Positions 1 through 64,000 of a stretch of DNA of 64,000 bases are shown here, one piece after another. Origin of the DNA: Arthrobacter terrae (lineage in GTDB: Bacteria; Actinomycetota; Actinomycetes; Actinomycetales; Micrococcaceae); assembly GCF_015708085.1 (NCBI RefSeq), contig NZ_JADNYM010000012.1, forward strand, positions 1 to 64,000, given 5' to 3'. The first letter of the stretch is position 1. Each line of letters begins with the position of its first letter. The notes under the pieces were generated by a model. It searched no databases and was not told the DNA's origin. It worked only from the letters and a program-made list of their open reading frames with translations. The position numbers were made by a program, and so were the translations under genes.

Positions 1-165
1 CACTATATGGTTCCCAACCAACAACCCCCACCACAATCGGGGCAACACAACAACACCGTAATTGAATAGTGTTAGTTGTAACCCACAAGTTTCCCCCGAC
101 CCACACCCGGCACAGGACCCCCACAAAAGGTTCTGACACCGGTCCCGGGCCGGAGCGGAGAAAGA
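1..165 (+). other. 23S-5S rRNA intergenic spacer
   Basis: The stretch ahead of the 5S gene is C- and A-rich, without an open frame that looks coding. Because a 5S gene and an rRNA-type terminator follow on the plus strand, it is best read as the internal spacer of an rRNA operon whose 23S gene lies to the left of the window. I cannot exclude that the first few bases are the very 3' end of 23S rRNA. Confidence 0.6.
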
Positions 166-283
166 GTTACGGCGGTCATAGCGTGGGGGAAACGCCCGGT
201 CCCATTCCGAACCCGGAAGCTAAGGCCCACAGCGCCGATGGTACTGCACTCGTGAGGGTGTGGGAGAGTAGGACACCGCCGGA
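166..283 (+). rRNA. rrf: 5S ribosomal RNA
   Basis: The sequence carries the standard bacterial 5S elements: a 5' strand starting GTTACGGCGGTCAT, the conserved loop block CCCATTCCGAACCCGGAAG, the GCGCCGATGGTACTGC block and a 3' strand ending ACACCGCCGG that pairs with GGCGG at the 5' end. Length is about 118 nt, as in high-GC Gram-positives. Ends are placed by the helix I pairing and may be off by one or two bases. Confidence 0.93.
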
Positions 284-296
284 CAACCATTGAAAG

Positions 297-330
297 GACC
301 AGGCCCCGCACACCGTGCGGGGCCTGACCC
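297..330 (+). terminator. rRNA operon terminator hairpin
   Basis: A perfect 10-bp inverted repeat (AGGCCCCGCA at 301-310 and its complement at 316-325, 5-base loop) lies directly after the 5S gene. It is very GC-rich and followed by a short pyrimidine stretch rather than a long T-run, which is usual for actinobacterial rRNA terminators. Confidence 0.8.
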
Positions 331-1326
331 CTTTAACACCCCACAACCCGGACCAACCACACCGAAGTATGGAGCGTTTCCCATCAAGACGGGCTGGAGC
401 CCGACGTCTGGCCAACTCGGATCTGGCCTCCATCCAAGTTCAGGGTGCCAGTCCTCGGGAGGTTCCGGCCAACCAGGAGGCGCATTAAATCGCACGTTAC
501 TGCCCATCTCATACCTCGTAGCCGAGCCGACGATGCTCTTAGTATGCACGGACTCGAAATGCCAATCAACGTGAATATTTGCTTCGCTAGGGTTCGTGCT
601 GTCGTGCTCTCGTGCTGTTGGCGGCCAATAGGCGCAGCCAGAAATGGCGGGCTTCGGGACCTGTGTAGTGGCTTTGTTGGGGGAGGCCACCCGGCTGAGC
701 CAAGATTCACGGATATTTTTGGGTGACCGGGCGCCGTTTTTCGAACCCGTCCACCGGCAGCGGTCGCAGCAGCAGCGCTTCCCACGGTTCGCCCACTGCG
801 GACCATCCACCTCCAAACAGCCAAGGACGTGGAGGTCATTGAGCCAAACCCCCCCCTATCCAATTCGATATCGAACTGCGGCTCACGGACCGAGGGCCGC
901 AGGACAAGGTGCGCCGACGTCGCTATCGCGATCAAAACACGGACCCGATGGGCACCTTCACGCTCCCCGGATCCAACAAGTGGCGGCGTTCCCGCGTTTC
1001 GGAGTTCCAGCTTAGACGTGCGACGACTCGGCGTATCGCCGGAATGTTGGGCGCGGCGCTCTGCGTGCGATCTTGACGCGACCGTCCTCGACCCCGAGGA
1101 AACGCCGCCGGGCGCCACCGGGAAGGCGTCCGGGCAGCTCATGAAACTGGTCGGCAAAGTGATCGACAAAGGTGTAGGTCCACTAACAGGGTCGATCACG
1201 TGGGCGGAGGGTCGGCTGGCCCGGGTCCAAGGGATCCGCTACGGGTACAACGCCGACCCGCCCCCACAACCCCAGCATCCTGCAACCCCCACAGCGTCAA
1301 ATGATGCTATTGGAGTACTCTAAGGG
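331..1326. other. About 1 kb with no confident gene
   Basis: Several long frames exist on both strands here, but none has a convincing start signal, a family motif or a protein-like composition, and they overlap one another antisense. The only suggestive piece is on the plus strand at about 1138-1230, where the translation contains IDKGVGPLTGSITWAE followed by RLARVQG; this faintly resembles the GVGPL-type segment of EcsC-family proteins and could be a decayed remnant. I see no tRNA, repeat or mobile element ends. Confidence 0.4.
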
Positions 1327-1689
1327 ATGCCTAATGACGAGTTATTCCGTGAGTTATTGGAGGTTCGCGCCAAGCATGTGCGCGGACAAATCGCCAGGTT
1401 GAGCGACGAAATCCGTGAGGTGACGCTGGCCCATCGCGACACTCCGGCCGATGATGAACATGACCCCGAAGGTTCGACTGTTACCTTGGAGCGGGAACGG
1501 GACGTGGCGCTGCTGGCCGGCGTTGAATTGCAGCTTACCGAGTTGCGGAACGCGCAGGAACGCCTTTCGCGCGGGACCTACGGTACCTGCGAACGCTGCG
1601 ATCAACCGATTCCGCCGGAGAGACTCGAGGTCCGGCCCGAGGCCAGGTATTGCGTCGCCTGTGCGGGGATCCGGGCGCGGGAGCGCTGA
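1327..1689 (+). CDS. DksA/TraR-type C4 zinc-finger protein
   Basis: A 120-residue protein with a charged helical N-terminal half (about residues 1-75, heptad-like leucines and many Glu/Arg) and a C-terminal four-cysteine zinc finger, CERCDQPI ... YCVACAG (Cys-x2-Cys-x17-Cys-x2-Cys). This is the TraR/DksA family layout, and the length matches the short actinobacterial members. DksA-type proteins bind the secondary channel of RNA polymerase; whether this one does so, or serves another role, cannot be told from sequence. GGAG at 1312-1315 gives a ribosome site 11 bases before the ATG; a TACTCT hexamer at 1316-1321 would also fit a leaderless start. It stands alone, about 100 bp ahead of a dehydrogenase gene on the same strand. 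Confidence 0.85.
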   Translation: MPNDELFRELLEVRAKHVRGQIARLSDEIREVTLAHRDTPADDEHDPEGSTVTLERERDVALLAGVELQLTELRNAQERLSRGTYGTCERCDQPIPPERLEVRPEARYCVACAGIRARER

Positions 1690-1787
1690 AGACCACGTGG
1701 CCGCCAAGGCCCGGGGACAGTGCGGCGGTTCGGGCAGCTGCGATAATCTGGGGTTCTGCTAAGTAATTGAAAGGAAGCCCCCGGATA

Positions 1788-2849
1788 ATGAATTCTACGA
1801 GCATGAGTTCGACGCCGAATAGTTCGACGACGGCGGCAGTAGCGGCAGTGGCGGATTCACCGGCAGAGGCTACGGCGGGACCCAGGCTGGCGATACTTCC
1901 GCGGCCGGATGACAATCTGGCCGCCGCTGCGACGGCAGCTGGCGGCACCGTGGAGGCGCTTTCGGAAATGACTACGGGCATTATTCTCAGCCAGCGGATC
2001 GACGCGGCGGAGCTATCGGCACTGCTGGATAGCCATCCGGGTATCGGCTGGGTCCAGCTCCCGTCCGCGGGGGTCGAACTTTACGCTCCCGCGTTCGAGG
2101 ATCATCCAAACTTGCAGTGGACCAGCGCGAAGGGCTCTTTTGCCCGTCCGGTGGCGGAGCACGCGCTGGCTCTTACGCTTGCGCTCCTTCGCCGGTTTCC
2201 GGAGAGCCTTCGTGCCACCAGCTGGGGCGAGGAGCGGGGCAGCTCGCTCTTCGGTCTGCGCGTCGTGATCGTGGGAGCAGGCGGAATTGCACAAGAGATA
2301 ATCCGCCTCTTCAAGGTCTTTGATACTTTCATCACGGTGCTCCGTCGGGGCAAGGAGCCGCTGCCGGGGGCCGACCAGACCATCTCGATGCAGAGTCTTC
2401 ACGGGTCGAGCGGCCAGGCAGAGCCGCAGACAGGTGCAGAACCAGGTCGTACCTTGGCCGATGTGCTGGCCAACGCCGATGTCGTGGTGTTGGCCGCTGC
2501 GCTTACAGCCGAGACGAAGGGGCTGGTAGGCGCCCCGGAGATGGCCCGGATGAAGCCCGATTGTATCGTGGTTAACATCGCCCGTGGCGCTCTGGTGGAT
2601 ACGGACGCCCTGCTGGCTGCACTCGCGTCCGGTGCCCTTGCGGGCGCAGGCCTGGACGTAACCGATCCGGAACCGCTGCCGGACGGCCACCCGCTGTGGT
2701 CGGAGCCGAATGCCATCATTACTCCGCATACCGCCGACACCGAAGAAATGGTCCGGCCGCTGATAGCCGCACGGGTGCACGAAAACGTACGGCGCTGGGG
2801 AGCCCACGAACCACTACAGGGCCGAGTCGACGCCGGCGCAGGTTATTGA
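1788..2849 (+). CDS. D-isomer-specific 2-hydroxyacid dehydrogenase
   Basis: A 353-residue NAD(P)-dependent dehydrogenase of the D-2-hydroxyacid family, which interconverts 2-oxoacids and D-2-hydroxyacids in the cytosol. The Rossmann glycine motif VVIVGAGGIAQEI is in the middle, followed by the family signature NIARGALVDTDALLAAL with the catalytic Arg, LDVTDPEPLPDGHPLW with the catalytic Glu, and ITPHTADTEE with the catalytic His. The residue after the glycine motif does not predict cofactor choice clearly. An in-frame TTG at 1767 is open, but AGGAAG at 1772-1777 lies between it and ATG 1788, so 1788 is the start. The first 30 residues are Ser/Thr/Ala-rich low complexity. Substrate is not predictable. 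Confidence 0.88.
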   Translation: MNSTSMSSTPNSSTTAAVAAVADSPAEATAGPRLAILPRPDDNLAAAATAAGGTVEALSEMTTGIILSQRIDAAELSALLDSHPGIGWVQLPSAGVELYAPAFEDHPNLQWTSAKGSFARPVAEHALALTLALLRRFPESLRATSWGEERGSSLFGLRVVIVGAGGIAQEIIRLFKVFDTFITVLRRGKEPLPGADQTISMQSLHGSSGQAEPQTGAEPGRTLADVLANADVVVLAAALTAETKGLVGAPEMARMKPDCIVVNIARGALVDTDALLAALASGALAGAGLDVTDPEPLPDGHPLWSEPNAIITPHTADTEEMVRPLIAARVHENVRRWGAHEPLQGRVDAGAGY

Positions 2850-2915
2850 GATCCCCGGTAACGCAACCGCGCCGCGGCTATGGGTACCGAGGAATCGGCT
2901 ACTGCTATGGGAGTG

Positions 2916-3125
2916 TCAGATTTTGGTGAGCGCAGAGCCCTTATGCATTGCGACATGATCGGTGCTGTCGCTTTTGATCTCATACTGCGGCTCTTCGGGC
3001 GTGCAGTGCCGGGTCCGGCCATGGAACATACGGTCTTTCCGGTGAACCTTGACGATTCTGCCGCGGACCTCTCCGGCCTCCGAATTCCAACTGACGTGAT
3101 CGCCGACGGAAAACTTCGTCGCCAT
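2916..3125 (-). CDS. DUF2945 (HVA1, Tudor-like) small protein
   Basis: A 69-residue protein matching the DUF2945 / hypervirulence-associated Tudor-like family: it opens with KFSVGDHVSWNSEAGEVRG, a pattern typical of this SH3/Tudor-like fold, followed by a basic strand and PQYEIKSDSTDHVAMHKGSAL. Homologues are single-domain proteins of the same size and unknown function. An AGGAGG ribosome site lies 5-6 bases upstream of the ATG (3130-3135). The gene is convergent with the dehydrogenase gene on its left and divergent from the antiporter on its right. Confidence 0.85.
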   Translation of the reverse strand: MATKFSVGDHVSWNSEAGEVRGRIVKVHRKDRMFHGRTRHCTPEEPQYEIKSDSTDHVAMHKGSALTKI

Positions 3126-3282
3126 GGGATTCCTCCTTCAGTGTCCGTGTATTAGTCCTCCCCTACCAAGCTACCCGCATATTAATGTTCTGCCGCCGCC
3201 ATGGACGCAGGCGGGGACAGCGTCGGTGTAACCGACTACGCTGTTTTCGGGCTCTCTAGAAACGAAAGGGGCGATATTGGCA

Positions 3283-4848
3283 ATGGAAATTCTGGCCGTG
3301 GTTGTCGGATTGATGCTGGCTACAGTCCTGATGGTGGGCCTGGGCGACCGCATCCGATTGCCGTACCCGGTACTAATGATTATTCTCTCCGCCGGCGCGG
3401 CATTTATCCCCGGATTCCCACAGGTCAGAATAGAGCCCGAGCTGATTCTGCCGCTCTTTCTGCCGCCCCTGTTATTTGCCACTGCCCTGAAGTCGTCGTG
3501 GTCCGTGTTCCGCGTCCGCTGGCGGAGCATCGTCCTGCTGGCGATTGCACTGATCGTTGTGACGACGGCGACCGTTGCAGGAGCCGCATGGCTGTTGATA
3601 CCGGGGATTGGAATTCCGGGGGCTCTCGCACTGGGAGCCATGGTGGCGCCCCCTGACCCGGTGGCAGTGGAGTCTGTTGCCGGGACGGTGCGGATGCCGC
3701 GGCGGTTGATTGGGGTGCTGCAAAGCGAGGGGCTCTTCAACGATGCCACCGCTATCGTGATCTTCCAGACCGCCGTCGCGGCGGCCATGGCAGGTGAGGA
3801 GGTTGGACCGGGCATCATCGTGTCTTTCCTGCTCGGTGCGGCCGGCGCTGCAGCCATCGGATTGGCTGCGGGCTGGATCACCAAAAAACTCACTGTGTTT
3901 ATCACCAACCCCGTTGGGCATAGCGCGGTGACTCTGGTGGTCCCCTTCGCGGTATATATCGCGGCGGATTTTGTACACGCCTCCGGCGTCGTCGCCGTCG
4001 TCGTTACGGCCTTGGAGATCAGGCGCGGCAGCCGGGCGGATGCTGCTCAGGAAAGGGTAACCGCCAACGCATTCTGGGATGTGGTGGAGCTGATGGTGAC
4101 GGGCATTGCGTTTGGTTTGGTGGGACTTGCAGTGCGTCAGGTTATCGAGGGTGAGAAGACGAATATCGCAGCTCTGCTCTGGCCGGCGGTACTTATTTGC
4201 GTGCTGTGTTTTGCCGTCCGCATAGCCTGGCTGGCGTTGTTGGTGCTGCCCAGCCGGCGCCGCGGAGCCGACGTGCCGCCGTCGAACGCGAGGGACGTGA
4301 TGGTGCTGAGCTGGTGCGGGATGCGTGGGTTGGCAACGTTGGCGCTTGCACTGGCCTTACCGATGACGTTGCCGGACGGCTCACCGTTCCCCGGCCGCGG
4401 CCAGATAGTCCTGCTGGCAGTGGCTGTGCTGCTGAGCACCTTGGTTGTCCCGGGGTTGACCCTGCCGTGGCTGATGAAACGGCTCGGTATGGCAGAATCC
4501 CCCGAAACGGAAAAGCAGATTGAGCAGGACCTGGCATCACGCGCGGAGGATGCGGCGATGGCGGCCGTCCAGTCCTCCGACCTGCTCGACGGCGTGGACG
4601 AGGCGAGAATTGAATGGGTCAGGAACCGCCTGCTGCAGCTGCATTCCGAGCTGGCGGGGACGCCTACTGACACGGTCAAGGAGGAACGCTCCGAGTTCCG
4701 GGGCTGGGCCATCACGGTCCAGTCCTTGGCTCTGGACGCGGCCCGGCAGGAAATGGTGATCGCGCGAGGCGAAGCGGGGTCGGATCCGCTTGCTGCGGAC
4801 CGGGTGCTGCACCGGCTGGATCTACGGACCATGCTGGTCCCGGATTGA
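3283..4848 (+). CDS. Na+/H+ antiporter, CPA1 family
   Basis: About 520 residues with 12 or so hydrophobic segments in the first 400 residues and a cytoplasmic helical tail. The CPA1 exchange-site motifs are present: GAMVAPPDPVAV with the ion-binding Asp, and SEGLFNDATAIVIF. It should exchange Na+ (or K+) for H+ across the membrane in pH and salt homeostasis. The tail, from about residue 405, is charged and probably coiled. A TTG at 3277 is in frame two codons upstream; the AAAGGGG at 3265-3271 suits the TTG by spacing (5 bases) and the ATG less well (11 bases), so either may be used. It stands alone between the DUF2945 gene and formaldehyde dehydrogenase. Confidence 0.88.
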   Translation: MEILAVVVGLMLATVLMVGLGDRIRLPYPVLMIILSAGAAFIPGFPQVRIEPELILPLFLPPLLFATALKSSWSVFRVRWRSIVLLAIALIVVTTATVAGAAWLLIPGIGIPGALALGAMVAPPDPVAVESVAGTVRMPRRLIGVLQSEGLFNDATAIVIFQTAVAAAMAGEEVGPGIIVSFLLGAAGAAAIGLAAGWITKKLTVFITNPVGHSAVTLVVPFAVYIAADFVHASGVVAVVVTALEIRRGSRADAAQERVTANAFWDVVELMVTGIAFGLVGLAVRQVIEGEKTNIAALLWPAVLICVLCFAVRIAWLALLVLPSRRRGADVPPSNARDVMVLSWCGMRGLATLALALALPMTLPDGSPFPGRGQIVLLAVAVLLSTLVVPGLTLPWLMKRLGMAESPETEKQIEQDLASRAEDAAMAAVQSSDLLDGVDEARIEWVRNRLLQLHSELAGTPTDTVKEERSEFRGWAITVQSLALDAARQEMVIARGEAGSDPLAADRVLHRLDLRTMLVPD

Positions 4849-4864
4849 CAGCTCCGACTACCCC

Positions 4865-4893
4865 TTACTTTTGCCCTCCTTCCGTCCTAGACT
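4865..4893 (+). promoter_or_regulatory. Candidate sigma-A promoter of the formaldehyde dehydrogenase gene
   Basis: TTACTT at 4865-4870 and TAGACT at 4888-4893 are separated by 17 bases. Transcription would start near 4900, giving a leader of about 30 bases with GAGGGAGAAA as ribosome site before ATG 4930. The -35 hexamer is weak. Confidence 0.45.
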
Positions 4894-4929
4894 GGCCAGA
4901 CATCCGTACCAACGAATGAGGGAGAAACC

Positions 4930-6147
4930 ATGTCAGGAAACAGAGCGGTTGCCTACGAGGGGACCGGAAAAGTTTCGGTCATCGATACCGAATATCCCAC
5001 CTTCGAACTCAAAGACGGTCCCGGCGTGGATCCGCGCAATGTGGGCCGCAAGGTCCCTCACGGTGCGATTCTAAAGACGGTCGCGACCAATATCTGCGGT
5101 TCTGACCAGCACATGGTCCGCGGCCGTACAACGGCGCCGAAGGATCTGATCCTCGGACACGAAATCACCGGTGAGGTGGTGGAAGTCGGTCCCGGCGTGG
5201 AGTTCATCAAGGTCGGCGACATCTGCTCCGTGCCTTTCAATATTTCCTGTGGACGCTGCCGCAACTGCAAGGAGCGAAAGACGGGTATCTGTCTGAACGT
5301 CAATCCGGTGCAGCCCGGAGGGGCCTACGGCTATGTGGACATGGGAGGCTGGGTCGGCGGCCAGGCGGAGTACGTGCTGGTGCCTTACGCTGACTGGAAT
5401 CTGCTGAAGTTCCCGGATCGGGACCAGGCCTTGGAAAAGATGATGGACCTGACCATGCTCTCGGACATTTTCCCCACCGGGTACCACGGGGCAGTCTCGG
5501 CCGGTGTCGGAGCCGGTTCCACCGTTTACATTGCTGGCGCCGGACCAGTCGGACTGGCGGCGGCAACAAGCGCTCTCCTGCTGGGGGCTGCTGCCGTCAT
5601 TGTCGGCGACATGAACGAGGGCAGGCTCGCCCAGGCCCGCAGCTTCGGCTGTGAAACCATCGATCTGACCAAGGGGGATCCGAAGGATCAAATCGAGCAG
5701 ATCCTGGGTGTGCCGGAGGTGGACTGCGGCGTCGACGCCGTCGGATTCGAGGCCAAGGGGCACGGTAAGGACGGCCACGAGGCGCCGGCTACGGTACTGA
5801 ACTCATTGATGGAGATCACGACCGCCGGTGGCGCACTGGGCATTCCAGGGCTCTATGTCACGGGAGACCCGGGTGCCGAGGATAAGGCGGCTCAAAAGGG
5901 TTCCCTCTCACTGAGCCTTGGTACCGGTTGGGCGAAATCACTCTCCTTCGTGACCGGGCAGTGTCCGGTGATGAAATACAACCGCGGACTGATGATGGCG
6001 ATCCTGCACGACAAGGTCCACATTGCCGACAACGTCAATGCTAAGGCGATCGGTCTTGAGGACGCGCCGCGGGGGTACGCGGAGTTCGATGCCGGTGCGG
6101 CCACAAAGTATGTGCTGAACCCGAATGGCTATTTGGACGCAGCATAA
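4930..6147 (+). CDS. fdhA: Glutathione-independent zinc formaldehyde dehydrogenase
   Basis: A 405-residue member of the zinc-dependent medium-chain dehydrogenases, of the glutathione-independent formaldehyde dehydrogenase type (NAD-linked oxidation of formaldehyde to formate). Catalytic zinc ligands are in NICGSDQH and GHEITGEVVEVG, structural zinc cysteines in CGRCRNCKERKTGIC, and the nucleotide-binding loop in VYIAGAGPVGLAAATS. The insertion with MGGWVGGQAEYVLVPYADWN and the segment GVDAVGFEAKGHG, as well as the length, are characteristic of this subfamily and distinguish it from ordinary alcohol dehydrogenases. GAGGGAGAAA precedes the ATG. It is monocistronic: a strong terminator follows immediately. 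Confidence 0.92.
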   Translation: MSGNRAVAYEGTGKVSVIDTEYPTFELKDGPGVDPRNVGRKVPHGAILKTVATNICGSDQHMVRGRTTAPKDLILGHEITGEVVEVGPGVEFIKVGDICSVPFNISCGRCRNCKERKTGICLNVNPVQPGGAYGYVDMGGWVGGQAEYVLVPYADWNLLKFPDRDQALEKMMDLTMLSDIFPTGYHGAVSAGVGAGSTVYIAGAGPVGLAAATSALLLGAAAVIVGDMNEGRLAQARSFGCETIDLTKGDPKDQIEQILGVPEVDCGVDAVGFEAKGHGKDGHEAPATVLNSLMEITTAGGALGIPGLYVTGDPGAEDKAAQKGSLSLSLGTGWAKSLSFVTGQCPVMKYNRGLMMAILHDKVHIADNVNAKAIGLEDAPRGYAEFDAGAATKYVLNPNGYLDAA

Positions 6148-6164
6148 GCAGCAGCACCAGTAAG

Positions 6165-6204
6165 AGACCAGCGCACCTGCTCCGGCGGGTGCGCTGGTCT
6201 TTTG
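6165..6204 (+). terminator. Rho-independent terminator after fdhA
   Basis: A perfect 13-bp inverted repeat, AGACCAGCGCACC at 6165-6177 and its complement at 6188-6200, with a 10-base loop, is followed directly by TTTT. This is the clearest intrinsic terminator in the window and lies 17 bases after the fdhA stop codon. Confidence 0.92.
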
Positions 6205-6351
6205 GTGGTGCGGCGGCGGGTGGCACAAAAGTAAAGTGTGATCTTCGCAACACACGTCCGCCATTTTCCCCAAAATCAGCCTGTGTCTGATTTGATGTTA
6301 AGCGAGAGGGAAACTGGAGGAACATCCTCCACCCGACCAACAAAGGTAGTG

Positions 6352-7296
6352 ATGGAACTCATCCAGGCCGAGCATTCCAGGCCGAGTCATTTCATACTTC
6401 ATCTGAGCGATACCCATTTGCTCGGGGGTCCAGGCCCGCTGTATGGGGCTGTGGACAGCGAGACCAGGCTACGTCAGGTTTTTGCAGAAGTCCACGCGTC
6501 CGGCATCCGGCCTGAGGCGGTGGTATTCACCGGGGACCTTACAGACAAAGGCGAGCCAGCGGCCTATGCCAAATTGCGGGCCATCGTTGAACCGGCGGCA
6601 GCGGCTATGGGCGCGCAGGTTATCTGGGCGATGGGTAATCACGATGACAGGGCACAGTTCCGTGCAGGTCTGTTCAACCTGCCGCCGGGTACGGAGCCCG
6701 TTGATCACAGCTATGACATCAATGGTCTGCGCATCATCACACTGGATTCGACGGTTCCGGGCTTCCATCATGGCGAGATCAGTGATGCTCAGCTGGAATG
6801 GCTGGCCGCGGAGCTGGCTGAGCCCGCCCCCGACGGGACGATTCTCGCTTTACACCATCCGCCCATCCCGTGCGTGCAGGATTTATCCGTGCTTGTGGAA
6901 CTCCGCCGCCAGCCGGAACTGGCCAGCGTGCTGTGGGGCTCCGATGTGCGGACCATTCTGGCCGGACACCTGCACTACTCCTCGACGGCCATGTTTGCGG
7001 GGATTCCAGTCTCGGTGGCATCGGCTACGTGCTACACCCAGGATCTGGCTGTGACGGCCGGGGCGAGCCGCGGCCGTGACGCGGCCCAGGCCTTTAACCT
7101 TGTCCATGTGTACGAACACACCGTAGTCCATTCTGTGGTTCCGCTGGCCGGCGGGACGACGGTGGGCGAGTATGTCAGCGCCGAGGAGACGCATCGCCGG
7201 CTGACGGCTGCGGGAATCCAGATTCCCGCCCATGAGCCGTCGCCCGGGGCCGGGACCAGGATCGAGTCGCAGCGCAAGGCTATGGCCCACAGCTGA
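6352..7296 (+). CDS. CpdA-like calcineurin-fold phosphodiesterase
   Basis: A 314-residue metallophosphoesterase. The dinuclear metal motifs occur in order: [34 protein letters not shown] and AGHLHYSS. This arrangement and size match the cyclic nucleotide phosphodiesterase group (CpdA/Icc, Rv0805-like), which hydrolyses cAMP or other phosphodiesters in the cytosol; the true substrate is not predictable. The frame is open from a GTG at 6238, but AAAGGTAGTG just before ATG 6352, and the start of homology a few residues later, favour 6352. It is transcribed separately from fdhA and converges on the Stealth gene. Confidence 0.85.
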
Positions 7297-7315
7297 CCGG
7301 CAAGGGGTGGCGACC

Positions 7316-8902
7316 CTATTGTTCCCAGGGCGCGCGGAGCGGGTAATACCGTTCCAGGAAGTCCGTCACCAGCTCGGCCCTTTCCTGCGCCGCGACCTCC
7401 GGAAAGCTGCCGTCGTTGAGGCAGAAGAAATCGGCGTTGCGTTTGGCCAGCAGCCGGGGAAGGTAGGTCAATCCCGAGCGCATGGTGGTGTCAATGTAGC
7501 GGACCTTCGCCTCGGGCTGGGTGACGGCCTGCCCGGTGAGCAGGGCGTAGTAGTGGTACAGCGAGTTGGTCACCGAAATGTTGTCCGCGGCACGGAAGGT
7601 GCTCGCTGCGGTGGCGGCAAACTCCGCCGGGAATTCGCGTTCCATTTCCGCCATGACGCTCCGGCGCAGTGGGGCCGCCGCATGCTCCAAGTGGCGGGTG
7701 GTGATCCGGCCGAAGCGGTTCCACAGCAGCTTGCGGTTCACCCGTGCCGCGTTCTCGAAACCGCTGCGCTCGGCCGCATTTTCACCCAGCCCGATCCGCG
7801 TATCCGCTTGTATGAAGCGGGTGATTCCGCCGGGGGTGAAGAACATATCCGGACTCACCGGCCGGCCGAAAAACATGTCGTCATTGGAATAAAGGAAGTG
7901 CTCAGCGAGGCCCTCAATGTGGTGTAGTTGGCATTCCACGGCCTGTGAATTGTGCGTTGGCAGCACCGATGGATCCGCGAAAAACTCCGTACTGCGCACG
8001 ATCGTCACCGTGGGGTGCTCCGCCAGCCAGGCCGGTGCCGGGGAATCCGTGGCGATGAAGATCCTCCGCACCCAGGGTGCATACATGTAGATGGAGCGCA
8101 GCGCGTATTTAAGTTCGTCGATCTGCCGGTAGCGGGCCTCGTTGTCGTCCCCTTCACCCAGAACGACGCCGGTCTGCCGGGCGAGGCGGGCCGCTTGGTA
8201 TTCCGGTGAACTTCCGTCAACCCAGGAAAAGACCATGTCGATGTCGAAGCGGATGTCCGTAGCATGATCGGCAAACATGTTCTCGATCGTCGGCCAGCTG
8301 TGTCCATAGCGCTCCACGGTGCCGCGGACGGCTTCGGCGTTGGGCAGAATGCGGCGGGTCAGGGAGTTTTCCATCGGCAGCACCAAGGTCTCCGCCTCGA
8401 AACTCCACAGCTCGATCTGCACGCCCAACGACGGCCCGTACGCCAACCCGCCGTCCGGCTCCACCCGAGGACGGTACAGCCGCAGGATGCGTGCCTTTCG
8501 GTTCCGGGCCAACTCGCCGTCGGCGACCAGCAGCGAAGACTTTTTCTTCGCATCCACGGTGATGGCATAAAACGGTTCATTCACGCAGGCCTTGGCCAGG
8601 GCTTTGCGGAGTTTTTTGCGGTCTTTCCAATCCACCGAAATGACCGGACGCTCGTTGTTGCCGCGCACCAGCAGATACTTCAGTCCGGCATCCTCCAGCG
8701 CTGCCCGGATGAACAGCAGGTCCTCGACCATCGCCTGATAAGGCGTTCGGTCTACGTTCAGCAGGGCGTATCGTCCCTGGTACTGGATGACGTCGGGCCG
8801 GTTGGTAAGACGGACGACGGCGGCGGGCGAGGTTTCCTCGACAAGGTCCCGTTCGTCGTCGGGCGCGGGGCTGCCAATGTAGACATCATGCTGTTCGGAC
8901 AC
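7316..8902 (-). CDS. Stealth family sugar-phosphate transferase
   Basis: About 528 residues, the size of actinobacterial Stealth proteins such as mycobacterial CpsY. The four conserved regions appear in order: CR1 FDIDMVFSWVDGSSPEYQ, CR2 around AVECQLHHIEGLAEHFLYSNDDMFFG (quoted in part), CR3 around FRAADNISVTNSLYHYY, and CR4 FFCLNDG near the C terminus. Stealth enzymes transfer hexose-1-phosphate units in cell-surface polysaccharide synthesis. The first 190 residues precede CR1 and have no motif I can name. No ATG occurs near the start; GTG 8902 with GGAGA 15 bases upstream is the best choice but is uncertain. The frame runs on to 9469, over the oppositely oriented DinB gene, which is not credible. 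Confidence 0.85.
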   Translation of the reverse strand: MSEQHDVYIGSPAPDDERDLVEETSPAAVVRLTNRPDVIQYQGRYALLNVDRTPYQAMVEDLLFIRAALEDAGLKYLLVRGNNERPVISVDWKDRKKLRKALAKACVNEPFYAITVDAKKKSSLLVADGELARNRKARILRLYRPRVEPDGGLAYGPSLGVQIELWSFEAETLVLPMENSLTRRILPNAEAVRGTVERYGHSWPTIENMFADHATDIRFDIDMVFSWVDGSSPEYQAARLARQTGVVLGEGDDNEARYRQIDELKYALRSIYMYAPWVRRIFIATDSPAPAWLAEHPTVTIVRSTEFFADPSVLPTHNSQAVECQLHHIEGLAEHFLYSNDDMFFGRPVSPDMFFTPGGITRFIQADTRIGLGENAAERSGFENAARVNRKLLWNRFGRITTRHLEHAAAPLRRSVMAEMEREFPAEFAATAASTFRAADNISVTNSLYHYYALLTGQAVTQPEAKVRYIDTTMRSGLTYLPRLLAKRNADFFCLNDGSFPEVAAQERAELVTDFLERYYPLRAPWEQ

Positions 8903-9004
8903 GTCGGTGATGGCTTTTCTCCGTAACTGGTGGTATTCGCTTCCCTTGCATGATATCGCGCGCCGGCTATGGCGGACGAGGGCCTGCCGTGGAACCATGG
9001 CGGT

Positions 9005-9511
9005 ATGGAACCTACTGAACTTTTGACGGATGCATTTGGCCGGATCGGCAGCGCGGTGGACGGTGTGCTCAAGGGGTTGGACGCGGCGGACCTCAACCGT
9101 CGTCCTGGTGGTCATGGGAATTCGGTTGCCTGGCTGGTGTGGCATCTGGCACGGGTCCAGGACGATCACATTGCGGATGCGGCGGGTCGGGAACAGCTGT
9201 GGGCGGCGGGTGGATTCAGGGACAGGTTTGGATTTGGGCTGCAGCCGGAGGATACCGGCTACGGCCATAGCCACGACCAGGTAGACGCGGTCCGGGTGGA
9301 ATCGGCGGCCCTGCTGACGGAGTACTACCATGCCGTGCAGGGCCGCACCATGGAGTACCTCCAAGAGCTCGACGGCGCGGCACTGGATCGGATTGTCGAC
9401 GAGTCCTGGGACCCGGCCGTGAGCCTGGGGACACGCTTGGTCAGCGTGCTGCAGGATTGCCTGATGCATGTGGGCCAGGCGGCATACGTCCGGGGCCTGC
9501 CGGTGGAGTAA
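9005..9511 (+). CDS. DinB / DUF664 family protein
   Basis: A 168-residue four-helix protein of the DinB-like superfamily. The putative metal-binding histidines lie in WHLARVQDDH (about residues 50-59) and in LMHVGQAAYVRG near the C terminus; the four-helix layout and length match DUF664 members, some of which are mycothiol-dependent transferases. ATG 9005 starts at the family N terminus (MEPTELLTDAFGRI); ATG 8969 is in frame but adds a glycine-rich stretch without similarity. No clear ribosome site is visible for either. The gene is divergent from the Stealth gene and convergent with the DoxX-like gene. Confidence 0.82.
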   Translation: MEPTELLTDAFGRIGSAVDGVLKGLDAADLNRRPGGHGNSVAWLVWHLARVQDDHIADAAGREQLWAAGGFRDRFGFGLQPEDTGYGHSHDQVDAVRVESAALLTEYYHAVQGRTMEYLQELDGAALDRIVDESWDPAVSLGTRLVSVLQDCLMHVGQAAYVRGLPVE

Positions 9512-9528
9512 ACGACCCCGTGGCAGTC

Positions 9529-9558
9529 CCGCCCGGACAGTTACCGCCCGGACAGTTA
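9529..9558. repeat. 15-bp direct repeat, two copies
   Basis: Two adjacent copies of CGCCCGGACAGTTAC-type sequence lie in the short gap between the convergent DinB-like and DoxX-like genes. It is one of several short tandem repeats in this window. Confidence 0.7.
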
Positions 9559-9966
9559 CCGCCTGCGGCGGTCCAGGATCAGTGCCGCGGCAATGCCGAG
9601 CATCCAGAAGTCCTTTGCAAAAGGTAGGCCGTTGGCAGTGGGACGGACTCCGTCAGACTCCGTCATTCCCGGCGTCCGCAGGTACATCGTCACCAAAGAG
9701 CCGGAGAATGCCGCCAGCATGAGACCGGCGAGCCGGCTGGGGATGAACGGAGCCAGCAGGGCCGAGCCAATGGTAATTTCGCCCGCGCAGAGCAATTTGC
9801 CGAACCTCCCGGCCTCAAGCTGCTTCACTTGAGGGATGGCGTTGCCCGCCATGGACTGCAGCCCGGCCGCCTGTTCCTTGTCCAGGTGCAGCTTGCCGAT
9901 GCCGGAATTGAGGATGAAGGCGCCGGTTACCAGACGAAGGGCGGCATGGCTGAGGTTGATTCCCAT
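9556..9966 (-). CDS. DoxX-like small membrane protein
   Basis: A 136-residue protein with about four hydrophobic stretches (residues 5-20, 60-75, 80-95 and 118-132) and an N terminus, LRLVTGAFILNSGIGKL, typical of DoxX-type proteins. DoxX-family proteins are small membrane proteins, some linked to redox complexes; no function can be assigned here. AAGGAGATC lies just upstream of the ATG. It is read on the minus strand right after the TetR gene, 48 bp away, so the two may be co-transcribed. Confidence 0.7.
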   Translation of the reverse strand: MGINLSHAALRLVTGAFILNSGIGKLHLDKEQAAGLQSMAGNAIPQVKQLEAGRFGKLLCAGEITIGSALLAPFIPSRLAGLMLAAFSGSLVTMYLRTPGMTESDGVRPTANGLPFAKDFWMLGIAAALILDRRRR

Positions 9967-10014
9967 GGGTGATCTCCTTTTGCGTTGGCCGAGGTTGGTA
10001 TGGCCACCTCCAGC

Positions 10015-10797
10015 CTATGGATGACGGGCTTTCGGCGCCAGAGCCCGCTGCGCCCAAAGCCCGTCGATCAGAGCCTCCAGGCCCAGTCCGAAAGCGGTGT
10101 CGCTGGGACTGACCGGGCGTTCGTCACCCCCGGGGCCCGAGCCACTGCCGGAGGCACGGCTTGCCACCGCCTGGGTGAAAAGGGGTGCGTCCGCTGCCAG
10201 CTCGCCGGCGTTGAAAATCTCCGCCGGGGCGTTAACATCGAATGCTGAACCGAAAATGAAGGACTCCAGGGCCACAATGGCGTCGATGATTTGGTCGGGC
10301 GGCCAACCAGCGGCATGGAATCCAGCCGTCACTGCCTCGTACATTTTCACCGTCTGCGGGGCGTTGGTCACCGGGAGCACCGCGATTACCGGAATCAGCG
10401 GCGTGTGGCGTGCGAACACATTGCGGTAAGACCAGGCCCAGCCCCGCACCGCCTGGTGCCAGGGGCCTGCCTCGAAGCCGGAAATGTCCACACCGGCCAT
10501 CAGGTGGTCTTCCACCAGCAGGAGCACATCCTGTTTTGAGGAGACATGGTTGTACAGCGCTGATGGAGCTACGTTGAGCAGCCGGGCCAGAGCGGACATG
10601 GTCAGGCCCTTGTAACCGTCTCTGGCAATGAGCCGCAGAGCAGCCTTGGTGATCCGGCCTGGGCCCAATACCGGGTGCGGGGGCCGTCCCGCCCGCCGCC
10701 GTGCCTCAACCGCCGGTGCGCCGTTCTCCATGGTTGCCCCATCCCTGTTTCTGGTCCTGCCTGGTTCCGTGGCTGCTCTTCCCTTATGGACGCGCAT
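10015..10797 (-). CDS. TetR family repressor, probable regulator of the putrescine oxidase operon
   Basis: A 260-residue regulator with a TetR DNA-binding domain at about residues 45-95: ITKAALRLIARDGYKGLTMS followed by ALARLLNVAPSALYNHVSSK, the usual helix-turn-helix. The remainder is an effector/dimer domain of the TetR_C type. It is divergent from the putrescine oxidase gene and separated from it by only 71 bp containing a perfect palindrome, so it very likely controls that operon and itself. ATG 10797 is supported by TAGACT seven bases upstream, fitting a leaderless message; ATG 10731 (MENGAPAV) is the alternative. The ligand may be an amine or aldehyde by context only. Confidence 0.88.
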   Translation of the reverse strand: MRVHKGRAATEPGRTRNRDGATMENGAPAVEARRRAGRPPHPVLGPGRITKAALRLIARDGYKGLTMSALARLLNVAPSALYNHVSSKQDVLLLVEDHLMAGVDISGFEAGPWHQAVRGWAWSYRNVFARHTPLIPVIAVLPVTNAPQTVKMYEAVTAGFHAAGWPPDQIIDAIVALESFIFGSAFDVNAPAEIFNAGELAADAPLFTQAVASRASGSGSGPGGDERPVSPSDTAFGLGLEALIDGLWAQRALAPKARHP

Positions 10798-10816
10798 CCA
10801 TTAGAGTCTAACCAAA

Positions 10817-10831
10817 ATGAATGTCATTCAT
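10817..10831. promoter_or_regulatory. Palindromic operator between tetR and puo
   Basis: ATGAATG-T-CATTCAT is a perfect 7-bp inverted repeat with one central base. It directly abuts a TATAGT -10 hexamer at 10831-10836 reading toward the oxidase gene, and lies upstream of the TAGACT hexamer reading toward the TetR gene. Sequence of this form is usual for TetR operators. A repressor bound here would block both directions. Confidence 0.75.
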
Positions 10832-10868
10832 ATAGTGAGGCCTGTCACCAGGGCCGGACTGGAGCACA

Positions 10869-12341
10869 ATGCAGAATCTGTTGCGGGACGTCGTCATCAT
10901 CGGAGCCGGGCCCTCGGGCCTGACCGCTGCCCGGGAACTCAGGAAGGCAGGGTTAAGTGTGGCTGTCCTGGAGGCGCGGGACCGGGTGGGCGGCCGCACC
11001 TGGACGAACGAAATCGACGGCGCGACGCTGGAGATCGGCGGTCAATGGGTGTCTCCGGACCAGACCGCGCTGACAGAGCTGTTGACGGAGCTGGGGCTGG
11101 AGACGTTTGACCGCTACCGTGAGGGCGAATCGGTCTATATCGCCCCGGACGGCACCCGCACGCGGTACACCGGTGAGATGTTCCCGGTCAGCGGGCACAC
11201 CGCGGCTGAAATGACCAAGCTGATCGCACTGCTGGATTCCCTCGCCGCGGAAATCGGTGCCGAGGAGCCGTGGGCGCACGCGAAGTCGCGGGAACTGGAC
11301 ATCGTTTCCTTCCATCACTGGCTTCGCGGACAATCCGACGATGAGGAAGCCTGCAACAATATCGGTCTCTTCATCGCCGGCGGGATGCTCACCAAACCGG
11401 CGCATTCCTTCTCGGCACTGCAGGCTGTCCTGATGGCCGCTTCGGCCGGCTCCTTCAGCAACCTGGTCGATGAGGACTACATTCTGGACAAGCGGGTGAT
11501 CGGCGGCATGCAGCAGGTGACCGAGCGGATAGCCGCAGAGCTCGCTGTAGACCCGGGTGCCGACGTCGTGCTTAATTCGCCGGTCCGGACGCTGCGCTGG
11601 CCAGCCGACTACGACGGCACGGGTACCGCCGGTACCGCCGGTACCGCCGGCGCCGGCGGGTACACGGTCACGGCAATCTCGGACGCGGCCACGGTCACCG
11701 CCCGCTACGCCATCATGGCCGTTCCGCCGAATCTGTATTCGCGGGTCTCCTTTGAACCTCCGCTGCCGCGCCGTCAGCACCAAATGCACCAGCACCAGTC
11801 GCTCGGGCTCGTCATTAAAGTGCACGCGGTGTACGAAACCCCGTTCTGGCGCGAGGACGGGCTCTGCGGAACCGGCTTCAGCGCCACGTCGCTGGTCCAG
11901 GAGGTCTATGACAACACGAACCACGAGGACCCGCGCGGCACGCTTGTCGGATTCATTTCGGACGAAAAGGCCGACTACGCTTTTAGCCTCGATGCCGACG
12001 AGCGCAAACGCAAGATCACCGAGTCTCTGGCCGGATTCCTCGGGGATAAGGCGCTGGAGCCGGTGGTGTACTACGAATCCGACTGGGGCTCGGAGGAATG
12101 GACCCGCGGCGCCTATGCCACCAGCTATGACCTCGGCGGCCTGCACCGTTACGGAGCGGATCAGCTCAAGCCCGTTGGACCGATCTACTGGTCGTCCTCC
12201 GATCTGGCCGCGGAGGGTTACCAGCACGTGGACGGAGCAGTGCGGCTGGGCCGGTACACCGCAGCCAGGATCGTAGCCGCGCAGCCGGCTGCGCAGGCGC
12301 AGAAATCGCCCGGGCCAGCCGCTGCAGAGCTGGTCAGCTGA
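10869..12341 (+). CDS. puo: Putrescine oxidase (flavin monoamine oxidase)
   Basis: A 490-residue FAD-dependent amine oxidase. The dinucleotide motif VVIIGAGPSGLTAARELRKA opens the protein, followed by LEARDRVGGRTWTNEIDG and LEIGGQWVSPDQTAL; near the C terminus YWSSSDLAAEGYQHVDGAV is the flavin-binding segment. These stretches, and ACNNIGLFIAGGMLTKPAHS, closely match my memory of the characterised Micrococcus/Rhodococcus putrescine oxidases (putrescine plus O2 to 4-aminobutanal, NH3 and H2O2). One oddity is a low-complexity insertion GTGTAGTAGTAGAGG at about residue 253, encoded by three 9-bp repeats (11619-11650). It heads an operon with a stress protein and a permease, which suggests uptake and oxidation of polyamines under TetR control. 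Confidence 0.93.
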   Translation: MQNLLRDVVIIGAGPSGLTAARELRKAGLSVAVLEARDRVGGRTWTNEIDGATLEIGGQWVSPDQTALTELLTELGLETFDRYREGESVYIAPDGTRTRYTGEMFPVSGHTAAEMTKLIALLDSLAAEIGAEEPWAHAKSRELDIVSFHHWLRGQSDDEEACNNIGLFIAGGMLTKPAHSFSALQAVLMAASAGSFSNLVDEDYILDKRVIGGMQQVTERIAAELAVDPGADVVLNSPVRTLRWPADYDGTGTAGTAGTAGAGGYTVTAISDAATVTARYAIMAVPPNLYSRVSFEPPLPRRQHQMHQHQSLGLVIKVHAVYETPFWREDGLCGTGFSATSLVQEVYDNTNHEDPRGTLVGFISDEKADYAFSLDADERKRKITESLAGFLGDKALEPVVYYESDWGSEEWTRGAYATSYDLGGLHRYGADQLKPVGPIYWSSSDLAAEGYQHVDGAVRLGRYTAARIVAAQPAAQAQKSPGPAAAELVS

Positions 12342-13240
12342 TGCGGTACGTGGTGGGATATTCCGCCAACGCCAGAGGACGCGACGCGGTTAACCTTGCC
12401 ATCGCCCTGGCCCGTCGCCAGAATGCCTCCCTTGATCTGGTTATGGTGGTGCCGGAGACTTCGCCGTATAACGTGGTGCATCCCCCGGCCGCCGGGTACC
12501 AGAGCATCGTTACGGATCAGGCGCAGCTTTGGCTTGCCGAAGCGTTGGCCCTGATCCCCGCGGACGTTCCAGCGCAGACGCATGTCCGCAAGGGCGAATC
12601 CGAGGCCTCGGTGCTGATCGCTGCGGCGGAGGAACTTGCTGCCGGCCTGCTGGTGATCGGGGCCGGCAGCCGTGGCCTGTTCAAACGGTTCACCATTGGT
12701 CCCGTTGCCAGTACGCTGCTGCACGCGGCCACGGTACCCGTCGCACTGGCGCCGCAGGGGTACGACCGAACGGATCCGATCACCAGGTTGACCTGTGGGG
12801 TCGGGTTGCGCGCGGGGGCGGAGGACGTCCTCGACGTGGCGGCGGCGGCTGCCGGCAGACGGAAGTTGCCGTTGCGTCTGGTGTCCCTGGTGGCGCTCGA
12901 CGGCGGCGGGGCACCCGGCGGGGCGAAGGGACCCCGGGAGCATGCGGACGAGCGGCTGGCCGCGGCCGTCAAAGGCCGCGTCTTTCATGGCGTCCCCGTA
13001 GAGCTGGCCGTGGCCCAGGGCCGGTCCATCGAAGATGCGGTGGACCATTTGGCCTGGGAGGACGGCGAAGTGCTGCTGATCGGTTCCAGCCGGCTGGCCC
13101 GCGACAACGCGCTGTTCCTCGGCTCCACCGCTAACCGGATCCTGCGAAGTCTTCCGGTGCCCATGATCGTCGTCCCGCGCAGCTACAAATCGGTGGGGCA
13201 AGGCCGCCAATCAATCCAGTCAGAAGAGGTGAACCAATGA
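12341..13240 (+). CDS. Tandem-domain universal stress protein
   Basis: A 299-residue protein made of two UspA domains. Each carries the nucleotide-binding pattern: GAGSRGLFKRFTIGPVAST in the first (about residues 107-125) and GSSRLARDNALFLGSTANR in the second, followed by VPMIVVP. Such proteins bind ATP and act in stress responses. The start ATG overlaps the oxidase stop (TGATG) and its own stop overlaps the permease start (ATGA), so translation is coupled. In Arthrobacter-type genomes Usp genes often accompany APC permeases, suggesting a role in regulating the transporter rather than a general stress role; that is inference. Confidence 0.88.
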   Translation: MRYVVGYSANARGRDAVNLAIALARRQNASLDLVMVVPETSPYNVVHPPAAGYQSIVTDQAQLWLAEALALIPADVPAQTHVRKGESEASVLIAAAEELAAGLLVIGAGSRGLFKRFTIGPVASTLLHAATVPVALAPQGYDRTDPITRLTCGVGLRAGAEDVLDVAAAAAGRRKLPLRLVSLVALDGGGAPGGAKGPREHADERLAAAVKGRVFHGVPVELAVAQGRSIEDAVDHLAWEDGEVLLIGSSRLARDNALFLGSTANRILRSLPVPMIVVPRSYKSVGQGRQSIQSEEVNQ

Positions 13241-14817
13241 GCGCCGAAGCAGTCAGAAGCGTATCCAGCGAAAAAGGGGTCAGCGAAGACGGTCGCGGTG
13301 AGAAAGGGTCCGGCGGGAAGGGGCTCAGCGGAAAGGGGCTGAAGGCCGGTTCCGTCGGGTTGATCGGCGCCGTCGTCATCGGTGTTTCCTGCATCGCACC
13401 CGCCTATACACTCACCGCCGCGCTGGGGCCCACCGTCGCAGAGGTCGGTGTGCATCTGCCGGCAATCTTCCTGGTCGGGTTCATCCCCATGCTCCTCGTG
13501 GCGCTGGGCTACCGCGAGCTCAACAATGCGATGCCGGATGCCGGCACGTCCTTCACCTGGGCCAGCCGGGCCTTTGGTCCCTGGATCGGCTGGATGGGCG
13601 GGTGGGGTCTGATCTCTGCCACTATCATTGTGCTCTCCAACCTGGCAGCCGTCGCCGTCGATTTTTTCTATCTGATGCTCGCCCAGCTCACCGGGAACTC
13701 CGGCCTTGCGGATCTTTCGGCCAACCTGCCGCTGAATATCGCCACCACCTTGGTGTTCATCGCGCTCGCGTGCTGGATTTCCTACCGCGGTATGGAAACC
13801 ACCAAGACGTTTCAATACGTTCTGGTCGCATTCCAGCTGCTGGTGCTGGGCTGGTTCGCTGTCGCAGCATTCAGCCACGTAGCCAACGGCACAGCCTTTG
13901 ATGCCACTGCCATTACGCCGGACTGGTTCAATCCCTTCGCCGTCGGCTCGTTTACCGCCTTCGCGGCCGGAGTATCGCTGTCCATCTTCATCTACTGGGG
14001 CTGGGACGTCACCCTGACAATGAATGAAGAGACCAAAAACCCGGAGAAGACGCCCGGACGGGCCGCTACGGTGACGGTAGTGGTGATCGTGGTCATCTAC
14101 ATGACCGTCGCGCTTGCCACGCTCGCCTTTGCGGGCGTGGGGGAAACCGGTCTCGGTGCGGGAAACCCGGACAACCAGGCCAGCATCTTTGCCGTCCTCG
14201 CCGGTCCGGTCATGGGCCCGTTCGCCATCCTGATGTCGCTGGCCATCCTGAGCAGTTCCGCTGCATCGCTGCAGTCCACCTTTGTCTCCCCGGCCCGGAC
14301 GCTGCTGTCCATGGGCCACTACCGGGCGCTGCCGAAAAAGTTCGGCCGGATCAGCCCGGTGCACAAGTCACCGAGCTACGCCACGATTGCCTCTGCGGTG
14401 GCCGCAGCCGCGTTTTACATCATCACGCGGACCGTGTCGGAGAATGCGCTTTGGGATACGATCACGGCGCTGGGCATGATGATCTGCTTTTACTACGGGA
14501 TCACCGCACTCGCCTGCGTCTGGTACTTCCGCGCCGAGGCTTTCCGCGGCATCCGAGCGTTCCTGTTCAAGTTCCTGGCACCGCTGGTGGGCGGGGTGGT
14601 CCTGCTGGTCATGTTCGTCAAGACGGCCTATGACTCAATGGATCCGGCCTACGGCTCCGGTTCCAACGTCGGCGGGTTGGGGCTGGTCTTCATCCTCGGA
14701 ATGGGCGTGCTGCTGCTGGGCGTGGTCCTGATGTTCATCATGTACAAGGTACAGCCGGCGTTCTTCAAGGGGCAGGTGCTGGCGAAGTCCAGCCAGGTGT
14801 TTGACCCGGACGTATAG
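13237..14817 (+). CDS. APC family amino acid/polyamine permease
   Basis: A 526-residue transporter with about 12 membrane segments. The first core segment SVGLIGAVVIGVSCIAPAYT has the glycine-rich unwound helix typical of APC transporters, and the later segment SLSIFIYWGWDVTLTMNEET contains the family's WGWD/E pattern before the conserved N-x-E-x3-NP stretch. The first 40 residues are a hydrophilic repeat-like Gly/Lys/Ser tail encoded by degenerate short repeats (13275-13345). Being the third gene of an overlapping puo-usp-permease operon, it probably imports putrescine or another amine. Specificity is inferred from context. Confidence 0.85.
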   Translation: MSAEAVRSVSSEKGVSEDGRGEKGSGGKGLSGKGLKAGSVGLIGAVVIGVSCIAPAYTLTAALGPTVAEVGVHLPAIFLVGFIPMLLVALGYRELNNAMPDAGTSFTWASRAFGPWIGWMGGWGLISATIIVLSNLAAVAVDFFYLMLAQLTGNSGLADLSANLPLNIATTLVFIALACWISYRGMETTKTFQYVLVAFQLLVLGWFAVAAFSHVANGTAFDATAITPDWFNPFAVGSFTAFAAGVSLSIFIYWGWDVTLTMNEETKNPEKTPGRAATVTVVVIVVIYMTVALATLAFAGVGETGLGAGNPDNQASIFAVLAGPVMGPFAILMSLAILSSSAASLQSTFVSPARTLLSMGHYRALPKKFGRISPVHKSPSYATIASAVAAAAFYIITRTVSENALWDTITALGMMICFYYGITALACVWYFRAEAFRGIRAFLFKFLAPLVGGVVLLVMFVKTAYDSMDPAYGSGSNVGGLGLVFILGMGVLLLGVVLMFIMYKVQPAFFKGQVLAKSSQVFDPDV

Positions 14818-14821
14818 TGGG

Positions 14822-14856
14822 GGAGAATCCGGTGGCGTCACGCCTAAGGATTCTCC
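14822..14856 (+). terminator. Hairpin after the putrescine operon
   Basis: GGAGAATCC at 14822-14830 pairs perfectly with 14848-14856 around a 17-base loop that can itself pair in part (GGCGT/ACGCC). No T-run follows. It lies 5 bases after the permease stop and ahead of the LuxR-type regulator gene, so it could terminate or attenuate. Confidence 0.5.
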
Positions 14857-14874
14857 AGCGGGAGTGGCTAAGAC

Positions 14875-17565
14875 ATGAGCGAGGACTTCGTAGGCCGGGA
14901 GACCGAACTGGCTGCAATCTGGCGTGCGATGGCTCCCGGCGGGACCCGTTCGGTCACTCTCGTTGGAGCGGCCGGTGTTGGTAAGACCAGGATTGCCCGG
15001 GTCGTCCTGGACCGGGCAGCCGGCCTCGGACGGTCGGCGTTTTGGGTCGCTGCGACTTCCTCAGCGTCCACCATACCTTTCGGCGCCGTCTCCCACCTGG
15101 TGCCCGATGTTGCCGGGTTGGACCGCTTCCAGTTGCTGCGGCGGACCGCGGCCTGGATGGCCACCCGACCCGGCACGGTGCCGCCCGTCGTCGTCGTCGA
15201 TGACGCACAGCGGCTCGATGATGCATCCGCGGCCCTAATACACCATCTGGCGGTGACAGGGACAGCTTTCATCGTCAGCACTGTGCGGGCAGGAGACAAG
15301 GCGCCGGACGCGATCACTGCGATCTGGAAGGACGGACTCGGTGACCGGATGACTATTGGTCCGTTCACCCGCCTCCGCGCCGAGGAATTCGTCGGCTGCC
15401 TTCTTGGCGGTCCGCTGGATCCCGTTTCAGCGGCGGGGCTCTGGCATCTGAGTGAGGGAAATGCCCTCTACCTGCGCGAGTTGGTGCGTGGCGGGATAGA
15501 GTCCGGGGAACTTCGGCTAAGCCGCGGCGCGTGGCGCTGGTCGGGCCTCGTGTCAGCGGCGCCACGGTTGATCGAATTTGTCACTCAACGGCTGGCCGGA
15601 GCGAGTCGCGACGTTCGCTCTCTGGTGGATTTGGTGTCCTTCGGCGAGCCGCTCGGCGTGGAAACCATAGCGCGGGCGGGCATCGGCGCGCCGACCGTCG
15701 GCGCCGCCGAAAAGTCCGGGCTGGTGCGCTCGGAAGCAACGCCCGAGGGGATCGTGATCCGGCTGGGACACCCGTTGTACGGCGAGGTGGCCCGCGGGCT
15801 GTCCACTTCGCTCCAGCGGGCCACAGTCGCGCAGACCCTGCTGCGCTCTGCGGAGCCGGCCGTTCGAGGGGAACATATTCTGCGTCGTGCCGTGTGGCTC
15901 CTGATGACAGGTGTCCCTTCCGAGCCACACATATTGGTCCAGGGTGCCATTCGGTCGCTGGCAGCCCTCGACCTGGAGATGGCCAGCCGGCTGGCCGATG
16001 CTGCGGTGAAAGCCAACGGCGGGGTGGCGGCCGAAACCGTCCTGGCCCGGACGCTGGTGCTGCGCGGCAGTGCTGCTGCGGCCGAGGCATTACTGGCCGC
16101 GATGGAGCAGCGGGAGTTGCCTGATGGAGACCGGGCCGAGCTGGCAGCCGCGCGGGCCTGGAATCTGGTCTTCGGATTGAAGCGTTCCGCCGACGCGGAA
16201 TCCGTATTGGACAGTGCCGGGCGTCGGATTGTTCAAGGCCGTGATCTTCTTGCCGTGCAGCGCGCGAACATCCGTACCTATGCCGGTCTCCCCGAGGAGG
16301 CCCTGGCAGCAGCCGCAGGGGTGGCCGAAGATGGAGCCGGCTCGACGGTGGACGCCGTGCTGCGGAAGTGGGTGGTGTGCGCAGAAGCCATGTCCGTGCA
16401 AGGCCGCGTCAATGATGCGCTGAAGTACGGTCGGCGGGCTGTCGCTCTCAACCGGAGAACATCCCACGGTGACTGGTCGATGTCCGAGGACGAGGCCGAG
16501 TCGGCCCTCGCGGGCGCGCTGATTATGTCCGGTGGCCTGACCGAGGCCGGGGAAATAATCGAGACGGCGTATGCCAGAGCCGTGGAAGCCGGCTGGCGGA
16601 TCGGAACGGGGATGTGGAGCGTCTGGCGAGGCGAGCTAAGCTTTGCCCGAGGTCGGCCGGCCACCGCTGCCAGGCACTACCGAACAGCTCTGGCGGTGGC
16701 CGGCGAGGATTCCCATCCATATCTGGAATGGACCATGAGGTTTGCCTGGGATCATCTGGCCCGTGCGGCCGCCCAGCTAAACGATTCGTCGCTCGCTGAT
16801 GCAGCGTTCGCGTCCGCTAATGGTTATGCCTGGTCGGGGTTAGGGGCCCTGGATGTGTGGGGCGGGTCAACGGCCGGCTGGGTTGCTGTAGCCAGGGGCG
16901 AGATTGAACACGGCATCTCTCTGGCGCTGGTGGCAGCGGAACGGGCACGGCGGGACCGGCAGTTCGGCTGGGAACTCCTGGCGCTGCATCAGGTGGTACG
17001 GTTCGGTGCCCCGAAGAAGGCCAATGGCAGGCTCGCGGAGCTTGCTGCTGAGGTGGACGGCTCGTTGACCGGTCTCTATGTCCGCCATACTGCTGCGCTC
17101 GCGGCCGGCGATGGCGCGGCTCTTGGTGCCGTCGCGGATCAATTCAGCAGCTGCGGCTACATGCTTCTGGCGGCTGAGGCAGCAGCGCAGTCGTCCCGGG
17201 CACACGCTCGCGATGGGCGCACCAGCGCCGGCGCCGAGGCCTCTCGGCGCGCCCTTGGCTGGGCCGCACTCTGTGAAGGGGCCCGGACCCCGGCACTTGC
17301 CGTGTTGAACGAACCGGCACGGCTCACCCGCAGGGAGACGGAAATTGCGCGGCTCGTGGCCGTTGGACTGAGCAACCGGCAGATCGCGGAAAAACTGGTT
17401 ATCTCGATCAGAACCGTCGACAACACCGTCGCGCACATTTACGACAAGCTGGCCGTTTCCCGTCGGCAGGACTTGGCGGGAATATTCTGCAGCGAAAATG
17501 AGCAACGTCCTGCTCATGACGGCAGCCTCCTTCATCCCTACGGTGGGAGCACCCAGGCTAACTAG
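14875..17565 (+). CDS. Large ATP-binding LuxR (LAL/MalT-like) transcription regulator
   Basis: An 896-residue regulator. The N terminus is a STAND/AAA-type ATPase: FVGRETELAAIWRAM, Walker A GAAGVGKTR (about residues 26-34) and Walker B VVVVDDAQRL. A long helical, TPR-like middle follows, rich in Ala/Leu. The C terminus (about residues 820-880) is a LuxR helix-turn-helix, LTRRETEIARLVAVGLSNRQ then IAEKLVISIRTVDNTVAHIY. Proteins of this layout integrate a ligand signal with ATP binding and activate nearby operons. GGGAG precedes the ATG. It ends 25 bp before the matrixin-like protease gene on the same strand, which it may control or be co-transcribed with. Confidence 0.9.
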   Translation: MSEDFVGRETELAAIWRAMAPGGTRSVTLVGAAGVGKTRIARVVLDRAAGLGRSAFWVAATSSASTIPFGAVSHLVPDVAGLDRFQLLRRTAAWMATRPGTVPPVVVVDDAQRLDDASAALIHHLAVTGTAFIVSTVRAGDKAPDAITAIWKDGLGDRMTIGPFTRLRAEEFVGCLLGGPLDPVSAAGLWHLSEGNALYLRELVRGGIESGELRLSRGAWRWSGLVSAAPRLIEFVTQRLAGASRDVRSLVDLVSFGEPLGVETIARAGIGAPTVGAAEKSGLVRSEATPEGIVIRLGHPLYGEVARGLSTSLQRATVAQTLLRSAEPAVRGEHILRRAVWLLMTGVPSEPHILVQGAIRSLAALDLEMASRLADAAVKANGGVAAETVLARTLVLRGSAAAAEALLAAMEQRELPDGDRAELAAARAWNLVFGLKRSADAESVLDSAGRRIVQGRDLLAVQRANIRTYAGLPEEALAAAAGVAEDGAGSTVDAVLRKWVVCAEAMSVQGRVNDALKYGRRAVALNRRTSHGDWSMSEDEAESALAGALIMSGGLTEAGEIIETAYARAVEAGWRIGTGMWSVWRGELSFARGRPATAARHYRTALAVAGEDSHPYLEWTMRFAWDHLARAAAQLNDSSLADAAFASANGYAWSGLGALDVWGGSTAGWVAVARGEIEHGISLALVAAERARRDRQFGWELLALHQVVRFGAPKKANGRLAELAAEVDGSLTGLYVRHTAALAAGDGAALGAVADQFSSCGYMLLAAEAAAQSSRAHARDGRTSAGAEASRRALGWAALCEGARTPALAVLNEPARLTRRETEIARLVAVGLSNRQIAEKLVISIRTVDNTVAHIYDKLAVSRRQDLAGIFCSENEQRPAHDGSLLHPYGGSTQAN

Positions 17566-17590
17566 GCCAAACACCGCAAAGGATGATGAC

Positions 17591-19570
17591 ATGCCGAAAA
17601 ATACAGTGCAGCAGGGGACGGGGCAGCAGGGGACGGAATCCGAACCTTCAAGGTCGTATCTGCCCGTAGGACTGGTTCAGGCGGGAGATGCAGGGGCGGA
17701 TGTTCAACGGACCTATAACTATCTCGAAAAATTCGGTTACCTGCCGAATGCACAACTGGCGCAACGATATCCATCGTGGCGGCCGGGAGTGGCTCAGGCG
17801 CCACCGGACCCTACCCGCTTTGATTCCCGTCTGGAGGAAGCCGTTCGGTTGTTTCAGCGCAGCTACGGTCTTGCCGAAACCGGACAGGTAGACCAGCCAA
17901 CACGGGAGCTGATGAGGCAACCGCGGTGCGGTGTTCCGGACAACGTCAGTGTACTGGGCCAGTTCGTGGTGGGCGGCACCAGATGGCCGGGACTGAACGT
18001 CACTTACTCGCACACAAATTTTTCCCCCGATCTGCCGGGCGCCGACGTACGTTCAACAATCCGCGGAGCCTTTGACCGCTGGTCAGCGGCCGCGCCGCTG
18101 CACATCACCGAAAAGGCCGGCGGAAGCGGCGACGCAGACATCCGGGTCGGCTTTTACGCCGGCGACCACGGTGACGGGTACCCCTTCGACGGCGCGGGAA
18201 CCGCCGCCGGAAATGTTTTGGCACACTGCTTCTATCCCCCGGGCCCCGGAGACAACGGGATCGGCGGCGACTGCCACTTCGACGAAGCGGAGACTTGGAG
18301 CACTAACCTGCCACCGGCGGGAACAGACCTGCCGACCGTTGCTCTGCATGAGCTCGGCCACGGGCTGGGACTGAACCATTCGGACGTCAAGGATTCCGTC
18401 ATGTATGCCTACTACGGCGGCGCTCGGCGGGAATTGACGGCCGATGACATTGCCGGCATCAGATCGATTTACGGTGGGTATGACTGGTCCGGGATCAACG
18501 ACAACTGGGCATCCCTTGGCGGCTTCTTCCCTGTCGGTGCGCCGATAAGCGCCGTGTCCCGGTTCCCCGGACAGCTGGACCTTTTCGTCGTGGGCAATGA
18601 CGGCCGGGTCTACACCTCATGGTGGACCAGCGGGCAAAATTGGTCCGGTGTGCAGGACAACTGGCGGTCGATTGGCGGGTTCTTCCCTCCGGGTGCGCCG
18701 GTTGCCGCCGTTTCCCGGACGGCGAATAACCTGGATCTGTTTGTCTGCGGTAATGACGGCCGGGTGTACACCTCCTGGTGGTATGCGGGTGCGGATTGGT
18801 CCGGCGTAAACGATAATTGGCGCTCTATTGGCGGGTTCTTCCCCAATGGGGCTCAGCTCTCGGCGGTGGCCCGGACGGCGAATAACCTGGATCTGTTTGT
18901 CTGCGGTAATGACGGCCGGGTGTACACCTCGTGGTGGTATGCGGGTGCGGATTGGTCCGGCGTGAACGATAATTGGCGCTCGATTGGCGGGTTCTTCCCC
19001 AATGGGGCGCCGGTCGCAGCGGTGGCCCGGACGGCGAATAACCTGGATCTGTTTGTCTGCGGTAATGACGGCCGGGTGTACACCTCCTGGTGGTATGCGG
19101 GTGCGGATTGGTCCGGCGTGAACGATAATTGGCGCTCGATTGGCGGGTTCTTCCCCAATGGGGCTCAGCTCTCGGCGGTGGCCCGGACGGCGAATAACCT
19201 GGACCTGTTCGTCTGCGGTAATGACGGCCGGGTGTACACCTCGTGGTGGTATGCGGGGGTGGATTGGTCCGGCGTGAACGACAACTGGCGTTCTATTGGC
19301 GGGTTCTTCCCCAATGGGGCGCCGGTCGCAGCGGTGGCCCGGACGGCGAATAACCTGGACCTGTTCGTCTGCGGTAATGACGGCAGGGTCTATACCTCGT
19401 GGTGGTATGCGGGTGCGGATTGGTCCGGCGTGAACGACAACTGGCGTTCTATTGGCGGCTTCTTCCCCAACGGTGCTCCGCTGTCGGCGGTGGCCAGGAC
19501 GGCGAATAACCTGGATGTGTTTGTCTGTGGGAATGACGGACGTGTCTACACCTCGTGGTGGAGCGGGTAA
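17591..19570 (+). CDS. Matrixin-like zinc metalloprotease with cysteine switch and seven C-terminal repeats
   Basis: A 659-residue protein. Residues 25-110 look like a peptidoglycan-binding-like helical domain (GADVQRTYNYLEKFGYL ... AVRLFQRSYGLAETGQVD). Residues 111-117 are PRCGVPD, the cysteine-switch motif that keeps eukaryotic matrix metalloproteases latent. The catalytic domain (about 128-295) has DHGDGYPFDGAG, the structural metal region, then HELGHGLGLNHS at 253-264 (three zinc ligands and the catalytic Glu) and a Met-turn SVMY. From 299 to the end are seven 52-residue repeats, probably a beta-propeller, resembling PLL-like lectin blades. No signal peptide is evident. ATG 17591 has AAAGGA 8 bases upstream; ATG 17498 lies inside the preceding gene. 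Confidence 0.88.
   Translation: MPKNTVQQGTGQQGTESEPSRSYLPVGLVQAGDAGADVQRTYNYLEKFGYLPNAQLAQRYPSWRPGVAQAPPDPTRFDSRLEEAVRLFQRSYGLAETGQVDQPTRELMRQPRCGVPDNVSVLGQFVVGGTRWPGLNVTYSHTNFSPDLPGADVRSTIRGAFDRWSAAAPLHITEKAGGSGDADIRVGFYAGDHGDGYPFDGAGTAAGNVLAHCFYPPGPGDNGIGGDCHFDEAETWSTNLPPAGTDLPTVALHELGHGLGLNHSDVKDSVMYAYYGGARRELTADDIAGIRSIYGGYDWSGINDNWASLGGFFPVGAPISAVSRFPGQLDLFVVGNDGRVYTSWWTSGQNWSGVQDNWRSIGGFFPPGAPVAAVSRTANNLDLFVCGNDGRVYTSWWYAGADWSGVNDNWRSIGGFFPNGAQLSAVARTANNLDLFVCGNDGRVYTSWWYAGADWSGVNDNWRSIGGFFPNGAPVAAVARTANNLDLFVCGNDGRVYTSWWYAGADWSGVNDNWRSIGGFFPNGAQLSAVARTANNLDLFVCGNDGRVYTSWWYAGVDWSGVNDNWRSIGGFFPNGAPVAAVARTANNLDLFVCGNDGRVYTSWWYAGADWSGVNDNWRSIGGFFPNGAPLSAVARTANNLDVFVCGNDGRVYTSWWSG
18485..19567 (+). 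repeat. Seven 156-bp coding tandem repeats
   Basis: Seven in-frame units of 156 bp, the last short by two to three codons, encode WSGVNDNWRSIGGFFPNGA followed by (P/Q)-(V/L)-(A/S)-AVARTANNLDLF and VCGNDGRVYTSWWYAG. Units 1-2 are divergent and units 3-7 are nearly identical in DNA. Units 3 and 5 share the AQLSAV variant and units 4 and 6 share APVAAV, which points to duplication of a 312-bp dimer. Confidence 0.95.
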
Positions 19571-19640
19571 TCCGGGGTGGCATCGGCTTTCCACCGTCGG
19601 TGCCCGGACTGAATACCTGCTGCGGGTGGCACGGCCGTGG

Positions 19641-20543
19641 TCAGCCCTGCCGGGCCAGCTGGAACTGCTCTACCACCCGGCCCATCCGCAGCAGCAGTTC
19701 CTCGCCTGCCATGATGCCCCGGGCAGTGGTGACCGTGAGATTGGAACTGCGGTAGCCGCCGTCGTCCAGCTCGCCGTGGGCCGGCCGGAAGGCGATGTTT
19801 GCCTCTGCCAGCATCTGCCGGTCCAGCAGCGAGTCGCCGGCGGCAATCACGGTCCCGGCACCGGTGCGCCGCTGCACCTCCGCCACGGCGCTGCTCTTCG
19901 TGACCGGCTGCGGGACGCAGTAGAGCTTGCGGCCCTGCAGCGACACCGTCCAGCCCAGCGCCAGGCACTGCTGCTCCAGCCCGGCGACGAAGTCCTCCGG
20001 CATGGCCTCGCGGTCAACAATTGCATAGATAAATAAGTCCTCGGCATGGCGGAGCTTGAGGATCCATGAGGAAAACGCCGGATCTGCCAGTATTGCCTCC
20101 ACCGTCTGCAGCGGCGCGCAATGGGCAGCGGTGCGGCGGGCGATCGACGCGTGCCAATGTGCGTCCGGCTGGCCGTGGTGAAGCAAAACGCCGCCATTGG
20201 TGGTCACGGCATACTCCTGCTCGGGCCCCGGCAGCCGGACACGCCGGTACTGGGCAGCGGTCCGGGTGGTCACCGGGACCACCGTCGCCGCCGCCTTAAG
20301 CGCCAGCAGCAACGTTTCGGCGGTGCGGGTCATGAAGGAGATCGGGATGCCTTGGTACAGTTCGACGACGACGATCGGCGGGGCCTGCTCGTCCGGCACG
20401 TCCAGCCAGAAGGCCTTGGGCGAGTAGATCAGTGTGCGGTCGAGGTCGCAGGCCAGAAGCGGCGGCACGGGTCTGCCGGCTGCGGGTCGGCCGGTCACAG
20501 CGCGGCCGGTCACAGGTCTGCCGGTCACAGGTCTGCCGGTCAC
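19641..20543 (-). CDS. HAD family phosphatase of the Ter-associated biosynthetic module
   Basis: About 300 residues. HAD motif I is ACDLDRTLIYSP (nucleophile and general acid Asp), motif II is in VVPVTTRTAAQYRRV, motif III is the Lys near QPVTKSSAVAEV and motif IV is AAGDSLLDRQMLAEA. The cap is of the Cof/sucrose-phosphatase type, so a sugar-phosphate or nucleotide-like substrate is plausible. It is the last gene of the Ter operon. The start is taken as GTG 20543, which overlaps the upstream stop as GTGA; however the N terminus lies in four 15-bp repeats, each giving another in-frame GTG (20543, 20528, 20513, 20498), so the true N terminus is open. The 21 or so residues before motif I are V/A-T-G-R-P repeats. 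Confidence 0.8.
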   Translation of the reverse strand: MTGRPVTGRPVTGRAVTGRPAAGRPVPPLLACDLDRTLIYSPKAFWLDVPDEQAPPIVVVELYQGIPISFMTRTAETLLLALKAAATVVPVTTRTAAQYRRVRLPGPEQEYAVTTNGGVLLHHGQPDAHWHASIARRTAAHCAPLQTVEAILADPAFSSWILKLRHAEDLFIYAIVDREAMPEDFVAGLEQQCLALGWTVSLQGRKLYCVPQPVTKSSAVAEVQRRTGAGTVIAAGDSLLDRQMLAEANIAFRPAHGELDDGGYRSSNLTVTTARGIMAGEELLLRMGRVVEQFQLARQG

Positions 20544-20550
20544 AGCGCGG
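20491..20550. repeat. Four 15-bp tandem repeats over a stop/start junction
   Basis: Four units of 15 bp, CCGGTCACAG plus GCGGG- or GTCTG-like ends, at 20491, 20506, 20521 and 20536. On the minus strand each unit contains GTGA, so the repeat provides the stop of the StiP-like gene and successive GTG start codons for the HAD gene. Confidence 0.85.
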
Positions 20551-21742
20551 CCGCGACTGCGCGGCCGTCGGCACCGGTGGCACCCTTCGTGAACAGCGGG
20601 TGGATCAGTCCCACACAGCTGTAGGCGAGGTCCGTGACCTCCACCACCGGAACGCCTCGCTGTTCGGCCAGCAGCAGCACGTGTGCCACCTCGGCTCTGG
20701 CCTCGGGCCGAATCAATATTTTCCACGGTACCCGGCGCAGCAGTACGCGCGTGGTCTCGCCGACACCGGGCTTGACTAAGTTCACATTATTGATCCCGTA
20801 ATTTTCGCTGATGCCCTCGACGGCCTTCCAGCCGGCCCAGTTGGGCATCCTTTCGTGCGACGGTTGGGATCTGGCGAACTCCGTACCACGGTCCACGGTG
20901 GCCAGGACGTCACCGAAGTGGCTGCACACGGTAGCCAGGAACTGCCCCGAGACGTCGCTGCCGCGCAGACCGGTGTAGAACTTGGCACCGTGGAAATCTC
21001 CCGGGCCGATCAGCCGGCGGTTGAACACCGTGCGGGAAACGAGGCCCGAGACGGTTGAGTTCAGGCAGGCCGAGGGAATGAGGTAGTCCTCGCGCGTGCC
21101 GTACAGGCCCACGCAGTGTCCCGGGTCCGCCAGCACGGCAAGGTCGTCCTTGAAGGTGACGCCGTCCGTTTGCTCAAAGCGCTGGAGGGCGATGGAGAGC
21201 TCGCGGACAATCGCGCCCTTCCCGGTCCATCCGTCGACGAAGATAATCCGGGCCGGGTCATAATGTGCGGCCAGATAGCGCAGGGCGTTTTCGTCCGCAC
21301 CCACGCCGCGCACGATGCTCATCGTGTAGTGCGGCACATCGATGCCCCGGATTTCCCGGGCCCAGCGCCGCATCAGGATACCCACCGGTGTCCCGGCGCG
21401 GGCCAGCGACACCAGGACCGGCTGCTGTTCCCGGGCTGCCAGCAGCAGATCCGTCACGATGCCTACTGCCTCCGCGATCCGCCGGCCCGACCGCTGCAGG
21501 GCGTCGCGGTAGAGCTGCTGATATTCCGCGCTCGGGGTGTACTCAACAGGGAGGGATTCGGCATAATTAGCTGATCCACTCTGGATGGCCTGTTCCCGTA
21601 CGCCGGTCGGTGCTTCCAGCTTGGCGTCCCCCAGGTCCGTCAACAGCCAGCGGACGTCTTCGGCAGGGTAAGAGCCAAAGTCCGGCCCGGTCAGCGGGAC
21701 TGGCAGCACCTGGTGGCTGGCCGGATCACTGGTGCGGGGCAT
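20540..21742 (-). CDS. StiP-like PRTase-fold protein of the Ter cluster
   Basis: A 400-residue protein of the family annotated as StiP (formerly called a cysteine protease, now regarded as a phosphoribosyltransferase-like protein). SYPAEDVRWLLTDL near the N terminus and the loop RIIFVDGWTGKGAIVRELS, in the position of a PRPP-binding loop, are the main marks, together with VSLARAGTPVGILMRRW. The family is largely confined to tellurium-resistance gene clusters, where it pairs with a second phosphoribosyltransferase, an aldolase-like protein and a HAD phosphatase, all present here. ATG 21742 has AAGGA 7 bases upstream and overlaps the end of the preceding gene by 17 bp; the frame's earlier ATG at 21814 is unlikely. 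Confidence 0.82.
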   Translation of the reverse strand: MPRTSDPASHQVLPVPLTGPDFGSYPAEDVRWLLTDLGDAKLEAPTGVREQAIQSGSANYAESLPVEYTPSAEYQQLYRDALQRSGRRIAEAVGIVTDLLLAAREQQPVLVSLARAGTPVGILMRRWAREIRGIDVPHYTMSIVRGVGADENALRYLAAHYDPARIIFVDGWTGKGAIVRELSIALQRFEQTDGVTFKDDLAVLADPGHCVGLYGTREDYLIPSACLNSTVSGLVSRTVFNRRLIGPGDFHGAKFYTGLRGSDVSGQFLATVCSHFGDVLATVDRGTEFARSQPSHERMPNWAGWKAVEGISENYGINNVNLVKPGVGETTRVLLRRVPWKILIRPEARAEVAHVLLLAEQRGVPVVEVTDLAYSCVGLIHPLFTKGATGADGRAVAAAL

Positions 21743-23168
21743 GGGGTCCTTGTCTGAAATTGTCGGCTGCGGCCGCGGGGGATGCGGCAGGAAGGAGTAC
21801 GACGACGACGTCACCGCAGATAGCGGACAGCGCCTCGGTGATGCTCCCGGTCCCGGAAAGCACCGCCGGATCGGTCCCCGGTTCGGGCATCACGATGATG
21901 GTACCGAAGCGGAATCCAGCCCGGGACAGATTGTAGGCAAAACGGGGGCCGGGACCATCCTCGGTTGCGTCATGGCTGGTGAATCCAACGGAGCTGGCGA
22001 TGGCGTAGTCCGGCCGGTCCAGCGCCACGATCGGTGAGCGGGTTGTGGTGGAGAACCGCACCGGAAAATCAGTGTCGAGGGCGTGAGCTACCGCGAGGGG
22101 CAGCGAGATGAACTCCTCCGTGCCCAGGACCAGTACCTCCTCGGGCGAGCGTCCGGCAAAAGCCGCACGCACGCGCGCCGCTATTGCAGCCGCAGATCCT
22201 AAAGATTCATGGACCCTTACCGCGTGGTTGTTGCCGAACCTGTCACTGCTGATGGGAGCGACTTCCTCTGTCCCCATGGCCAGGAATGTGATGGAGCCCA
22301 ACTCCGCAGCCGGTGAGGGGGGCGCGGCCGGCAGGGCGGCGATGAATTCCTCGCAGCGTGGCAGGATGTCCGGACCCAGATTGATCCTGCCGCTGCTTAA
22401 GGCGACCACGCTGATCGTTGCACCCAGGGAACCGGACAGCTCGTCAAAGCGTTCGCGGTCCCCGGCTGCGCGCAGATCAACCAGCGCAGCAACAATATAT
22501 TCCCGTTGCGGCATAAGCCTGTGAAGTTCCCGGATCGTGTTAATGATCGTTGACCCGGTGCTCAGCTCGTCGTCGACCAGGACGACCGTGCCGCCTCGTC
22601 GCAGCCACGGGTCCTCGGCGGGCAGCAGCCGGTGCGAGGTGGCGTGTGAATGGCCTTCCTCGAAGGCTGCCACCGGTCTGGATCCGAGTGCCGAGTGCCG
22701 GGTGGAGTGGATGTAGTAGGAACCGATGCTCTCCGCGACCAGCCGGCCCAGACCGGTCGCCGTTTCGGCGTAACCAATCGTGACGACGCCCGGGTGGCTG
22801 GTCGCCAGCGCTGTGAGGGTTTTCCGCAGTTCCAGCAGCGCTGGTTTTTCGTGCAGCGGGCCGTCCGCGGACCGCAGCGAGGCAGCGAATGCCTCCGCCG
22901 CGCTCCGTAGTTCCGGGCTGTGCTCAAGCAGACCCGCGAGCCGCTCCGCCACCATCGCCCCGAGCAGCAAGCCAGCGGCGATGGCCAGCGAAGGAACAGT
23001 GGGCACATGCTTGGCCAGGACCCGGGATACCAGCAGATGAGCACGCTTCGGATTACGGCGAAGGGCAAGCCCCACCAGATCCTTCACGTCCATCAGGCTC
23101 CCGCCGACGGACTCAATTTGGACGCCAAGCTCCCGCTGCACGCAATCGCCCGTCCAGACACTTGTCAA
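21726..23168 (-). CDS. Phosphoribosyltransferase with TRSP domain (Ter cluster)
   Basis: About 480 residues in two domains. The N-terminal part is a type I phosphoribosyltransferase with the PRPP loop TVVLVDDELSTGSTIINTI and an upstream VWTGDCVQRELGV segment that is conserved in this group. The C-terminal part carries FSTTTRSPIVAL, containing the TRSP motif after which the domain is named. Such fused proteins occur in Ter-associated biosynthetic operons and are predicted to form a nucleoside-like product; the reaction is unknown. The start is taken as TTG 23168, which overlaps the preceding stop as TTGA and keeps the conserved WTG segment; GTG 23141 and ATG 23093 would remove it. Confidence 0.82.
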   Translation of the reverse strand: MTSVWTGDCVQRELGVQIESVGGSLMDVKDLVGLALRRNPKRAHLLVSRVLAKHVPTVPSLAIAAGLLLGAMVAERLAGLLEHSPELRSAAEAFAASLRSADGPLHEKPALLELRKTLTALATSHPGVVTIGYAETATGLGRLVAESIGSYYIHSTRHSALGSRPVAAFEEGHSHATSHRLLPAEDPWLRRGGTVVLVDDELSTGSTIINTIRELHRLMPQREYIVAALVDLRAAGDRERFDELSGSLGATISVVALSSGRINLGPDILPRCEEFIAALPAAPPSPAAELGSITFLAMGTEEVAPISSDRFGNNHAVRVHESLGSAAAIAARVRAAFAGRSPEEVLVLGTEEFISLPLAVAHALDTDFPVRFSTTTRSPIVALDRPDYAIASSVGFTSHDATEDGPGPRFAYNLSRAGFRFGTIIVMPEPGTDPAVLSGTGSITEALSAICGDVVVVLLPAASPAAAADNFRQGPHAPHQ

Positions 23169-24424
23169 TTCATTCCCGCTTCCAGAAAGTCGACAAAGGT
23201 GACCTCCGGGGCGGCGACGCCGAAGGCCGCTGCGCGGAGCAGGGTCTGCCGTGCCCACCCTTGGTGCGGCTTCATTTCGTTCATCTTGTTGCCGTACGCA
23301 GAGGCCGCTGCGCCACCGCTACTATTACCTGCGATCTCTTTCGCGTCCAGGAACTCCTCGTGGCTAATGACGGAGAGCGCATGCACCAGGGGAACGTGGC
23401 TGGGGTGGATCACGGTTTTGCCCAGCAGGCCGTTGGCGTGGTCCAAGGAGATCTCGCGCATCAGCCCATCAAGGTTGGCCAGCAGGATCCGCTGCCGCAA
23501 CGCTACATCGTCGGACTCCGCGAACGGTGTGGCCCGCAGCAGCGGCCGGAGCAGCCTCTCGGTGTTGGCATAGTGCTCCCAGACCGGACCGGAGATAACA
23601 AAGCCATCTTCACTGCGGCCCAGGACGTTGACAATATCGCCGATCACCGAGGCCACAACCTTCACGTCGTAGATCGTCAGGTCGCGGGATCTGCGCAGAC
23701 CGAAGGTGCTGGACATGTCCGTGGCGCCAATCCGGACCGCCAGGATGTCCTCCCGGTGTGCCTGCAGCACGGTGCGGATATTCGCCAGCGCGGCCGATCG
23801 CGTTTCGCGGTGAATCACGATAGGCGATTCGAGGATTGGCATGATCCGCAATCGGCGGTTGCCAAGGGCCCGGTGGGAGGCTGGCTCCTGGGCCGTACCG
23901 GACGCGCCCGGCCGGGCGGCCGCATGGATGGCCTGGACGTTCTGCAGAGCATCGAGGAACAATTGCGCGCGGCCCGTCTCATTGTCAAATTTCGGAATGA
24001 CAAATCCGGCAAGAAGATCCAGGGATGCACCACACCGTCGGGCCAGGCGGATCATCTGCTCGGGAGTGCGCACGCGGATAAAGAGCATCAGCCGGCTGTC
24101 GAGGGATGGGGCGGTGCCGCCGTCGGCTGAGGGACCGGTGGCTTCCTGCCGCAGCAGCTCCAGCGTACGCACAACATTGTCCTCGGCAGCTTCCACAGCA
24201 TTGTCCGCAATGGAATCCTCCAGGCACAGCACCATGCTCAGGCAGCCGCGGGAGGATTGCTTGATCACATCGGCGGCGAGTTGCGGTCTGTCTGCGGGCG
24301 AGTACAACGTTGCACCCAAGGCCACGGCCAGGAGTTCCGGATCGGACTCAAGAGTCAGCGCTTGCGGGCGGGCATGGAAGAGCCGGCAGGCCTGCTGCTC
24401 TGTGAGGAAGTCAAAGTGACGCAT
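23165..24424 (-). CDS. HpcH/HpaI aldolase / CitE-like lyase (Ter cluster)
   Basis: A 419-residue TIM-barrel protein of the C-C bond lyase group related to CitE and HpcH/HpaI. MVLCLEDSIAD contains the acidic metal ligand region, LFIRVRTPEQM the basic substrate strand, and IRIGATDMSSTFGLRR and HPSHVPLVHALSVISHEE the late-barrel motifs of the family. Together with two phosphoribosyltransferase-like proteins and a HAD phosphatase it forms the metabolite module seen beside TerD genes in many bacteria. GGAGGTAAAA lies 5-6 bases before the ATG, inside the 3' end of the upstream gene. Its own stop overlaps the next gene's TTG start. Confidence 0.85.
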   Translation of the reverse strand: MRHFDFLTEQQACRLFHARPQALTLESDPELLAVALGATLYSPADRPQLAADVIKQSSRGCLSMVLCLEDSIADNAVEAAEDNVVRTLELLRQEATGPSADGGTAPSLDSRLMLFIRVRTPEQMIRLARRCGASLDLLAGFVIPKFDNETGRAQLFLDALQNVQAIHAAARPGASGTAQEPASHRALGNRRLRIMPILESPIVIHRETRSAALANIRTVLQAHREDILAVRIGATDMSSTFGLRRSRDLTIYDVKVVASVIGDIVNVLGRSEDGFVISGPVWEHYANTERLLRPLLRATPFAESDDVALRQRILLANLDGLMREISLDHANGLLGKTVIHPSHVPLVHALSVISHEEFLDAKEIAGNSSGGAAASAYGNKMNEMKPHQGWARQTLLRAAAFGVAAPEVTFVDFLEAGMN

Positions 24425-24430
24425 CGGCTT

Positions 24431-25204
24431 TTACCTCCCCCGGTTCCCTTGGACGGTGACTTTGCGGGTCATGCTGAAGCCAAATTCCGCCCAAATGTCT
24501 TGGTCGTTCATCCCGGCAGGGACCGGCTCGGCACGCAGTTCAATGAGATTATCCACCCGAAGCAATGCGAGTACGAACATGGTGTTGCCAGTCGGGGCTG
24601 GAAGTGTCGCCGCAGCGCCGTCGAAAATGTGCATCCCCAATGGCTCCGGACCGCGCCCTATGAAGAGCGCCCGGCGCAGCTCCTGCAGGTGCCGCAGGGG
24701 CACCAGAGCTTCCCCCTCGAGGTAACCCGCCAGCGGGCGGTTGCCGGCGGTTTCTACCGCCGTGCCGGCAAAGTTCCCGTCCCTGGTCAGTGCTCCGGTG
24801 AGGTGAGCGCCCGTGGCATGGCCGGCGGCCTCCCAAGCGATGGCCGTTGTGCCGGTAACAATGAGCGTACCGATTCCGGATTGCAGGGGATTGAGCCGGA
24901 ACATGGGTACAGTGGGTCCGATTTCCATGACGTCACGGATCCCCGGAGCACGGAAGAGCCCTGCCGTCACGGAGGCAGGAGGACGGCGAACGGGAGCCGC
25001 TGCATCGGAGCCGGCAGTTGCCGGCGGTCGGGACGCGACAGGAGCCGGGTGTTGCGCAACACCCGGGCGGTTAAGGTTGAGACCGGTGCTGCGGGGGGCC
25101 TGCTCAGGAGCAGCTGCCGGACGCACGGCGCTAGTGTCCGGCGCCTTGACCCTGCGGCGAAGGTACCCAATGTCCGTCCGGACGGGCGAAGATTTCCCTG
25201 GCAT
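24431..25204 (-). CDS. Unrecognised Ter-operon protein
   Basis: A 257-residue protein I do not recognise. Residues 1-85 are a Pro/Ala/Arg-rich, probably disordered stretch; residues 90-255 look like a compact beta-rich domain (VPMFRLNPLQSGIGTLIVTG, then HLQELRRALFIGRG and NTMFVLALLRVDNLIELRAE). The final part, AGMNDQDIWAEFGFSM, faintly recalls the end of TerA-type proteins, but I cannot confirm it. The gene starts 3 bases after the TerD-like gene and ends 6 bases before the CitE-like gene, so it is firmly part of the operon. No signal peptide or membrane segment is visible. Low expectation of a catalytic role. Confidence 0.7.
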   Translation of the reverse strand: MPGKSSPVRTDIGYLRRRVKAPDTSAVRPAAAPEQAPRSTGLNLNRPGVAQHPAPVASRPPATAGSDAAAPVRRPPASVTAGLFRAPGIRDVMEIGPTVPMFRLNPLQSGIGTLIVTGTTAIAWEAAGHATGAHLTGALTRDGNFAGTAVETAGNRPLAGYLEGEALVPLRHLQELRRALFIGRGPEPLGMHIFDGAAATLPAPTGNTMFVLALLRVDNLIELRAEPVPAGMNDQDIWAEFGFSMTRKVTVQGNRGR

Positions 25205-25207
25205 TAG

Positions 25208-25759
25208 CTAGACGTCCACCCGGAAGTCCTTGGCCACGCCGGCCAGTCCGGTGGTATAGCCCTGGCCCAAAGCGCGAAACTTCCAGTCGTCGTGGTGCCG
25301 GTACAACTCGCCGAACATCATTGCCGTGATGTTGTCGTCGCTGCTGAGCGGGACGTCGAAGCGGACCAGCTCACGGTTCCCGGCGGTGGCAACCCGGATG
25401 TAGGCGGAGCGGACAGCGGAAAAATTGCCGGGACCACGGACCTCGGGATCCACGTAGACAATGAACGCGATCTTGGCGACCGCCGCCGGCACCTGCGCCA
25501 GATCGACGTCGATCTGTTCCTGATCGGTGTCACCGGCAAAGGTGACAGATCCATCGGCACTGACGAGCTGATTGAAAAAGACCAGATGGTCCCCGGACAC
25601 CGCTGCGCCGTCCGCATTGCACATAACGGCCATTGGAACCAGTTCGGCAGCCGGCCCGCGGCTGGGAATGGTGTCCCAGCCGAGCCCGACCAGAACCTTG
25701 GTCAGGCCGCTGTTCTCCGCGGTGAGCGCCGCGTTGGCGCCCGGGACCAGGCTTGCCAC
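25208..25759 (-). CDS. Divergent TerD-domain protein
   Basis: A 183-residue TerD-fold protein. The backbone pattern is clear: LTKVLVGLGWDTIP, HLVFFNQLVSADGSV, VDLAQVPAAVAKIAFIVYVD, SAVRSAYIRVATAGNRELV and FRALGQGYTTGLAGVAKDF all line up with the other TerD proteins of the operon. The calcium-binding stretches do not: DLDASA is replaced by AELVPMAV, and GDNxxGxGxGDDE by GDTDQEQ. It may have lost metal binding and act as a structural partner. GTG 25759 overlaps the upstream TAG stop by one base (TAGTG), indicating coupled translation. Confidence 0.85.
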   Translation of the reverse strand: MASLVPGANAALTAENSGLTKVLVGLGWDTIPSRGPAAELVPMAVMCNADGAAVSGDHLVFFNQLVSADGSVTFAGDTDQEQIDVDLAQVPAAVAKIAFIVYVDPEVRGPGNFSAVRSAYIRVATAGNRELVRFDVPLSSDDNITAMMFGELYRHHDDWKFRALGQGYTTGLAGVAKDFRVDV

Positions 25760-26271
25760 TACTGACCGTCCAATCGCAGCTGGCTATCCGGGGCGGCAAA
25801 CTTGTCCGCCAAGAAGCGACCGTGGGTGGAGAGCTCCGCGATGGCCCCGGTCCGGATCTGATTCAGCAGGTCATGAACGGTGGCTTCCAAGGTGGTCAAC
25901 TGCTCCACGAAGAGGCCGGTGGCGCGCGAGTCCTCTGCGCGTTCGGCATCGGTCATGGCCAGATAGGCGCGCAGTGGAGTGGGGATATAGTCGCTGATCA
26001 TGGCCGCCAGCAGTACGCGCTGCTCAGTGGAGGCGTTTTGCGCAGCGATGGTGGCCATCACAACGCGCAGCAGGTCCTCGATCTGGCGCAGCTGGGAAGA
26101 AAGCAACGGCGGCAGGACGGCGCCGGCGCGGCGGATATCCGTGCGCAACTGATCCAGCGCACGCGCCGTGCGGGCGTCGTCGGCCTCCACCTCGCTCTGC
26201 TGGCTCTGCGGAACCACTCCTGCCGCCGCAGGAGGGTTCTTGAACAGAGATCCAACGAATTTCCCGATCAC
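25759..26271 (-). CDS. Small helical protein next to TelA (possible XpaC-like partner)
   Basis: A 170-residue, almost wholly alpha-helical protein without a metal or nucleotide motif: ALDQLRTDIRRAGAVLPPLL, QIEDLLRVVMATIAAQ and FVEQLTTLEATVHDLLNQI. It follows telA by 35 bp. In Firmicutes TelA-family genes are preceded or followed by xpaC-type genes of similar size and helical content, and this protein may play the same partner role, but sequence identity to XpaC is not something I can claim. The start is a GTG (26271) with GGTGGAG just upstream. Confidence 0.65.
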   Translation of the reverse strand: MIGKFVGSLFKNPPAAAGVVPQSQQSEVEADDARTARALDQLRTDIRRAGAVLPPLLSSQLRQIEDLLRVVMATIAAQNASTEQRVLLAAMISDYIPTPLRAYLAMTDAERAEDSRATGLFVEQLTTLEATVHDLLNQIRTGAIAELSTHGRFLADKFAAPDSQLRLDGQ

Positions 26272-26306
26272 CGCTCCACCGCCTGTTCTCTGATCATCCG
26301 CCCGTT

Positions 26307-27500
26307 CTAGCCTCTCTGGTTTTGCTGAGAGCGTTCCAGATACGGTTTCGCCTTCTCCAGACCGGTCTCCAGGGCGGATACCGTTCCTTCCATGTTTTTA
26401 GCCGCTGTGGCGCGGAAGGTATCGATCGCGTCCATGGTGGCAAAGACGTTATCGAAGGCTTTTTGCAGCGTCTCCACGCTGACCCCGGAGCTGGATGCCT
26501 GCTCATGGATCCGGACCGTCTGATCCTTGAGCATCTCGCTGGTCTTGAGGATCATGTTATTGGTGGTGGTGTTGATCGCGTCGATCTGATCCAGCACCAT
26601 CTTCTGATTAGCCAGCGCCTGCGCCACGATGACGGCTGTGCGCAGAGCCGCAATCGTCGTCGTGCGGGCGCGATCCACGCCCTTAATGAGTTCCAGGTTG
26701 TTCTTGCGGATCAGATCCATCGCCAGATAACCCTGCACGGACACGGCGAGCTGCGTCAGGATGTCCTGATGGCGCTGCCGGATCGGGAAGAGCACGTCGC
26801 CCTCAAGCTTCTGGGCTTCCTCGATCTGCCCCTTTGCACGCGTGGCGTCGATCTTTTCCACGCAGGCAGCATCGAGTGCCTTGGCAAACACCGCGTATTC
26901 ACTCAGCGACTGCATGGTTTCCCACAGCTGCACCTTTTCGCCCGCCAGGGCCGCGTTGTCCTTGAGCAGTTCATCCTGGCCGGACATCAGGGCCTTGATG
27001 ATGTGGTCCAGCTGAGTCTGGGCCGACTCGTACTTCTGGAAGTACTTTGCCATCTTGTTTCCGCCGGGGATGAAACCAAGAATTTTCCGCCCCACGCTCA
27101 GATCGGCCTGGTTAGGGGTCAGGTCCTCCACCGTGGAGCGCAGCTCACCGAGGGTGCCGGCAACTGCCGCCTGCGCGTTATTGCCGCTGCGCTTCGCACC
27201 GGCCACTGAGGTAGAGGAGCGCTCCAGCATGCGCGTGGAGTACCCGCTGGACTGCGTCATCTCCGAACCCGCGATCTTGGAGATGCCCTCCACCTTCGTG
27301 GTGAAATCGGGGCTTCGCGGGTCAAGTCCCGCAAGCTCGGAGACAAACTCCTTGGCCTGCCGGTGGATTTCAAGCTGGCGTTCCTGCGGCACCGGAACCA
27401 TGCCGGGGGCGTCGTCGGGCTCAACAATGGCCGGAGCGTCCGGCGCGCGCAACACCAGCGCCGTATCGGTGGTTTCCGGGGGAGTCAGGGGGGAAGTCAT
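26307..27500 (-). CDS. telA: Toxic anion resistance protein TelA
   Basis: A 397-residue soluble, helical protein of the TelA/YaaN/KlaA family (PF05816). Characteristic stretches are SVGRKILGFIPGGNKMAKYF, FQKYESAQTQLDHIIKAL, DNAALAGEKVQLWETM and VDRARTTTIAALRTAVIVAQ. Length is normal. TelA proteins are associated with resistance to tellurite and other stresses, and in Ter systems they co-occur with TerD proteins and a TerC-type membrane protein; their biochemical action is not established. There is a 100-bp gap upstream, with a GC-rich partial inverted repeat at 27530-27571 (GGGGC ... CTGCC/GGCAG ... GCCCC) that could be a processing or weak termination site within the operon. Confidence 0.9.
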   Translation of the reverse strand: MTSPLTPPETTDTALVLRAPDAPAIVEPDDAPGMVPVPQERQLEIHRQAKEFVSELAGLDPRSPDFTTKVEGISKIAGSEMTQSSGYSTRMLERSSTSVAGAKRSGNNAQAAVAGTLGELRSTVEDLTPNQADLSVGRKILGFIPGGNKMAKYFQKYESAQTQLDHIIKALMSGQDELLKDNAALAGEKVQLWETMQSLSEYAVFAKALDAACVEKIDATRAKGQIEEAQKLEGDVLFPIRQRHQDILTQLAVSVQGYLAMDLIRKNNLELIKGVDRARTTTIAALRTAVIVAQALANQKMVLDQIDAINTTTNNMILKTSEMLKDQTVRIHEQASSSGVSVETLQKAFDNVFATMDAIDTFRATAAKNMEGTVSALETGLEKAKPYLERSQQNQRG

Positions 27501-27600
27501 ATCTGTGGCCAGCCTGTTCTTCTGGTAGCTGCGGGGCCGTACTCTGCCTTACCGGCAGCGGACAGCCCCGCCTGTTGAAAGCATCGGGTTGAGGGAAAAT

Positions 27601-28182
27601 TCAGCCCAGAACGACGCCGAAGTCATTGGCAATCCCGGCGAGGCCTGTGGCGTAGCCCTGTCCGACTGCCTTGAACTTCCACTCCGGGCCGTTGCGGTAA
27701 ATCTCGGCGAAAACCATGGAGGTCTCCGGAGCGGCGTCCTCGCTCAGATCGAAGCGGACAATTTCCGTTTCGTTCCCCGCATTAACGACGCGGCAGTAGG
27801 CGCTGCGGACCTGCCCGAAGTTCTGCCGCCGTTCCTCTGCCTTATCGATCGATACGACGATCACCACCCGCTCAACATCGGGCGCTACCAGCGTCAGATC
27901 AATGGCAATCTGTTCGTCGTCGCCGGCGCCCTCGCCGGAACGGTTATCGCCCTTGTGGATGACCGAGCCGTCTTTGGCCTGCGGTTGGTTGTAGAAAATG
28001 AAGTCATCGGAGGACCTCACCTTCCCATTGGCACCCACCAGGAGCGCGGAGGCATCCAGGTCAAAGGCTTCGCCGCTGGTGGTGCGCGGATCCCAACCCA
28101 GCCCAACTACCGCCTGGGCCAGGCCCGGATCGGCCTTGGTCAGGGAGAGGTTGTTACCTTTTTCAAGCGTCAATCCTGCCAT
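27601..28182 (-). CDS. terD: TerD family protein (copy 3)
   Basis: A 193-residue TerD protein. It begins [19 protein letters not shown], has the calcium-binding segments FDLDASALL and GDNRSGEGAGDDEQ, and ends FKAVGQGYATGLAGIANDFG. TerD proteins are cytoplasmic, bind calcium, and are thought to assemble with TerC at the membrane in stress responses including tellurite exposure. GGAGGAA precedes ATG 28182; an in-frame ATG at 28320 lies inside the neighbouring gene and is not used. It is about three quarters identical to the next copy by eye, so the two arose by recent duplication. Confidence 0.92.
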   Translation of the reverse strand: MAGLTLEKGNNLSLTKADPGLAQAVVGLGWDPRTTSGEAFDLDASALLVGANGKVRSSDDFIFYNQPQAKDGSVIHKGDNRSGEGAGDDEQIAIDLTLVAPDVERVVIVVSIDKAEERRQNFGQVRSAYCRVVNAGNETEIVRFDLSEDAAPETSMVFAEIYRNGPEWKFKAVGQGYATGLAGIANDFGVVLG

Positions 28183-28210
28183 GGGTTCCTCCTGCTTGTC
28201 GGGTTTTAAT

Positions 28211-28792
28211 CTAGTCGAGTGTGATGCCGAAGTCCGTGGCGATGCCGCGGAGTCCGCTGGCGTACCCCTGACCAACGGCACGGAACTTCCATTCGGCACC
28301 GCTGCGGTATACCTCGGCAAAGATCATTGATGTCTCGGCCGCGGCATCCTCGCTGAGGTCATAACGGACGATCTCCTGATCCGAATCCTGGTTGACCACC
28401 CGGCAGAATGCGTCGCGCACCTGGCCGAAATTCTGGCGGCGGGACTCGGCCTCGTCAATGGAGACCACAATGACTACGCGTTCAACATCCGCAGCCAGAA
28501 TGCTCAGATCGATCAGGATCTGTTCGTCGTCCCCCTCACCTTCACCGGTGCGGTTGTCACCCTGATGGACCACGGAGCCGTCTTTAGCCTGCAGCTGGTT
28601 GTAGAAGATGAAGTCATCCTGCGAACGCACCTTGCCGTTGGAACCGATCAGCAGCGCCGAGGCATCCAGATCGAACGCTTCGCCGGCGGTGCTGCGGGGG
28701 TCCCAGCCCAAACCGACCATGGCGCGCTTGAGCCCCGGATCCGCTTTGGTCAGTGAAAGATTACTGCCCTTGGAAAGTGTCAGACCTGCCAT
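28211..28792 (-). CDS. terD: TerD family protein (copy 2)
   Basis: A 193-residue TerD protein nearly collinear with copy 3: [54 protein letters not shown] and [20 protein letters not shown]. Both calcium-binding acidic loops are intact. It sits 28 bp from copy 3 and 47 bp from the TerZ-like gene, same strand. Acts presumably in the same membrane-associated TerC-TerD assembly. Confidence 0.92.
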
Positions 28793-28839
28793 GTCAAAAG
28801 TCCCGTCCTCATCCTGTGTTGTCTTAGAAAACGTGCCGG

Positions 28840-29430
28840 TTAGAGAAAACGTGCCGCCGGAGCAACAAGATCCTGGGCGGTGCGGCCCTGGGCGCGCTCA
28901 CCTACAGCCTTGAACTGCCAGCCGGTCCCGTCCCGGGAAACCTTGGCCATGATCATCGCCGTATGAGTGCCGGAATCGGTCAACTGGTAGCGGGCCACCT
29001 CTGGGGATCCGGCGGAGGAGTCATCGACGAGGCGGCAGAAGGCGTTTTCCACCTGATCGAAAGTCTGCTGGCTGTAGCTGCTGATCACGAAGACGATCTG
29101 GGCCACCGCGGGGGAAACCCCGGCGAGGTCCACCAGAATGGTCTCGTCGTCGCCGTCCCCGGCGCCCGTGAGATTATCGCCGGTGTGCTTGGTGGAGCCG
29201 TCCTTGCTGGCCAGCTGATTGAACCAGACGACATCGAGCGCCTTGCCCGCTGCATCATAGAAGATCGCGGAGGCATCAAGATCAATCTCTGTGGTCTTGG
29301 CGCGCCCGAATATTCCACGCTTCACCGGAGCTGCCGAGTCCCAGCCCAGTCCCATCCGCACTCGAGTCAGCGCGCCGCCGTCGTTCTTGGTCAGCGACAG
29401 CGTCTGACCCTTCTGCAAGCTCAAACCCAT
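28840..29430 (-). CDS. TerD/TerZ family protein (copy 1)
   Basis: A 196-residue TerD-fold protein of the TerZ-like subgroup. It opens [18 protein letters not shown], has a short basic insertion [20 protein letters not shown] that is typical of TerZ, the acidic loop [15 protein letters not shown] and a C-terminal [17 protein letters not shown] in place of the GQGY tail of the other copies. ATG 29430 is chosen because AGGAGA lies 8 bases upstream; ATG 29439 would be inside that ribosome site. It is separated from the membrane protein gene by 16 bp. Confidence 0.9.
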
Positions 29431-29446
29431 GATCCGCATCTCCTAA

Positions 29447-30571
29447 TCAGTTACTTACGTGGACTTCTTTCAAATTTTCCGTGCCGGCCGCCAACCGCTT
29501 GTTCCGCCCAATTGACGACAGGAACGCAGCGAGGATGAAGACGACGCCGATCAGGCCGGTGACTACTTCATTGATCTGCGTTCCGATCGTAATCAGCAGG
29601 ATCACGGACAGGGCGCCAATGGCCCAGTGTGCACCATGGTCCAGGTAGACAAATTCATCCAGTGTGCCCTGCCGGACAAGATAAACGGTCAGCGAGCGGA
29701 CGAAGATGGCGCCGATCAGGCCAAGACCCAAAGCGATGATGATCGGATCGGAGGTGATCGCGAAAGCTCCGATGACACCGTCGAAGGAGAATGAAGCATC
29801 AATCACTTCGAGGTAAAGGAAAAGCAGGAACGCAGCCCTGCCGACTGCCTTGCCGGCGCCGCCCTTGGGGTGCGCAATTTTCTCCGCCTTCGCGGCGACT
29901 TCCTCGGGCTCGACCTCGCCGTCCTCGTCCTCGTCGTCGACTTCAAAAAGTGCGCCGAGTCCGGTGACCAGAAAGTAGGTCACCATGCCGAGAATTCCCG
30001 AGACCAGCACTTGGCCCTGCTTGTCGCCGGCAAACTGGGCGGCGATCACCAGGCCAACCAGCCCCACAACGAGCGAGGCACCATTGAGCTTGCCGATCCA
30101 GGCAAGCGGCTTCTCCAGGAAAGCCAGCCAGTGGATCTCGCGATCCTCGAACATGAAATCAAGGAAGAGCATGAGCAGGAAGATGCCACCGAAGGCAGCG
30201 ATCTGCGGGTGCGCATCATGGAGCAAGTAGGCGTAAGTGCCTGGGGTGTGGATGTCGCCCTTTTGCAGTGCCAGATCCACCGCTTCGACCGGGTTCAGTT
30301 TCGCCGTGACACCGACGATCAGCAGCGGGAAGAGAATGCGCATACCCAACACCGCGATGAGGATTCCCACGGTGAGGAAGATTTTCTGCCAGAAGGCGTT
30401 CATCTTTTCGAGGATGCGGGCATTGACCACCGCATTGTCGAAGCTGAGACTGATTTCCAGCACGCCGAGGATTGCACACAAAATCACCGCACTGGGGCCG
30501 CCGTAAATGAAGGCGAGGATCAGTGCTGCGACCGTTATGACCATGGACCAGCCGAATGTCTTGACGAACAC
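29447..30571 (-). CDS. DUF475 / TerC-like integral membrane protein
   Basis: A 374-residue membrane protein with about nine hydrophobic segments. LEISLSFDNAVVNARIL and EVIDASFSFDGVIGAFA are the paired acidic motifs of the TerC superfamily (DUF475 branch). A highly acidic cytoplasmic loop, FEVDDEDEDGEVEPEE, lies between segments at about residues 212-228 and could bind metal or the calcium-loaded TerD proteins. It should be the membrane anchor of the Ter complex. The start is GTG 30571 with AAGGAG 12 bases upstream. It is the first gene of the operon, so the promoter should lie in 30572-30739. Confidence 0.88.
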   Translation of the reverse strand: MFVKTFGWSMVITVAALILAFIYGGPSAVILCAILGVLEISLSFDNAVVNARILEKMNAFWQKIFLTVGILIAVLGMRILFPLLIVGVTAKLNPVEAVDLALQKGDIHTPGTYAYLLHDAHPQIAAFGGIFLLMLFLDFMFEDREIHWLAFLEKPLAWIGKLNGASLVVGLVGLVIAAQFAGDKQGQVLVSGILGMVTYFLVTGLGALFEVDDEDEDGEVEPEEVAAKAEKIAHPKGGAGKAVGRAAFLLFLYLEVIDASFSFDGVIGAFAITSDPIIIALGLGLIGAIFVRSLTVYLVRQGTLDEFVYLDHGAHWAIGALSVILLITIGTQINEVVTGLIGVVFILAAFLSSIGRNKRLAAGTENLKEVHVSN

Positions 30572-30739
30572 GCTTTGTCGGAGCTCCTTAGAATGCTGAG
30601 TCTGTACCAGCGTGCCAGGCAGCTGGGGTGCTACTGTCTTGGGGTTGAAGCTCCCCAGAATCCACCTACAACACTAGCAATTCCGCAGGACACGCGCGCA
30701 TTCCGGGGTGCAGTTATTCCGCTGGCGGAATTAGCCAGG

Positions 30740-31129
30740 TCAGCTCTTGGGGCGGCGCTTGGCCTGGCGCTCCTTGGCGAGCTTGGCTTCCTGGCGGGCC
30801 TTGGCGTGCACAGTTCGTTCCGTGACCAGCCACTTTGGCGGAGACTGCAGCAGGTCGGAAATTTCCGCCGATGTCAATGGTTCGGTGATCTCAGAGCGAT
30901 TAAGCCCTGCAATGGAAATGTTCAGCTTCTGCGCGACGACGGGCCTCGGATGTGGTCCGGTGCGCCGCAGTTCTTCGAGCCACTCGGGAGGATTTTCCTG
31001 CAGCGCCTTGAAATCGGAGCGCGAAACGGCGTTGGCCTGAAACTCCGCGGGCGCTGCGGGTAGGTAGATACCCAGTTTCTTGGCAGCCGTTTCAGGCTTC
31101 ATGGACTGGGCGGAAGGTTCGGGACTCAT
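30740..31129 (-). CDS. DUF5997 family protein
   Basis: A 129-residue protein matching the actinobacterial DUF5997 family: [20 protein letters not shown], then [20 protein letters not shown] and [20 protein letters not shown], ending in a Lys/Arg-rich tail. Function is unknown. The repeated element (NPPEWL ... SPPKWL) suggests an internal duplication of a small helical unit. ATG 31129 overlaps the HNH gene stop (ATGA), so it is translated from the nuclease message; ATG 31102, where family similarity begins, is the alternative. Confidence 0.82.
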
Positions 31130-32910
31130 GCGTTAACAGTACGGGGCAATGACCGGGGGTCGGCCCCTACCCGTTTGGTGCCGGGGAGCGCGGGTGCTGT
31201 GGAGGTATAGACGTTACCGAGGGGCGTGGTGATTTCCACGGTGTGTCTGGGTTCTGGTCCTTCTCGCGTGGGTGTGCGGAGTTGTGGTGTGGAGGTCCAG
31301 CCGGGGCTCTCTTTCCGGTAATTGCAGCGTTCGCAGAGCCCCTGACCGTTAAGCTCGCTTGTTACCCCGCTGCCGCTTCCGTCATTTTCCAGCCTGCTGG
31401 CTCGGTTGTTTCTGTCTTTGTGTTTGTTGTGGTGGGGGATGATGTGATCGATGTGCCGGATCGGGGCGTCGCAGTAGGGGGTTCTGCAGGTCTGGTCACG
31501 GGCGATGATGAATCTGCGTAAACCTGATGGGAAGAGCCGTCGGGTGGAGTCCATAGCGACGAGTTGGCCGGTGGTGGGGGCGGTGTAAAGGCGGCGGATC
31601 CAGACCCGGAACCCTGGATCCTCCAATGCCGCAGCCAGACCATTGTCTGTATCGGCGCTGATCCCGTTTTTCAGGCCGGCCCCGCCGCTATTGCCGTTTC
31701 CTTGGTAGTGGACGAGGGTTCTGGCTTGCTGGGCGGGGAAGATTCCGTAGCCGGTGATGTGTGCTGGTTCGCTGTCGCCTTGGAACAGGGTCCGGTCGGT
31801 CATGACGAGTTGAATCTCGATCCCGGTAATCCCGCAGGGGGTTCCGGTGAGACGGTGGATCAGCGTGTCGGCCATGATCTGGCCCCTCCCACGCCGGTCC
31901 CCGCTGGCGCGTAGGGTGTCTGCTTCCCGGGATAGGGAGCCGTACACGGCGACTCCCTCCGCGACGGGTAGGAGCGCGGAGAGGCGGACCATGGCGTCGG
32001 GGGCGGGCCGTAGGCTGACGTGCCGGTCGTTGACGGCTTTTGTGTTCCGGGCGACCACGGAGGCCGGGTCCAACCGGTACGCGATCCGTTTCGCCTCCGC
32101 GGTGACTTGTCGGTATCCCATCGCGTTCATCGCCCCGGTGTCGGCGGCGAGTTCGGTATCCACGGCTTGGCGGTCTTCCAGGGATAGGAACGCGGTTTCC
32201 CGCACGAGGAGGATTGCCCGGTACTCGTTGAGTCTCCCCGTCGCGAGAGCGGTGAACGTGTGTGGCATCTCGGTGAGAAGGATTTTGGCGAGCCCGAGGA
32301 GCTTGTTCCCATTCGTCGGGGATTCATGCCTGGCTAAGGCGATCTGGCACCCGATGCTGTCCGCGAGCTTCGCGGCCCGCTTATCAGCTAACTGCTTAGC
32401 CAATTTACGGGCCACCGGATCCGGTTCCGCCAGTTCACGGCCCCGCTGGTCCGCTAGTTGGTCCGCTGCTATGCGGGCGTCTTCCAGTGCCTGAGCGGTT
32501 TCCTGGGCCCTGCGTTGGGAGGCATCAAACGCTACCGTGACCCGTGCCTGGGAGGCGCATAAAGCCGATTTAAGTTCTTCATCCGCCCGCAACAACCCGA
32601 TCCGTTCCCGGTCATCAAAATCCTCCGGTTCCATCAGAGCCAACTCAGCGATCCAACCTCGAATCATCTCCTCATCCACCCGGTGTGAGTGACCATCAGA
32701 AGAGACAGGCAGAGCGGACGAAGCATGGAGGGCAGTAGATGGGGTGGTCGGTGCGGGTGCACCAGAGGGGCCTACCGCGCTTGCAGCACATACAGGAACA
32801 GCGGTGGAGGGTGCCGATGCGGCGGACAGTACCGGTACGGCAGCAGAAGGTACCGGTGAAGCGTGGTGCATTCCGCTGTTTTCGATACCTCTATTACCAT
32901 TTTCGAACAT
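31126..32910 (-). CDS. DUF222 / HNH endonuclease protein (13E12-like)
   Basis: A 594-residue protein of the DUF222-HNH type that is multicopy in many actinobacteria (the 13E12 family). Residues 80-350 are the DUF222 helical region ([39 protein letters not shown]). The C-terminal HNH finger includes [20 protein letters not shown] followed by DHIIPHHN and [14 protein letters not shown], with the Cys pairs and His-His of an active nuclease. The first 70 residues are Ser/Ala/Pro-rich. Role is unknown; some mycobacterial relatives are DNA-damage inducible. It has its own promoter with a leaderless ATG and an SOS-like box. It overlaps the DUF5997 gene downstream. Confidence 0.9.
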
Positions 32911-32945
32911 ATATTCAGTATAGGTCTACGAAGTAGAACATACAA
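32904..32945 (-). promoter_or_regulatory. Leaderless promoter with LexA-like box for the HNH gene
   Basis: On the minus strand TTGTAT (32945-32940), a 17-base spacer and TATACT (32922-32917) form a good sigma-A promoter whose start point would be the A of ATG 32910, six bases after the -10. Overlapping it at 32904-32917 is CGAACATATATTCA, matching 8 of the 10 defined positions of the Gram-positive LexA box (CGAAC-N4-GTTCG). Confidence 0.6.
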
Positions 32946-33121
32946 GAGTTTCTGCGCCCTGTGGGCAAGGAATTGCGGAGAATTTAGGGATGGCTGCGGA
33001 GTTCATCCCGCGCACGTGGCCACAGGCCTTGGCCGACATTGACTAAAACCTGCGGGAGCCGCATTGGTCGACCACTAAAACTGGCGCACCCGGTCCTAAT
33101 GCGGTGCGCTACTGTGTTCAC

Positions 33122-33976
33122 GTGCCCGAATCCCGCGTCCTGACCGTAGCTTTTGTGCCCGGAGTGACTCCTGGCAAGTGGATCCGCCGCTGGGAGGAGC
33201 GCATGCCGCAGTGTCCGCTGCTGGCGTCGCCGGTGTCCGAGGTGGATCAGGTGGCCATACTGCACCGGGGCGAGACGGAAATGAGTTTTGTCCGCTTACC
33301 CGTGGACCGCGCTGGCCTGAATGTTATTGAACTTTACGCCGAAATCCCGGTGGTGGTTGCGCCCAAGGACCATGAAATCGCGGTTTTTGATGAGGTCCCC
33401 GTGGCCGAGCTTGCAGCGGAATACCTCCTACAAGACCCCGACCTCTTTCCCGAGTGGCGGGATATTTCGGACCAGATCCGAGCCGGGACACGCCCGCCCT
33501 TGCCGGCAATGGAGACCTTGGAAGCGGCACTGGACCTGGTCGAGGCAGGGCTGGGGATCCTGATTTTGCCGATGTCCGTGGCCCGCCAGTTCAGCCGCAA
33601 GTCACTGCGCGCACGTCCGGTCTCCGGGGTGCCACAGCCGCGGATCGGGCTGGCCTGGTTGGAGGGCAATACGGATCCGGTGATCGAGGAATTCATTGGC
33701 GTGGTCCGCGGTCGTTCGGCGCAAAGCTCGCGCCAGCCTTCCGTTCAAGCCGCACAGGACGCCGCGCCCAAAAAAGTCCGCGGTGGCAGCGGCGCCGGCA
33801 AGGACGGCGGCAAAGGTGCTTCCCGAGTCCCGGCTAAGAGCTCAGGAAAAGGTTCAGACAAAAGTACGACGACGGCTGGCGGCACTACCAACCATGGAAC
33901 CAGGAGCGCGGGCAAGGGCGCAAAGACCGCCGGCGTCAAATCCAAGGGGCACGCGTCCAAACGCGGTCGCCGCTAG
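33122..33976 (+). CDS. LysR-type effector-binding domain protein without HTH, with basic tail
   Basis: A 284-residue protein. Residues 1-200 match the substrate-binding domain of LysR regulators: VAFVPGVTPGKWIRRWEERM, VAILHRGETEMSFVRLPVD, VVAPKDHEIAVFDEVPVAEL and LVEAGLGILILPMSVARQFS. The N-terminal winged helix is absent: the frame starts at the first strand of the effector domain. Residues 200-284 are a Lys/Gly/Ser-rich low-complexity tail (KVRGGSGAGKDGGKGASRV ... KGHASKRGRR) that could bind nucleic acid non-specifically. GTG 33122 follows TACTGT by six bases, consistent with a leaderless message; GTG 33104 is in frame but less likely. It ends overlapping the convergent MarR gene by 4 bp. 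Confidence 0.8.
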   Translation: MPESRVLTVAFVPGVTPGKWIRRWEERMPQCPLLASPVSEVDQVAILHRGETEMSFVRLPVDRAGLNVIELYAEIPVVVAPKDHEIAVFDEVPVAELAAEYLLQDPDLFPEWRDISDQIRAGTRPPLPAMETLEAALDLVEAGLGILILPMSVARQFSRKSLRARPVSGVPQPRIGLAWLEGNTDPVIEEFIGVVRGRSAQSSRQPSVQAAQDAAPKKVRGGSGAGKDGGKGASRVPAKSSGKGSDKSTTTAGGTTNHGTRSAGKGAKTAGVKSKGHASKRGRR

Positions 33977-34446
33977 CCGGGCCCGCGGGGGATATCTTCC
34001 CGGGCGGCAATGGTTGCCGCGATCATGTCTGTGATGAACCGGCCAGCCAGCTCCCGCTCCGTATCGCTATAGCCCCCCAGCGCCTGTGTCAGGTGCCGGG
34101 CCAATGGAGTGAAGAGCCGTCTACCCACCTGCCGGGCGTGGTCCGTCATGGCGAGCTGCACTTGCCGGCGGTCCTCTGCGCTGCGCTGCCGCGTCAGATG
34201 TCCGGCGCGATCGAGTCTGTCCATTAGCGCCGTCGTCGCCGGTGAGCTCAGGTTCAGCGCCTCGCCCAGGCGCCCCGGCGTGACAGTCTGGTCGGCGCGG
34301 GCGGCCTGCACCATAAAGGCCAAGGCGCTCATATCGGTCCGGTGCAGACCATGCGTGCTGCTGACGGCATCCACATAACGGTCAGTTTCGACCGTGAACT
34401 GCTGCAGCAGCGTCAAGAGGTCAAAATCCGGCATCGGCGCTTGCAT
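33973..34446 (-). CDS. MarR family transcription regulator
   Basis: A 157-residue winged-helix regulator: LHRTDMSALAFMVQAARADQ, TVTPGRLGEALNLSSPATTA with the recognition helix, LMDRLDRAGHLTRQRSAEDR and RRQVQLAMTDHARQVG with the wing Asp-Arg pair. Length and layout are typical of MarR. It is divergent from the MMPL exporter with 110 bp between the start codons, where a promoter and imperfect inverted repeat occur, so it probably represses the exporter and itself. AGGTGAAG lies just before its ATG. Confidence 0.88.
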   Translation of the reverse strand: MQAPMPDFDLLTLLQQFTVETDRYVDAVSSTHGLHRTDMSALAFMVQAARADQTVTPGRLGEALNLSSPATTALMDRLDRAGHLTRQRSAEDRRQVQLAMTDHARQVGRRLFTPLARHLTQALGGYSDTERELAGRFITDMIAATIAAREDIPRGPG

Positions 34447-34504
34447 ACTTCTTCACCTCAATTGCCTCGGTGTCCCTCTGCCCGACGTCCGAGCAGGCTG
34501 GCCA

Positions 34505-34551
34505 TTGGTTTCCCACCAGCATATCTGTATTATCTTCACTAGAGAGAAGTT
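34505..34551 (+). promoter_or_regulatory. MMPL promoter with putative MarR operator
   Basis: TTGGTT (34505-34510), a 17-base spacer and TATTAT (34528-34533) form a promoter toward the exporter. An inverted repeat ATCTTC-N8-GAAGTT (34532-34551, five of six positions paired) covers the -10 end, start point and leader; occupation would block transcription. Confidence 0.6.
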
Positions 34552-34556
34552 CCATC

Positions 34557-36836
34557 ATGGAACTAAATATCGATGAAGTGAGGATCCGCGTGAAAAAGGA
34601 CTGGAACCCGAAGCGCTGGCTGCGAGTCCTGCTGCCGGTGGTGCTCATCGTCCTCTGGCTCGGAGCCGCTGCCTTTGGCGGTCCCACGTTCGGCAAGCTC
34701 TCCTCCGTCTCCAGCAACGACCAGGCAAGCTTCCTGCCGGCCAGCGCTGAGTCCACCAAGGCCCTGGATGCCCAGCAGCAGTTCCTGGATTCCAGCAGCA
34801 TTCCCGCGATAGTGCTGTTGACCTCGGACACGGAACTTCCGCCGGCAAAGCTCGCGGACTTTGCCACGCTGACCCCGAAGATGGCGGCCGTCGCAGGCGT
34901 TGAGCAGCCGACGGCGCCGGCCACAGCCAGTATTGCGGGCCCGATTCCGTCGGCGGACAAAAAAGCGGTGGAGTTCATTGTCCCGGTGGCCGATACAGAG
35001 AATGTGCAGACCGTAATTGCCGACCTGCGGCAGGTGCTGGCGGATAATCTCCCGCCGGGAACGACCGCCTATGTGACCGGGCCTGCGGGCCTGACCGCGG
35101 ATCTGGTCAATGCCTTCGGCGGTATTGACGGTGTGCTGCTGCTGGTGGCGCTGATTGCTGTCTTCGTTATTCTGCTGGCCGTCTACCGGTCCTTGGTGTT
35201 GCCTGTTCTGGTTCTCCTGACATCTGTTTTTGCGCTGACGGCGGCCATTTTGCTGGTTTATGCTTTTGCAAGCTGGGGTTGGATAAAGCTCAGCGGGCAG
35301 AGTCAGGGGATTCTGAGCATTCTGGTGATCGGCGCCTCCACCGATTATTCACTGCTGTTGGTGTCGCGTTTCCGGGAAGCGCTCCATGAGGTCGGCCCCC
35401 GATGGGCAGCCTTGGGGCGTGCCCTGCGCGCGGTATGGGAACCGATTCTGGCCTCCGGAACCACCGTGATCATTGCCCTTTTGTGCCTGCTGGTGTCGGA
35501 TCTGAACTCCAACCGGAGCCTGGGCCCGATTGCCGCTATCGGCATAGTTTTTGCACTGCTCTCTTCCCTAACGCTATTGCCGGCTTTGCTGGCGGTCTTT
35601 GGTCGGGTGGCGTTCTGGCCGTTTCTGCCCAAGGTTGACGGTGGCCAGCACGCTGGGCAGCGTCAGAGCAGCGATGCCCGGACCGGTTTGGAGGGGATCA
35701 GCGGGCTGTGGAAGCGAGTAGGCTCAATGATCGGGCGCCGTCCGCGGGTGACGTGGGTTACCGCTTTGATTTTATTGCTGGCGGCAAGTGCGGGCGCACT
35801 GCAGCTGAATGCGAGCGGCGTCTCGCAGTCTGATGTCATCTTGACCAAGAGCGACGCTGTCGACGGACAAAAGGCTCTGGGCCAGCATTTTGACGGCGGC
35901 AGCGGCAGCCCGGTGGTGATCATCGCGGACCAAGGGAAGAAGGATACCGTGCTTGCCGCCGTCGCCGGTCAGGACGGTATCTCCGGTGCCACCGTTTATA
36001 CCGGCAGTAAACGACCGGCGGCCGCGGACGAGGCCGGGCCTGCCATCGTCAAAGACGGAAAGGTATTAATCAATGCGACCCTTAGGGCGCAGCCGGAATC
36101 TCCGGCCGCGGAGCAGGTGGTGCGCGATCTGCGCCGATCGCTCCCGCCGCTGGATTCGGGCGTGCTGGTGGGTGGAGTTACGGCCATAGCGCTGGACACC
36201 AACAACACCGCGCAAAGCGACCTGGTCAAGATCATTCCACTCGTGCTGGTGGTGATTTTGCTGATTTTGATGTTGCTGTTGCGCTCCATCGTTGCCCCGC
36301 TGCTGCTGATCGGCAGCGTGATGCTTTCCTACCTTTCGGCGCTGGGCGTCTCCGCACTGGTCTTCAACCACGTTTTCCACTTCCCCGGAGCCGACGCTGC
36401 AGTTCCGCTGTTCGGGTTTGTCTTCCTGGTGGCACTGGGTGTGGATTACAACATTTTCCTGATGACCCGGGTGCGTGAGGAATCGCTGGTGCTGGGCACC
36501 CGGCCCGGAATCCTGCGCGGGCTGGGCGTGACCGGAGGGGTCATAACCTCCGCGGGCGTCGTGCTGGCGGCCACATTCGCAGCACTGGGCGTCATTCCCA
36601 TCCTGTTCCTGGTCCAAATCGCCTTTATCGTGGCCTTCGGGGTCCTGCTCGATACCGTGGTAGTCCGCTCGCTGCTGGTCCCGGCGCTGGCCTACGACCT
36701 GGGCCCCGTCATCTGGTGGCCCTCGAAGCTCAGTAGAGCCGGGCGTCAGCACGGTCGGCGTGCGGCCGGCACACCTCCGGCGGCGGTAACGTCCACGCCT
36801 GCCCCGGCGGCCCCTGCCCCGGTCCGGCCCAACTAA
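34557..36836 (+). CDS. MMPL family RND-type exporter
   Basis: A 759-residue inner-membrane transporter with the MMPL duplication: each half has one N-terminal membrane segment (VLLPVVLIVLWLGAAAFGG; VTWVTALILLLAASAGALQL), an external loop of about 170 residues and a block of five membrane segments. Motifs SILVIGASTDYSLLLVSRFR and FVFLVALGVDYNIFLMTRVR contain the paired Asp-Tyr residues of the proton relay. Likely exports lipids or drugs using the proton gradient. ATG 34557 follows GAGAGAAG; the frame is open from 34470 but that region is promoter. The C terminus is an Ala/Pro-rich tail. Regulated probably by the divergent MarR protein. Confidence 0.9.
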   Translation: MELNIDEVRIRVKKDWNPKRWLRVLLPVVLIVLWLGAAAFGGPTFGKLSSVSSNDQASFLPASAESTKALDAQQQFLDSSSIPAIVLLTSDTELPPAKLADFATLTPKMAAVAGVEQPTAPATASIAGPIPSADKKAVEFIVPVADTENVQTVIADLRQVLADNLPPGTTAYVTGPAGLTADLVNAFGGIDGVLLLVALIAVFVILLAVYRSLVLPVLVLLTSVFALTAAILLVYAFASWGWIKLSGQSQGILSILVIGASTDYSLLLVSRFREALHEVGPRWAALGRALRAVWEPILASGTTVIIALLCLLVSDLNSNRSLGPIAAIGIVFALLSSLTLLPALLAVFGRVAFWPFLPKVDGGQHAGQRQSSDARTGLEGISGLWKRVGSMIGRRPRVTWVTALILLLAASAGALQLNASGVSQSDVILTKSDAVDGQKALGQHFDGGSGSPVVIIADQGKKDTVLAAVAGQDGISGATVYTGSKRPAAADEAGPAIVKDGKVLINATLRAQPESPAAEQVVRDLRRSLPPLDSGVLVGGVTAIALDTNNTAQSDLVKIIPLVLVVILLILMLLLRSIVAPLLLIGSVMLSYLSALGVSALVFNHVFHFPGADAAVPLFGFVFLVALGVDYNIFLMTRVREESLVLGTRPGILRGLGVTGGVITSAGVVLAATFAALGVIPILFLVQIAFIVAFGVLLDTVVVRSLLVPALAYDLGPVIWWPSKLSRAGRQHGRRAAGTPPAAVTSTPAPAAPAPVRPN

Positions 36837-36890
36837 GTAGCAGCACCTGCATGCAAAACGCGTTATGAATGCATGTGCTGCTACTCAGTT
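36831..36890. repeat. Palindromic intergenic element, copy 1 (probable bidirectional terminator)
   Basis: Left arm AACTAAGTAGCAGCACCTG pairs with right arm ATGTGCTGCTACTCAGTT (two mismatches) around a loop containing AAAACGCGTTATGA. It spans exactly the gap between two convergent genes and overlaps both stop codons (36834-36836 and 36885-36887). A related element lies at 57553-57618. Confidence 0.85.
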
Positions 36891-37433
36891 GGCGGGGGTC
36901 TGGGCCATCTTGGTCTGGATCGTCTTGGCTTCGGTTTGGATTGCGGCGCCGTAGCCGCCGTTCAGGGCGGTGTCCTTGATCTTTACGGCATCGGCGTCCC
37001 GTTCTGCCGCGGGAGCAGCTTCCAGGGCTTTGAGGTCTGTTTGGAGGTTGGCCGGCAGTTTCGCAAATGCCTTGGGATGGTGGATGAGCCCATAAGCCGC
37101 CACATGTGCCGTGTCACCGAAGCCCGTCTTGGCGCGGAGGTCGATCCGCAGTTCCTCGCGCACGGTGGCGTGGACGTGTGAAGTGCGGTTTTGCTGGGCG
37201 TGGCCTGCGGCGGCAGTGGTGGAACCAGGAGAGGGCGCGGAGGCAGCGCTGGTGGGCGTGGCTGCCGATGGGGTGGCATCCGCTGCGGAAGCTGCGCTCA
37301 CACCGAAGAGTCCGGCCGCGAGTAGGGACGCTCCGGCAGCAGCGGCGGCGACCCGGCGCCGGCCGGTCCGTTTCTGCGGCGGTCGGACGGCCGGTGCGCC
37401 GGTCCAGGGGGGGATTTCTGAATTGTTGTTCAT
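36885..37433 (-). CDS. Secreted protein of unknown function
   Basis: A 182-residue protein. Residues 20-50 are an export signal: KRTGRRRVAAAAAGASLLAA followed by GLFGVSAASAADA, with a likely signal peptidase I cut after ASA; the twin/triple Arg before the hydrophobic stretch leaves the Tat route possible. An Ala/Ser/Thr/Pro linker follows, then a 100-residue helical domain, VREELRIDLRAKTGFGDTAH to LNGGYGAAIQTEAKTIQTKM. I do not recognise the family. It converges on the MMPL gene and is divergent from the two-component system 140-150 bp away. Confidence 0.7.
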   Translation of the reverse strand: MNNNSEIPPWTGAPAVRPPQKRTGRRRVAAAAAGASLLAAGLFGVSAASAADATPSAATPTSAASAPSPGSTTAAAGHAQQNRTSHVHATVREELRIDLRAKTGFGDTAHVAAYGLIHHPKAFAKLPANLQTDLKALEAAPAAERDADAVKIKDTALNGGYGAAIQTEAKTIQTKMAQTPAN

Positions 37434-37522
37434 AATGGCTCCTTCGAACCGGCATCCGGGCGTTCCAGAAATGCCGCTGCTCCAACTATGGCGCGGTTAT
37501 ATGCGGGAAACGTCAAGGCAAT

Positions 37523-37538
37523 GTAAGAGCGAGGTAAA
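37523..37538 (+). promoter_or_regulatory. Possible OmpR-type direct repeat ahead of the two-component genes
   Basis: GTAAG at 37523 and GTAAA at 37534 repeat at an 11-bp spacing (one helical turn), the spacing favoured by OmpR-family dimers. Evidence is thin. Confidence 0.25.
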
Positions 37539-37589
37539 GAATCTCCGGGGGGTGCGTCCTTCGCGGCGGCTTAGCGGTTGAATGGAGAC

Positions 37590-38363
37590 ATGGACAATGC
37601 CGCGGGCCCGGAGGAGGCGTCGGCCCGCGGGCTGGTGCTGATCGTCGAGGACGAGCAGGCGATCGCGGATGTGCAGCGGCTGTACCTCAGTGGGGCCGGG
37701 TTCGGCGTGCATGTGGAGACGACAGGGGAAGCCGGCCTGCAGCAGATCCGCCGACTGCGTCCGGTAGCGGCAATCGTCGACATCGGCCTCACGGGTGGCC
37801 GAAGCGTCGGAACCGGGGAGGTAACAGGACCCCGCGCAGCCGGTGTCTCCACGATGGATGGGATCGAGTTATGCCGCCGGCTGCGCGCCGCGGGCGATTG
37901 GACACCGTTAATTTTTGTGACCGCCCGGGACGAGGAGGTCGATAAGATTCTGGCGTTGGAACTCGGCGCCGATGATTACCTGACCAAGCCGTTTTCGCCC
38001 CGGGAACTTGTTGCCCGTCTCAAGGGTGTGTTGCGGCGCGCGGCGGGACCGGCAAACAGCGAGCTAATCCAGGTCGGCGCGGTGACCATGGATACCGGGC
38101 ACCGCAGTGTTAGCGCAGCGGGAATCCCCGTAGAGCTGACGGCCAGGGAGTTCGACGTCTTGGCCTATCTGCTGACCAGCCCGGACCGGGTCTACACCCG
38201 TGAACAACTGCTTTCGGCGGTATGGGGTCAGGCGAGCTACAGCGCCGGCCGCACGGTTGATGTGCACATTGCACAGGTCCGGGCCAAGCTCGGTGCGGCC
38301 AGCCCGATCCGTACCTTGCGCGGAGTTGGCTACACGGCCAGTGGGGAACGGCGGACGCAATGA
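37590..38363 (+). CDS. OmpR-family response regulator with receiver-loop insertion
   Basis: A 257-residue response regulator. Receiver: VLIVEDEQAIADVQRLYL with the acidic pocket, phospho-acceptor Asp64 in AAIVDIGL, Thr in IFVTARDEE and Lys in DDYLTKPFSPREL. DNA-binding winged helix at about 165-250: ELTAREFDVLAYLLTSPDRV, VYTREQLLSAVWGQ and VDVHIAQVRAKLG. Unusual: between Asp64 and the conserved MDGIELCRRLR there is an extra stretch of about 19 residues (70-88, GRSVGTGEVTGPRAAGVST) where most receivers have P-G-M. ATG 37590 is chosen; TTG 37578 is also in frame, and no ribosome site decides between them. Its stop overlaps the kinase start (ATGA). Confidence 0.85.
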   Translation: MDNAAGPEEASARGLVLIVEDEQAIADVQRLYLSGAGFGVHVETTGEAGLQQIRRLRPVAAIVDIGLTGGRSVGTGEVTGPRAAGVSTMDGIELCRRLRAAGDWTPLIFVTARDEEVDKILALELGADDYLTKPFSPRELVARLKGVLRRAAGPANSELIQVGAVTMDTGHRSVSAAGIPVELTAREFDVLAYLLTSPDRVYTREQLLSAVWGQASYSAGRTVDVHIAQVRAKLGAASPIRTLRGVGYTASGERRTQ

Positions 38364-39802
38364 TGGCCTGGCTGCGCTCGTTGGCGGGACGCATCACCCT
38401 AGTGACCGCCGCCGTCGCCGTTGTGACAGTGCTGGTGACGGGGATGGTGGGGTTCCCGCTGATCCGTGCCGCCGCCGTCGGGCAGGCAAGGTTGGAACTG
38501 TCGCGTGACGCTGACGCGTTTGCGGCCGCACCGGCGGCGTCGCAGGCGCTGGATCTGCGCGAACGCCACCTCTTGGGACCTGCAAATTACGATGTCTCCT
38601 CGATCAGTGCCGATGGCGTCGTCAGCGGACCCGCACGCGCACTGCTCAGCACCGCCGAGGTCGCGCGTGTGCTTTCCGGGGCGGGCCTTTCGCGGACGGC
38701 CACGACGGATTCGGGCGCACTGTTACTTCAGGCCCGTGCCCTCAAACATGGCGGGGGCCTGGTGCTGACCCGCTCGCTGGCCGACGTCAATGCCGCGTCC
38801 GCGCTGGTGTTCCAGCGCACTCTGCTGGCGCTTGCAGCAGGCCTGCTGATTGCCGTGGCGGCCGGCACGCTGTTGGCCCGCAGACTGTCCCGTCCACTGG
38901 TCAGGACGGCGGCCGCGGCCCGCCGGATGGCTGGCGGCGAACGCGCGGTGCAGCTTGATCCCTCCGGCGTTACCGAGGTACGGGCGGTTGGTGAAGCGGT
39001 CAATAGGCTGGACCACGCGCTGGTGGCCAGTGAGGCCCGGCAACGCGAATTCCTGCTCTCGATTTCGCACGAGATCCGGACGCCGCTGACAGCTATGCGC
39101 GGGTACGCCGAAGCCTTGGAGGACGGTTTAGTGCCGGCGCCGGAGGTCGCTGCTGTAGGACGCACGCTGGCGGCGGAAACAGACCGGCTGGATGCTTTCG
39201 TCAAAGACTTGCTGGAGCTGGCCAGGCTGGAAGCGGACGATTTTGCGGTGGAGGAAAGGCCGGTGGACGTGGCGTTGGTGCTGCAGCAGGTGCAGCAGGC
39301 TTGGTATGCACGCGCGGAACAAAGTTCAGTTCGGCTCCAGCTGACGCTGCCGCATCCGGCCGGCTCGGGTCCTGACCCGGCCCTTGTGGTGCTGACGGAT
39401 GCTCAGCGGCTTCGACAGATCCTGGACGGACTGGTGGAAAACGCACTGCGGGTTTCTCCGGCCGACGGCCTGCTGCTCCTGGCGGCCCGGCTAGAGCATC
39501 ACGACGGGTGGGGCGAAGCGGTGGCGATCGATGTTCGGGACAGTGGGCCGGGGCTGAGCGCCGAGGACGCCGCCGTCGCCTTTGACCGCGGCGTGCTCTA
39601 CCGTCGCTACGCGGGCCAGCGACCAGTGGGCAGCGGGCTGGGCCTGTCCATCGCGGCACGACTCGCCGATCGGCTCGGTGCACGGCTTACGGTTGAGGCT
39701 CCGGAGGACGACGACGGCGAAGACAGTTCCGGTGGTCCGCTTGGCCGGGCGCCCGATGCGCCCGTTGGGGCACGCTTCTGTATTCGTCTGTTGCGGGCTT
39801 AG
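38360..39802 (+). CDS. Membrane sensor histidine kinase
   Basis: A 480-residue kinase with two membrane segments (about residues 13-37 and 150-175) bracketing a 115-residue extracytoplasmic sensor, then HAMP (RLSRPLVRTAAAARRMAGGE), the phospho-acceptor His in LLSISHEIRTPLTAMRGYAE, and the ATPase boxes: N box LDGLVENALRVS, G1 VRDSGPGLS and G2 GSGLGLSIAARLADRLGARL. It should phosphorylate the response regulator encoded just upstream with a 4-bp overlap. The sensor domain has no motif I recognise, so the stimulus is unknown. The last 40 residues carry an acidic insertion EDDDGEDSSGG. Confidence 0.9.
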   Translation: MMAWLRSLAGRITLVTAAVAVVTVLVTGMVGFPLIRAAAVGQARLELSRDADAFAAAPAASQALDLRERHLLGPANYDVSSISADGVVSGPARALLSTAEVARVLSGAGLSRTATTDSGALLLQARALKHGGGLVLTRSLADVNAASALVFQRTLLALAAGLLIAVAAGTLLARRLSRPLVRTAAAARRMAGGERAVQLDPSGVTEVRAVGEAVNRLDHALVASEARQREFLLSISHEIRTPLTAMRGYAEALEDGLVPAPEVAAVGRTLAAETDRLDAFVKDLLELARLEADDFAVEERPVDVALVLQQVQQAWYARAEQSSVRLQLTLPHPAGSGPDPALVVLTDAQRLRQILDGLVENALRVSPADGLLLLAARLEHHDGWGEAVAIDVRDSGPGLSAEDAAVAFDRGVLYRRYAGQRPVGSGLGLSIAARLADRLGARLTVEAPEDDDGEDSSGGPLGRAPDAPVGARFCIRLLRA

Positions 39803-39891
39803 CGCCGTTTCGCTCAATTGTTCACGTGCAGGTGTTGTTCCATCCGGGCTCGTCCGCTGATACGTTGGCGGAACCAGAGGAAGGGACGTCA

Positions 39892-40224
39892 ATGGACGAT
39901 CACAAAGAAGACCGGGAGCCTGCGGCGGGAGATCCCGCCGGGCTGTCAAAGTCCGCAGAATCGGCAGATTCGGCAGATTCGGCAGATTCGACAGAGCAGA
40001 CAGAGCATACAGAGCAGACAGAGCATACAGAGCAGGAGGCCAATGACAATCCGCTGGCCCGCATTGATGCGGACAGCGATGTGGTGGCGGACGCGGCAGC
40101 CGCTAAGGGCGGGGTTAATGACCCCGCCGATGACCCGTTGTGGAATCCCGCCTTGGAACCGCAGGATCCGCAGGCGCGCAAGAGCACTAAGAAGCAGGAA
40201 GAGCAGGAATCGAAGGAGAGCTAG
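39892..40224 (+). CDS. Acidic low-complexity small protein
   Basis: A 110-residue, very hydrophilic protein without a recognised domain. Residues 20-48 are short repeats (SADSADSAD, then TEQTEHTEQTEHTEQ), encoded by 9- and 18-bp tandem repeats at about 39950-40040. The C-terminal part, DDPLWNPALEPQDPQ followed by a Lys/Glu-rich tail, may be the conserved part. GAGGAAGGG lies 6-9 bases ahead of ATG 39892, a good ribosome site, which supports it being translated. Function unknown. Confidence 0.6.
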   Translation: MDDHKEDREPAAGDPAGLSKSAESADSADSADSTEQTEHTEQTEHTEQEANDNPLARIDADSDVVADAAAAKGGVNDPADDPLWNPALEPQDPQARKSTKKQEEQESKES

Positions 40225-40236
40225 AGGGCAGGAGAG

Positions 40237-40857
40237 CTAGTGCTCCCGCCAGCAGCCCAGGATTGCTGTCGCAATTTCGAAGGATAACTCGGTTCGCGAC
40301 ACGCTGTGCGGTCCTACCGTCTCGGTCAGGGCGCTTGCGTCCACCTGCAGCGTCATATTGTCTTTGGTGAAAACTACATTGCCGTCGGCGGTCTTGTAGG
40401 CAGGAAGGCCCAGGTTGGCCAGTCCGTCGATGGATTCGGTGCTGCCAAGTTTGAGCTGCAGTGCGTCAAAATACGCCCGTGCGGATGTTGGATCGTCGGA
40501 TTCCTTCACGGACAGGACCAATTTTCCGGCCGGCAGCGTGTAGGTGCACGTGTACAGCTTGTCTGCCCAGCTGTCCGCACTTTCCGGCGGTCCAGGCAGT
40601 GCCAGACTCGACGTAAGGTTGGTCTTGGTCTCGTCCCCGCAGATCATTTTTGCGGCGTCGGACGGTGCGTTCCCGGCCACTGGTTGCGCGGGCGTGGCGG
40701 ACTCGGCAGCGGACGGGTGGGCCACGCTGGAGCCGGAACTGGAGCCGGAAGCCGTGACGTTGGCAGAGGACCCCGACCCCTCGGCTGGCCCGCCGCAGGC
40801 GGCCATAAGGACCAGCGTGGCACCGGCCAAGGCCAGAGTTGCGCTTCGACGGATCAT
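40237..40857 (-). CDS. Putative lipoprotein
   Basis: A 206-residue exported protein. The N terminus is a lipoprotein signal with lipobox LMAAC (Cys21), followed by a Gly/Ser-rich linker and a domain of about 135 residues with two or three cysteines (MICGDETKTNLTSSLALP, KLYTCTYTLPAGKLVLSV, ending TAILGCW). Similar small lipoproteins of unknown function are common in Arthrobacter-type genomes. It is third in a minus-strand group after the CHRD protein and sortase, 44 bp from the latter, so all three may act at the cell surface. Confidence 0.75.
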   Translation of the reverse strand: MIRRSATLALAGATLVLMAACGGPAEGSGSSANVTASGSSSGSSVAHPSAAESATPAQPVAGNAPSDAAKMICGDETKTNLTSSLALPGPPESADSWADKLYTCTYTLPAGKLVLSVKESDDPTSARAYFDALQLKLGSTESIDGLANLGLPAYKTADGNVVFTKDNMTLQVDASALTETVGPHSVSRTELSFEIATAILGCWREH

Positions 40858-40901
40858 CTAACTCTTCCCCTCATTATGTACGGGTATTGGCAGCATTGGT
40901 C

Positions 40902-41612
40902 TCAGGCCGGGTGGCTGGAAACCAGGTGACCATAAACGACGGTGTTGTCGTCATAAAGGTTCGTCGCGGGGTTGTAGCCGCCGCAGGTAATCAGCCGGAT
41001 CTCCGCACGGTCCGTATTTCCGTAAACCGCCAGCGTCGGGAACTGGTCCTTCTTGAAAACCTGTGACCGGTCAACCGCGAAAACGGCGACCACACCGTCG
41101 GAACGGGTTACCGAAAATTGCTGCCCCGGCGTCATCTCGTGCAATTTGTAAAAGACGCCGATGTTGGTCAGGGTCGAATTAACGTGTCCCAGGATCACGG
41201 ACGGACCGAGTTCCCCGGGTGTCGGAGAGTACTTGTACCAGCCTGCCGGGGAGCCCGGCTCACCCGGCGGCACTTCGGCGGTTCCATCCGCAGCCTTTCC
41301 GAGTTGCAGCAATTGGGACTGAACGCCGATGCCGGGAATGTCCAGGCTGACTGGTATTGAGTCCGGCAGAATGGGGCCAACCGTGACCGGCGCGGGTGCG
41401 GCAGCGGCAGCGGCAGCGGGTGCTGCAGCAGGTGCCGGGCTCGTGGTTGCAGCGGCCGACGGCGCCGAAGGTGACGGTGCTGGAGCGGAAGAGACAGCGG
41501 CTGGAGCGGACTGCGCCGCGGGCCCGGAAGTCGTACCGCAGCCGGTCAGAAGGATGAGGGCGACCGCCGCGGACGCAATGAAGCGTCCGCGGCGGCTGGT
41601 GTTGTTGTTCAT
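40902..41612 (-). CDS. Class F sortase
   Basis: A 236-residue cell-surface transpeptidase. An N-terminal signal with lipobox-like LLTGC suggests lipid anchoring, unusual compared with the membrane-helix anchor of most sortases. An Ala/Pro linker leads to the sortase barrel with catalytic His in SVILGHVNSTLTNIGVFYKL and catalytic Cys in RLITCGGYNP; the Arg expected after the Cys is not in its class A position, as in class F. The neighbouring CHRD-domain gene, 16 bp upstream on the same strand, is the obvious candidate substrate. Confidence 0.88.
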   Translation of the reverse strand: MNNNTSRRGRFIASAAVALILLTGCGTTSGPAAQSAPAAVSSAPAPSPSAPSAAATTSPAPAAAPAAAAAAAPAPVTVGPILPDSIPVSLDIPGIGVQSQLLQLGKAADGTAEVPPGEPGSPAGWYKYSPTPGELGPSVILGHVNSTLTNIGVFYKLHEMTPGQQFSVTRSDGVVAVFAVDRSQVFKKDQFPTLAVYGNTDRAEIRLITCGGYNPATNLYDDNTVVYGHLVSSHPA

Positions 41613-41628
41613 GGGAAGGAAGTTTTCC

Positions 41629-42432
41629 CTAGCCCTTGGAGCTCTTGGTGGACATCCGGCGGCCCACCATTACGGCGCCTCCGGCGGCCAGAACAAGAGC
41701 ACCACCGGCAGCAAGCATCCCTGCATCAGGACCTGCAGTGGTGCTGCTGTGCGAAACCGCCTGAGTCACGCCGGTTCCCGGCGCACCGCCGGGCATGCTG
41801 GCCATCTGGGAAACGGCAAGCGTCCCGCACAGGGCAGGCGACGTTGCCGCCAACGGCAGGGACGGAACCAGATCGCTCGGTGCGGCCTGAGCCGCAGCCG
41901 AAAGGGTTGCCGGATCAAGACCATGAACGACGACGACGCCGGTCCCGGCCTTCAGCGAGGCAATCGTGTCGGCGTTCATGGTGAACGTGCGCTGGTAGGT
42001 GTAATCGGAGCCCATGCCCGCCAATGTCAGGTCTGTGCCGGCCGCCGGGCTGGTATCGCCGCTGGTGGACAACGTGGTGCCGATCCCGCCGTAGGCGGGT
42101 CCGCCTTCGGTGGTGCTGATGACGCCGTCTCCATTGGTGTCAGCAGCGGGAGCCGGGCACATGCCCTGCCCGCCGATGTGGATGTGCTGGACATGTGGGT
42201 AAGGCTTCCCGCTGAAGGACGCAGCGAGTCCGCTGACGTTCTCCGTTACGGTTGCCTGGTCCCCGGTGAGGCTGATCATGACAGTACCGCTTGCGTTACT
42301 GCCGTTCAGCGCTCCCAGCGTGGTCTGGTACGAGGTTGTGCCCGTATCAGCGGCGAGTGCCGGGCTGCCGGAAAGGGCCATTGCGCCCAGAGCCAGCGCC
42401 GGAACAATCAGGAATGCAGATTTCTTATTCAT
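41629..42432 (-). CDS. Secreted CHRD-like surface protein
   Basis: A 267-residue protein with a classic signal peptide (KSAFLIVPALALGAMALSG, cut near ALA-AD), a CHRD-like domain of about 190 residues (GTVMISLTGDQATVTENVSG, YPHVQHIHIGGQGMCPAPAA, GTGVVVVHGLDP) and a C-terminal membrane segment with a short basic tail (MLAAGGALVLAAGGAVMVGR then RMSTKSSKG). The tail looks like a cell-wall sorting signal, but there is no LPxTG or LAxTG just before it; the nearest text is STTAGPDAG. It is paired with a class F sortase gene. AGAGGAT precedes the ATG. Confidence 0.8.
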   Translation of the reverse strand: MNKKSAFLIVPALALGAMALSGSPALAADTGTTSYQTTLGALNGSNASGTVMISLTGDQATVTENVSGLAASFSGKPYPHVQHIHIGGQGMCPAPAADTNGDGVISTTEGGPAYGGIGTTLSTSGDTSPAAGTDLTLAGMGSDYTYQRTFTMNADTIASLKAGTGVVVVHGLDPATLSAAAQAAPSDLVPSLPLAATSPALCGTLAVSQMASMPGGAPGTGVTQAVSHSSTTAGPDAGMLAAGGALVLAAGGAVMVGRRMSTKSSKG

Positions 42433-42554
42433 TTCAGTATCCTCTTCGTTCGCGGTGGCGGCCCGTTTGCGGGCGCGTCCATAGGAAGTTCGGAGTGATC
42501 TCTCTCACGGATGGGTTACGGATGGACTTTCTTTTTTTCTTTTCCCCGAATACC

Positions 42555-42595
42555 CCAAGAGAGGGCCCGGACAGTATGTCCGGGCCCTCTCTTGG
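42555..42595. terminator. 19-bp hairpin between CHRD and Dps genes
   Basis: A perfect 19-bp inverted repeat (42555-42573 with 42577-42595, loop GTA) of the GGGCCC-centred type lies after the Dps stop codon. The T-run lies to its left on the plus strand, so for minus-strand dps transcripts it lacks a U-tract, as is common in actinobacteria. Confidence 0.85.
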
Positions 42596-42621
42596 CCGTT
42601 CAACGTTCAACGTTGAAGCTG

Positions 42622-43122
42622 CTAGCTCTTGGCCGCGTCCTTGGCATGCGGCGAGACGGTCTTGGTGCTGCCGGCCTTCATGTTCTCTGCTCCGACCATC
42701 CACGCAAACTGTTCCAGCGAGGCGATGAAGCCGTGCAGCAGGTCTGCGGTCGTCGGATCTTCTTCGTCGACCTCGTCGTGGACCTCGCGCATCGTAGCCA
42801 CGGTCTTGGCCAGCCGCTCCACCACCAGATCCACGGCTTCGCCGGTATCGATCAGATCCTCCGGGAGCTGCGGAAGCGTAGTGCTGCTGCCGACCGTCCC
42901 GCTCCGGCCGTCCGGGGATGCCTGCAGGGCACGCATGCGCTCCGCTGTGACGTCGGCAAACTCGCGGGCGGCGGCAATGATTTCGTCCAACTGCAGATGC
43001 AGGTCGCGGAAGTTGGTTCCCACGATGTTCCAGTGTGCCTGCTTGCCCTGCAGATGCAGCTCAATCAGGTCCACCAGGACGGCCTGGAGATTTTTGGTCA
43101 GTGTCTTCGATGCTTTCATCAT
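42622..43122 (-). CDS. dps: Dps family ferritin-like DNA protection protein
   Basis: A 166-residue Dps. The inter-subunit ferroxidase residues are in LQGKQAHWNIVGTNFRDLHL and QLDEIIAAAREFAD (His, Asp, Glu), and the second helix pair ends ATADLLHGFIASLEQFAWM-like (TADLLHGFIASLEQFAWMV). It should store iron and shield DNA under oxidative or starvation stress as a 12-mer. A C-terminal Lys/Ala-rich tail (STKTVSPHAKDAAKS) may contact DNA. ATG 43122 is followed by a second Met; a weak ribosome site (GGGAGTCATG) lies just upstream. Confidence 0.92.
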   Translation of the reverse strand: MMKASKTLTKNLQAVLVDLIELHLQGKQAHWNIVGTNFRDLHLQLDEIIAAAREFADVTAERMRALQASPDGRSGTVGSSTTLPQLPEDLIDTGEAVDLVVERLAKTVATMREVHDEVDEEDPTTADLLHGFIASLEQFAWMVGAENMKAGSTKTVSPHAKDAAKS

Positions 43123-43205
43123 GACTCCCGTTATTCGTTAAGACGTGTTGACGTATTCGCTTGACCTGTACAGTTTGGCCGAAATGCAAGCAGACTGTCG
43201 ATATC

Positions 43206-44345
43206 TCAGTGCGACGACGGCGGCGAAGCAATACCTGATTGGCGATAGCGCGTCATTTGCTGGTAGCGCCGCTGCAGGCTTTCCCGGCGCGCCTTGTTTT
43301 CCAGATGTTTGGCATCCGGGCTCGCCGGCTCGGCAGTCAAATCAATATGTGCCGTGCCGAAGCGCCACAGCAGGAGATCATCCAGGAGCCTGTCGGGACC
43401 GGGAGAATACCTGTGGTCCAGCGCCTTGCGGACGTCGCTGATCGCCTGCGATTGCAGTACATCGACCAGTTCGATGGTCCGGACCAGGCCGTGGGCAGCG
43501 AGTAGCTCGGCTGCCCAGCCCCAGTCGTCGTCGGACTTCCTGTCCACATGCGGCAGCAGTGTCTGCCAGACCTCCTTGACCCGGTTGGGAGTCAGTGCGA
43601 CGGCACCCTCACCTGCTTCATCCCAGAAATTAGTCACCGTTTCGTAGCGTTCTTCCAGCTCCGAGAACGCGGATTCCACGGTTTCCAGCATGGCCGCCGT
43701 TGCGGTGAATTGGCGATCAAAATAGGGGCTCCACGCCCTTCGGTCCTGGGCTTTGAACCGGATGTCGTGTTCGATCTCGCTCCACGCATGGGCAAAGACG
43801 GTACGGATCTGGCACTCAAAGAAGTAACTGCCGGTGGGCTTTGCTGATGGGTCCAGAACCCGCTGGTAATGCTTGACCACGTCATTTTGGATGCACCGCA
43901 GAATCAGGTGCCGGCTGGAATACCCGTAGGTACCTGATTCGATCGAGCCGATGTCCTTCTCCCGGTCTCCCCGGCAATCGAAGATGCTGCGCTGACGTTT
44001 GATCAGGTTGGCGGCCTCGGCGTTCTCCGCCGGCAGCGTGGTGATGACGCGTACCCCTACGATGTCCGTCAGGTTCCGCAGGGGCTCCGGGAACGCAAGT
44101 GCAGGCTCGGCTCCCGCCACGGGGGCCACCATCCGGGATGCCTTCTCCCGGAAGGATTCCAGGGATTTGGTCCGGCTGGTGACGAACAAAGGCGTGGTTG
44201 CGGAATCCTTGAAAATTTCCCGGATACTGGCTTCAACGTCCCACGTGACAAATTCCAGCTGGGAACGGACGCGCTCGTATTCGGCGACGCTGGCGGCGAC
44301 GGCGGGCCGCAGCTGCTCAGCCAAACTTTCCCAATGGCTACTCAT
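43206..44345 (-). CDS. RelA/SpoT-domain (p)ppGpp synthetase with long C-terminal extension
   Basis: A 379-residue alarmone synthetase-like protein without a hydrolase domain. Synthetase motifs: TSRTKSLESFREKASRM (ATP/GTP loop), LTDIVGVRVITTLP (metal Asp), GYSSRHLILRC and FECQIRTVFAHAWSEIEHD (Glu and basic substrate contacts). The domain covers about residues 20-235; small alarmone synthetases normally end there, but this one has about 140 further residues (RVKEVWQTLLPHV ... LLLWRFGTAHIDL), helical, with no match I know. It would make (p)ppGpp or a related alarmone from ATP and GDP/GTP. It stands alone between dps and the amidotransferase gene. Confidence 0.85.
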   Translation of the reverse strand: MSSHWESLAEQLRPAVAASVAEYERVRSQLEFVTWDVEASIREIFKDSATTPLFVTSRTKSLESFREKASRMVAPVAGAEPALAFPEPLRNLTDIVGVRVITTLPAENAEAANLIKRQRSIFDCRGDREKDIGSIESGTYGYSSRHLILRCIQNDVVKHYQRVLDPSAKPTGSYFFECQIRTVFAHAWSEIEHDIRFKAQDRRAWSPYFDRQFTATAAMLETVESAFSELEERYETVTNFWDEAGEGAVALTPNRVKEVWQTLLPHVDRKSDDDWGWAAELLAAHGLVRTIELVDVLQSQAISDVRKALDHRYSPGPDRLLDDLLLWRFGTAHIDLTAEPASPDAKHLENKARRESLQRRYQQMTRYRQSGIASPPSSH

Positions 44346-44435
44346 GCAGGTCTTGTCCGTTTCAAGTGCTGTCCCTTCCGGTACTTTCCAGTTAGCACCA
44401 CGCTAGCAGCAGGGGCAGACAGCCCCGGTGTGTGC

Positions 44436-44489
44436 CGCTGACAAGGTCCTGCCTCGCACGCTGACAAGGTTCTGCCTCGCCCGCTGACA
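44436..44489. repeat. 23-bp tandem repeat, 2.3 copies
   Basis: CGCTGACAAGGTYCTGCCTC plus three bases is repeated at 44436 and 44459, with a third partial copy at 44482. It lies directly upstream of the amidotransferase gene's putative promoter, within a gap between divergent genes. Confidence 0.8.
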
Positions 44490-44512
44490 GTCGAGTCGGT
44501 AGGCTCGGCCGT

Positions 44513-45268
44513 ATGACGGAAACCAGCAGGAGCACGAAGCCATTCCTGCTCCTGTCCACCCGCGCCGACGACGCAGCCGCCGACGACGAATACAACGCCT
44601 TCCTGCGCAGCGGTTCGCTCACCTCGTCGTCGCTGGTGCGCGTGCGGATGGAGTCGGGCCCGCTGCCGGCCCTGGAGCTGGACGATTACTCCGGCGTGCT
44701 GGTGGGCGGCAGCCCGTTCAATGCCAGCGACCCGGTAAGCCGGAAGAGCGCGGTCCAAGTGCGGGTCGAGGCGGAGCTCGCGGCTCTGTTGGATCTAATT
44801 GTGGCGGTCGACTTCCCGTTTTTCGGCGCCTGCTACGGGGTGGGAACGTTGGGAGTCCACCAAGGAGCAGTGATCGGACGACGTTTTGGCGAACCAATCG
44901 GGGCGGTGCAGGTGTCGCTGACGGAGTCCGGCGTGGTCGATCCGCTGCTGGCAGGACTGCCCGCCCAATTCCAGGCCTTCGTTGGTCATAAGGAGGCCTG
45001 TACGCAGCTGCCGCCGCATGCTGTATTACTAGCTTCTTCCGCCACCTGCCCGGTGCAGATGTTCCGGATCAAAAGCAACCTCTATGCCACGCAATTCCAC
45101 CCGGAATTAGACGTGGCAGGGTTGCTGACCCGGATAAACGTATACCGGAATGCCGGGTACTTTCCGATCGATCAGCTTCAGCAGGTCCAGGCCCGGACCC
45201 GCACGGCATCCGTGGACCGGCCAGGAGAAATCATCGCGAACTTCGTCCGGCGCTATGCCCGACGCTAA
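44513..45268 (+). CDS. Class I glutamine amidotransferase
   Basis: A 251-residue stand-alone amidotransferase domain. The nucleophile Cys is in FFGACYGVGTLG and the His-Glu pair in TQFHPELD; GVLVGGSPFN and FVGHKEACTQLP are the supporting strands. It releases ammonia from glutamine for an unknown acceptor; proteins of this group are often annotated as GMP synthase-like. TAGGCT at 44500-44505, seven bases ahead of the ATG, suggests a leaderless message. It is followed 13 bp later by an esterase gene, possibly an operon. Confidence 0.85.
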   Translation: MTETSRSTKPFLLLSTRADDAAADDEYNAFLRSGSLTSSSLVRVRMESGPLPALELDDYSGVLVGGSPFNASDPVSRKSAVQVRVEAELAALLDLIVAVDFPFFGACYGVGTLGVHQGAVIGRRFGEPIGAVQVSLTESGVVDPLLAGLPAQFQAFVGHKEACTQLPPHAVLLASSATCPVQMFRIKSNLYATQFHPELDVAGLLTRINVYRNAGYFPIDQLQQVQARTRTASVDRPGEIIANFVRRYARR

Positions 45269-45281
45269 ATGGGAGGCAGCC

Positions 45282-46103
45282 ATGCCAATACGGTACAGCT
45301 ACGGCGCCGACCGCTCGCAGTACGCCGAGCTCTACCTGCCGTGCCAGCGGCGTTACGAAGGCGTAGTGGTGGTCATTCATGGCGGTTATTGGCGTTCGGC
45401 GTATACGGCAGAACTGGGAGCGCCAATAGCTGCAGACCTTGCCGCCCACGGCATCGTGGCCTGGAACCTTGAATACCGCAGGGCAGGTAAGGGAGGGGGA
45501 TGGCCGCAGACTTTTGCGGACGTCAGCGCCGGGATCGACGCGCTCCGGCCAGTGGCTGCAGAGCACGCACTAAAGCTGGACTGCGTGGTTGCTTTGGGTC
45601 ATTCGGCCGGCGGGCAGCTCGCCGTATGGGCGGCCGGACGGGACAAACTGCCGCCCGGTGCCCCGGGCTCTTACGCTGCTGCGGGTAAGCCAACGGGGCG
45701 AACAGTGGTGCCGCTGACCGCTGTCGTCAGTCAGTCCGGGGTACTGGATTTGCGCCAGGCCATGGAACTGAACCTCAGCGACGGCGCCGTCCGCAATTTC
45801 CTCGGGCGCTCGCCGGAGTCCAGCCCGGAACGGTACCGACTCGCGGATCCGCTGCAGCAGATTCCGCTTAAGGTCCCGGTGTACGCGGTAGCCGCCGCGG
45901 CGGACGTCACCGTCCCGCCGTCCCTCTCACGCGATTATGTTGCGTCCGCGCAGGTTGCCGGGGCGGTAGCCGAACTCATCCCGGTGCCGGGGGACCATTT
46001 TGACCTGATTGACGTCCGCAGCGAGGCCTTCGCGGTTTGCCGCAGCCTGGTCAGCTCGGCCCTGAGCCGCAGTTTTCCTGAGCCGCACGGGAATCTAACC
46101 TAG
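45282..46103 (+). CDS. Alpha/beta hydrolase (esterase)
   Basis: A 273-residue serine hydrolase. VVVVIHGGYWRSAYTAELG holds the oxyanion HGG motif and VVALGHSAGGQLAVWAAG the nucleophile in G-x-S-x-G; the acid and base are likely in VYAVAAAADVTVP and IPVPGDHFDLI. The pattern resembles kynurenine formamidase-like esterases, but the substrate is not predictable. GGGAGG at 45271-45276 precedes ATG 45282, although the frame is open from 45150. It is followed 9 bp later by a PfkB kinase gene. Confidence 0.83.
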   Translation: MPIRYSYGADRSQYAELYLPCQRRYEGVVVVIHGGYWRSAYTAELGAPIAADLAAHGIVAWNLEYRRAGKGGGWPQTFADVSAGIDALRPVAAEHALKLDCVVALGHSAGGQLAVWAAGRDKLPPGAPGSYAAAGKPTGRTVVPLTAVVSQSGVLDLRQAMELNLSDGAVRNFLGRSPESSPERYRLADPLQQIPLKVPVYAVAAAADVTVPPSLSRDYVASAQVAGAVAELIPVPGDHFDLIDVRSEAFAVCRSLVSSALSRSFPEPHGNLT

Positions 46104-46112
46104 GCTAGGAGA

Positions 46113-47129
46113 ATGCTGACTGTCATAGGTGAGGCCCTGATTGATGAAGTGGTGCACGGCACGCAGCCGCCGGTTCCGCATGTGGGTGGCAGCCCGATGA
46201 ACGTGGCGGTCGGGTTGGCGCGGTTGGGGCACCCGGTGCAGTTTCTTGGCCGGTTTGGGCAGGACTCCTACGGCACGCTGATTTCGGCGCATTTGCATGA
46301 GAACTCGGTGCTGGTGCCGCTGCCGCCCGATCACGAGGCCACCAGTATTGCCCGCTGCACAGTAGACGACGACGGTGCCGCAAGTTACGCCTTCGAGCTC
46401 GCCTGGGATCTGCCCGGGCTTGCCGGCAAACTCGATTTCCTGTTCGAGGCGACCACCCTGCTGCACGCCGGTTCAATCGCTACCATGCTGCAGCCTGGAA
46501 GCGCCCAGGTGCTGAGGACCGTCCTGCAGGCAAGGCCGCGCGCCACGATTTCCTACGATCCAAACTGCCGCCCCAGCATCATCGCCGATGCAGCGTATGC
46601 CCGGGCGCAGGCGGAGGATTTTGTCCGGTTGGCGGATGTGGTCAAGGCCTCGGACGAAGACCTCGCTTGGCTGTATCCGGACCTCGATCCGTTGACCGCC
46701 GCGCGGAACTGGCTCTCCATCGGCCAGGGCGTGGTGCCGGACCACGGCGCAGCGGCGGACGGCGGCGGCCGGGGACCCGCCGTCGTCGTGGTGACCCGCG
46801 GTGCCCAGGGCCCGTGGGCGGTATGTGCAGCAGGTGAAGCGCAGGTCGCGGTTCCCATGACTGCCGTGGTGGACACAGTAGGAGCAGGGGATTCCTTCAT
46901 GGCCGCTCTGCTGTCCGCGCTGGTGGACCGGGAGCTCGATGGCGCCCAGCGACGGGATAGTCTTCATTCGCTCAGCGCCGAGGATCTCCGGCAGCTGCTG
47001 CGCTATGCCGCTGCGGCGGCGGCGATCACTGTCTCCCGCGCCGGGGCCAATCCGCCGTCGCGCGAAGAGCTTCATACCCGAATTGCGGCGGGCAACGAAA
47101 AGACAGGCAACGAGAAAAGGAAACCCTGA
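46113..47129 (+). CDS. PfkB family carbohydrate kinase (fructokinase-like)
   Basis: A 338-residue ribokinase-fold kinase. [16 protein letters not shown] and [20 protein letters not shown] make the N-terminal signature; [17 protein letters not shown] is the C-terminal signature with the catalytic Asp and anion hole. It most resembles fructokinases. The ATG lies directly after TAGGCT-AGGAGA: either a leaderless start, or an SD that would be too close. The protein ends in a Lys-rich tail ([11 protein letters not shown]). Its stop overlaps the next start (TGATG). Confidence 0.85.
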
Positions 47130-47692
47130 TGTCAGCAAATTATCAGTACGACCCGTATGCGCTTCTGCCCGAAACCAGCAGCTTTACCGTAAGCAGTGAA
47201 TCCATGGCCGACGGCCAAACGCTGCCAATAGCGCAGGTCAGCGACGGTGCCGGTGGTGAAGACATGTCGCCGCAACTTTCCTGGAGCGGCTTTCCCTCCG
47301 GCACGAAGAGCTTCGCCGTGACGATGTTCGATCCGGACGCGCCCACGGCCAGCGGCTTTTGGCATTGGGCGGTGTGCGACATTCCTGTTACCGTCACATC
47401 CCTGGCGGCGGGCGCCGGGAGCGGGGACGCAGACGGTACAGACGCCGACAGCGACAATGGACAGGGGCTGCCGGCAGGGGCATTAACACTGAAGAACGAC
47501 GGCGGCATAGCCGGGTTTGCGGGCGCAGCCCCGCCGCCAGGTCATGGACCGCACCGCTATATGGTGGTGGTGCATGCCGTGGACGTGCCGGAGCTGGGCC
47601 TGTCACCTGATGCCTCGCCGGCCTCGCTCGGCTTCAATCTGTTCTCCCACACGCTGGGCAGGGCGCGGATCACGGGAACCTTCGGCCGCTGA
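47129..47692 (+). CDS. YbhB/YbcL family PEBP-like protein
   Basis: A 187-residue phosphatidylethanolamine-binding-protein family member. The anion-binding residues occur in [11 protein letters not shown] and [10 protein letters not shown], and [17 protein letters not shown] is the C-terminal motif. Bacterial members are of unclear function. An acidic loop [17 protein letters not shown] is inserted in the middle. Its ATG overlaps the kinase stop by one base, so the two are translationally coupled. Confidence 0.88.
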
Positions 47693-47703
47693 CGTCTCAG
47701 GGC

Positions 47704-47777
47704 CGGGATGCCGACGGCGAGTGACGCCGTCGGCATCCCGACCCTCCGGACCGCCGTCGGCATCCCGACCCTCCGGA
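47704..47777. terminator. 16-bp hairpin with a 27-bp direct repeat
   Basis: CGGGATGCCGACGGCG (47704-47719) pairs perfectly with 47725-47740 around a 5-base loop, just after the PEBP stop and before the convergent MFS gene. Its right arm plus ten bases is repeated 27 bp further on (47726-47750 and 47753-47777), so an alternative hairpin with the second copy is possible. Confidence 0.8.
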
Positions 47778-47789
47778 TGCTGGCCCTCC

Positions 47790-49097
47790 TTAGACGCTGA
47801 CGGATTCGTTGAGGTCTTTGCCCATGGTTTCGGGGATGGTGAAGACAAAAACGGCGCTGATCAACAGCAGGGCCACGGCGTAGAAATTGAACATTTGGGC
47901 CAGATGGATGGAGCCCAGCCACGACTGCAGGTACGGTGCCGTGCCGCCAAAGACGGCGACGCAGATGGAGTAGGGAACTCCCACTCCCACGGTGCGGATG
48001 CTGGTGGGGAACAACTCAGCGTAGACGGCGGGCACAATCGCGGCGCTGCCGGCGATGAAGATGAGCATCACCGACATGCTCACTGCCAGCTGCCACGGCT
48101 GGTCCTTGAGCAGCCAGGTCATCGGGAAGTGCAGGACGGCGCCGCCAATGGCGCTGGTCAGCAACACCTTTTTGCGGCCGATCCGGTCCGACAACCGGCC
48201 CCAGAACGGCAGGACGGCGATGAATACGAGGTTGCCAATGACGCTGGCCCATAGTGCCGAACCGCGGTCCATGCCCAAGTCTGTGGCTGCATGGCTTGGC
48301 GCTACGACGCCCCAGATGTAGTAAACGACGGTCAGGCCCACTGTCAGCCCGATCACCTGGCCGGCTTGCTTGCGGTAGCGCACAATCTGCGGCCAGATTG
48401 GGGCACGCTTGGCGTTGGCGTCCTCGTCGATAAAAACTTCCGACTCGTGCAGCCGGGAGCGCATGTACAGCGCGTACAGGCCCATCGCGGCACCAACGGC
48501 AAACGGTACGCGCCAGCCCCAGGCCTGCATATCCGCCTTGGAGAGCATTAGGGTCATGACGGCGCCGAGCAGCGTCCCGAACAGGATGCCACAGGTGCCG
48601 GAGGTGTAGATGAGTGTTGCCCAGAGGCCACGCTTTTCCTTCGGCGCCATTTCGGACAGGTACGTCTGCGACGACGGCAGCTCGCCGCCGTGGGCCAGAC
48701 CCTGCAGCAGACGGGCCACCAGCAACGTCAGCGAGGCGAAGGCGCCAACAGATCCATAGGTTGGCGCGACTGCGATCAGCAGACTGCCAACCGATGCGAG
48801 GCCGACGGCGAGCGTCATGGAGGATTTGCGGCCGATTCGGTCGCCAATCCAACCGAACAGGAACCCGCCGAACGGCCGGGCAATGAAGCCGACGGCGAAA
48901 ATCGCCAGCGTTGACAGCACTGCCGACGTTTTGTCCGCCGGATTGAACAACGCCCCGGCCAGGAACGGGGTAAAGGTCGCGTAAACGGCCCAGTCGTACC
49001 ATTCGACGGCATTTCCGATGCCGGTGCCGAGCAGGGTGCGCCACAGCTTCGGCGTACCGGAGGCCGTCGCGGTCTTGGGGTTGATTGAGGTTGTCAT
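47790..49097 (-). CDS. MFS transporter, metabolite:H+ symporter type
   Basis: A 435-residue 12-segment transporter of the MHS branch of the major facilitator superfamily: NAVEWYDWAVYATFTPFLAG, ARPFGGFLFGWIGDRIGRKS (loop 2-3 motif) and LLQGLAHGGELPSSQTYLSE are diagnostic of the alpha-ketoglutarate/proline/shikimate permease group. It would import an organic acid or similar solute. It begins 14 bp after the amidohydrolase gene on the same strand, so it may carry the amidohydrolase's substrate or product. GGAG precedes the ATG. Confidence 0.87.
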   Translation of the reverse strand: MTTSINPKTATASGTPKLWRTLLGTGIGNAVEWYDWAVYATFTPFLAGALFNPADKTSAVLSTLAIFAVGFIARPFGGFLFGWIGDRIGRKSSMTLAVGLASVGSLLIAVAPTYGSVGAFASLTLLVARLLQGLAHGGELPSSQTYLSEMAPKEKRGLWATLIYTSGTCGILFGTLLGAVMTLMLSKADMQAWGWRVPFAVGAAMGLYALYMRSRLHESEVFIDEDANAKRAPIWPQIVRYRKQAGQVIGLTVGLTVVYYIWGVVAPSHAATDLGMDRGSALWASVIGNLVFIAVLPFWGRLSDRIGRKKVLLTSAIGGAVLHFPMTWLLKDQPWQLAVSMSVMLIFIAGSAAIVPAVYAELFPTSIRTVGVGVPYSICVAVFGGTAPYLQSWLGSIHLAQMFNFYAVALLLISAVFVFTIPETMGKDLNESVSV

Positions 49098-49111
49098 CTG
49101 GGTCTCCGGAA

Positions 49112-50356
49112 TTAGTTGTCGACGCTGGTGGGCGCCGGTTGCGTGCCCGCGAGGGAGGCCAGCCGGCTGACGGCCAGCTCGGCGTAGAGGGCGGCACCAT
49201 CGGTAAGGACGTCGTCATCGAAGGTCGCATAGGGGGAGTGGTTGAACGCCGTGCTGTTGTAGTCCTGCCCGGGCGCAACGGCGCTGAGGCCGATGAACGT
49301 TCCGGGGACGGCGGCCATGACATGGGAGAAGTCTTCCGAGCCGCTGATCGGGGTTGCCATCCGGGTCAGCCGTTCCGAGCCGAACATCTCCGTGATTACG
49401 CCCTCAGCCCTTTCGGTCTCGCCCACGTCGGTGATGCTGACAGGGTATTCGGTTTGATAGTCAACATCTACTTCCAGGCCATGGGCGGCCGCGATGTTCT
49501 TCACCAGGCGCGGCACGGACAGGCGCATCTTGTCTCGGGATTCTTCCGAAAACGTCCGGATGGTGGCCTCAAAGTGCGCGGTTTCCGGGATGACGTTGCG
49601 CTTGGTGCCGGCTTGCAGTAACCCTACTGTTAGCACTACCGGGTCGAACATGTTGAATTGTCGGGTGATCATCACCTGCAGGGCCGTGACGATTTCCGCC
49701 ACTGCGGTAACCGGGTCCTTGGCAGCGTGCGGGGCAGACCCATGGCCGCCGGCACCGAGGACGGTGACCACTAAACCATCGGAGGCGCTCATGATGACGC
49801 CGGTTTTGGTGCAGAACTGGCCGTGCGGAGCCAAACCGGCGAACACGTGCATGCCGAACGCGGCATCGACGCGGCGGCCCGCGGCATCCAGGACGCCCTC
49901 ACGGATCATGACCGAGGCGCCGTCCAGGCCCTCTTCTCCCGGTTGGAACATGAGTACAACGTCGCCTGGCAGTTGGTCCCGCTGGTCTGCCAGGAGGGTG
50001 GCCGCTCCGGTGAGCATTGCGGTGTGGAGGTCGTGGCCACAGGCGTGCATGGCGCCCTCGACTCGCGAGCTGAACTCAACGCCGCTGCGTTCCTGCACGG
50101 GTAGGGCATCCATGTCCGCGCGGAGCAGGACGATTGGCTTCCGAGCGGACTGGCCGTCGGCCCCAGCGCCCCCGCGCAGCACAGCGGTCACCGAGGTGGT
50201 GTCCGTGCCGAGGGAAATCTCGTAGCCGAGGCCATCGAGGGCCGTCAGGACGCGTTCCTGGGTGCGCGGCAGGTGCAGCCCGATCTCCGGTTCCATGTGC
50301 ATTTCGTGACGGAACCGAATCAGGTCCCCGGTGAGGTCTTGTGCAGTAAGGGTCAT
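49112..50356 (-). CDS. M20 family amidohydrolase
   Basis: A 414-residue M20D-type metal amidohydrolase (hippurate/IAA-amino-acid hydrolase-like). Metal ligands are in HACGHDLHTAM and MFQPGEEGLDGAS, with RADMDALPVQE and GSEDFSHVM completing the active site; the insertion dimerisation domain contains GAGGHGSAPHAAKDPVTA. It would hydrolyse N-acyl amino acids in the cytosol. ATG 50356 has AGGAG six bases upstream; the frame's upstream start at 50413 lies in the promoter region. It forms an operon with the MFS gene and is divergent from an Lrp-like regulator. Confidence 0.87.
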   Translation of the reverse strand: MTLTAQDLTGDLIRFRHEMHMEPEIGLHLPRTQERVLTALDGLGYEISLGTDTTSVTAVLRGGAGADGQSARKPIVLLRADMDALPVQERSGVEFSSRVEGAMHACGHDLHTAMLTGAATLLADQRDQLPGDVVLMFQPGEEGLDGASVMIREGVLDAAGRRVDAAFGMHVFAGLAPHGQFCTKTGVIMSASDGLVVTVLGAGGHGSAPHAAKDPVTAVAEIVTALQVMITRQFNMFDPVVLTVGLLQAGTKRNVIPETAHFEATIRTFSEESRDKMRLSVPRLVKNIAAAHGLEVDVDYQTEYPVSITDVGETERAEGVITEMFGSERLTRMATPISGSEDFSHVMAAVPGTFIGLSAVAPGQDYNSTAFNHSPYATFDDDVLTDGAALYAELAVSRLASLAGTQPAPTSVDN

Positions 50357-50436
50357 GTGTACTCCTGTGAAATGTATGTCCTTCAAGTCTGAAGTGATTT
50401 GACTCACGGTCACTTATATCCCTGAAAATATGCAAA

Positions 50437-50453
50437 TCTTCGATTCAAGAAGA
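50437..50453. promoter_or_regulatory. Inverted repeat between amidohydrolase and Lrp-like genes
   Basis: TCTTC-GATTCAA-GAAGA is a perfect 5-bp inverted repeat in an AT-rich 129-bp divergent region, flanked by ATGCAAA on the left and TTTATATGCA on the right that extend the symmetry loosely. A suitable site for an Lrp-type regulator. Confidence 0.45.
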
Positions 50454-50485
50454 CATTTATATGCATCGCCTGCAATGATCGTTGA

Positions 50486-51493
50486 ATGGAACGCCAGACT
50501 CTGCTAAGCGAGGAGGATCTGGCCCTGATCCACGCGCTCCAAATTGCGCCGCGGGCGGGGTGGGTGGAGGTGGCGGCTGTGCTGGGCGTTCATCCCACGA
50601 GTCTGGCCGCGCGATGGGAGCGACTGAGAGCCTCGGGCCTCGCCTGGATTACAGGTCACCGAACCGGTGACCCGCAGACGGTGTCGTTGGCATTCATCGG
50701 GGTGGATTGCGTCATGGTGGACCAGTCGCGCGTCGTGGAGGCGCTCTGCGCCGTGCCGGAGATAATTACCGTGGAACAGACTGCCAGCAGCCATGCGCTC
50801 ATGTTGACCGTGGTCACGGAATCGATGGCCCAGCTCAGCACGGAGGTTATCCCCAGTATCCGCGCCATCCACGGTGTGCTGGGCTACGAGACTTCGCTGT
50901 GCACCCGGCAACACCAAAACGGCAGTTCGTGGCGGCTGAACGTGCTGAGTCGGGCCCAGCAGCAAAAGATGCAGTCGCTGGCCCGGATTGATTACTCAGA
51001 CGGGCAGCTTCCCCAAAGTCATTTGGATTTGCTGCCGTTCCTTGCGGCCGACGGCCGGGTCACGGCTGCGCAGATCGCCCGGGCCCTGGGGCGAACTGCA
51101 GCAACTGCGCAGCGACAGCTCAATCGTGTTCTGGCCTCACATATTCTCTCCCTCCGGTGTGAAATCGCGCAAAGCCTCTCGGGTCTCCCGGTCACCTGTC
51201 AATGGTTCGTCAAGGTTCCGCCCGGACAGCATGAGGCCGCAGCGGCCACGCTGCGGCGGCTGCGCAATGTCAGGTTCAGCGCGTCGACCACGGGGCAGAG
51301 CAATTTCACCGTCATCATGTGGCTTAACTCAGTTGCTGACGTCATGGATGTGGAACTTACCCTGCAACAGAACATCCCCGGCATAGAGCTCCGGGACAGC
51401 GTGGTGATGCTTGCTTGCACCAAGCGCGTGGGCTGGATGTTGCGCCCAGACGGCACGGCCGCGGCTGTGGTGGGCGGGGCCGAGCCGAGATAG
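50486..51493 (+). CDS. Lrp/AsnC family regulator, double-length
   Basis: A 335-residue regulator, about twice the usual AsnC length, with two helix-turn-helix units: LSEEDLALIHALQIAPRAGW followed by VEVAAVLGVHPTSLAARWER at the start, and LLPFLAADGRVTAAQIARAL with GRTAATAQRQLNRVLAS in the middle. The stretches between and after resemble RAM-type effector domains (LMLTVVTESMAQLSTEVIPS; FTVIMWLNSVADVMDVELTL). Divergent from the M20-MFS operon, it most likely controls it in response to an amino acid-related ligand. Confidence 0.85.
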   Translation: MERQTLLSEEDLALIHALQIAPRAGWVEVAAVLGVHPTSLAARWERLRASGLAWITGHRTGDPQTVSLAFIGVDCVMVDQSRVVEALCAVPEIITVEQTASSHALMLTVVTESMAQLSTEVIPSIRAIHGVLGYETSLCTRQHQNGSSWRLNVLSRAQQQKMQSLARIDYSDGQLPQSHLDLLPFLAADGRVTAAQIARALGRTAATAQRQLNRVLASHILSLRCEIAQSLSGLPVTCQWFVKVPPGQHEAAAATLRRLRNVRFSASTTGQSNFTVIMWLNSVADVMDVELTLQQNIPGIELRDSVVMLACTKRVGWMLRPDGTAAAVVGGAEPR

Positions 51494-51563
51494 GCAGCTC
51501 AGCGCGGGAGGTACGGTATACCGGGCTCTATTGATTGTCGGTATTGGGCCATAAGGTGGCGAC

Positions 51564-52835
51564 ATGGACTTTTCCCTCTCCCCGCGTGCCGCAGACCTCT
51601 GCGAACGGGTGGCCTCGTTCATCGACACCGAGATTGTTCCGGTGGAGCAGGAGTACGAGGATAGTCTCGCGGAGGCCCGAGTCGCCGGGCAGCAGTGGCG
51701 TCCGCTGCCTCTTCTCCACGCGCTGCAGGCCGCGGCGCGCGAACAGGGTCTGTGGAACCTGTTCCTTCCCTCCGGGTGCGAGGAGGCGCTGGGTTCGCGT
51801 TATCTGCCTCGCGGTGGTGCAGGGCTGAGCAACACGGATTACGCACCCATCGCGGAGCAGACCGGGCGATCCTTTCTCGCGCCAATGGTTTTCAACTGCA
51901 ACGCCCCGGACAGCGGAAACATGGAGGTGCTGATCAAGTACGGCTCCGCCAGGCAACGTGGGGAATGGCTGGATCCGCTGCTGGACGGTCGGATCCGCAG
52001 CGCATTCGCGATGACAGAGCCCGCCGTGGCATCCTCGGACGCGACCACCCTGGAGACCACGGCTACCGTCGCCGGGGACCAGGTGACGGTGAACGGTCGC
52101 AAGTGGTGGTCCACCGGCGTCGGGCATCCGGATTGCGAGATCCTGCTGGTGATGGCTTTGACGGATCCACAGGCTCCGCGGCATGCCCGGCATTCGATGG
52201 TCCTGGTCCCGCGCAGCACCGCAGGGGTGAGGGTGGAGCGGATGCTGCCCACCATGGGAATTTACGATGAGCCCGGCGGGCACGGTGAAATCTCCTTTAC
52301 GGACGTGCGCGTTCCGCTAACCAATGTCATTGCCGGGCCGGGCCAGGCCTTTGCCATTGCGCAGGGCAGGCTGGGCCCGGGCCGGGTGCACCATTGCATG
52401 CGGCTGATCGGGCTGGCCGAAAGGGCCCTGGAGCTTGGCTGCCGACGGGCTCTGAGTCGGAGTGCGTTCGGCAAGCCGCTGGCGGATCTGGGTGGAAACC
52501 GGGAGCGCATCGCCGAGGCCCGGATGAGTATCGATCAGGCTCGGCTGCTGGTGCTGCACGCCGCATGGCTGCTGGACACCCGGGGCCCGGGCGCCGCCGT
52601 TGCCGAGGTCAGCCAGATTAAGGCGGTAGTCCCGAAAATGGCGCAACAGGTGATTGACATGGCCATTCAACTGCACGGCGGCGCAGGCCTGTCCGACGAT
52701 TTTCCGCTCGCTGCGGCCTGGACGCACGCCCGTGCGCTTCGGCTGGCCGATGGTCCCGATGAGGTGCACAGCGGCGTCGTCGCGAGCCATGAGCTGGGTA
52801 AATACCGGCCGAAAAGGGGAACGGCGGATGAGTGA
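51564..52835 (+). CDS. Acyl-CoA dehydrogenase
   Basis: A 423-residue FAD acyl-CoA dehydrogenase. FAMTEPAVASSDATTLETTA and GRKWWSTGVGHPDCEILLVM form the flavin-binding middle domain; LGPGRVHHCMRLIGLAERAL, SRSAFGKPLADLGGNRERIA and AIQLHGGAGLSDDFPLAAAW belong to the C-terminal helical domain. It resembles the ACAD10/11-type enzymes, which oxidise unusual acyl or hydroxyacyl CoAs; the kinase-like gene that follows supports this. TAAGGT six bases before the ATG suggests a leaderless message. It overlaps the next gene by 8 bp. Confidence 0.88.
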   Translation: MDFSLSPRAADLCERVASFIDTEIVPVEQEYEDSLAEARVAGQQWRPLPLLHALQAAAREQGLWNLFLPSGCEEALGSRYLPRGGAGLSNTDYAPIAEQTGRSFLAPMVFNCNAPDSGNMEVLIKYGSARQRGEWLDPLLDGRIRSAFAMTEPAVASSDATTLETTATVAGDQVTVNGRKWWSTGVGHPDCEILLVMALTDPQAPRHARHSMVLVPRSTAGVRVERMLPTMGIYDEPGGHGEISFTDVRVPLTNVIAGPGQAFAIAQGRLGPGRVHHCMRLIGLAERALELGCRRALSRSAFGKPLADLGGNRERIAEARMSIDQARLLVLHAAWLLDTRGPGAAVAEVSQIKAVVPKMAQQVIDMAIQLHGGAGLSDDFPLAAAWTHARALRLADGPDEVHSGVVASHELGKYRPKRGTADE

Positions 52836-53970
52836 GCCCGAGGGTGCCCGCGCCGTACGTGCCGAAGACGCGTTCGATGTCGCCGCCGTCGCCCATTGGT
52901 TGAAGCGGGAGGCCGGCGCGCACCGGGGAAACCGGCGCGGACCCGTGATGCAGGGACTGGACGGCCTTCCGGAGGTCCGGCAGTTCGCTGGCGGGGCGTC
53001 AAACCTGACGTATTTGCTGCGCTATCCGCAGCGGGACGTGATCCTGCGGCGTCCCCCGGCCGGCAGCAAGGCCCGCAGCGCCCACGATATGCGCCGTGAA
53101 TTCACCATTCAGCGCCAGCTCAAGCCGGTGTTTGGCTACGTGCCGGAGATGATCGCTTTTTGCGACGACCCGGCCGTGATCGGGTCCGACTTCTATCTGA
53201 TGGAGCGGCTGGAGGGGACAGTTCTGCGTAGGGACCTGCCCGCCGGGATGACGTTGACGCCGGAGCGGGCGCGGAGACTGTGCACCGATTTACTGGATCG
53301 CCTTCTCGAACTGCACGCGGTGGATGCCCAGGAGGTAGGGTTGGGCGGCTTGGGTCGGGGTGATGGCTATGTGGCGCGCCAAGTCCGGGGCTGGACCAGC
53401 CGGTATGTCGCGGCGAAGACCGAGGACGTTGGCGGATTTGAGCCGGTGATGGCTTGGCTGGACGCACGGCAGCCGGCAGACTCGGGCAACTGTGTGATTC
53501 ACAATGACTTTCGGCTGGACAATATTGTCCTGTCGGCGCCGTGGCCGCAAGGGCAAGGGCAGGGGCAGGCGGGGAGGCAGGCGCAGCCGGCGGTGGTGGG
53601 CATCCTGGACTGGGAAATGGCCACGCTTGGGGACCCGCTGATGGATCTGGGCGGAGCGCTGGCATATTGGGTCCAGGCCGACGACGACGAGGTCGTCCAG
53701 AGCCTGCGCCGCCAGCCCACTCACCTGCCGGGCATGCTGACGAGGGCCGAGGTGGTGGAGTATTACGCGGCGCGAACGGGGCTGTCCACGCCGGACGCGG
53801 ATTGGATTTTTTATGAGATTTTTGGCCTTTTTCGGCTGGCGGTGATCGCGCAGCAGATTTACTACAGGTACTTTCACGGGCAGACCACGAATGAGGCGTT
53901 TTCCCAGCTGCACCACGCAGTGCGCTATCTTGAGCGGCGCTGCCGGGGGCTTATTGCTGCAGCGGGCTGA
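52828..53970 (+). CDS. APH-like phosphotransferase family protein (ACAD10/11-associated)
   Basis: A 380-residue protein kinase-fold phosphotransferase. QFAGGASNLTYLLRYPQRDV and ILRRPPAG carry the ATP-binding Lys; CVIHNDFRLDNIVLSAPWPQ has the catalytic Asp and Asn of the Brenner motif; ILDWEMATLGDPLMDLGG the metal Asp. Mammalian ACAD10/11 fuse this kinase to an acyl-CoA dehydrogenase domain; here the two are separate overlapping genes (ATGAGTGA), so they likely work together on hydroxyacyl substrates. A Gln/Gly repeat loop (PQGQGQGQAGRQAQ) is inserted between the catalytic and metal motifs. Confidence 0.86.
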   Translation: MSEPEGARAVRAEDAFDVAAVAHWLKREAGAHRGNRRGPVMQGLDGLPEVRQFAGGASNLTYLLRYPQRDVILRRPPAGSKARSAHDMRREFTIQRQLKPVFGYVPEMIAFCDDPAVIGSDFYLMERLEGTVLRRDLPAGMTLTPERARRLCTDLLDRLLELHAVDAQEVGLGGLGRGDGYVARQVRGWTSRYVAAKTEDVGGFEPVMAWLDARQPADSGNCVIHNDFRLDNIVLSAPWPQGQGQGQAGRQAQPAVVGILDWEMATLGDPLMDLGGALAYWVQADDDEVVQSLRRQPTHLPGMLTRAEVVEYYAARTGLSTPDADWIFYEIFGLFRLAVIAQQIYYRYFHGQTTNEAFSQLHHAVRYLERRCRGLIAAAG

Positions 53971-54028
53971 GCGCCCTGTGCCTGACCGGCTCGCTGATCC
54001 CCGGCAGGTCATCCGATAACCTTTGAGC

Positions 54029-54841
54029 ATGCGGTTAATTGCCAGCGACATCGATGGAACGATCCTTGGTCACGACGGGAAAATCAGCCCCCGTACGATC
54101 CGGGCATTCCGGGCCGCCGAGGATGCCGGGGTGGAAATCGTCTTCGTCACCGGACGCCCGCCGCGTTGGCTGGACCCATTGCGCGAGCAGATCGGCCATA
54201 CCGGAACGGTCATTTGCTCCAATGGGGCGGTGGTCTATGATCTGGTCAGCGAACGGGTGACCTCGTCCCACCTGCTGCCGCTGGCGTCGATACTGCGGGC
54301 CCGGGAGATCATCAAGGATCTGGTCCCGGATGCGGCCTTCGCGGTGGAGACGCTGGAAGGGTTCCAGCTGGAACCGGGTTTCCTGGAGCCCGGGACTGTG
54401 GACCTGCTGGCCAAGGTAACCCCGGCTCCGCTGCGGGAAACTGTCACCGCCAAATCCGAAGTGGTTAAATTCCTCGCCGTTACCCGGGACAGCACCGCTG
54501 ACGCTTTCCTGGCCCGGGTCCGTCCTTCGGTGGACCGGCTGCTGGCAGTGACACATTCGGCCGCAGCCACCGCCATGCTGGAAATGGGGCCGCACGGCAT
54601 TAATAAGGCGGTGACGCTGGCGGAATACGCTGCGTCCCGCGGCATTGAGGCGCGTGACGTCGTGGCGTTCGGGGACATGCCAAACGACATAGAAATGTTG
54701 CGCTGGGCGGGCGCCGGCTATGCAATGGCCAGCGGGCACGAGCGTGCGCGGGCAGCCACGGCGCTGCACGCCCCTGATTTTTCCGACGACGGCGTAGCTC
54801 AGGTTCTGGAGGCACGGCTCGCCGGGCTGGCGAAGGCGTGA
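54029..54841 (+). CDS. HAD superfamily Cof-type phosphatase
   Basis: A 270-residue HAD phosphatase: RLIASDIDGTILGHDGKISP is motif I, IVFVTGRPPRWLD motif II, GINKAVTLAEYAASRGIEAR motif III and VVAFGDMPNDIEMLRWAG motif IV. The type IIB cap places it in the Cof group that dephosphorylates sugar phosphates. TAACCT at 54017-54022, six bases before ATG 54029, fits a leaderless start; no ribosome site is present. The glycerophosphodiesterase gene follows after 4 bp. Confidence 0.87.
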   Translation: MRLIASDIDGTILGHDGKISPRTIRAFRAAEDAGVEIVFVTGRPPRWLDPLREQIGHTGTVICSNGAVVYDLVSERVTSSHLLPLASILRAREIIKDLVPDAAFAVETLEGFQLEPGFLEPGTVDLLAKVTPAPLRETVTAKSEVVKFLAVTRDSTADAFLARVRPSVDRLLAVTHSAAATAMLEMGPHGINKAVTLAEYAASRGIEARDVVAFGDMPNDIEMLRWAGAGYAMASGHERARAATALHAPDFSDDGVAQVLEARLAGLAKA

Positions 54842-54845
54842 GCGC

Positions 54846-55613
54846 GTGGTCAAGCCGTTTTTAGCATCCGACGTCCCCGCGGCCTTCGCACACCGCGGCT
54901 TTTCCCGGCGTGGTCTGGAGAATTCGCTTCCGGCTTTCCGCGCTGCCGTCGAGCTTGGCTTTAGTTACGTGGAGACGGATGTGCACACCACGGCGGACGG
55001 CGTGCTGCTGGTTTTCCACGACTCCACTTTGGCGCGCGTCACCGATGGGGCGGGTGAAATCAGCGCGCTGACGGCGGAGCAGGTGTCGCGGGCGCGGATC
55101 GGCGGCAAAGAGGCCATTCCAACCTTTGCCGAGCTGGTGGCGGCCCTTCCCGGCATCCGGATGAATCTGGATGTCAAAGACGCCGGATCGGCCCCGGCGC
55201 TGGCCGCGGCAATCGAGGAATTCGGGCTGCATGAGAGAGTCTGCGTGGCCTCATTCTCCGATCGGCGCCGACGCGCTGTGCTCAAAAGGCTCTCCCGTCC
55301 GGTGACCAGTTCCGCCGGCAGGAGCCTGCTCGCGGCGTTCATTTTTCTCGGACCGTGGCTGCCGCACCCGCTGCTGCGCCGGATTCTGCGGGATGTGGAC
55401 TGCATCCAGGTGCCGGTGCGCTACCGCGGCATCCGCGTGGTTACCGGCAAATCTGTGGCCACGGCCCACGCCCTGGGGCTTAAGCTGCACGTCTGGACCA
55501 TCAATGACCCGGCGCAGATGCACGCGCTGTTTGAACTCGGCGTGGACGGCATCATGACTGACCGGGCAGACCTGCTCGCTGAGGTCATGCGGGAGCGCGG
55601 CTACTGGGACTGA
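54846..55613 (+). CDS. Glycerophosphodiester phosphodiesterase
   Basis: A 255-residue GDPD TIM-barrel enzyme: AFAHRGFSRRGLENSLPAFR and YVETDVHTTADGVLLVFHDS provide the catalytic His pair and metal Glu/Asp; MNLDVKDAG and KLHVWTINDPAQMHALFELG complete the barrel, and GVDGIMTDRADLL is the closing motif. It cleaves glycerophosphodiesters to glycerol-3-phosphate and an alcohol. The start is GTG, 4 bp after the HAD stop, so the two are probably co-transcribed. Confidence 0.9.
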   Translation: MVKPFLASDVPAAFAHRGFSRRGLENSLPAFRAAVELGFSYVETDVHTTADGVLLVFHDSTLARVTDGAGEISALTAEQVSRARIGGKEAIPTFAELVAALPGIRMNLDVKDAGSAPALAAAIEEFGLHERVCVASFSDRRRRAVLKRLSRPVTSSAGRSLLAAFIFLGPWLPHPLLRRILRDVDCIQVPVRYRGIRVVTGKSVATAHALGLKLHVWTINDPAQMHALFELGVDGIMTDRADLLAEVMRERGYWD

Positions 55614-55727
55614 GGCTGTACGGCTTGCCGGATCCGATGGTCCGCATCCCGCCAGGTTGGCTGGATGCGGGTTCATATCTCGTCAACGGTCGCTGACTGC
55701 CGTCTCGCTGCGACCTAAGCGGCAGAT

Positions 55728-55802
55728 AGTGCCCGTTCGCCTAGTGCCCGTTCGCCCAGTGCCCGCTGGCCCAGTGCCCGTTCGCCCAGTGCCCGTTGGC
55801 CC
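55728..55802. repeat. Five 15-bp tandem repeats
   Basis: Five units of AGTGCCCGTTCGCCC (with T/C and C/G variants such as AGTGCCCGCTGGCCC) stand head to tail in the 270-bp gap after the glycerophosphodiesterase gene. There is no spacer, so it is not a CRISPR. Confidence 0.9.
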
Positions 55803-55882
55803 AGGGTTTAGGGCTGCGCCGCACTTCAAGCTCCCCTGTGGATAGCGTAAAGGAGGATCACGGACGGGTCCACACTTAGGCC

Positions 55883-56406
55883 ATGCGCGTGCCCGCGGAA
55901 CTGCCGAAGCCCCTTGATGCCCGGCTGAGCCTGCGACGCTTACGCGCTGGCGATCTCGTTAGGGTGGCACCGGGTGTCCGGCTGCCTTCGTCTCTTGCCA
56001 TCGAACTCGTCGAACTCGTCGAACTCGGCAGGGCGTACCAGCCCGCAGTCCGCGACGGCGTGCTCTTGCTCAAACGCCAGTAACCTGTCAGCACACTCAT
56101 TAAGTTGAGCGCTGCCGCCGCCGGGCGGGGCTGCCGGAACCAGCGATCAACGTGGCTGTAAGCGACTGCGATGGCAGGCATGTGGAGACACCGGCCATGA
56201 CCTATGAAGAATATCGGCTCGCCCTTCAATACGACGGTGGCCATCACATCACGGAATACCAGCGACGCTGGGACATCAGCCGTGATGAACGCATCATTGA
56301 TCTCGGCTGGCGCGTGCTCAAGTTTACCCAGCATGATCTGGACAGGCCGCAGGACACCGAGCCGAAGGCCATTTCCAGGACTAGGGCTGCCCTGCTCCAA
56401 CGGGGT
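55883..56406 (+). pseudogene. Relic of a DUF559/Vsr-like nuclease-domain protein
   Basis: Two pieces of what looks like one decayed gene. ATG 55883 opens a 66-codon frame, RRLRAGDLVRVAPGVRLPSS then ELVELVELGRAYQPAVRDGV, like the N terminus of the short actinobacterial proteins with a C-terminal DUF559-type endonuclease domain. A different frame at about 56190-56400 encodes the matching C terminus: YRLALQYDGGHHITEYQRRW, then DISRDERIIDLGWRVLKFTQ and HDL. The middle (about 150-200 residues, by family length) is missing, and the second frame now runs without a stop into the glycerate kinase gene. GAACTCGTC is repeated three times at about 56003-56029. Confidence 0.7.
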
Positions 56407-56442
56407 TCGTTGAGTGCTCGGCTAGCTGGCAGGATGGGAGCC

Positions 56443-57552
56443 ATGCGGATTCTGATTGCACCGGATAAGTTCAAGGGCACCCTGACGGCGGCCGAGGCGG
56501 CGGCGGCGATGGCCGAGGGGGCGCTGCGCGTCTATCCCGAAGCGACGGTGACCCTACTTCCGATGGCCGACGGGGGCGAGGGGACCTTGGAGGCCGCGCT
56601 CGCCGCCGGGTACGACGAGAGGCTCAATGCCGTGGTGGGCCCGATCCTCAAACCCGTTGGAGCGGTCTGGGCGATTAAAGGGACGACGGCGGTCATCGAG
56701 ACCGCGCAGGCCAGCGGCTATCTGCTCTGCGAACCGACACGGGAGAACGCCCTGCGCGCCCACTCCTATGGCTGCGGACAGCTGATTGCCGCGGCCCTGG
56801 ATGCCGGTGCCACGGAGATCATCCTCGGTCTTGGTGGTTCGGCTATGACCGATGCCGGCACCGGGGCGCTGCGTGCGCTGGGACTTCAGCTGCTGGACGC
56901 CCGCGGAAAGCTGGTACCGCTCGGCGGAGGATCACTGGCCGACGTTGCCGCCATTGATGCGGCAGGGCTGGACCCGCGGCTGGCTACGGCCCGGATCCGA
57001 CTGGCCGTGGACGTGGACAACGTGCTCTACGGCCCCAACGGTGCCGCGCATGTGTTTGCCCCGCAGAAAGGCGCCGATCCTCAGGACGTCGAACTGCTCG
57101 ACGCGGGGTTGCGGCACCTGGCCTCCGTGGTTCGATCTGCCACGGGTACTGATATCAACATCCCGGGAGCCGGCGCGGCCGGCGGCTTCCCGTCGTCGTT
57201 CCTGGCCTATTCACGGGCAGACATTGAGGGAGGTTTTGCGCTCGTCGCCGAGCTGACATCGCTGGCCGGCGCGCTGGCGGAGGCTGATCTGGTGATCACC
57301 GGTGAAGGATCGCTGGACATGCAGTCGCTTTCCGGCAAGGCCCCGATTGGCGTTGCCGATGCCGCCAACGCGCGTGGACTGCCCGTCGTCGTTGTGGCCG
57401 GGCGGATCGAAGTGACACCGGCGCAACTGGCCGAACACGGGGTGGTAGCGGCGGCAAGTGCTGCGGAGGTGGCCCGCTCGGGGGAGGAAGCACAGCTGCA
57501 CGCGGCCCGGTATGTCGCACTGGCCACCGCCGAAGCGCTGAACGGTGTCTGA
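56443..57552 (+). CDS. glxK: Glycerate kinase
   Basis: A 369-residue type I glycerate kinase (GlxK/GarK family), phosphorylating glycerate in the glyoxylate/serine routes. The N terminus MRILIAPDKFKGTLTAAEAA and PMADGGEGTLEA are family signatures, and LGGSAMTDAGTGALRALG, GAGAAGGFPSSFLAYS and VITGEGSLDMQSLSGKAPIG complete the active site. ATG 56443 is the family start; the frame is open upstream to 56152 only because it runs through the nuclease relic. GGGAG lies just before the ATG. A palindromic terminator element follows immediately. Confidence 0.92.
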   Translation: MRILIAPDKFKGTLTAAEAAAAMAEGALRVYPEATVTLLPMADGGEGTLEAALAAGYDERLNAVVGPILKPVGAVWAIKGTTAVIETAQASGYLLCEPTRENALRAHSYGCGQLIAAALDAGATEIILGLGGSAMTDAGTGALRALGLQLLDARGKLVPLGGGSLADVAAIDAAGLDPRLATARIRLAVDVDNVLYGPNGAAHVFAPQKGADPQDVELLDAGLRHLASVVRSATGTDINIPGAGAAGGFPSSFLAYSRADIEGGFALVAELTSLAGALAEADLVITGEGSLDMQSLSGKAPIGVADAANARGLPVVVVAGRIEVTPAQLAEHGVVAAASAAEVARSGEEAQLHAARYVALATAEALNGV

Positions 57553-57618
57553 CCCAACTGGGTAGCAGCAGATGCACCCAAATCGCGGAATGAGTGCATC
57601 TGCTGCTACCCAGTTGGG
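57553..57618. repeat. Palindromic intergenic element, copy 2 (probable bidirectional terminator)
   Basis: A perfect inverted repeat of about 23 bp, beginning CCCAACTGGGTAGCAGCAG and ending CTGCTGCTACCCAGTTGGG, encloses a loop with AAATCGCGGAATGA. It fills the whole gap between the convergent glycerate kinase and permease genes. The stem core GTAGCAGCA and the loop pattern AAA-CGCG--ATGA are shared with 36831-36890. Confidence 0.9.
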
Positions 57619-57619
57619 A

Positions 57620-58954
57620 CTAGATTTCCGCGCCGCGGGAGTCCGGGCCCAGCGCGTCCGGGGCACCGGTTTCCGGTTCGCGCGGATCCGGCGCCGTCCC
57701 GCGCCAGCGGGCCAGCGCGCTCATGCCGTGGTAAATCACCAGCGCAGCGGCCGTGCCCAGGGCAATGCCGGCGAACTGCAGGTCTCCAACGCTCCAGGTG
57801 TAGTCCGCAATTCCCACCACCAGCGCGACGGCGGCGGTCGTGAGGTTGATCGGGTTGGAGAAGTTGACCTTATTCTGCACCCAGATCCGCACGCCCAGCA
57901 CGCCGATCATGCCGTACAACATGGTGGCAGCGCCGCCGAGCACTCCCGGCGGCACGGTGGCAATGGCGGCGCCAAACTTAGGACAAAAGCTCAGCAGCAG
58001 GGCCGCAAATGCTGCGACCCAGTAGGCTGCGGTGGAGTAGACCCGTGTTGCCGCCATGACGCCAATATTTTCGGCGTAGGTGGTGGTACCGGACCCCCCG
58101 CCAAGGCCGGCGAGGGTTGTGGCTACGCCGTCGGCGATCAGGGCGCGTCCGGCCAGCGGATCCAGGTTCTTCCCGGTCATCAGGGCCACGGATTTCACAT
58201 GGCCGATGTTCTCCGCAACCAGCACCAGAACCACCGGCACGAAGAGGCCGACGACGGCAAGATGGAATTCCGGCAGGTGAAAGGGCGGCAGGCCGATCCA
58301 CGAGGCGGTATTGATGCTGCCAAAATCCACTTCCCCCCGCAGCACCGCGGCAACGTAACCGACCAGCACGCCGACCAGGATGGACAGCCGGCCCAGAATC
58401 CCGCGGAACAGCACGCTGACCAGCAAAATAACCACCAGCGTAATCAGCGCTGTGACGGGCGCTTTGTCAAAATTACCCTTGGCCGCCGGTGCCAGGTTCA
58501 GCCCGATCAGCGCCACAATTGTCCCGGTCACGGCCGGCGGCATGACCAGATTGATCCATGCCGCGCCGAAGCGCTGCACCAGCAGGCCGATCGCCGCCAG
58601 GACCACGCCGGCCATGACCACACCGCCCAGCGCCCCACCGATGCCGAACTCACTCTGGGCCGCGGTGATGGGAGCGATGAATGCAAAGCTGGACCCTAAA
58701 TAGCTGGGAATCCGGCCGGCGGTAATGATCAGGAATAAGACGGTGCCAATGCCGGAGAAGAATAAGGTGGTGGCCGGGGGCATGCCGGTAAGGATCGGCA
58801 CCAAAAAAGTGGAGCCAAACATGGCGACGACGTGCTGGAGTCCAATCCCGGTGGTCCGGGGCCAGCTCAGTCGTTCGTGCGGGCCCACGACGTCTCCGGG
58901 CTTGATGGTCTTGCCGTCACCATGGACCGCCCATGTGGTACCGAGGGTGTTCAT
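57620..58954 (-). CDS. Uracil/xanthine permease (NCS2 family)
   Basis: A 444-residue transporter with about 14 hydrophobic segments. GIGLQHVVAMFGSTFLVPIL is the NCS2 N-terminal signature, SSFAFIAPITAA the first half-helix, and GGGSGTTTYAENIGVMAATR the NCS2 substrate-binding motif of the uracil (UraA-like) branch. It imports uracil or a related nucleobase with H+. ATG 58954 (MNTLGTTW) has GGGAGAAA upstream; the frame extends to 59023 without a better start. The last 25 residues are a hydrophilic Pro/Asp tail. Confidence 0.9.
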   Translation of the reverse strand: MNTLGTTWAVHGDGKTIKPGDVVGPHERLSWPRTTGIGLQHVVAMFGSTFLVPILTGMPPATTLFFSGIGTVLFLIITAGRIPSYLGSSFAFIAPITAAQSEFGIGGALGGVVMAGVVLAAIGLLVQRFGAAWINLVMPPAVTGTIVALIGLNLAPAAKGNFDKAPVTALITLVVILLVSVLFRGILGRLSILVGVLVGYVAAVLRGEVDFGSINTASWIGLPPFHLPEFHLAVVGLFVPVVLVLVAENIGHVKSVALMTGKNLDPLAGRALIADGVATTLAGLGGGSGTTTYAENIGVMAATRVYSTAAYWVAAFAALLLSFCPKFGAAIATVPPGVLGGAATMLYGMIGVLGVRIWVQNKVNFSNPINLTTAAVALVVGIADYTWSVGDLQFAGIALGTAAALVIYHGMSALARWRGTAPDPREPETGAPDALGPDSRGAEI

Positions 58955-59234
58955 CTGTGGTTTCTCCCTGCGCCGTTGATCAGACCTGCCGCTGACCGAA
59001 GCTAAGAATACCTGCCCCGGCACCCGCCGGTTTACTCGCGCAGCGCCAGCGCCAAGTGATCTCTGCGGTCAGCGAGGTACTGGCTTATCATTTGCCGCCG
59101 GCCGTTTCGACGGGACCGGGCTGCAGTGCTTGGATATCTGACGGTTGCGCAATGCAGGACGCCAGGAATGCCCGACTCATGCCGGCAGCAATATCCTGAT
59201 CATGTTCCTTTCCGGCTTCTCACGATAGGCAGCA

Positions 59235-60329
59235 ATGGATTTCACCGATTCCGCACTAGAGGCTCTAAAGGATCAGCTGGCCCCGGTCTATGCCGGCATT
59301 GTGCTGACCAATCTGCTGCAGAAGTACCCCTACCATCTGCAGCATCTGGTGCAGGAGGTCCGGGACGTTACAGCCCCGGAACGGCTGTACCCTGCTTTTC
59401 ACACCTCCTATGACTGGCACTCCTGCGTGCATATGCACTGGTTGGGCGTCCGGCTGCTGGCTCATGGCCTGCCCGCAGAGCAGGAGAGCGCACTGCGTGG
59501 GCTGTTCAACGCGAATCTGACAGCGCCGAATCTGGCAGTGGAGGCGGCGTACATCCGCGGGCACCGCACGTTCGAGCGGCCCTACGGCTGGGCCTGGGCG
59601 GCGCGGCTAGCCGCTGCCTGTGGAATGTTCGACGACGGCGACGCCAACCGGTGGCGCGCGGCTCTGGAGCCGCTGGTGGCAGCCATCTATGCCAATGCCG
59701 CCCATTGGGCGACCTCGATTGAGCATCCCGTCCGGCACGGAGTCCACTCCAACACGGCTTTTGGCCTTGCCCTGTTGATTTCTGCCGCCCGGGACATGGG
59801 CCGGGCGGCCGACGCTAAATTGCTGAGTACGGCGGCGTTACGCTTCTTCGGCACGGACCGGAACTGGGCGTCGGAATGGGAAATGAGCGGCCAGGATTTC
59901 CTCTCCGCCGGGCTGGCGGAGGCGGATCTGCTGGCCAGAGTGCTGCCCGCAGGAGAGTTCCGAACCTGGTTCAACAGCTTCCTGCCGGACCTGCGTGATT
60001 CTAATCCGATCCTGATCCCGTCCATCGTGACGGACCCGTCCGACCCGCAAATGGCCCACCTGGACGGTCTCAATCTCTCCCGCGCCGGAGCGCTGCTGCG
60101 GATCAGCACCGCCCTGGGGATCAGCACGGCACTGGGGATCAGTACAGCACCGGGGCGCAGCGCAGCTGAACCGGCAGCCGAAATGGCGGCAGATCAGCTG
60201 CCGGTTCTCCGCCGAGGCGCGCAGTCTCTGCTGGAGGCGGGTTTGCCGGCGGTGATGACAGAGGAGTACGTTTCCTCCCATTGGCTGGCTTCCTTCGCCT
60301 GGGATGCCCTGGCGGTCGCCGCGTCCTGA
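59235..60329 (+). CDS. DUF2891 family protein
   Basis: A 364-residue protein of the DUF2891 family, which has an all-helical toroid-like fold resembling glycoside-processing proteins. Conserved patterns are LYPAFHTSYDWHSCVHMHWL, FERPYGWAWAARLAAACG, HPVRHGVHSNTAFGLALLIS and WEMSGQDFLSAGLAEADLL. Function unknown. A low-complexity insertion, ISTALGISTALGISTAPG, is encoded by three 18-bp repeats (60101-60154). The ATG has a weak AGGCAG just upstream. It is divergent from the uracil permease, 280 bp away; that gap shows no other feature. Confidence 0.85.
   Translation: MDFTDSALEALKDQLAPVYAGIVLTNLLQKYPYHLQHLVQEVRDVTAPERLYPAFHTSYDWHSCVHMHWLGVRLLAHGLPAEQESALRGLFNANLTAPNLAVEAAYIRGHRTFERPYGWAWAARLAAACGMFDDGDANRWRAALEPLVAAIYANAAHWATSIEHPVRHGVHSNTAFGLALLISAARDMGRAADAKLLSTAALRFFGTDRNWASEWEMSGQDFLSAGLAEADLLARVLPAGEFRTWFNSFLPDLRDSNPILIPSIVTDPSDPQMAHLDGLNLSRAGALLRISTALGISTALGISTAPGRSAAEPAAEMAADQLPVLRRGAQSLLEAGLPAVMTEEYVSSHWLASFAWDALAVAAS
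60101..60154 (+). repeat. Three 18-bp coding tandem repeats
   Basis: Units GATCAGCACCGCCCTGGG, GATCAGCACGGCACTGGG and GATCAGTACAGCACCGGG follow each other in frame inside the DUF2891 gene and encode an I-S-T-A-(L/P)-G repeat. Confidence 0.9.
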
Positions 60330-60354
60330 GTTGCCCCGCCCGTAGGATTGAAAC

Positions 60355-61296
60355 ATGTCAGGACACGAGCAACCGCAGGCGCAGGGCCAGGGGCATTCAC
60401 ACGGCGCAGCCGGCTCGCACCAGGGCCGGCTGGCCGTGGCCCTGGGGATCACGGTGCTGGTCTTTGTCCTCCAATTGATCGGCGCGTGGCTAACCGGTTC
60501 ACTGGCGCTGCTCTTCGACTCCGCACACGTCCTGACGGATGCTGCCGGGCTGGGGATGGCGCTGCTGGCCGCCCGGTTGGCGGTGCGGCCGGCCTCTGAC
60601 CGCAGAACCTGGGGCTTTGCCCGTGCCGAGGTGCTGGCGGCGACGGCGCAGGCGGCAGTGCTGCTCGCCGTCGGCCTGGTGGTCCTGGTGGAAGGAATTG
60701 GGCGCCTGATCAATCCGACCCCGATCGCCTCCAGCGAGATGGCCGTCTTTGGCGCCATCGGTCTGGCCGGGAACATCATCTCGCTGCTGGTGCTGGCAGG
60801 CGGACGGGACCGGAATTTCAATATGCGTGCCGCCTTCCTTGAGGTGGTCAACGACGCACTGGGCTCGGTTGCTGTCATCGTGGCGGCCCTGGTGATTGGG
60901 CTGACCGGCTGGCTGCAGGCGGACGCGGTCGTGGCGATGCTGATCGGCGTGCTCATCCTGCCGCGGACCGTCAAGCTGCTGCTGGAGACGATCAGCGTTC
61001 TCCTGGAATCGACGCCGTCGGGCCTGGACCTGGGCAGCGTGCGGCAGCACATCCTGGAGGTTCCGCACGTGATCGCGGTGCACGATCTGCACGCCACCCA
61101 GATCGCCAGCGGTCTACCGGTGCTCACAGCCCATGTGGTGGTGGATGACGGCTGCTTCCATGATGGGCACGCGCCGCAGATGTTGGATCAGCTGCAGCAG
61201 TGCGTGGCAGGGCACTTCAAGATCAGCGTGGAGCACTCCACCTTCCAGCTGGAGCCTGCCGGTCACAGCCTGCATGAACATGGCGTCCATGGCTAG
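60355..61296 (+). CDS. CDF family divalent cation efflux protein (CzcD-like)
   Basis: A 313-residue cation diffusion facilitator. A His-rich N terminus (GQGHSHGAAGSHQG) precedes six membrane segments; the transport site is in LLFDSAHVLTDAAGLGMALL (His/Asp pair on helix II) and VVNDALGSVAVIVAALVIG (Asn/Asp on helix V), the pattern of Zn/Co/Cd exporters. The C-terminal cytoplasmic domain (about 210-313) is His-rich (ISVEHSTFQLEPAG then HSLHEHGVHG). TAGGAT six bases before the ATG indicates a leaderless message. It converges on the phosphoglucomutase gene. Confidence 0.9.
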   Translation: MSGHEQPQAQGQGHSHGAAGSHQGRLAVALGITVLVFVLQLIGAWLTGSLALLFDSAHVLTDAAGLGMALLAARLAVRPASDRRTWGFARAEVLAATAQAAVLLAVGLVVLVEGIGRLINPTPIASSEMAVFGAIGLAGNIISLLVLAGGRDRNFNMRAAFLEVVNDALGSVAVIVAALVIGLTGWLQADAVVAMLIGVLILPRTVKLLLETISVLLESTPSGLDLGSVRQHILEVPHVIAVHDLHATQIASGLPVLTAHVVVDDGCFHDGHAPQMLDQLQQCVAGHFKISVEHSTFQLEPAGHSLHEHGVHG

Positions 61297-61327
61297 TCAG
61301 GCGTTATGGACCGGGGACCGGCGCGGG

Positions 61328-62998
61328 TCAGGCGATGACGCCGTCGACCAGGGCCTTGGCCTCCGCCTGCACCTGCTTGAGGTGCTCATCTCCCTTGAAG
61401 GACTCGGCATAAATCTTGTAGACATCTTCGGTGCCGGAGGGCCGCGCGGCGAACCAGGCATTGTCCGTGGTGACCTTCAGTCCCCCGATGGGTGCGCCAT
61501 TCCCGGGCGCTTCGGTGAGTTTTGCGGTAATTTCCTCACCGGCGAGGGTTGTCGCGGTGACGTCTGCAGCGGAGAGCTTGCCTAACTTGGCTTTCTGCTC
61601 CCGGCTTGCCGCGGCATCGATGCGCGCGTACGACGGCGATCCAAAGCGGGCGGTCAGGTCACCGTAGTGCTGGGAAGGAGTTTTCCCGGTAACGGCCGTT
61701 ATTTCCGAGGCCAGCAGGGCCAGCAGGATGCCGTCCTTGTCCGTGGTCCAGACGGAACCGTCCTTCTTCACGAACGACGCACCTGCGGATTCCTCCCCGC
61801 CGAAAACGCCTTCTCCGGAGAGCAGCCCGGGTACAAACCACTTGAATCCAACAGGTACTTCCATCAGCCCGCGGCCAAGATCCGCCGCGACTTTGTCAAT
61901 GATCGACGACGAAACCAGAGTTTTGCCTACGCTGGCCGTTGCGGGCCATTGGGTGCGGTGCGTGTACAGGTATTGGATTGCAACGGCGAGGTAATGGTTC
62001 GGGTTCATCAGGCCGGCATCAGGGGTGACAATTCCATGCCGGTCGGCATCGGCATCGTTGCCGGTAGCAATGTCGAACCTGGCCTGGGCACCGGATGTAC
62101 CGCCGTCGGGCACGATGGCCTTGATCAGGGACGCCATTGCGAACGGCGAGGAGCAATCCATCCGGATTTTCTCGTCCCAGTCCAGCGTCATGAAGGCCCA
62201 CTGCGGATCAATGGTCGGGTTTACCACCGTGAGATTGAGATTGTGGCGCTCGCCGATCTCCCCCCAATAATCCACCGATGCCCCGCCCATCGGATCGGCG
62301 CCGATCCGTACCCCGGCGTTCCGGATGGCATCGAGATCGAGAATCGATGGCAGATCATCAACATAGCTGCTGAGGAAATCAAACTTTCCCGTTGTTTCCG
62401 CGATCAGTGCGTCGGCGAGGGGAGCGCGCCGAATTCCGTGCAGGCCGTTTTCCAGCAGCTCGTTGGCCCGGTTTGCAATCCATCCGGTAGCGTCCGAGTC
62501 TGCGGGACCTCCATGCGGGGGGTTGTACTTGAATCCTCCGTCTCCCGGCGGATTATGTGACGGGGTTACCACGATTCCGTCCGCCTGCCCGTCGCCGTGG
62601 CCACGGGTGCGGTTGTAGGTCAGGATGGCGTGCGAGACGGCGGGAGTGGGTGTGTAGCCGTGCCGGGCATCGACGAGCACCTGTACGCCGTATCCTGCCA
62701 GCACCTCCAACGCGGTGTTTTGCGCCGGCTCACTGAGCGCGTGGGTGTCCTTCCCCAGGAAGAGTGGACCGGTGATGCCTTGGCCCGCCCGGTATTCAAT
62801 GATCGCTGCGGTAATGGCAGCGATATGTGCATCGTTAAAGGACGCCCGAAGGCTGGACCCCCGGTGGCCGGAGGTACCGAAGACAACTCGTTGACCGGGG
62901 TCGGTGAGATCCGGTGCGACATCGTAATAGGCGTCCAGAAGGGCGGTCAGGTCAACAAGGTCCGAAGGAAGGGCTACAGTGCCCGCGCGGCTAGACAT
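61328..62998 (-). CDS. pgm: Phosphoglucomutase (alpha-D-glucose phosphate-specific)
   Basis: A 556-residue alpha-phosphohexomutase, interconverting glucose-1-phosphate and glucose-6-phosphate. [20 protein letters not shown] is the N-terminal family motif, [20 protein letters not shown] has the catalytic phosphoserine, DGDADRH-type metal loop is present as [21 protein letters not shown] the sugar-binding loop and [16 protein letters not shown] the phosphate-binding loop. ATG 62998 is where similarity begins; the upstream in-frame start at 63070 would add 24 unrelated residues. No ribosome site is visible. Confidence 0.94.
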
Positions 62999-63141
62999 GG
63001 TTCCAGCATGCCAGAATGAAGCCGTGATTGGCACTGCACGCCGGATATGTTGCTCATCGGGGTACGACACCTGGCCGGAAGTGAACTGCCCTACGATGAT
63101 GACGACGGAAGATACTTTCCTCAGAACAGCAGGAGAGACCT

Positions 63142-63588
63142 ATGACAGAACAGCCAGAACCATCCGGCCCGCAGCCGGATCAGCCGTTCGCCGCACCCGG
63201 ACAGCGGCCCGGCTATGGCCAGCCCGCGCCGTATGGGGCGCCCGCGCCGTACAGCCAGCCCGCGCCGTATGGGGCGCCCGCACCCTATGGCCAGCCCGCG
63301 CCGTATGGTCAGCCGGGCTATTACGCCGCGCCGCCGTCGAAGGTTCTCAGCCTGACCAGCATGATCCTGGGTATCGCCTCATTCATCGGCTTTGGCTTTT
63401 TTATCCTGCCCCAGATCGCCGCGGTCATCACCGGGCACTTGGGCTTGAAAAAGGAACAGCCGCAGGGTAAAGGCTTCGCCATTGCCGGTCTGATTCTTGG
63501 TTATCTGACGCTTCTCGGATACGTCGCCTACTGGATCTTTGTGATCGTCTTAATAACTAATGCAGCAAACACTTCGAGCTATCCGTAG
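63142..63588 (+). CDS. DUF4190 membrane protein with Pro/Tyr repeats
   Basis: A 148-residue protein. The first 65 residues are Gln/Pro/Ala/Tyr-rich with QPAPYGAPAPY repeats, a cytoplasmic disordered region usual for actinobacterial DUF4190 proteins. Two membrane segments follow: SLTSMILGIASFIGFGFF with a helical hairpin VITGHLGLKKEQPQGKGFAI, then GLILGYLTLLGYVAYWIFVI. Function is unknown; such proteins often associate with cell-division or envelope complexes. CAGGAGAGACCT just precedes the ATG. Confidence 0.85.
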   Translation: MTEQPEPSGPQPDQPFAAPGQRPGYGQPAPYGAPAPYSQPAPYGAPAPYGQPAPYGQPGYYAAPPSKVLSLTSMILGIASFIGFGFFILPQIAAVITGHLGLKKEQPQGKGFAIAGLILGYLTLLGYVAYWIFVIVLITNAANTSSYP

Positions 63589-63606
63589 CGCCGTCCGGAA
63601 TTCCGG

Positions 63607-64000
63607 TCAGTGCACCCCGGCCATCAGTTTTTTGATGGGCTTGGCGCCCAGCGCCAGGACTATGCCCAGCACTATTGCGGTAAGGCCGATCACGGCAAAG
63701 TAAGGCATTTCATTGTCCTCCTGGTAGTAACCTGCAAACACCCCGGAGAGCGCCGTCCCCAGTGACACGGAGAGGAAGAACAGCGCGACCATCTGCGTGT
63801 GGAACGCCTTGGGCGCCAGCTTGGTGGCCAGAGAAAGTCCAACGGGCGAGAGCAGCAGCTCGGCGATAGTGAACAGCAGCAGGATCCATACCAGGGCCAG
63901 CAATGGCACCGACGCCACGCCCGCCACGGGGATGAAGCTGAGGTACGCCAGACCCATGACCACCAGCGCCGCCGCAAACTTGATCGGCGTGGTCCACTGC
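63607..64000 (-). CDS. POT family peptide transporter, C-terminal part (cut by window end)
   Basis: About 131 residues of the C terminus of a proton-dependent oligopeptide transporter of the POT/PTR family. The frame is open to the window edge (WTTPIKFAAALVVMG) and includes the family stretch LLLFTIAELLLSPVGLSLAT followed by KLAPKAFHTQMVALFFLSVS and LGTALSGVFAGYY, ending with a final membrane segment. The start and about two thirds of the gene lie beyond position 64000. ATG 63963 is internal and should not be read as the start. Confidence 0.88.
   Translation of the reverse strand, partial: QWTTPIKFAAALVVMGLAYLSFIPVAGVASVPLLALVWILLLFTIAELLLSPVGLSLATKLAPKAFHTQMVALFFLSVSLGTALSGVFAGYYQEDNEMPYFAVIGLTAIVLGIVLALGAKPIKKLMAGVH

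Follow-up and report, generated by a model that had tools for sequence, protein, structure and literature searches.

The window, by which we mean the whole stretch of 64,000 nucleotides of Arthrobacter terrae DNA that was analyzed, carries on its forward strand a gene for a leaderless promatrixin with a lectin tail. The gene runs from position 17591 to 19570 (ATG at 17591, stop codon included) and encodes 659 amino acids; a ribosome-binding-like sequence, AAAGGA (17578 to 17583, forward strand), lies 7 bases 5′ to the ATG. On the same strand, and ending 25 bp upstream of the promatrixin, is the gene of an 896-amino acid LuxR-type ATPase regulator (14875 to 17565) with AAA_16, TPR-like and GerE regions by Pfam. 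This regulator probably controls expression of the promatrixin. Among the loci examined it is kept only in the sister, Paenarthrobacter sp. PH39-S1 (L004/L045, 95% identical), and the idea of a conserved LuxR partner is therefore rejected. The two genes make up a unit (14863 to 19645) that is absent from a congener (G001), in which the sequences bordering it, at about 14862 and 19645, adjoin directly. The regulator and promatrixin thus represent either an insertion of two genes, 4.8 kb in length, or a pair that has been cleanly lost in that congener. Right beside the unit begins what we take to be a ter-like operon (about 19641 to 28792). The promatrixin has no match in the phage collection, and a phage origin is rejected on that basis.

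The protein has three parts, all encoded on the forward strand. A PG_binding_1-type prodomain (residues 35–108; 17693 to 17914; Pfam 1.7e-9) is followed by the cysteine switch PRCGVPD (residues 111–117, including Cys113; 17921 to 17941). The matrixin catalytic domain (residues 132–295; 17984 to 18475) matches Peptidase_M10 (PF00413) at 3.1e-44, with 151 bits against a cut-off of 24, and contains the catalytic zinc motif HELGHGLGLNH (residues 253–263; 18347 to 18379) and the Met-turn at Met271 (18401–18403). Together with DHGDGYPFDGAG, the translation of the gene holds the full set of these motifs. The C-terminal part, from about residue 306 to 659 (18506 to 19567), is a putative seven-bladed beta-propeller lectin of the PLL/BP39L type. 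The sequence-only reading of this DNA had proposed a matrixin preceded by an MMP-type prodomain and a cysteine switch; the Pfam matches to PG_binding_1 and Peptidase_M10, with PRCGVPD at 111–117, bear this out; its coordinates and residue numbers are exact. Its interpretation as a whole is partly supported.

The zinc motif HExxHxxGxxH and Met271 are invariant in 51 relatives, and by analogy with the MMPs His193, Asp195, His212 and His229 present the ligand pattern of a structural zinc. The predicted fold of the catalytic domain aligns with many MMPs at Z values of about 24–28. Beside the structural-zinc histidines there is an extra pair of cysteines, Cys213 (18227–18229) and Cys228 (18272–18274); the second is found in 11 of the 13 relatives that have the first, and a disulfide between them is possible in oxidising surroundings. 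The same genome encodes a second matrixin-like protein (L002, contig C56) that has a transmembrane segment and is without a cysteine switch.

How close is the prodomain to that of the animal enzymes? In sequence searches the pro and catalytic domains together match human proMMP-1 at 3.6e-46, and the PDB matches of the isolated prodomain are MMP zymogens only (best 6e-6). This rules out a chance resemblance, and the prodomain is thus MMP-like, beyond a generic peptidoglycan-binding fold. An AlphaFold2 model of the pro and catalytic unit, made with 51 sequences, has a pLDDT of 87.5, and proenzymes head the Foldseek list for this model, above catalytic-only structures. Structural alignment of residues 38–298 of the model with proMMP-1 gives Z 27.9, with 1.6 Å over 214 residues. 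Since prodomain and catalytic domain superpose jointly, Cys113 should be positioned where the proMMP cysteine caps the zinc. A cysteine unable to reach the zinc, named by the sequence-only reading as the result that would tell against it, is not what the superposition of the predicted fold indicates.

How general is the switch among bacteria? In a 51-row alignment of bacterial relatives from several phyla, Arg112, Cys113 and Asp117 show the invariance of the zinc ligands, with variation at 114–116; since the rows were chosen by motif pattern, this invariance arises partly by construction. The motif is also present in all relatives with a prodomain-spanning match (one that starts at query position 45 or earlier), a criterion that is independent of the motif pattern. 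At locus L113 the prodomain carries RCVHPE. On these alignments R-C-x-x-x-D is the norm in the bacterial subfamily. The switch had earlier been termed vertebrate-type, a description that we set aside: R-C-x-x-x-D occurs in 51/51 aligned prodomain-bearing bacterial relatives, and three human MMPs form a single branch. Our analysis suggests that the cysteine switch is widespread in bacteria, with a plan common to relatives in several phyla.

The tail comprises seven 52-amino acid repeats encoded by a 156-base tandem repeat. Within the gene the units (18596 to 19568) are nearly identical as DNA, as if recently homogenised. NCBIfam NF052348 ('beta propeller lectin') matches residues 306–659 with 222 bits against a cut-off of 200, and the sequence of BP39L in the PDB matches the same residues at 1.4e-32. 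The full-length model (pLDDT 85.3) has seven blades of four strands each, as had been anticipated in the description of a seven-unit propeller-like tail. The best structural match of the tail is BP39L (6gxr; Z 40.6, 1.9 Å, 319 residues), and the next are the Photorhabdus PLL lectins and PHL at Z of about 35–36. Neither the BP39L equivalog cut-off (151 of 400 bits) nor that of CV39L (169 of 350 bits) is reached. By profile and predicted fold, then, the tail is a seven-bladed lectin of the PLL/BP39L type. The hemopexin domain has four blades. Pfam gives no hemopexin match anywhere in the promatrixin, and with a predicted fold of seven blades a hemopexin tail is rejected. Of the prodomain–catalytic–hemopexin order that had been perceived, the first two domains stand, but the third is a different propeller, so that the arrangement merely resembles that of the animal enzymes, with the lectin occupying hemopexin's place. 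Among relatives there are tails of other sugar-binding or repeat types, including ricin-B, B_lectin (just below cut-off) and ChW. In the same genus an M64-type peptidase is fused to the same lectin type with no evident leader (L006 and L013); such fusions are seen in congeners and other Micrococcaceae (L006, L007, L008 and L013). At a further locus (L005, reverse strand), where the DNA is 72% like the lectin repeats of the window, the propeller is followed by a region with HELTHAWQ, a possible metallopeptidase partner.

The promatrixin has no recognizable signal peptide. That a real one was overlooked through a wrong start site is barely credible: there is an in-frame ATG upstream at 17498, but starting there yields no hydrophobic leader and overlaps the upstream gene, while a stop 8 codons before the ATG makes a signal peptide impossible in the sister, and for L070 and the plasmid protein L150, too, stops shortly before the start close the reading frame. 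A home-made hydrophobicity rule was used to scan 79 named loci for leaders. With L105 and L071 excluded as truncated, and a leader match at L050 put down to an upstream start judged spurious, 50 of the 55 switch-bearing rows (window included) are leaderless, against 6 of the 21 loci without the switch (Fisher 1.8e-7), although on reading the N-termini by eye two of those six (L112 and L120) seem to have leaders, and L077 is truncated. Leaders are found in 15 of the 21 loci without the switch and in 5 of the 55 with it; all five are Myxococcota and lipoprotein-like. The absence of a signal peptide noted in the sequence-only reading therefore stands, closed off by the stop in the sister, but it is a family-wide property and not an oddity of this protein.

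The leaderless switch loci belong to Actinomycetota, Chloroflexota, Acidobacteriota, Pseudomonadota, Bacillota and Cyanobacteriota, with one Myxococcota record, and leaderless switch matrixins also occur on Paenibacillus plasmids. The switch is not tied to the leaderless state, since members from Myxococcota keep the switch yet look like lipoproteins. On well-supported branches there are two independent contrasts of switch and leader only, and the association is therefore a correlation that does not imply cause; it may be plain inheritance. Thus a link beyond phylogeny is rejected, the raw counts being strong but the independent pairs too few. Absence of a leader need not mean retention in the cell, as the lectins PLL2 and PLL3 are found extracellularly though they have no recognised signal peptide (PMC12203525).

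We favor, with moderate confidence, an explanation in which a leaderless promatrixin is latent in the cytoplasm, is activated after release, and is held on glycans by its lectin. The cysteine switch may prevent the enzyme from harming the cell that produces it. Reduced Cys113 would ligate the catalytic zinc and so silence the enzyme in the reducing cytoplasm, a latency that would serve as a safety catch against self-digestion. The protein would leave the cell independently of Sec, through lysis or in some other way. Outside, cleavage of the prodomain, or else oxidation of Cys113, would free the zinc to give an active protease, and the multivalent lectin would keep it on glycan-bearing targets.

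The same features could serve a protease that acts within the producer, for example a lethal or defence enzyme freed by stress through the cysteine switch. The lack of a leader, the ability of a thiol switch to sense oxidation, and the adjoining LuxR-ATPase regulator all fit such a role. Yet a propeller of glycan-binding type has no obvious target in the cytoplasm, nor have the sugar-binding tails of the relatives, and the Myxococcota members resemble exported lipoproteins. We consider an intracellular role unlikely.

A leaderless protein might also leave by way of a contractile injection system (CIS), as cargo packed in a phage-tail-like particle and delivered when the particle is released. 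The genome does have a CIS-like cluster (contig C1, 92–132 kb; L138/L139), with a Pvc16_N match at 2.4e-25 and sheath-, tube- and baseplate-like reading frames, and in the class sample Pvc16_N is present in 4 of 7 genomes with strong switch matrixins, compared with 57 of 388 others. However, the cluster lies on a different contig from the promatrixin, and the flanks of 79 related loci hold no homologues of the CIS proteins of this genome. Pvc16_N is missing from genomes G002, G008, G053, G291, G302 and G365, and its excess tracks lineage (Streptomyces and Arthrobacter). With no linkage in the 79 flanks, and an excess at genome level that follows lineage, we regard delivery as CIS cargo as improbable and reject it.

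The Pfam label PG_binding_1 invites the further idea that the prodomain is a true wall anchor, instead of or besides being an inhibitor. We doubt this strongly: the domain alone matches in sequence only MMP prodomains in the PDB, and in the model it packs as in the proMMPs, although the two roles could coexist.

In view of the high similarity to human proMMPs, might the gene have been acquired recently from an animal, and with it the animal-like switch? This is very unlikely. The trees, both of the catalytic domain and of the pro and catalytic domains together, place the protein of the window among Actinomycetota, where it nests with actinobacterial relatives at 54–63% identity and away from the human sequences, and the tail is of a bacterial lectin type. 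An animal origin is therefore rejected. In the tree of the pro and catalytic domains, an unrooted one with three rows from animals, human MMP-1, -3 and -9 form one branch, and this falls in a starred set (100/93) with leaderless switch proteins from Actinoplanes, a Paenibacillus plasmid and a Dehalococcoidia bin. Parsons and Fournier were likewise unable in 2025 to fix the family's root with an outgroup, though they favored a bacterial origin (PMC12587646). We put forward, tentatively and as the less probable side of the question, that the MMP switch belongs to an old and widespread class of leaderless bacterial lectin-proteases, in which a reduced thiol would act as a cytoplasmic safety catch, and that the animal MMPs arose inside this class and acquired their signal peptide and hemopexin afterwards.

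Comparison with known systems places the latent promatrixin of our preferred explanation more exactly. Human proMMP-1, -3 and -9 (MEROPS M10A) share with it a homologous unit that comprises prodomain, PRCGVPD and catalytic domain, but the protein described here is bacterial, has no signal peptide, and has a seven-bladed lectin in place of hemopexin. Karilysin of Tannerella forsythia, a bacterial MMP whose zymogen structure has been solved, has the matrixin domain in common (Z 25.0 to 2xs4). Its propeptide is of 14 residues with an aspartate switch (PMC6949598), in contrast to the full MMP-type prodomain and cysteine switch found here. A cysteine switch has been demonstrated structurally in another bacterial metzincin, promirolysin of the pappalysin family (PMC6949598), but this belongs to a different family, is secreted, and has a short pro-segment with a Cys-Gly motif. 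BP39L and the PLL-family lectins share the fold (Z 40.6 to 6gxr; about 35–36 to PLL2–PLL5) and the repeat sequence of the tail, whereas the propeller here is the C-terminal module of a protease and falls below the BP39L/CV39L equivalog cut-offs.

The cysteine switch of MMPs has been described for mammals and supposed for other animals, plants and fungi (PMC6949598). MMPs of PF00413, the family to which our protein belongs, are wide in bacteria, with transfer between animals and bacteria inferred by Parsons and Fournier, whose main text is silent on the cysteine switch, the prodomain and Actinobacteria (PMC12587646). A fold survey of 2025 already lists an architecture of beta-trefoil with peptidoglycan-binding and matrixin domains (PMC12225799). 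In the mainly open literature covered, which leaves out the review of non-vertebrate MMPs that Marino-Puertas and colleagues published in 2017 (cited in PMC6949598), we found no description of leaderless cysteine-switch matrixins. With a bacterial family that has the complete prodomain and conserves the switch, ideas on where MMP latency came from can be put to a direct test, and bacterial promatrixins provide simple models for the mechanism of the proMMPs. They also pose a puzzle, of why leaderless enzymes with sugar-binding tails retain an inhibitory prodomain.

The neighbourhoods of other switch matrixins have features of their own. In Pseudarthrobacter/Arthrobacter, at L084, L088 and further loci, the matrixin has in its vicinity an S8 subtilase that looks leaderless, an alpha/beta hydrolase and a SARP-like regulator, joined at L084 by a non-specific endonuclease; these surroundings possibly constitute an island of leaderless hydrolases. 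On a plasmid of Streptomyces globosus (L152, 1590 to 3921) a switch matrixin is preceded, at a distance of about 130 bp, by a gene of the serpin family.
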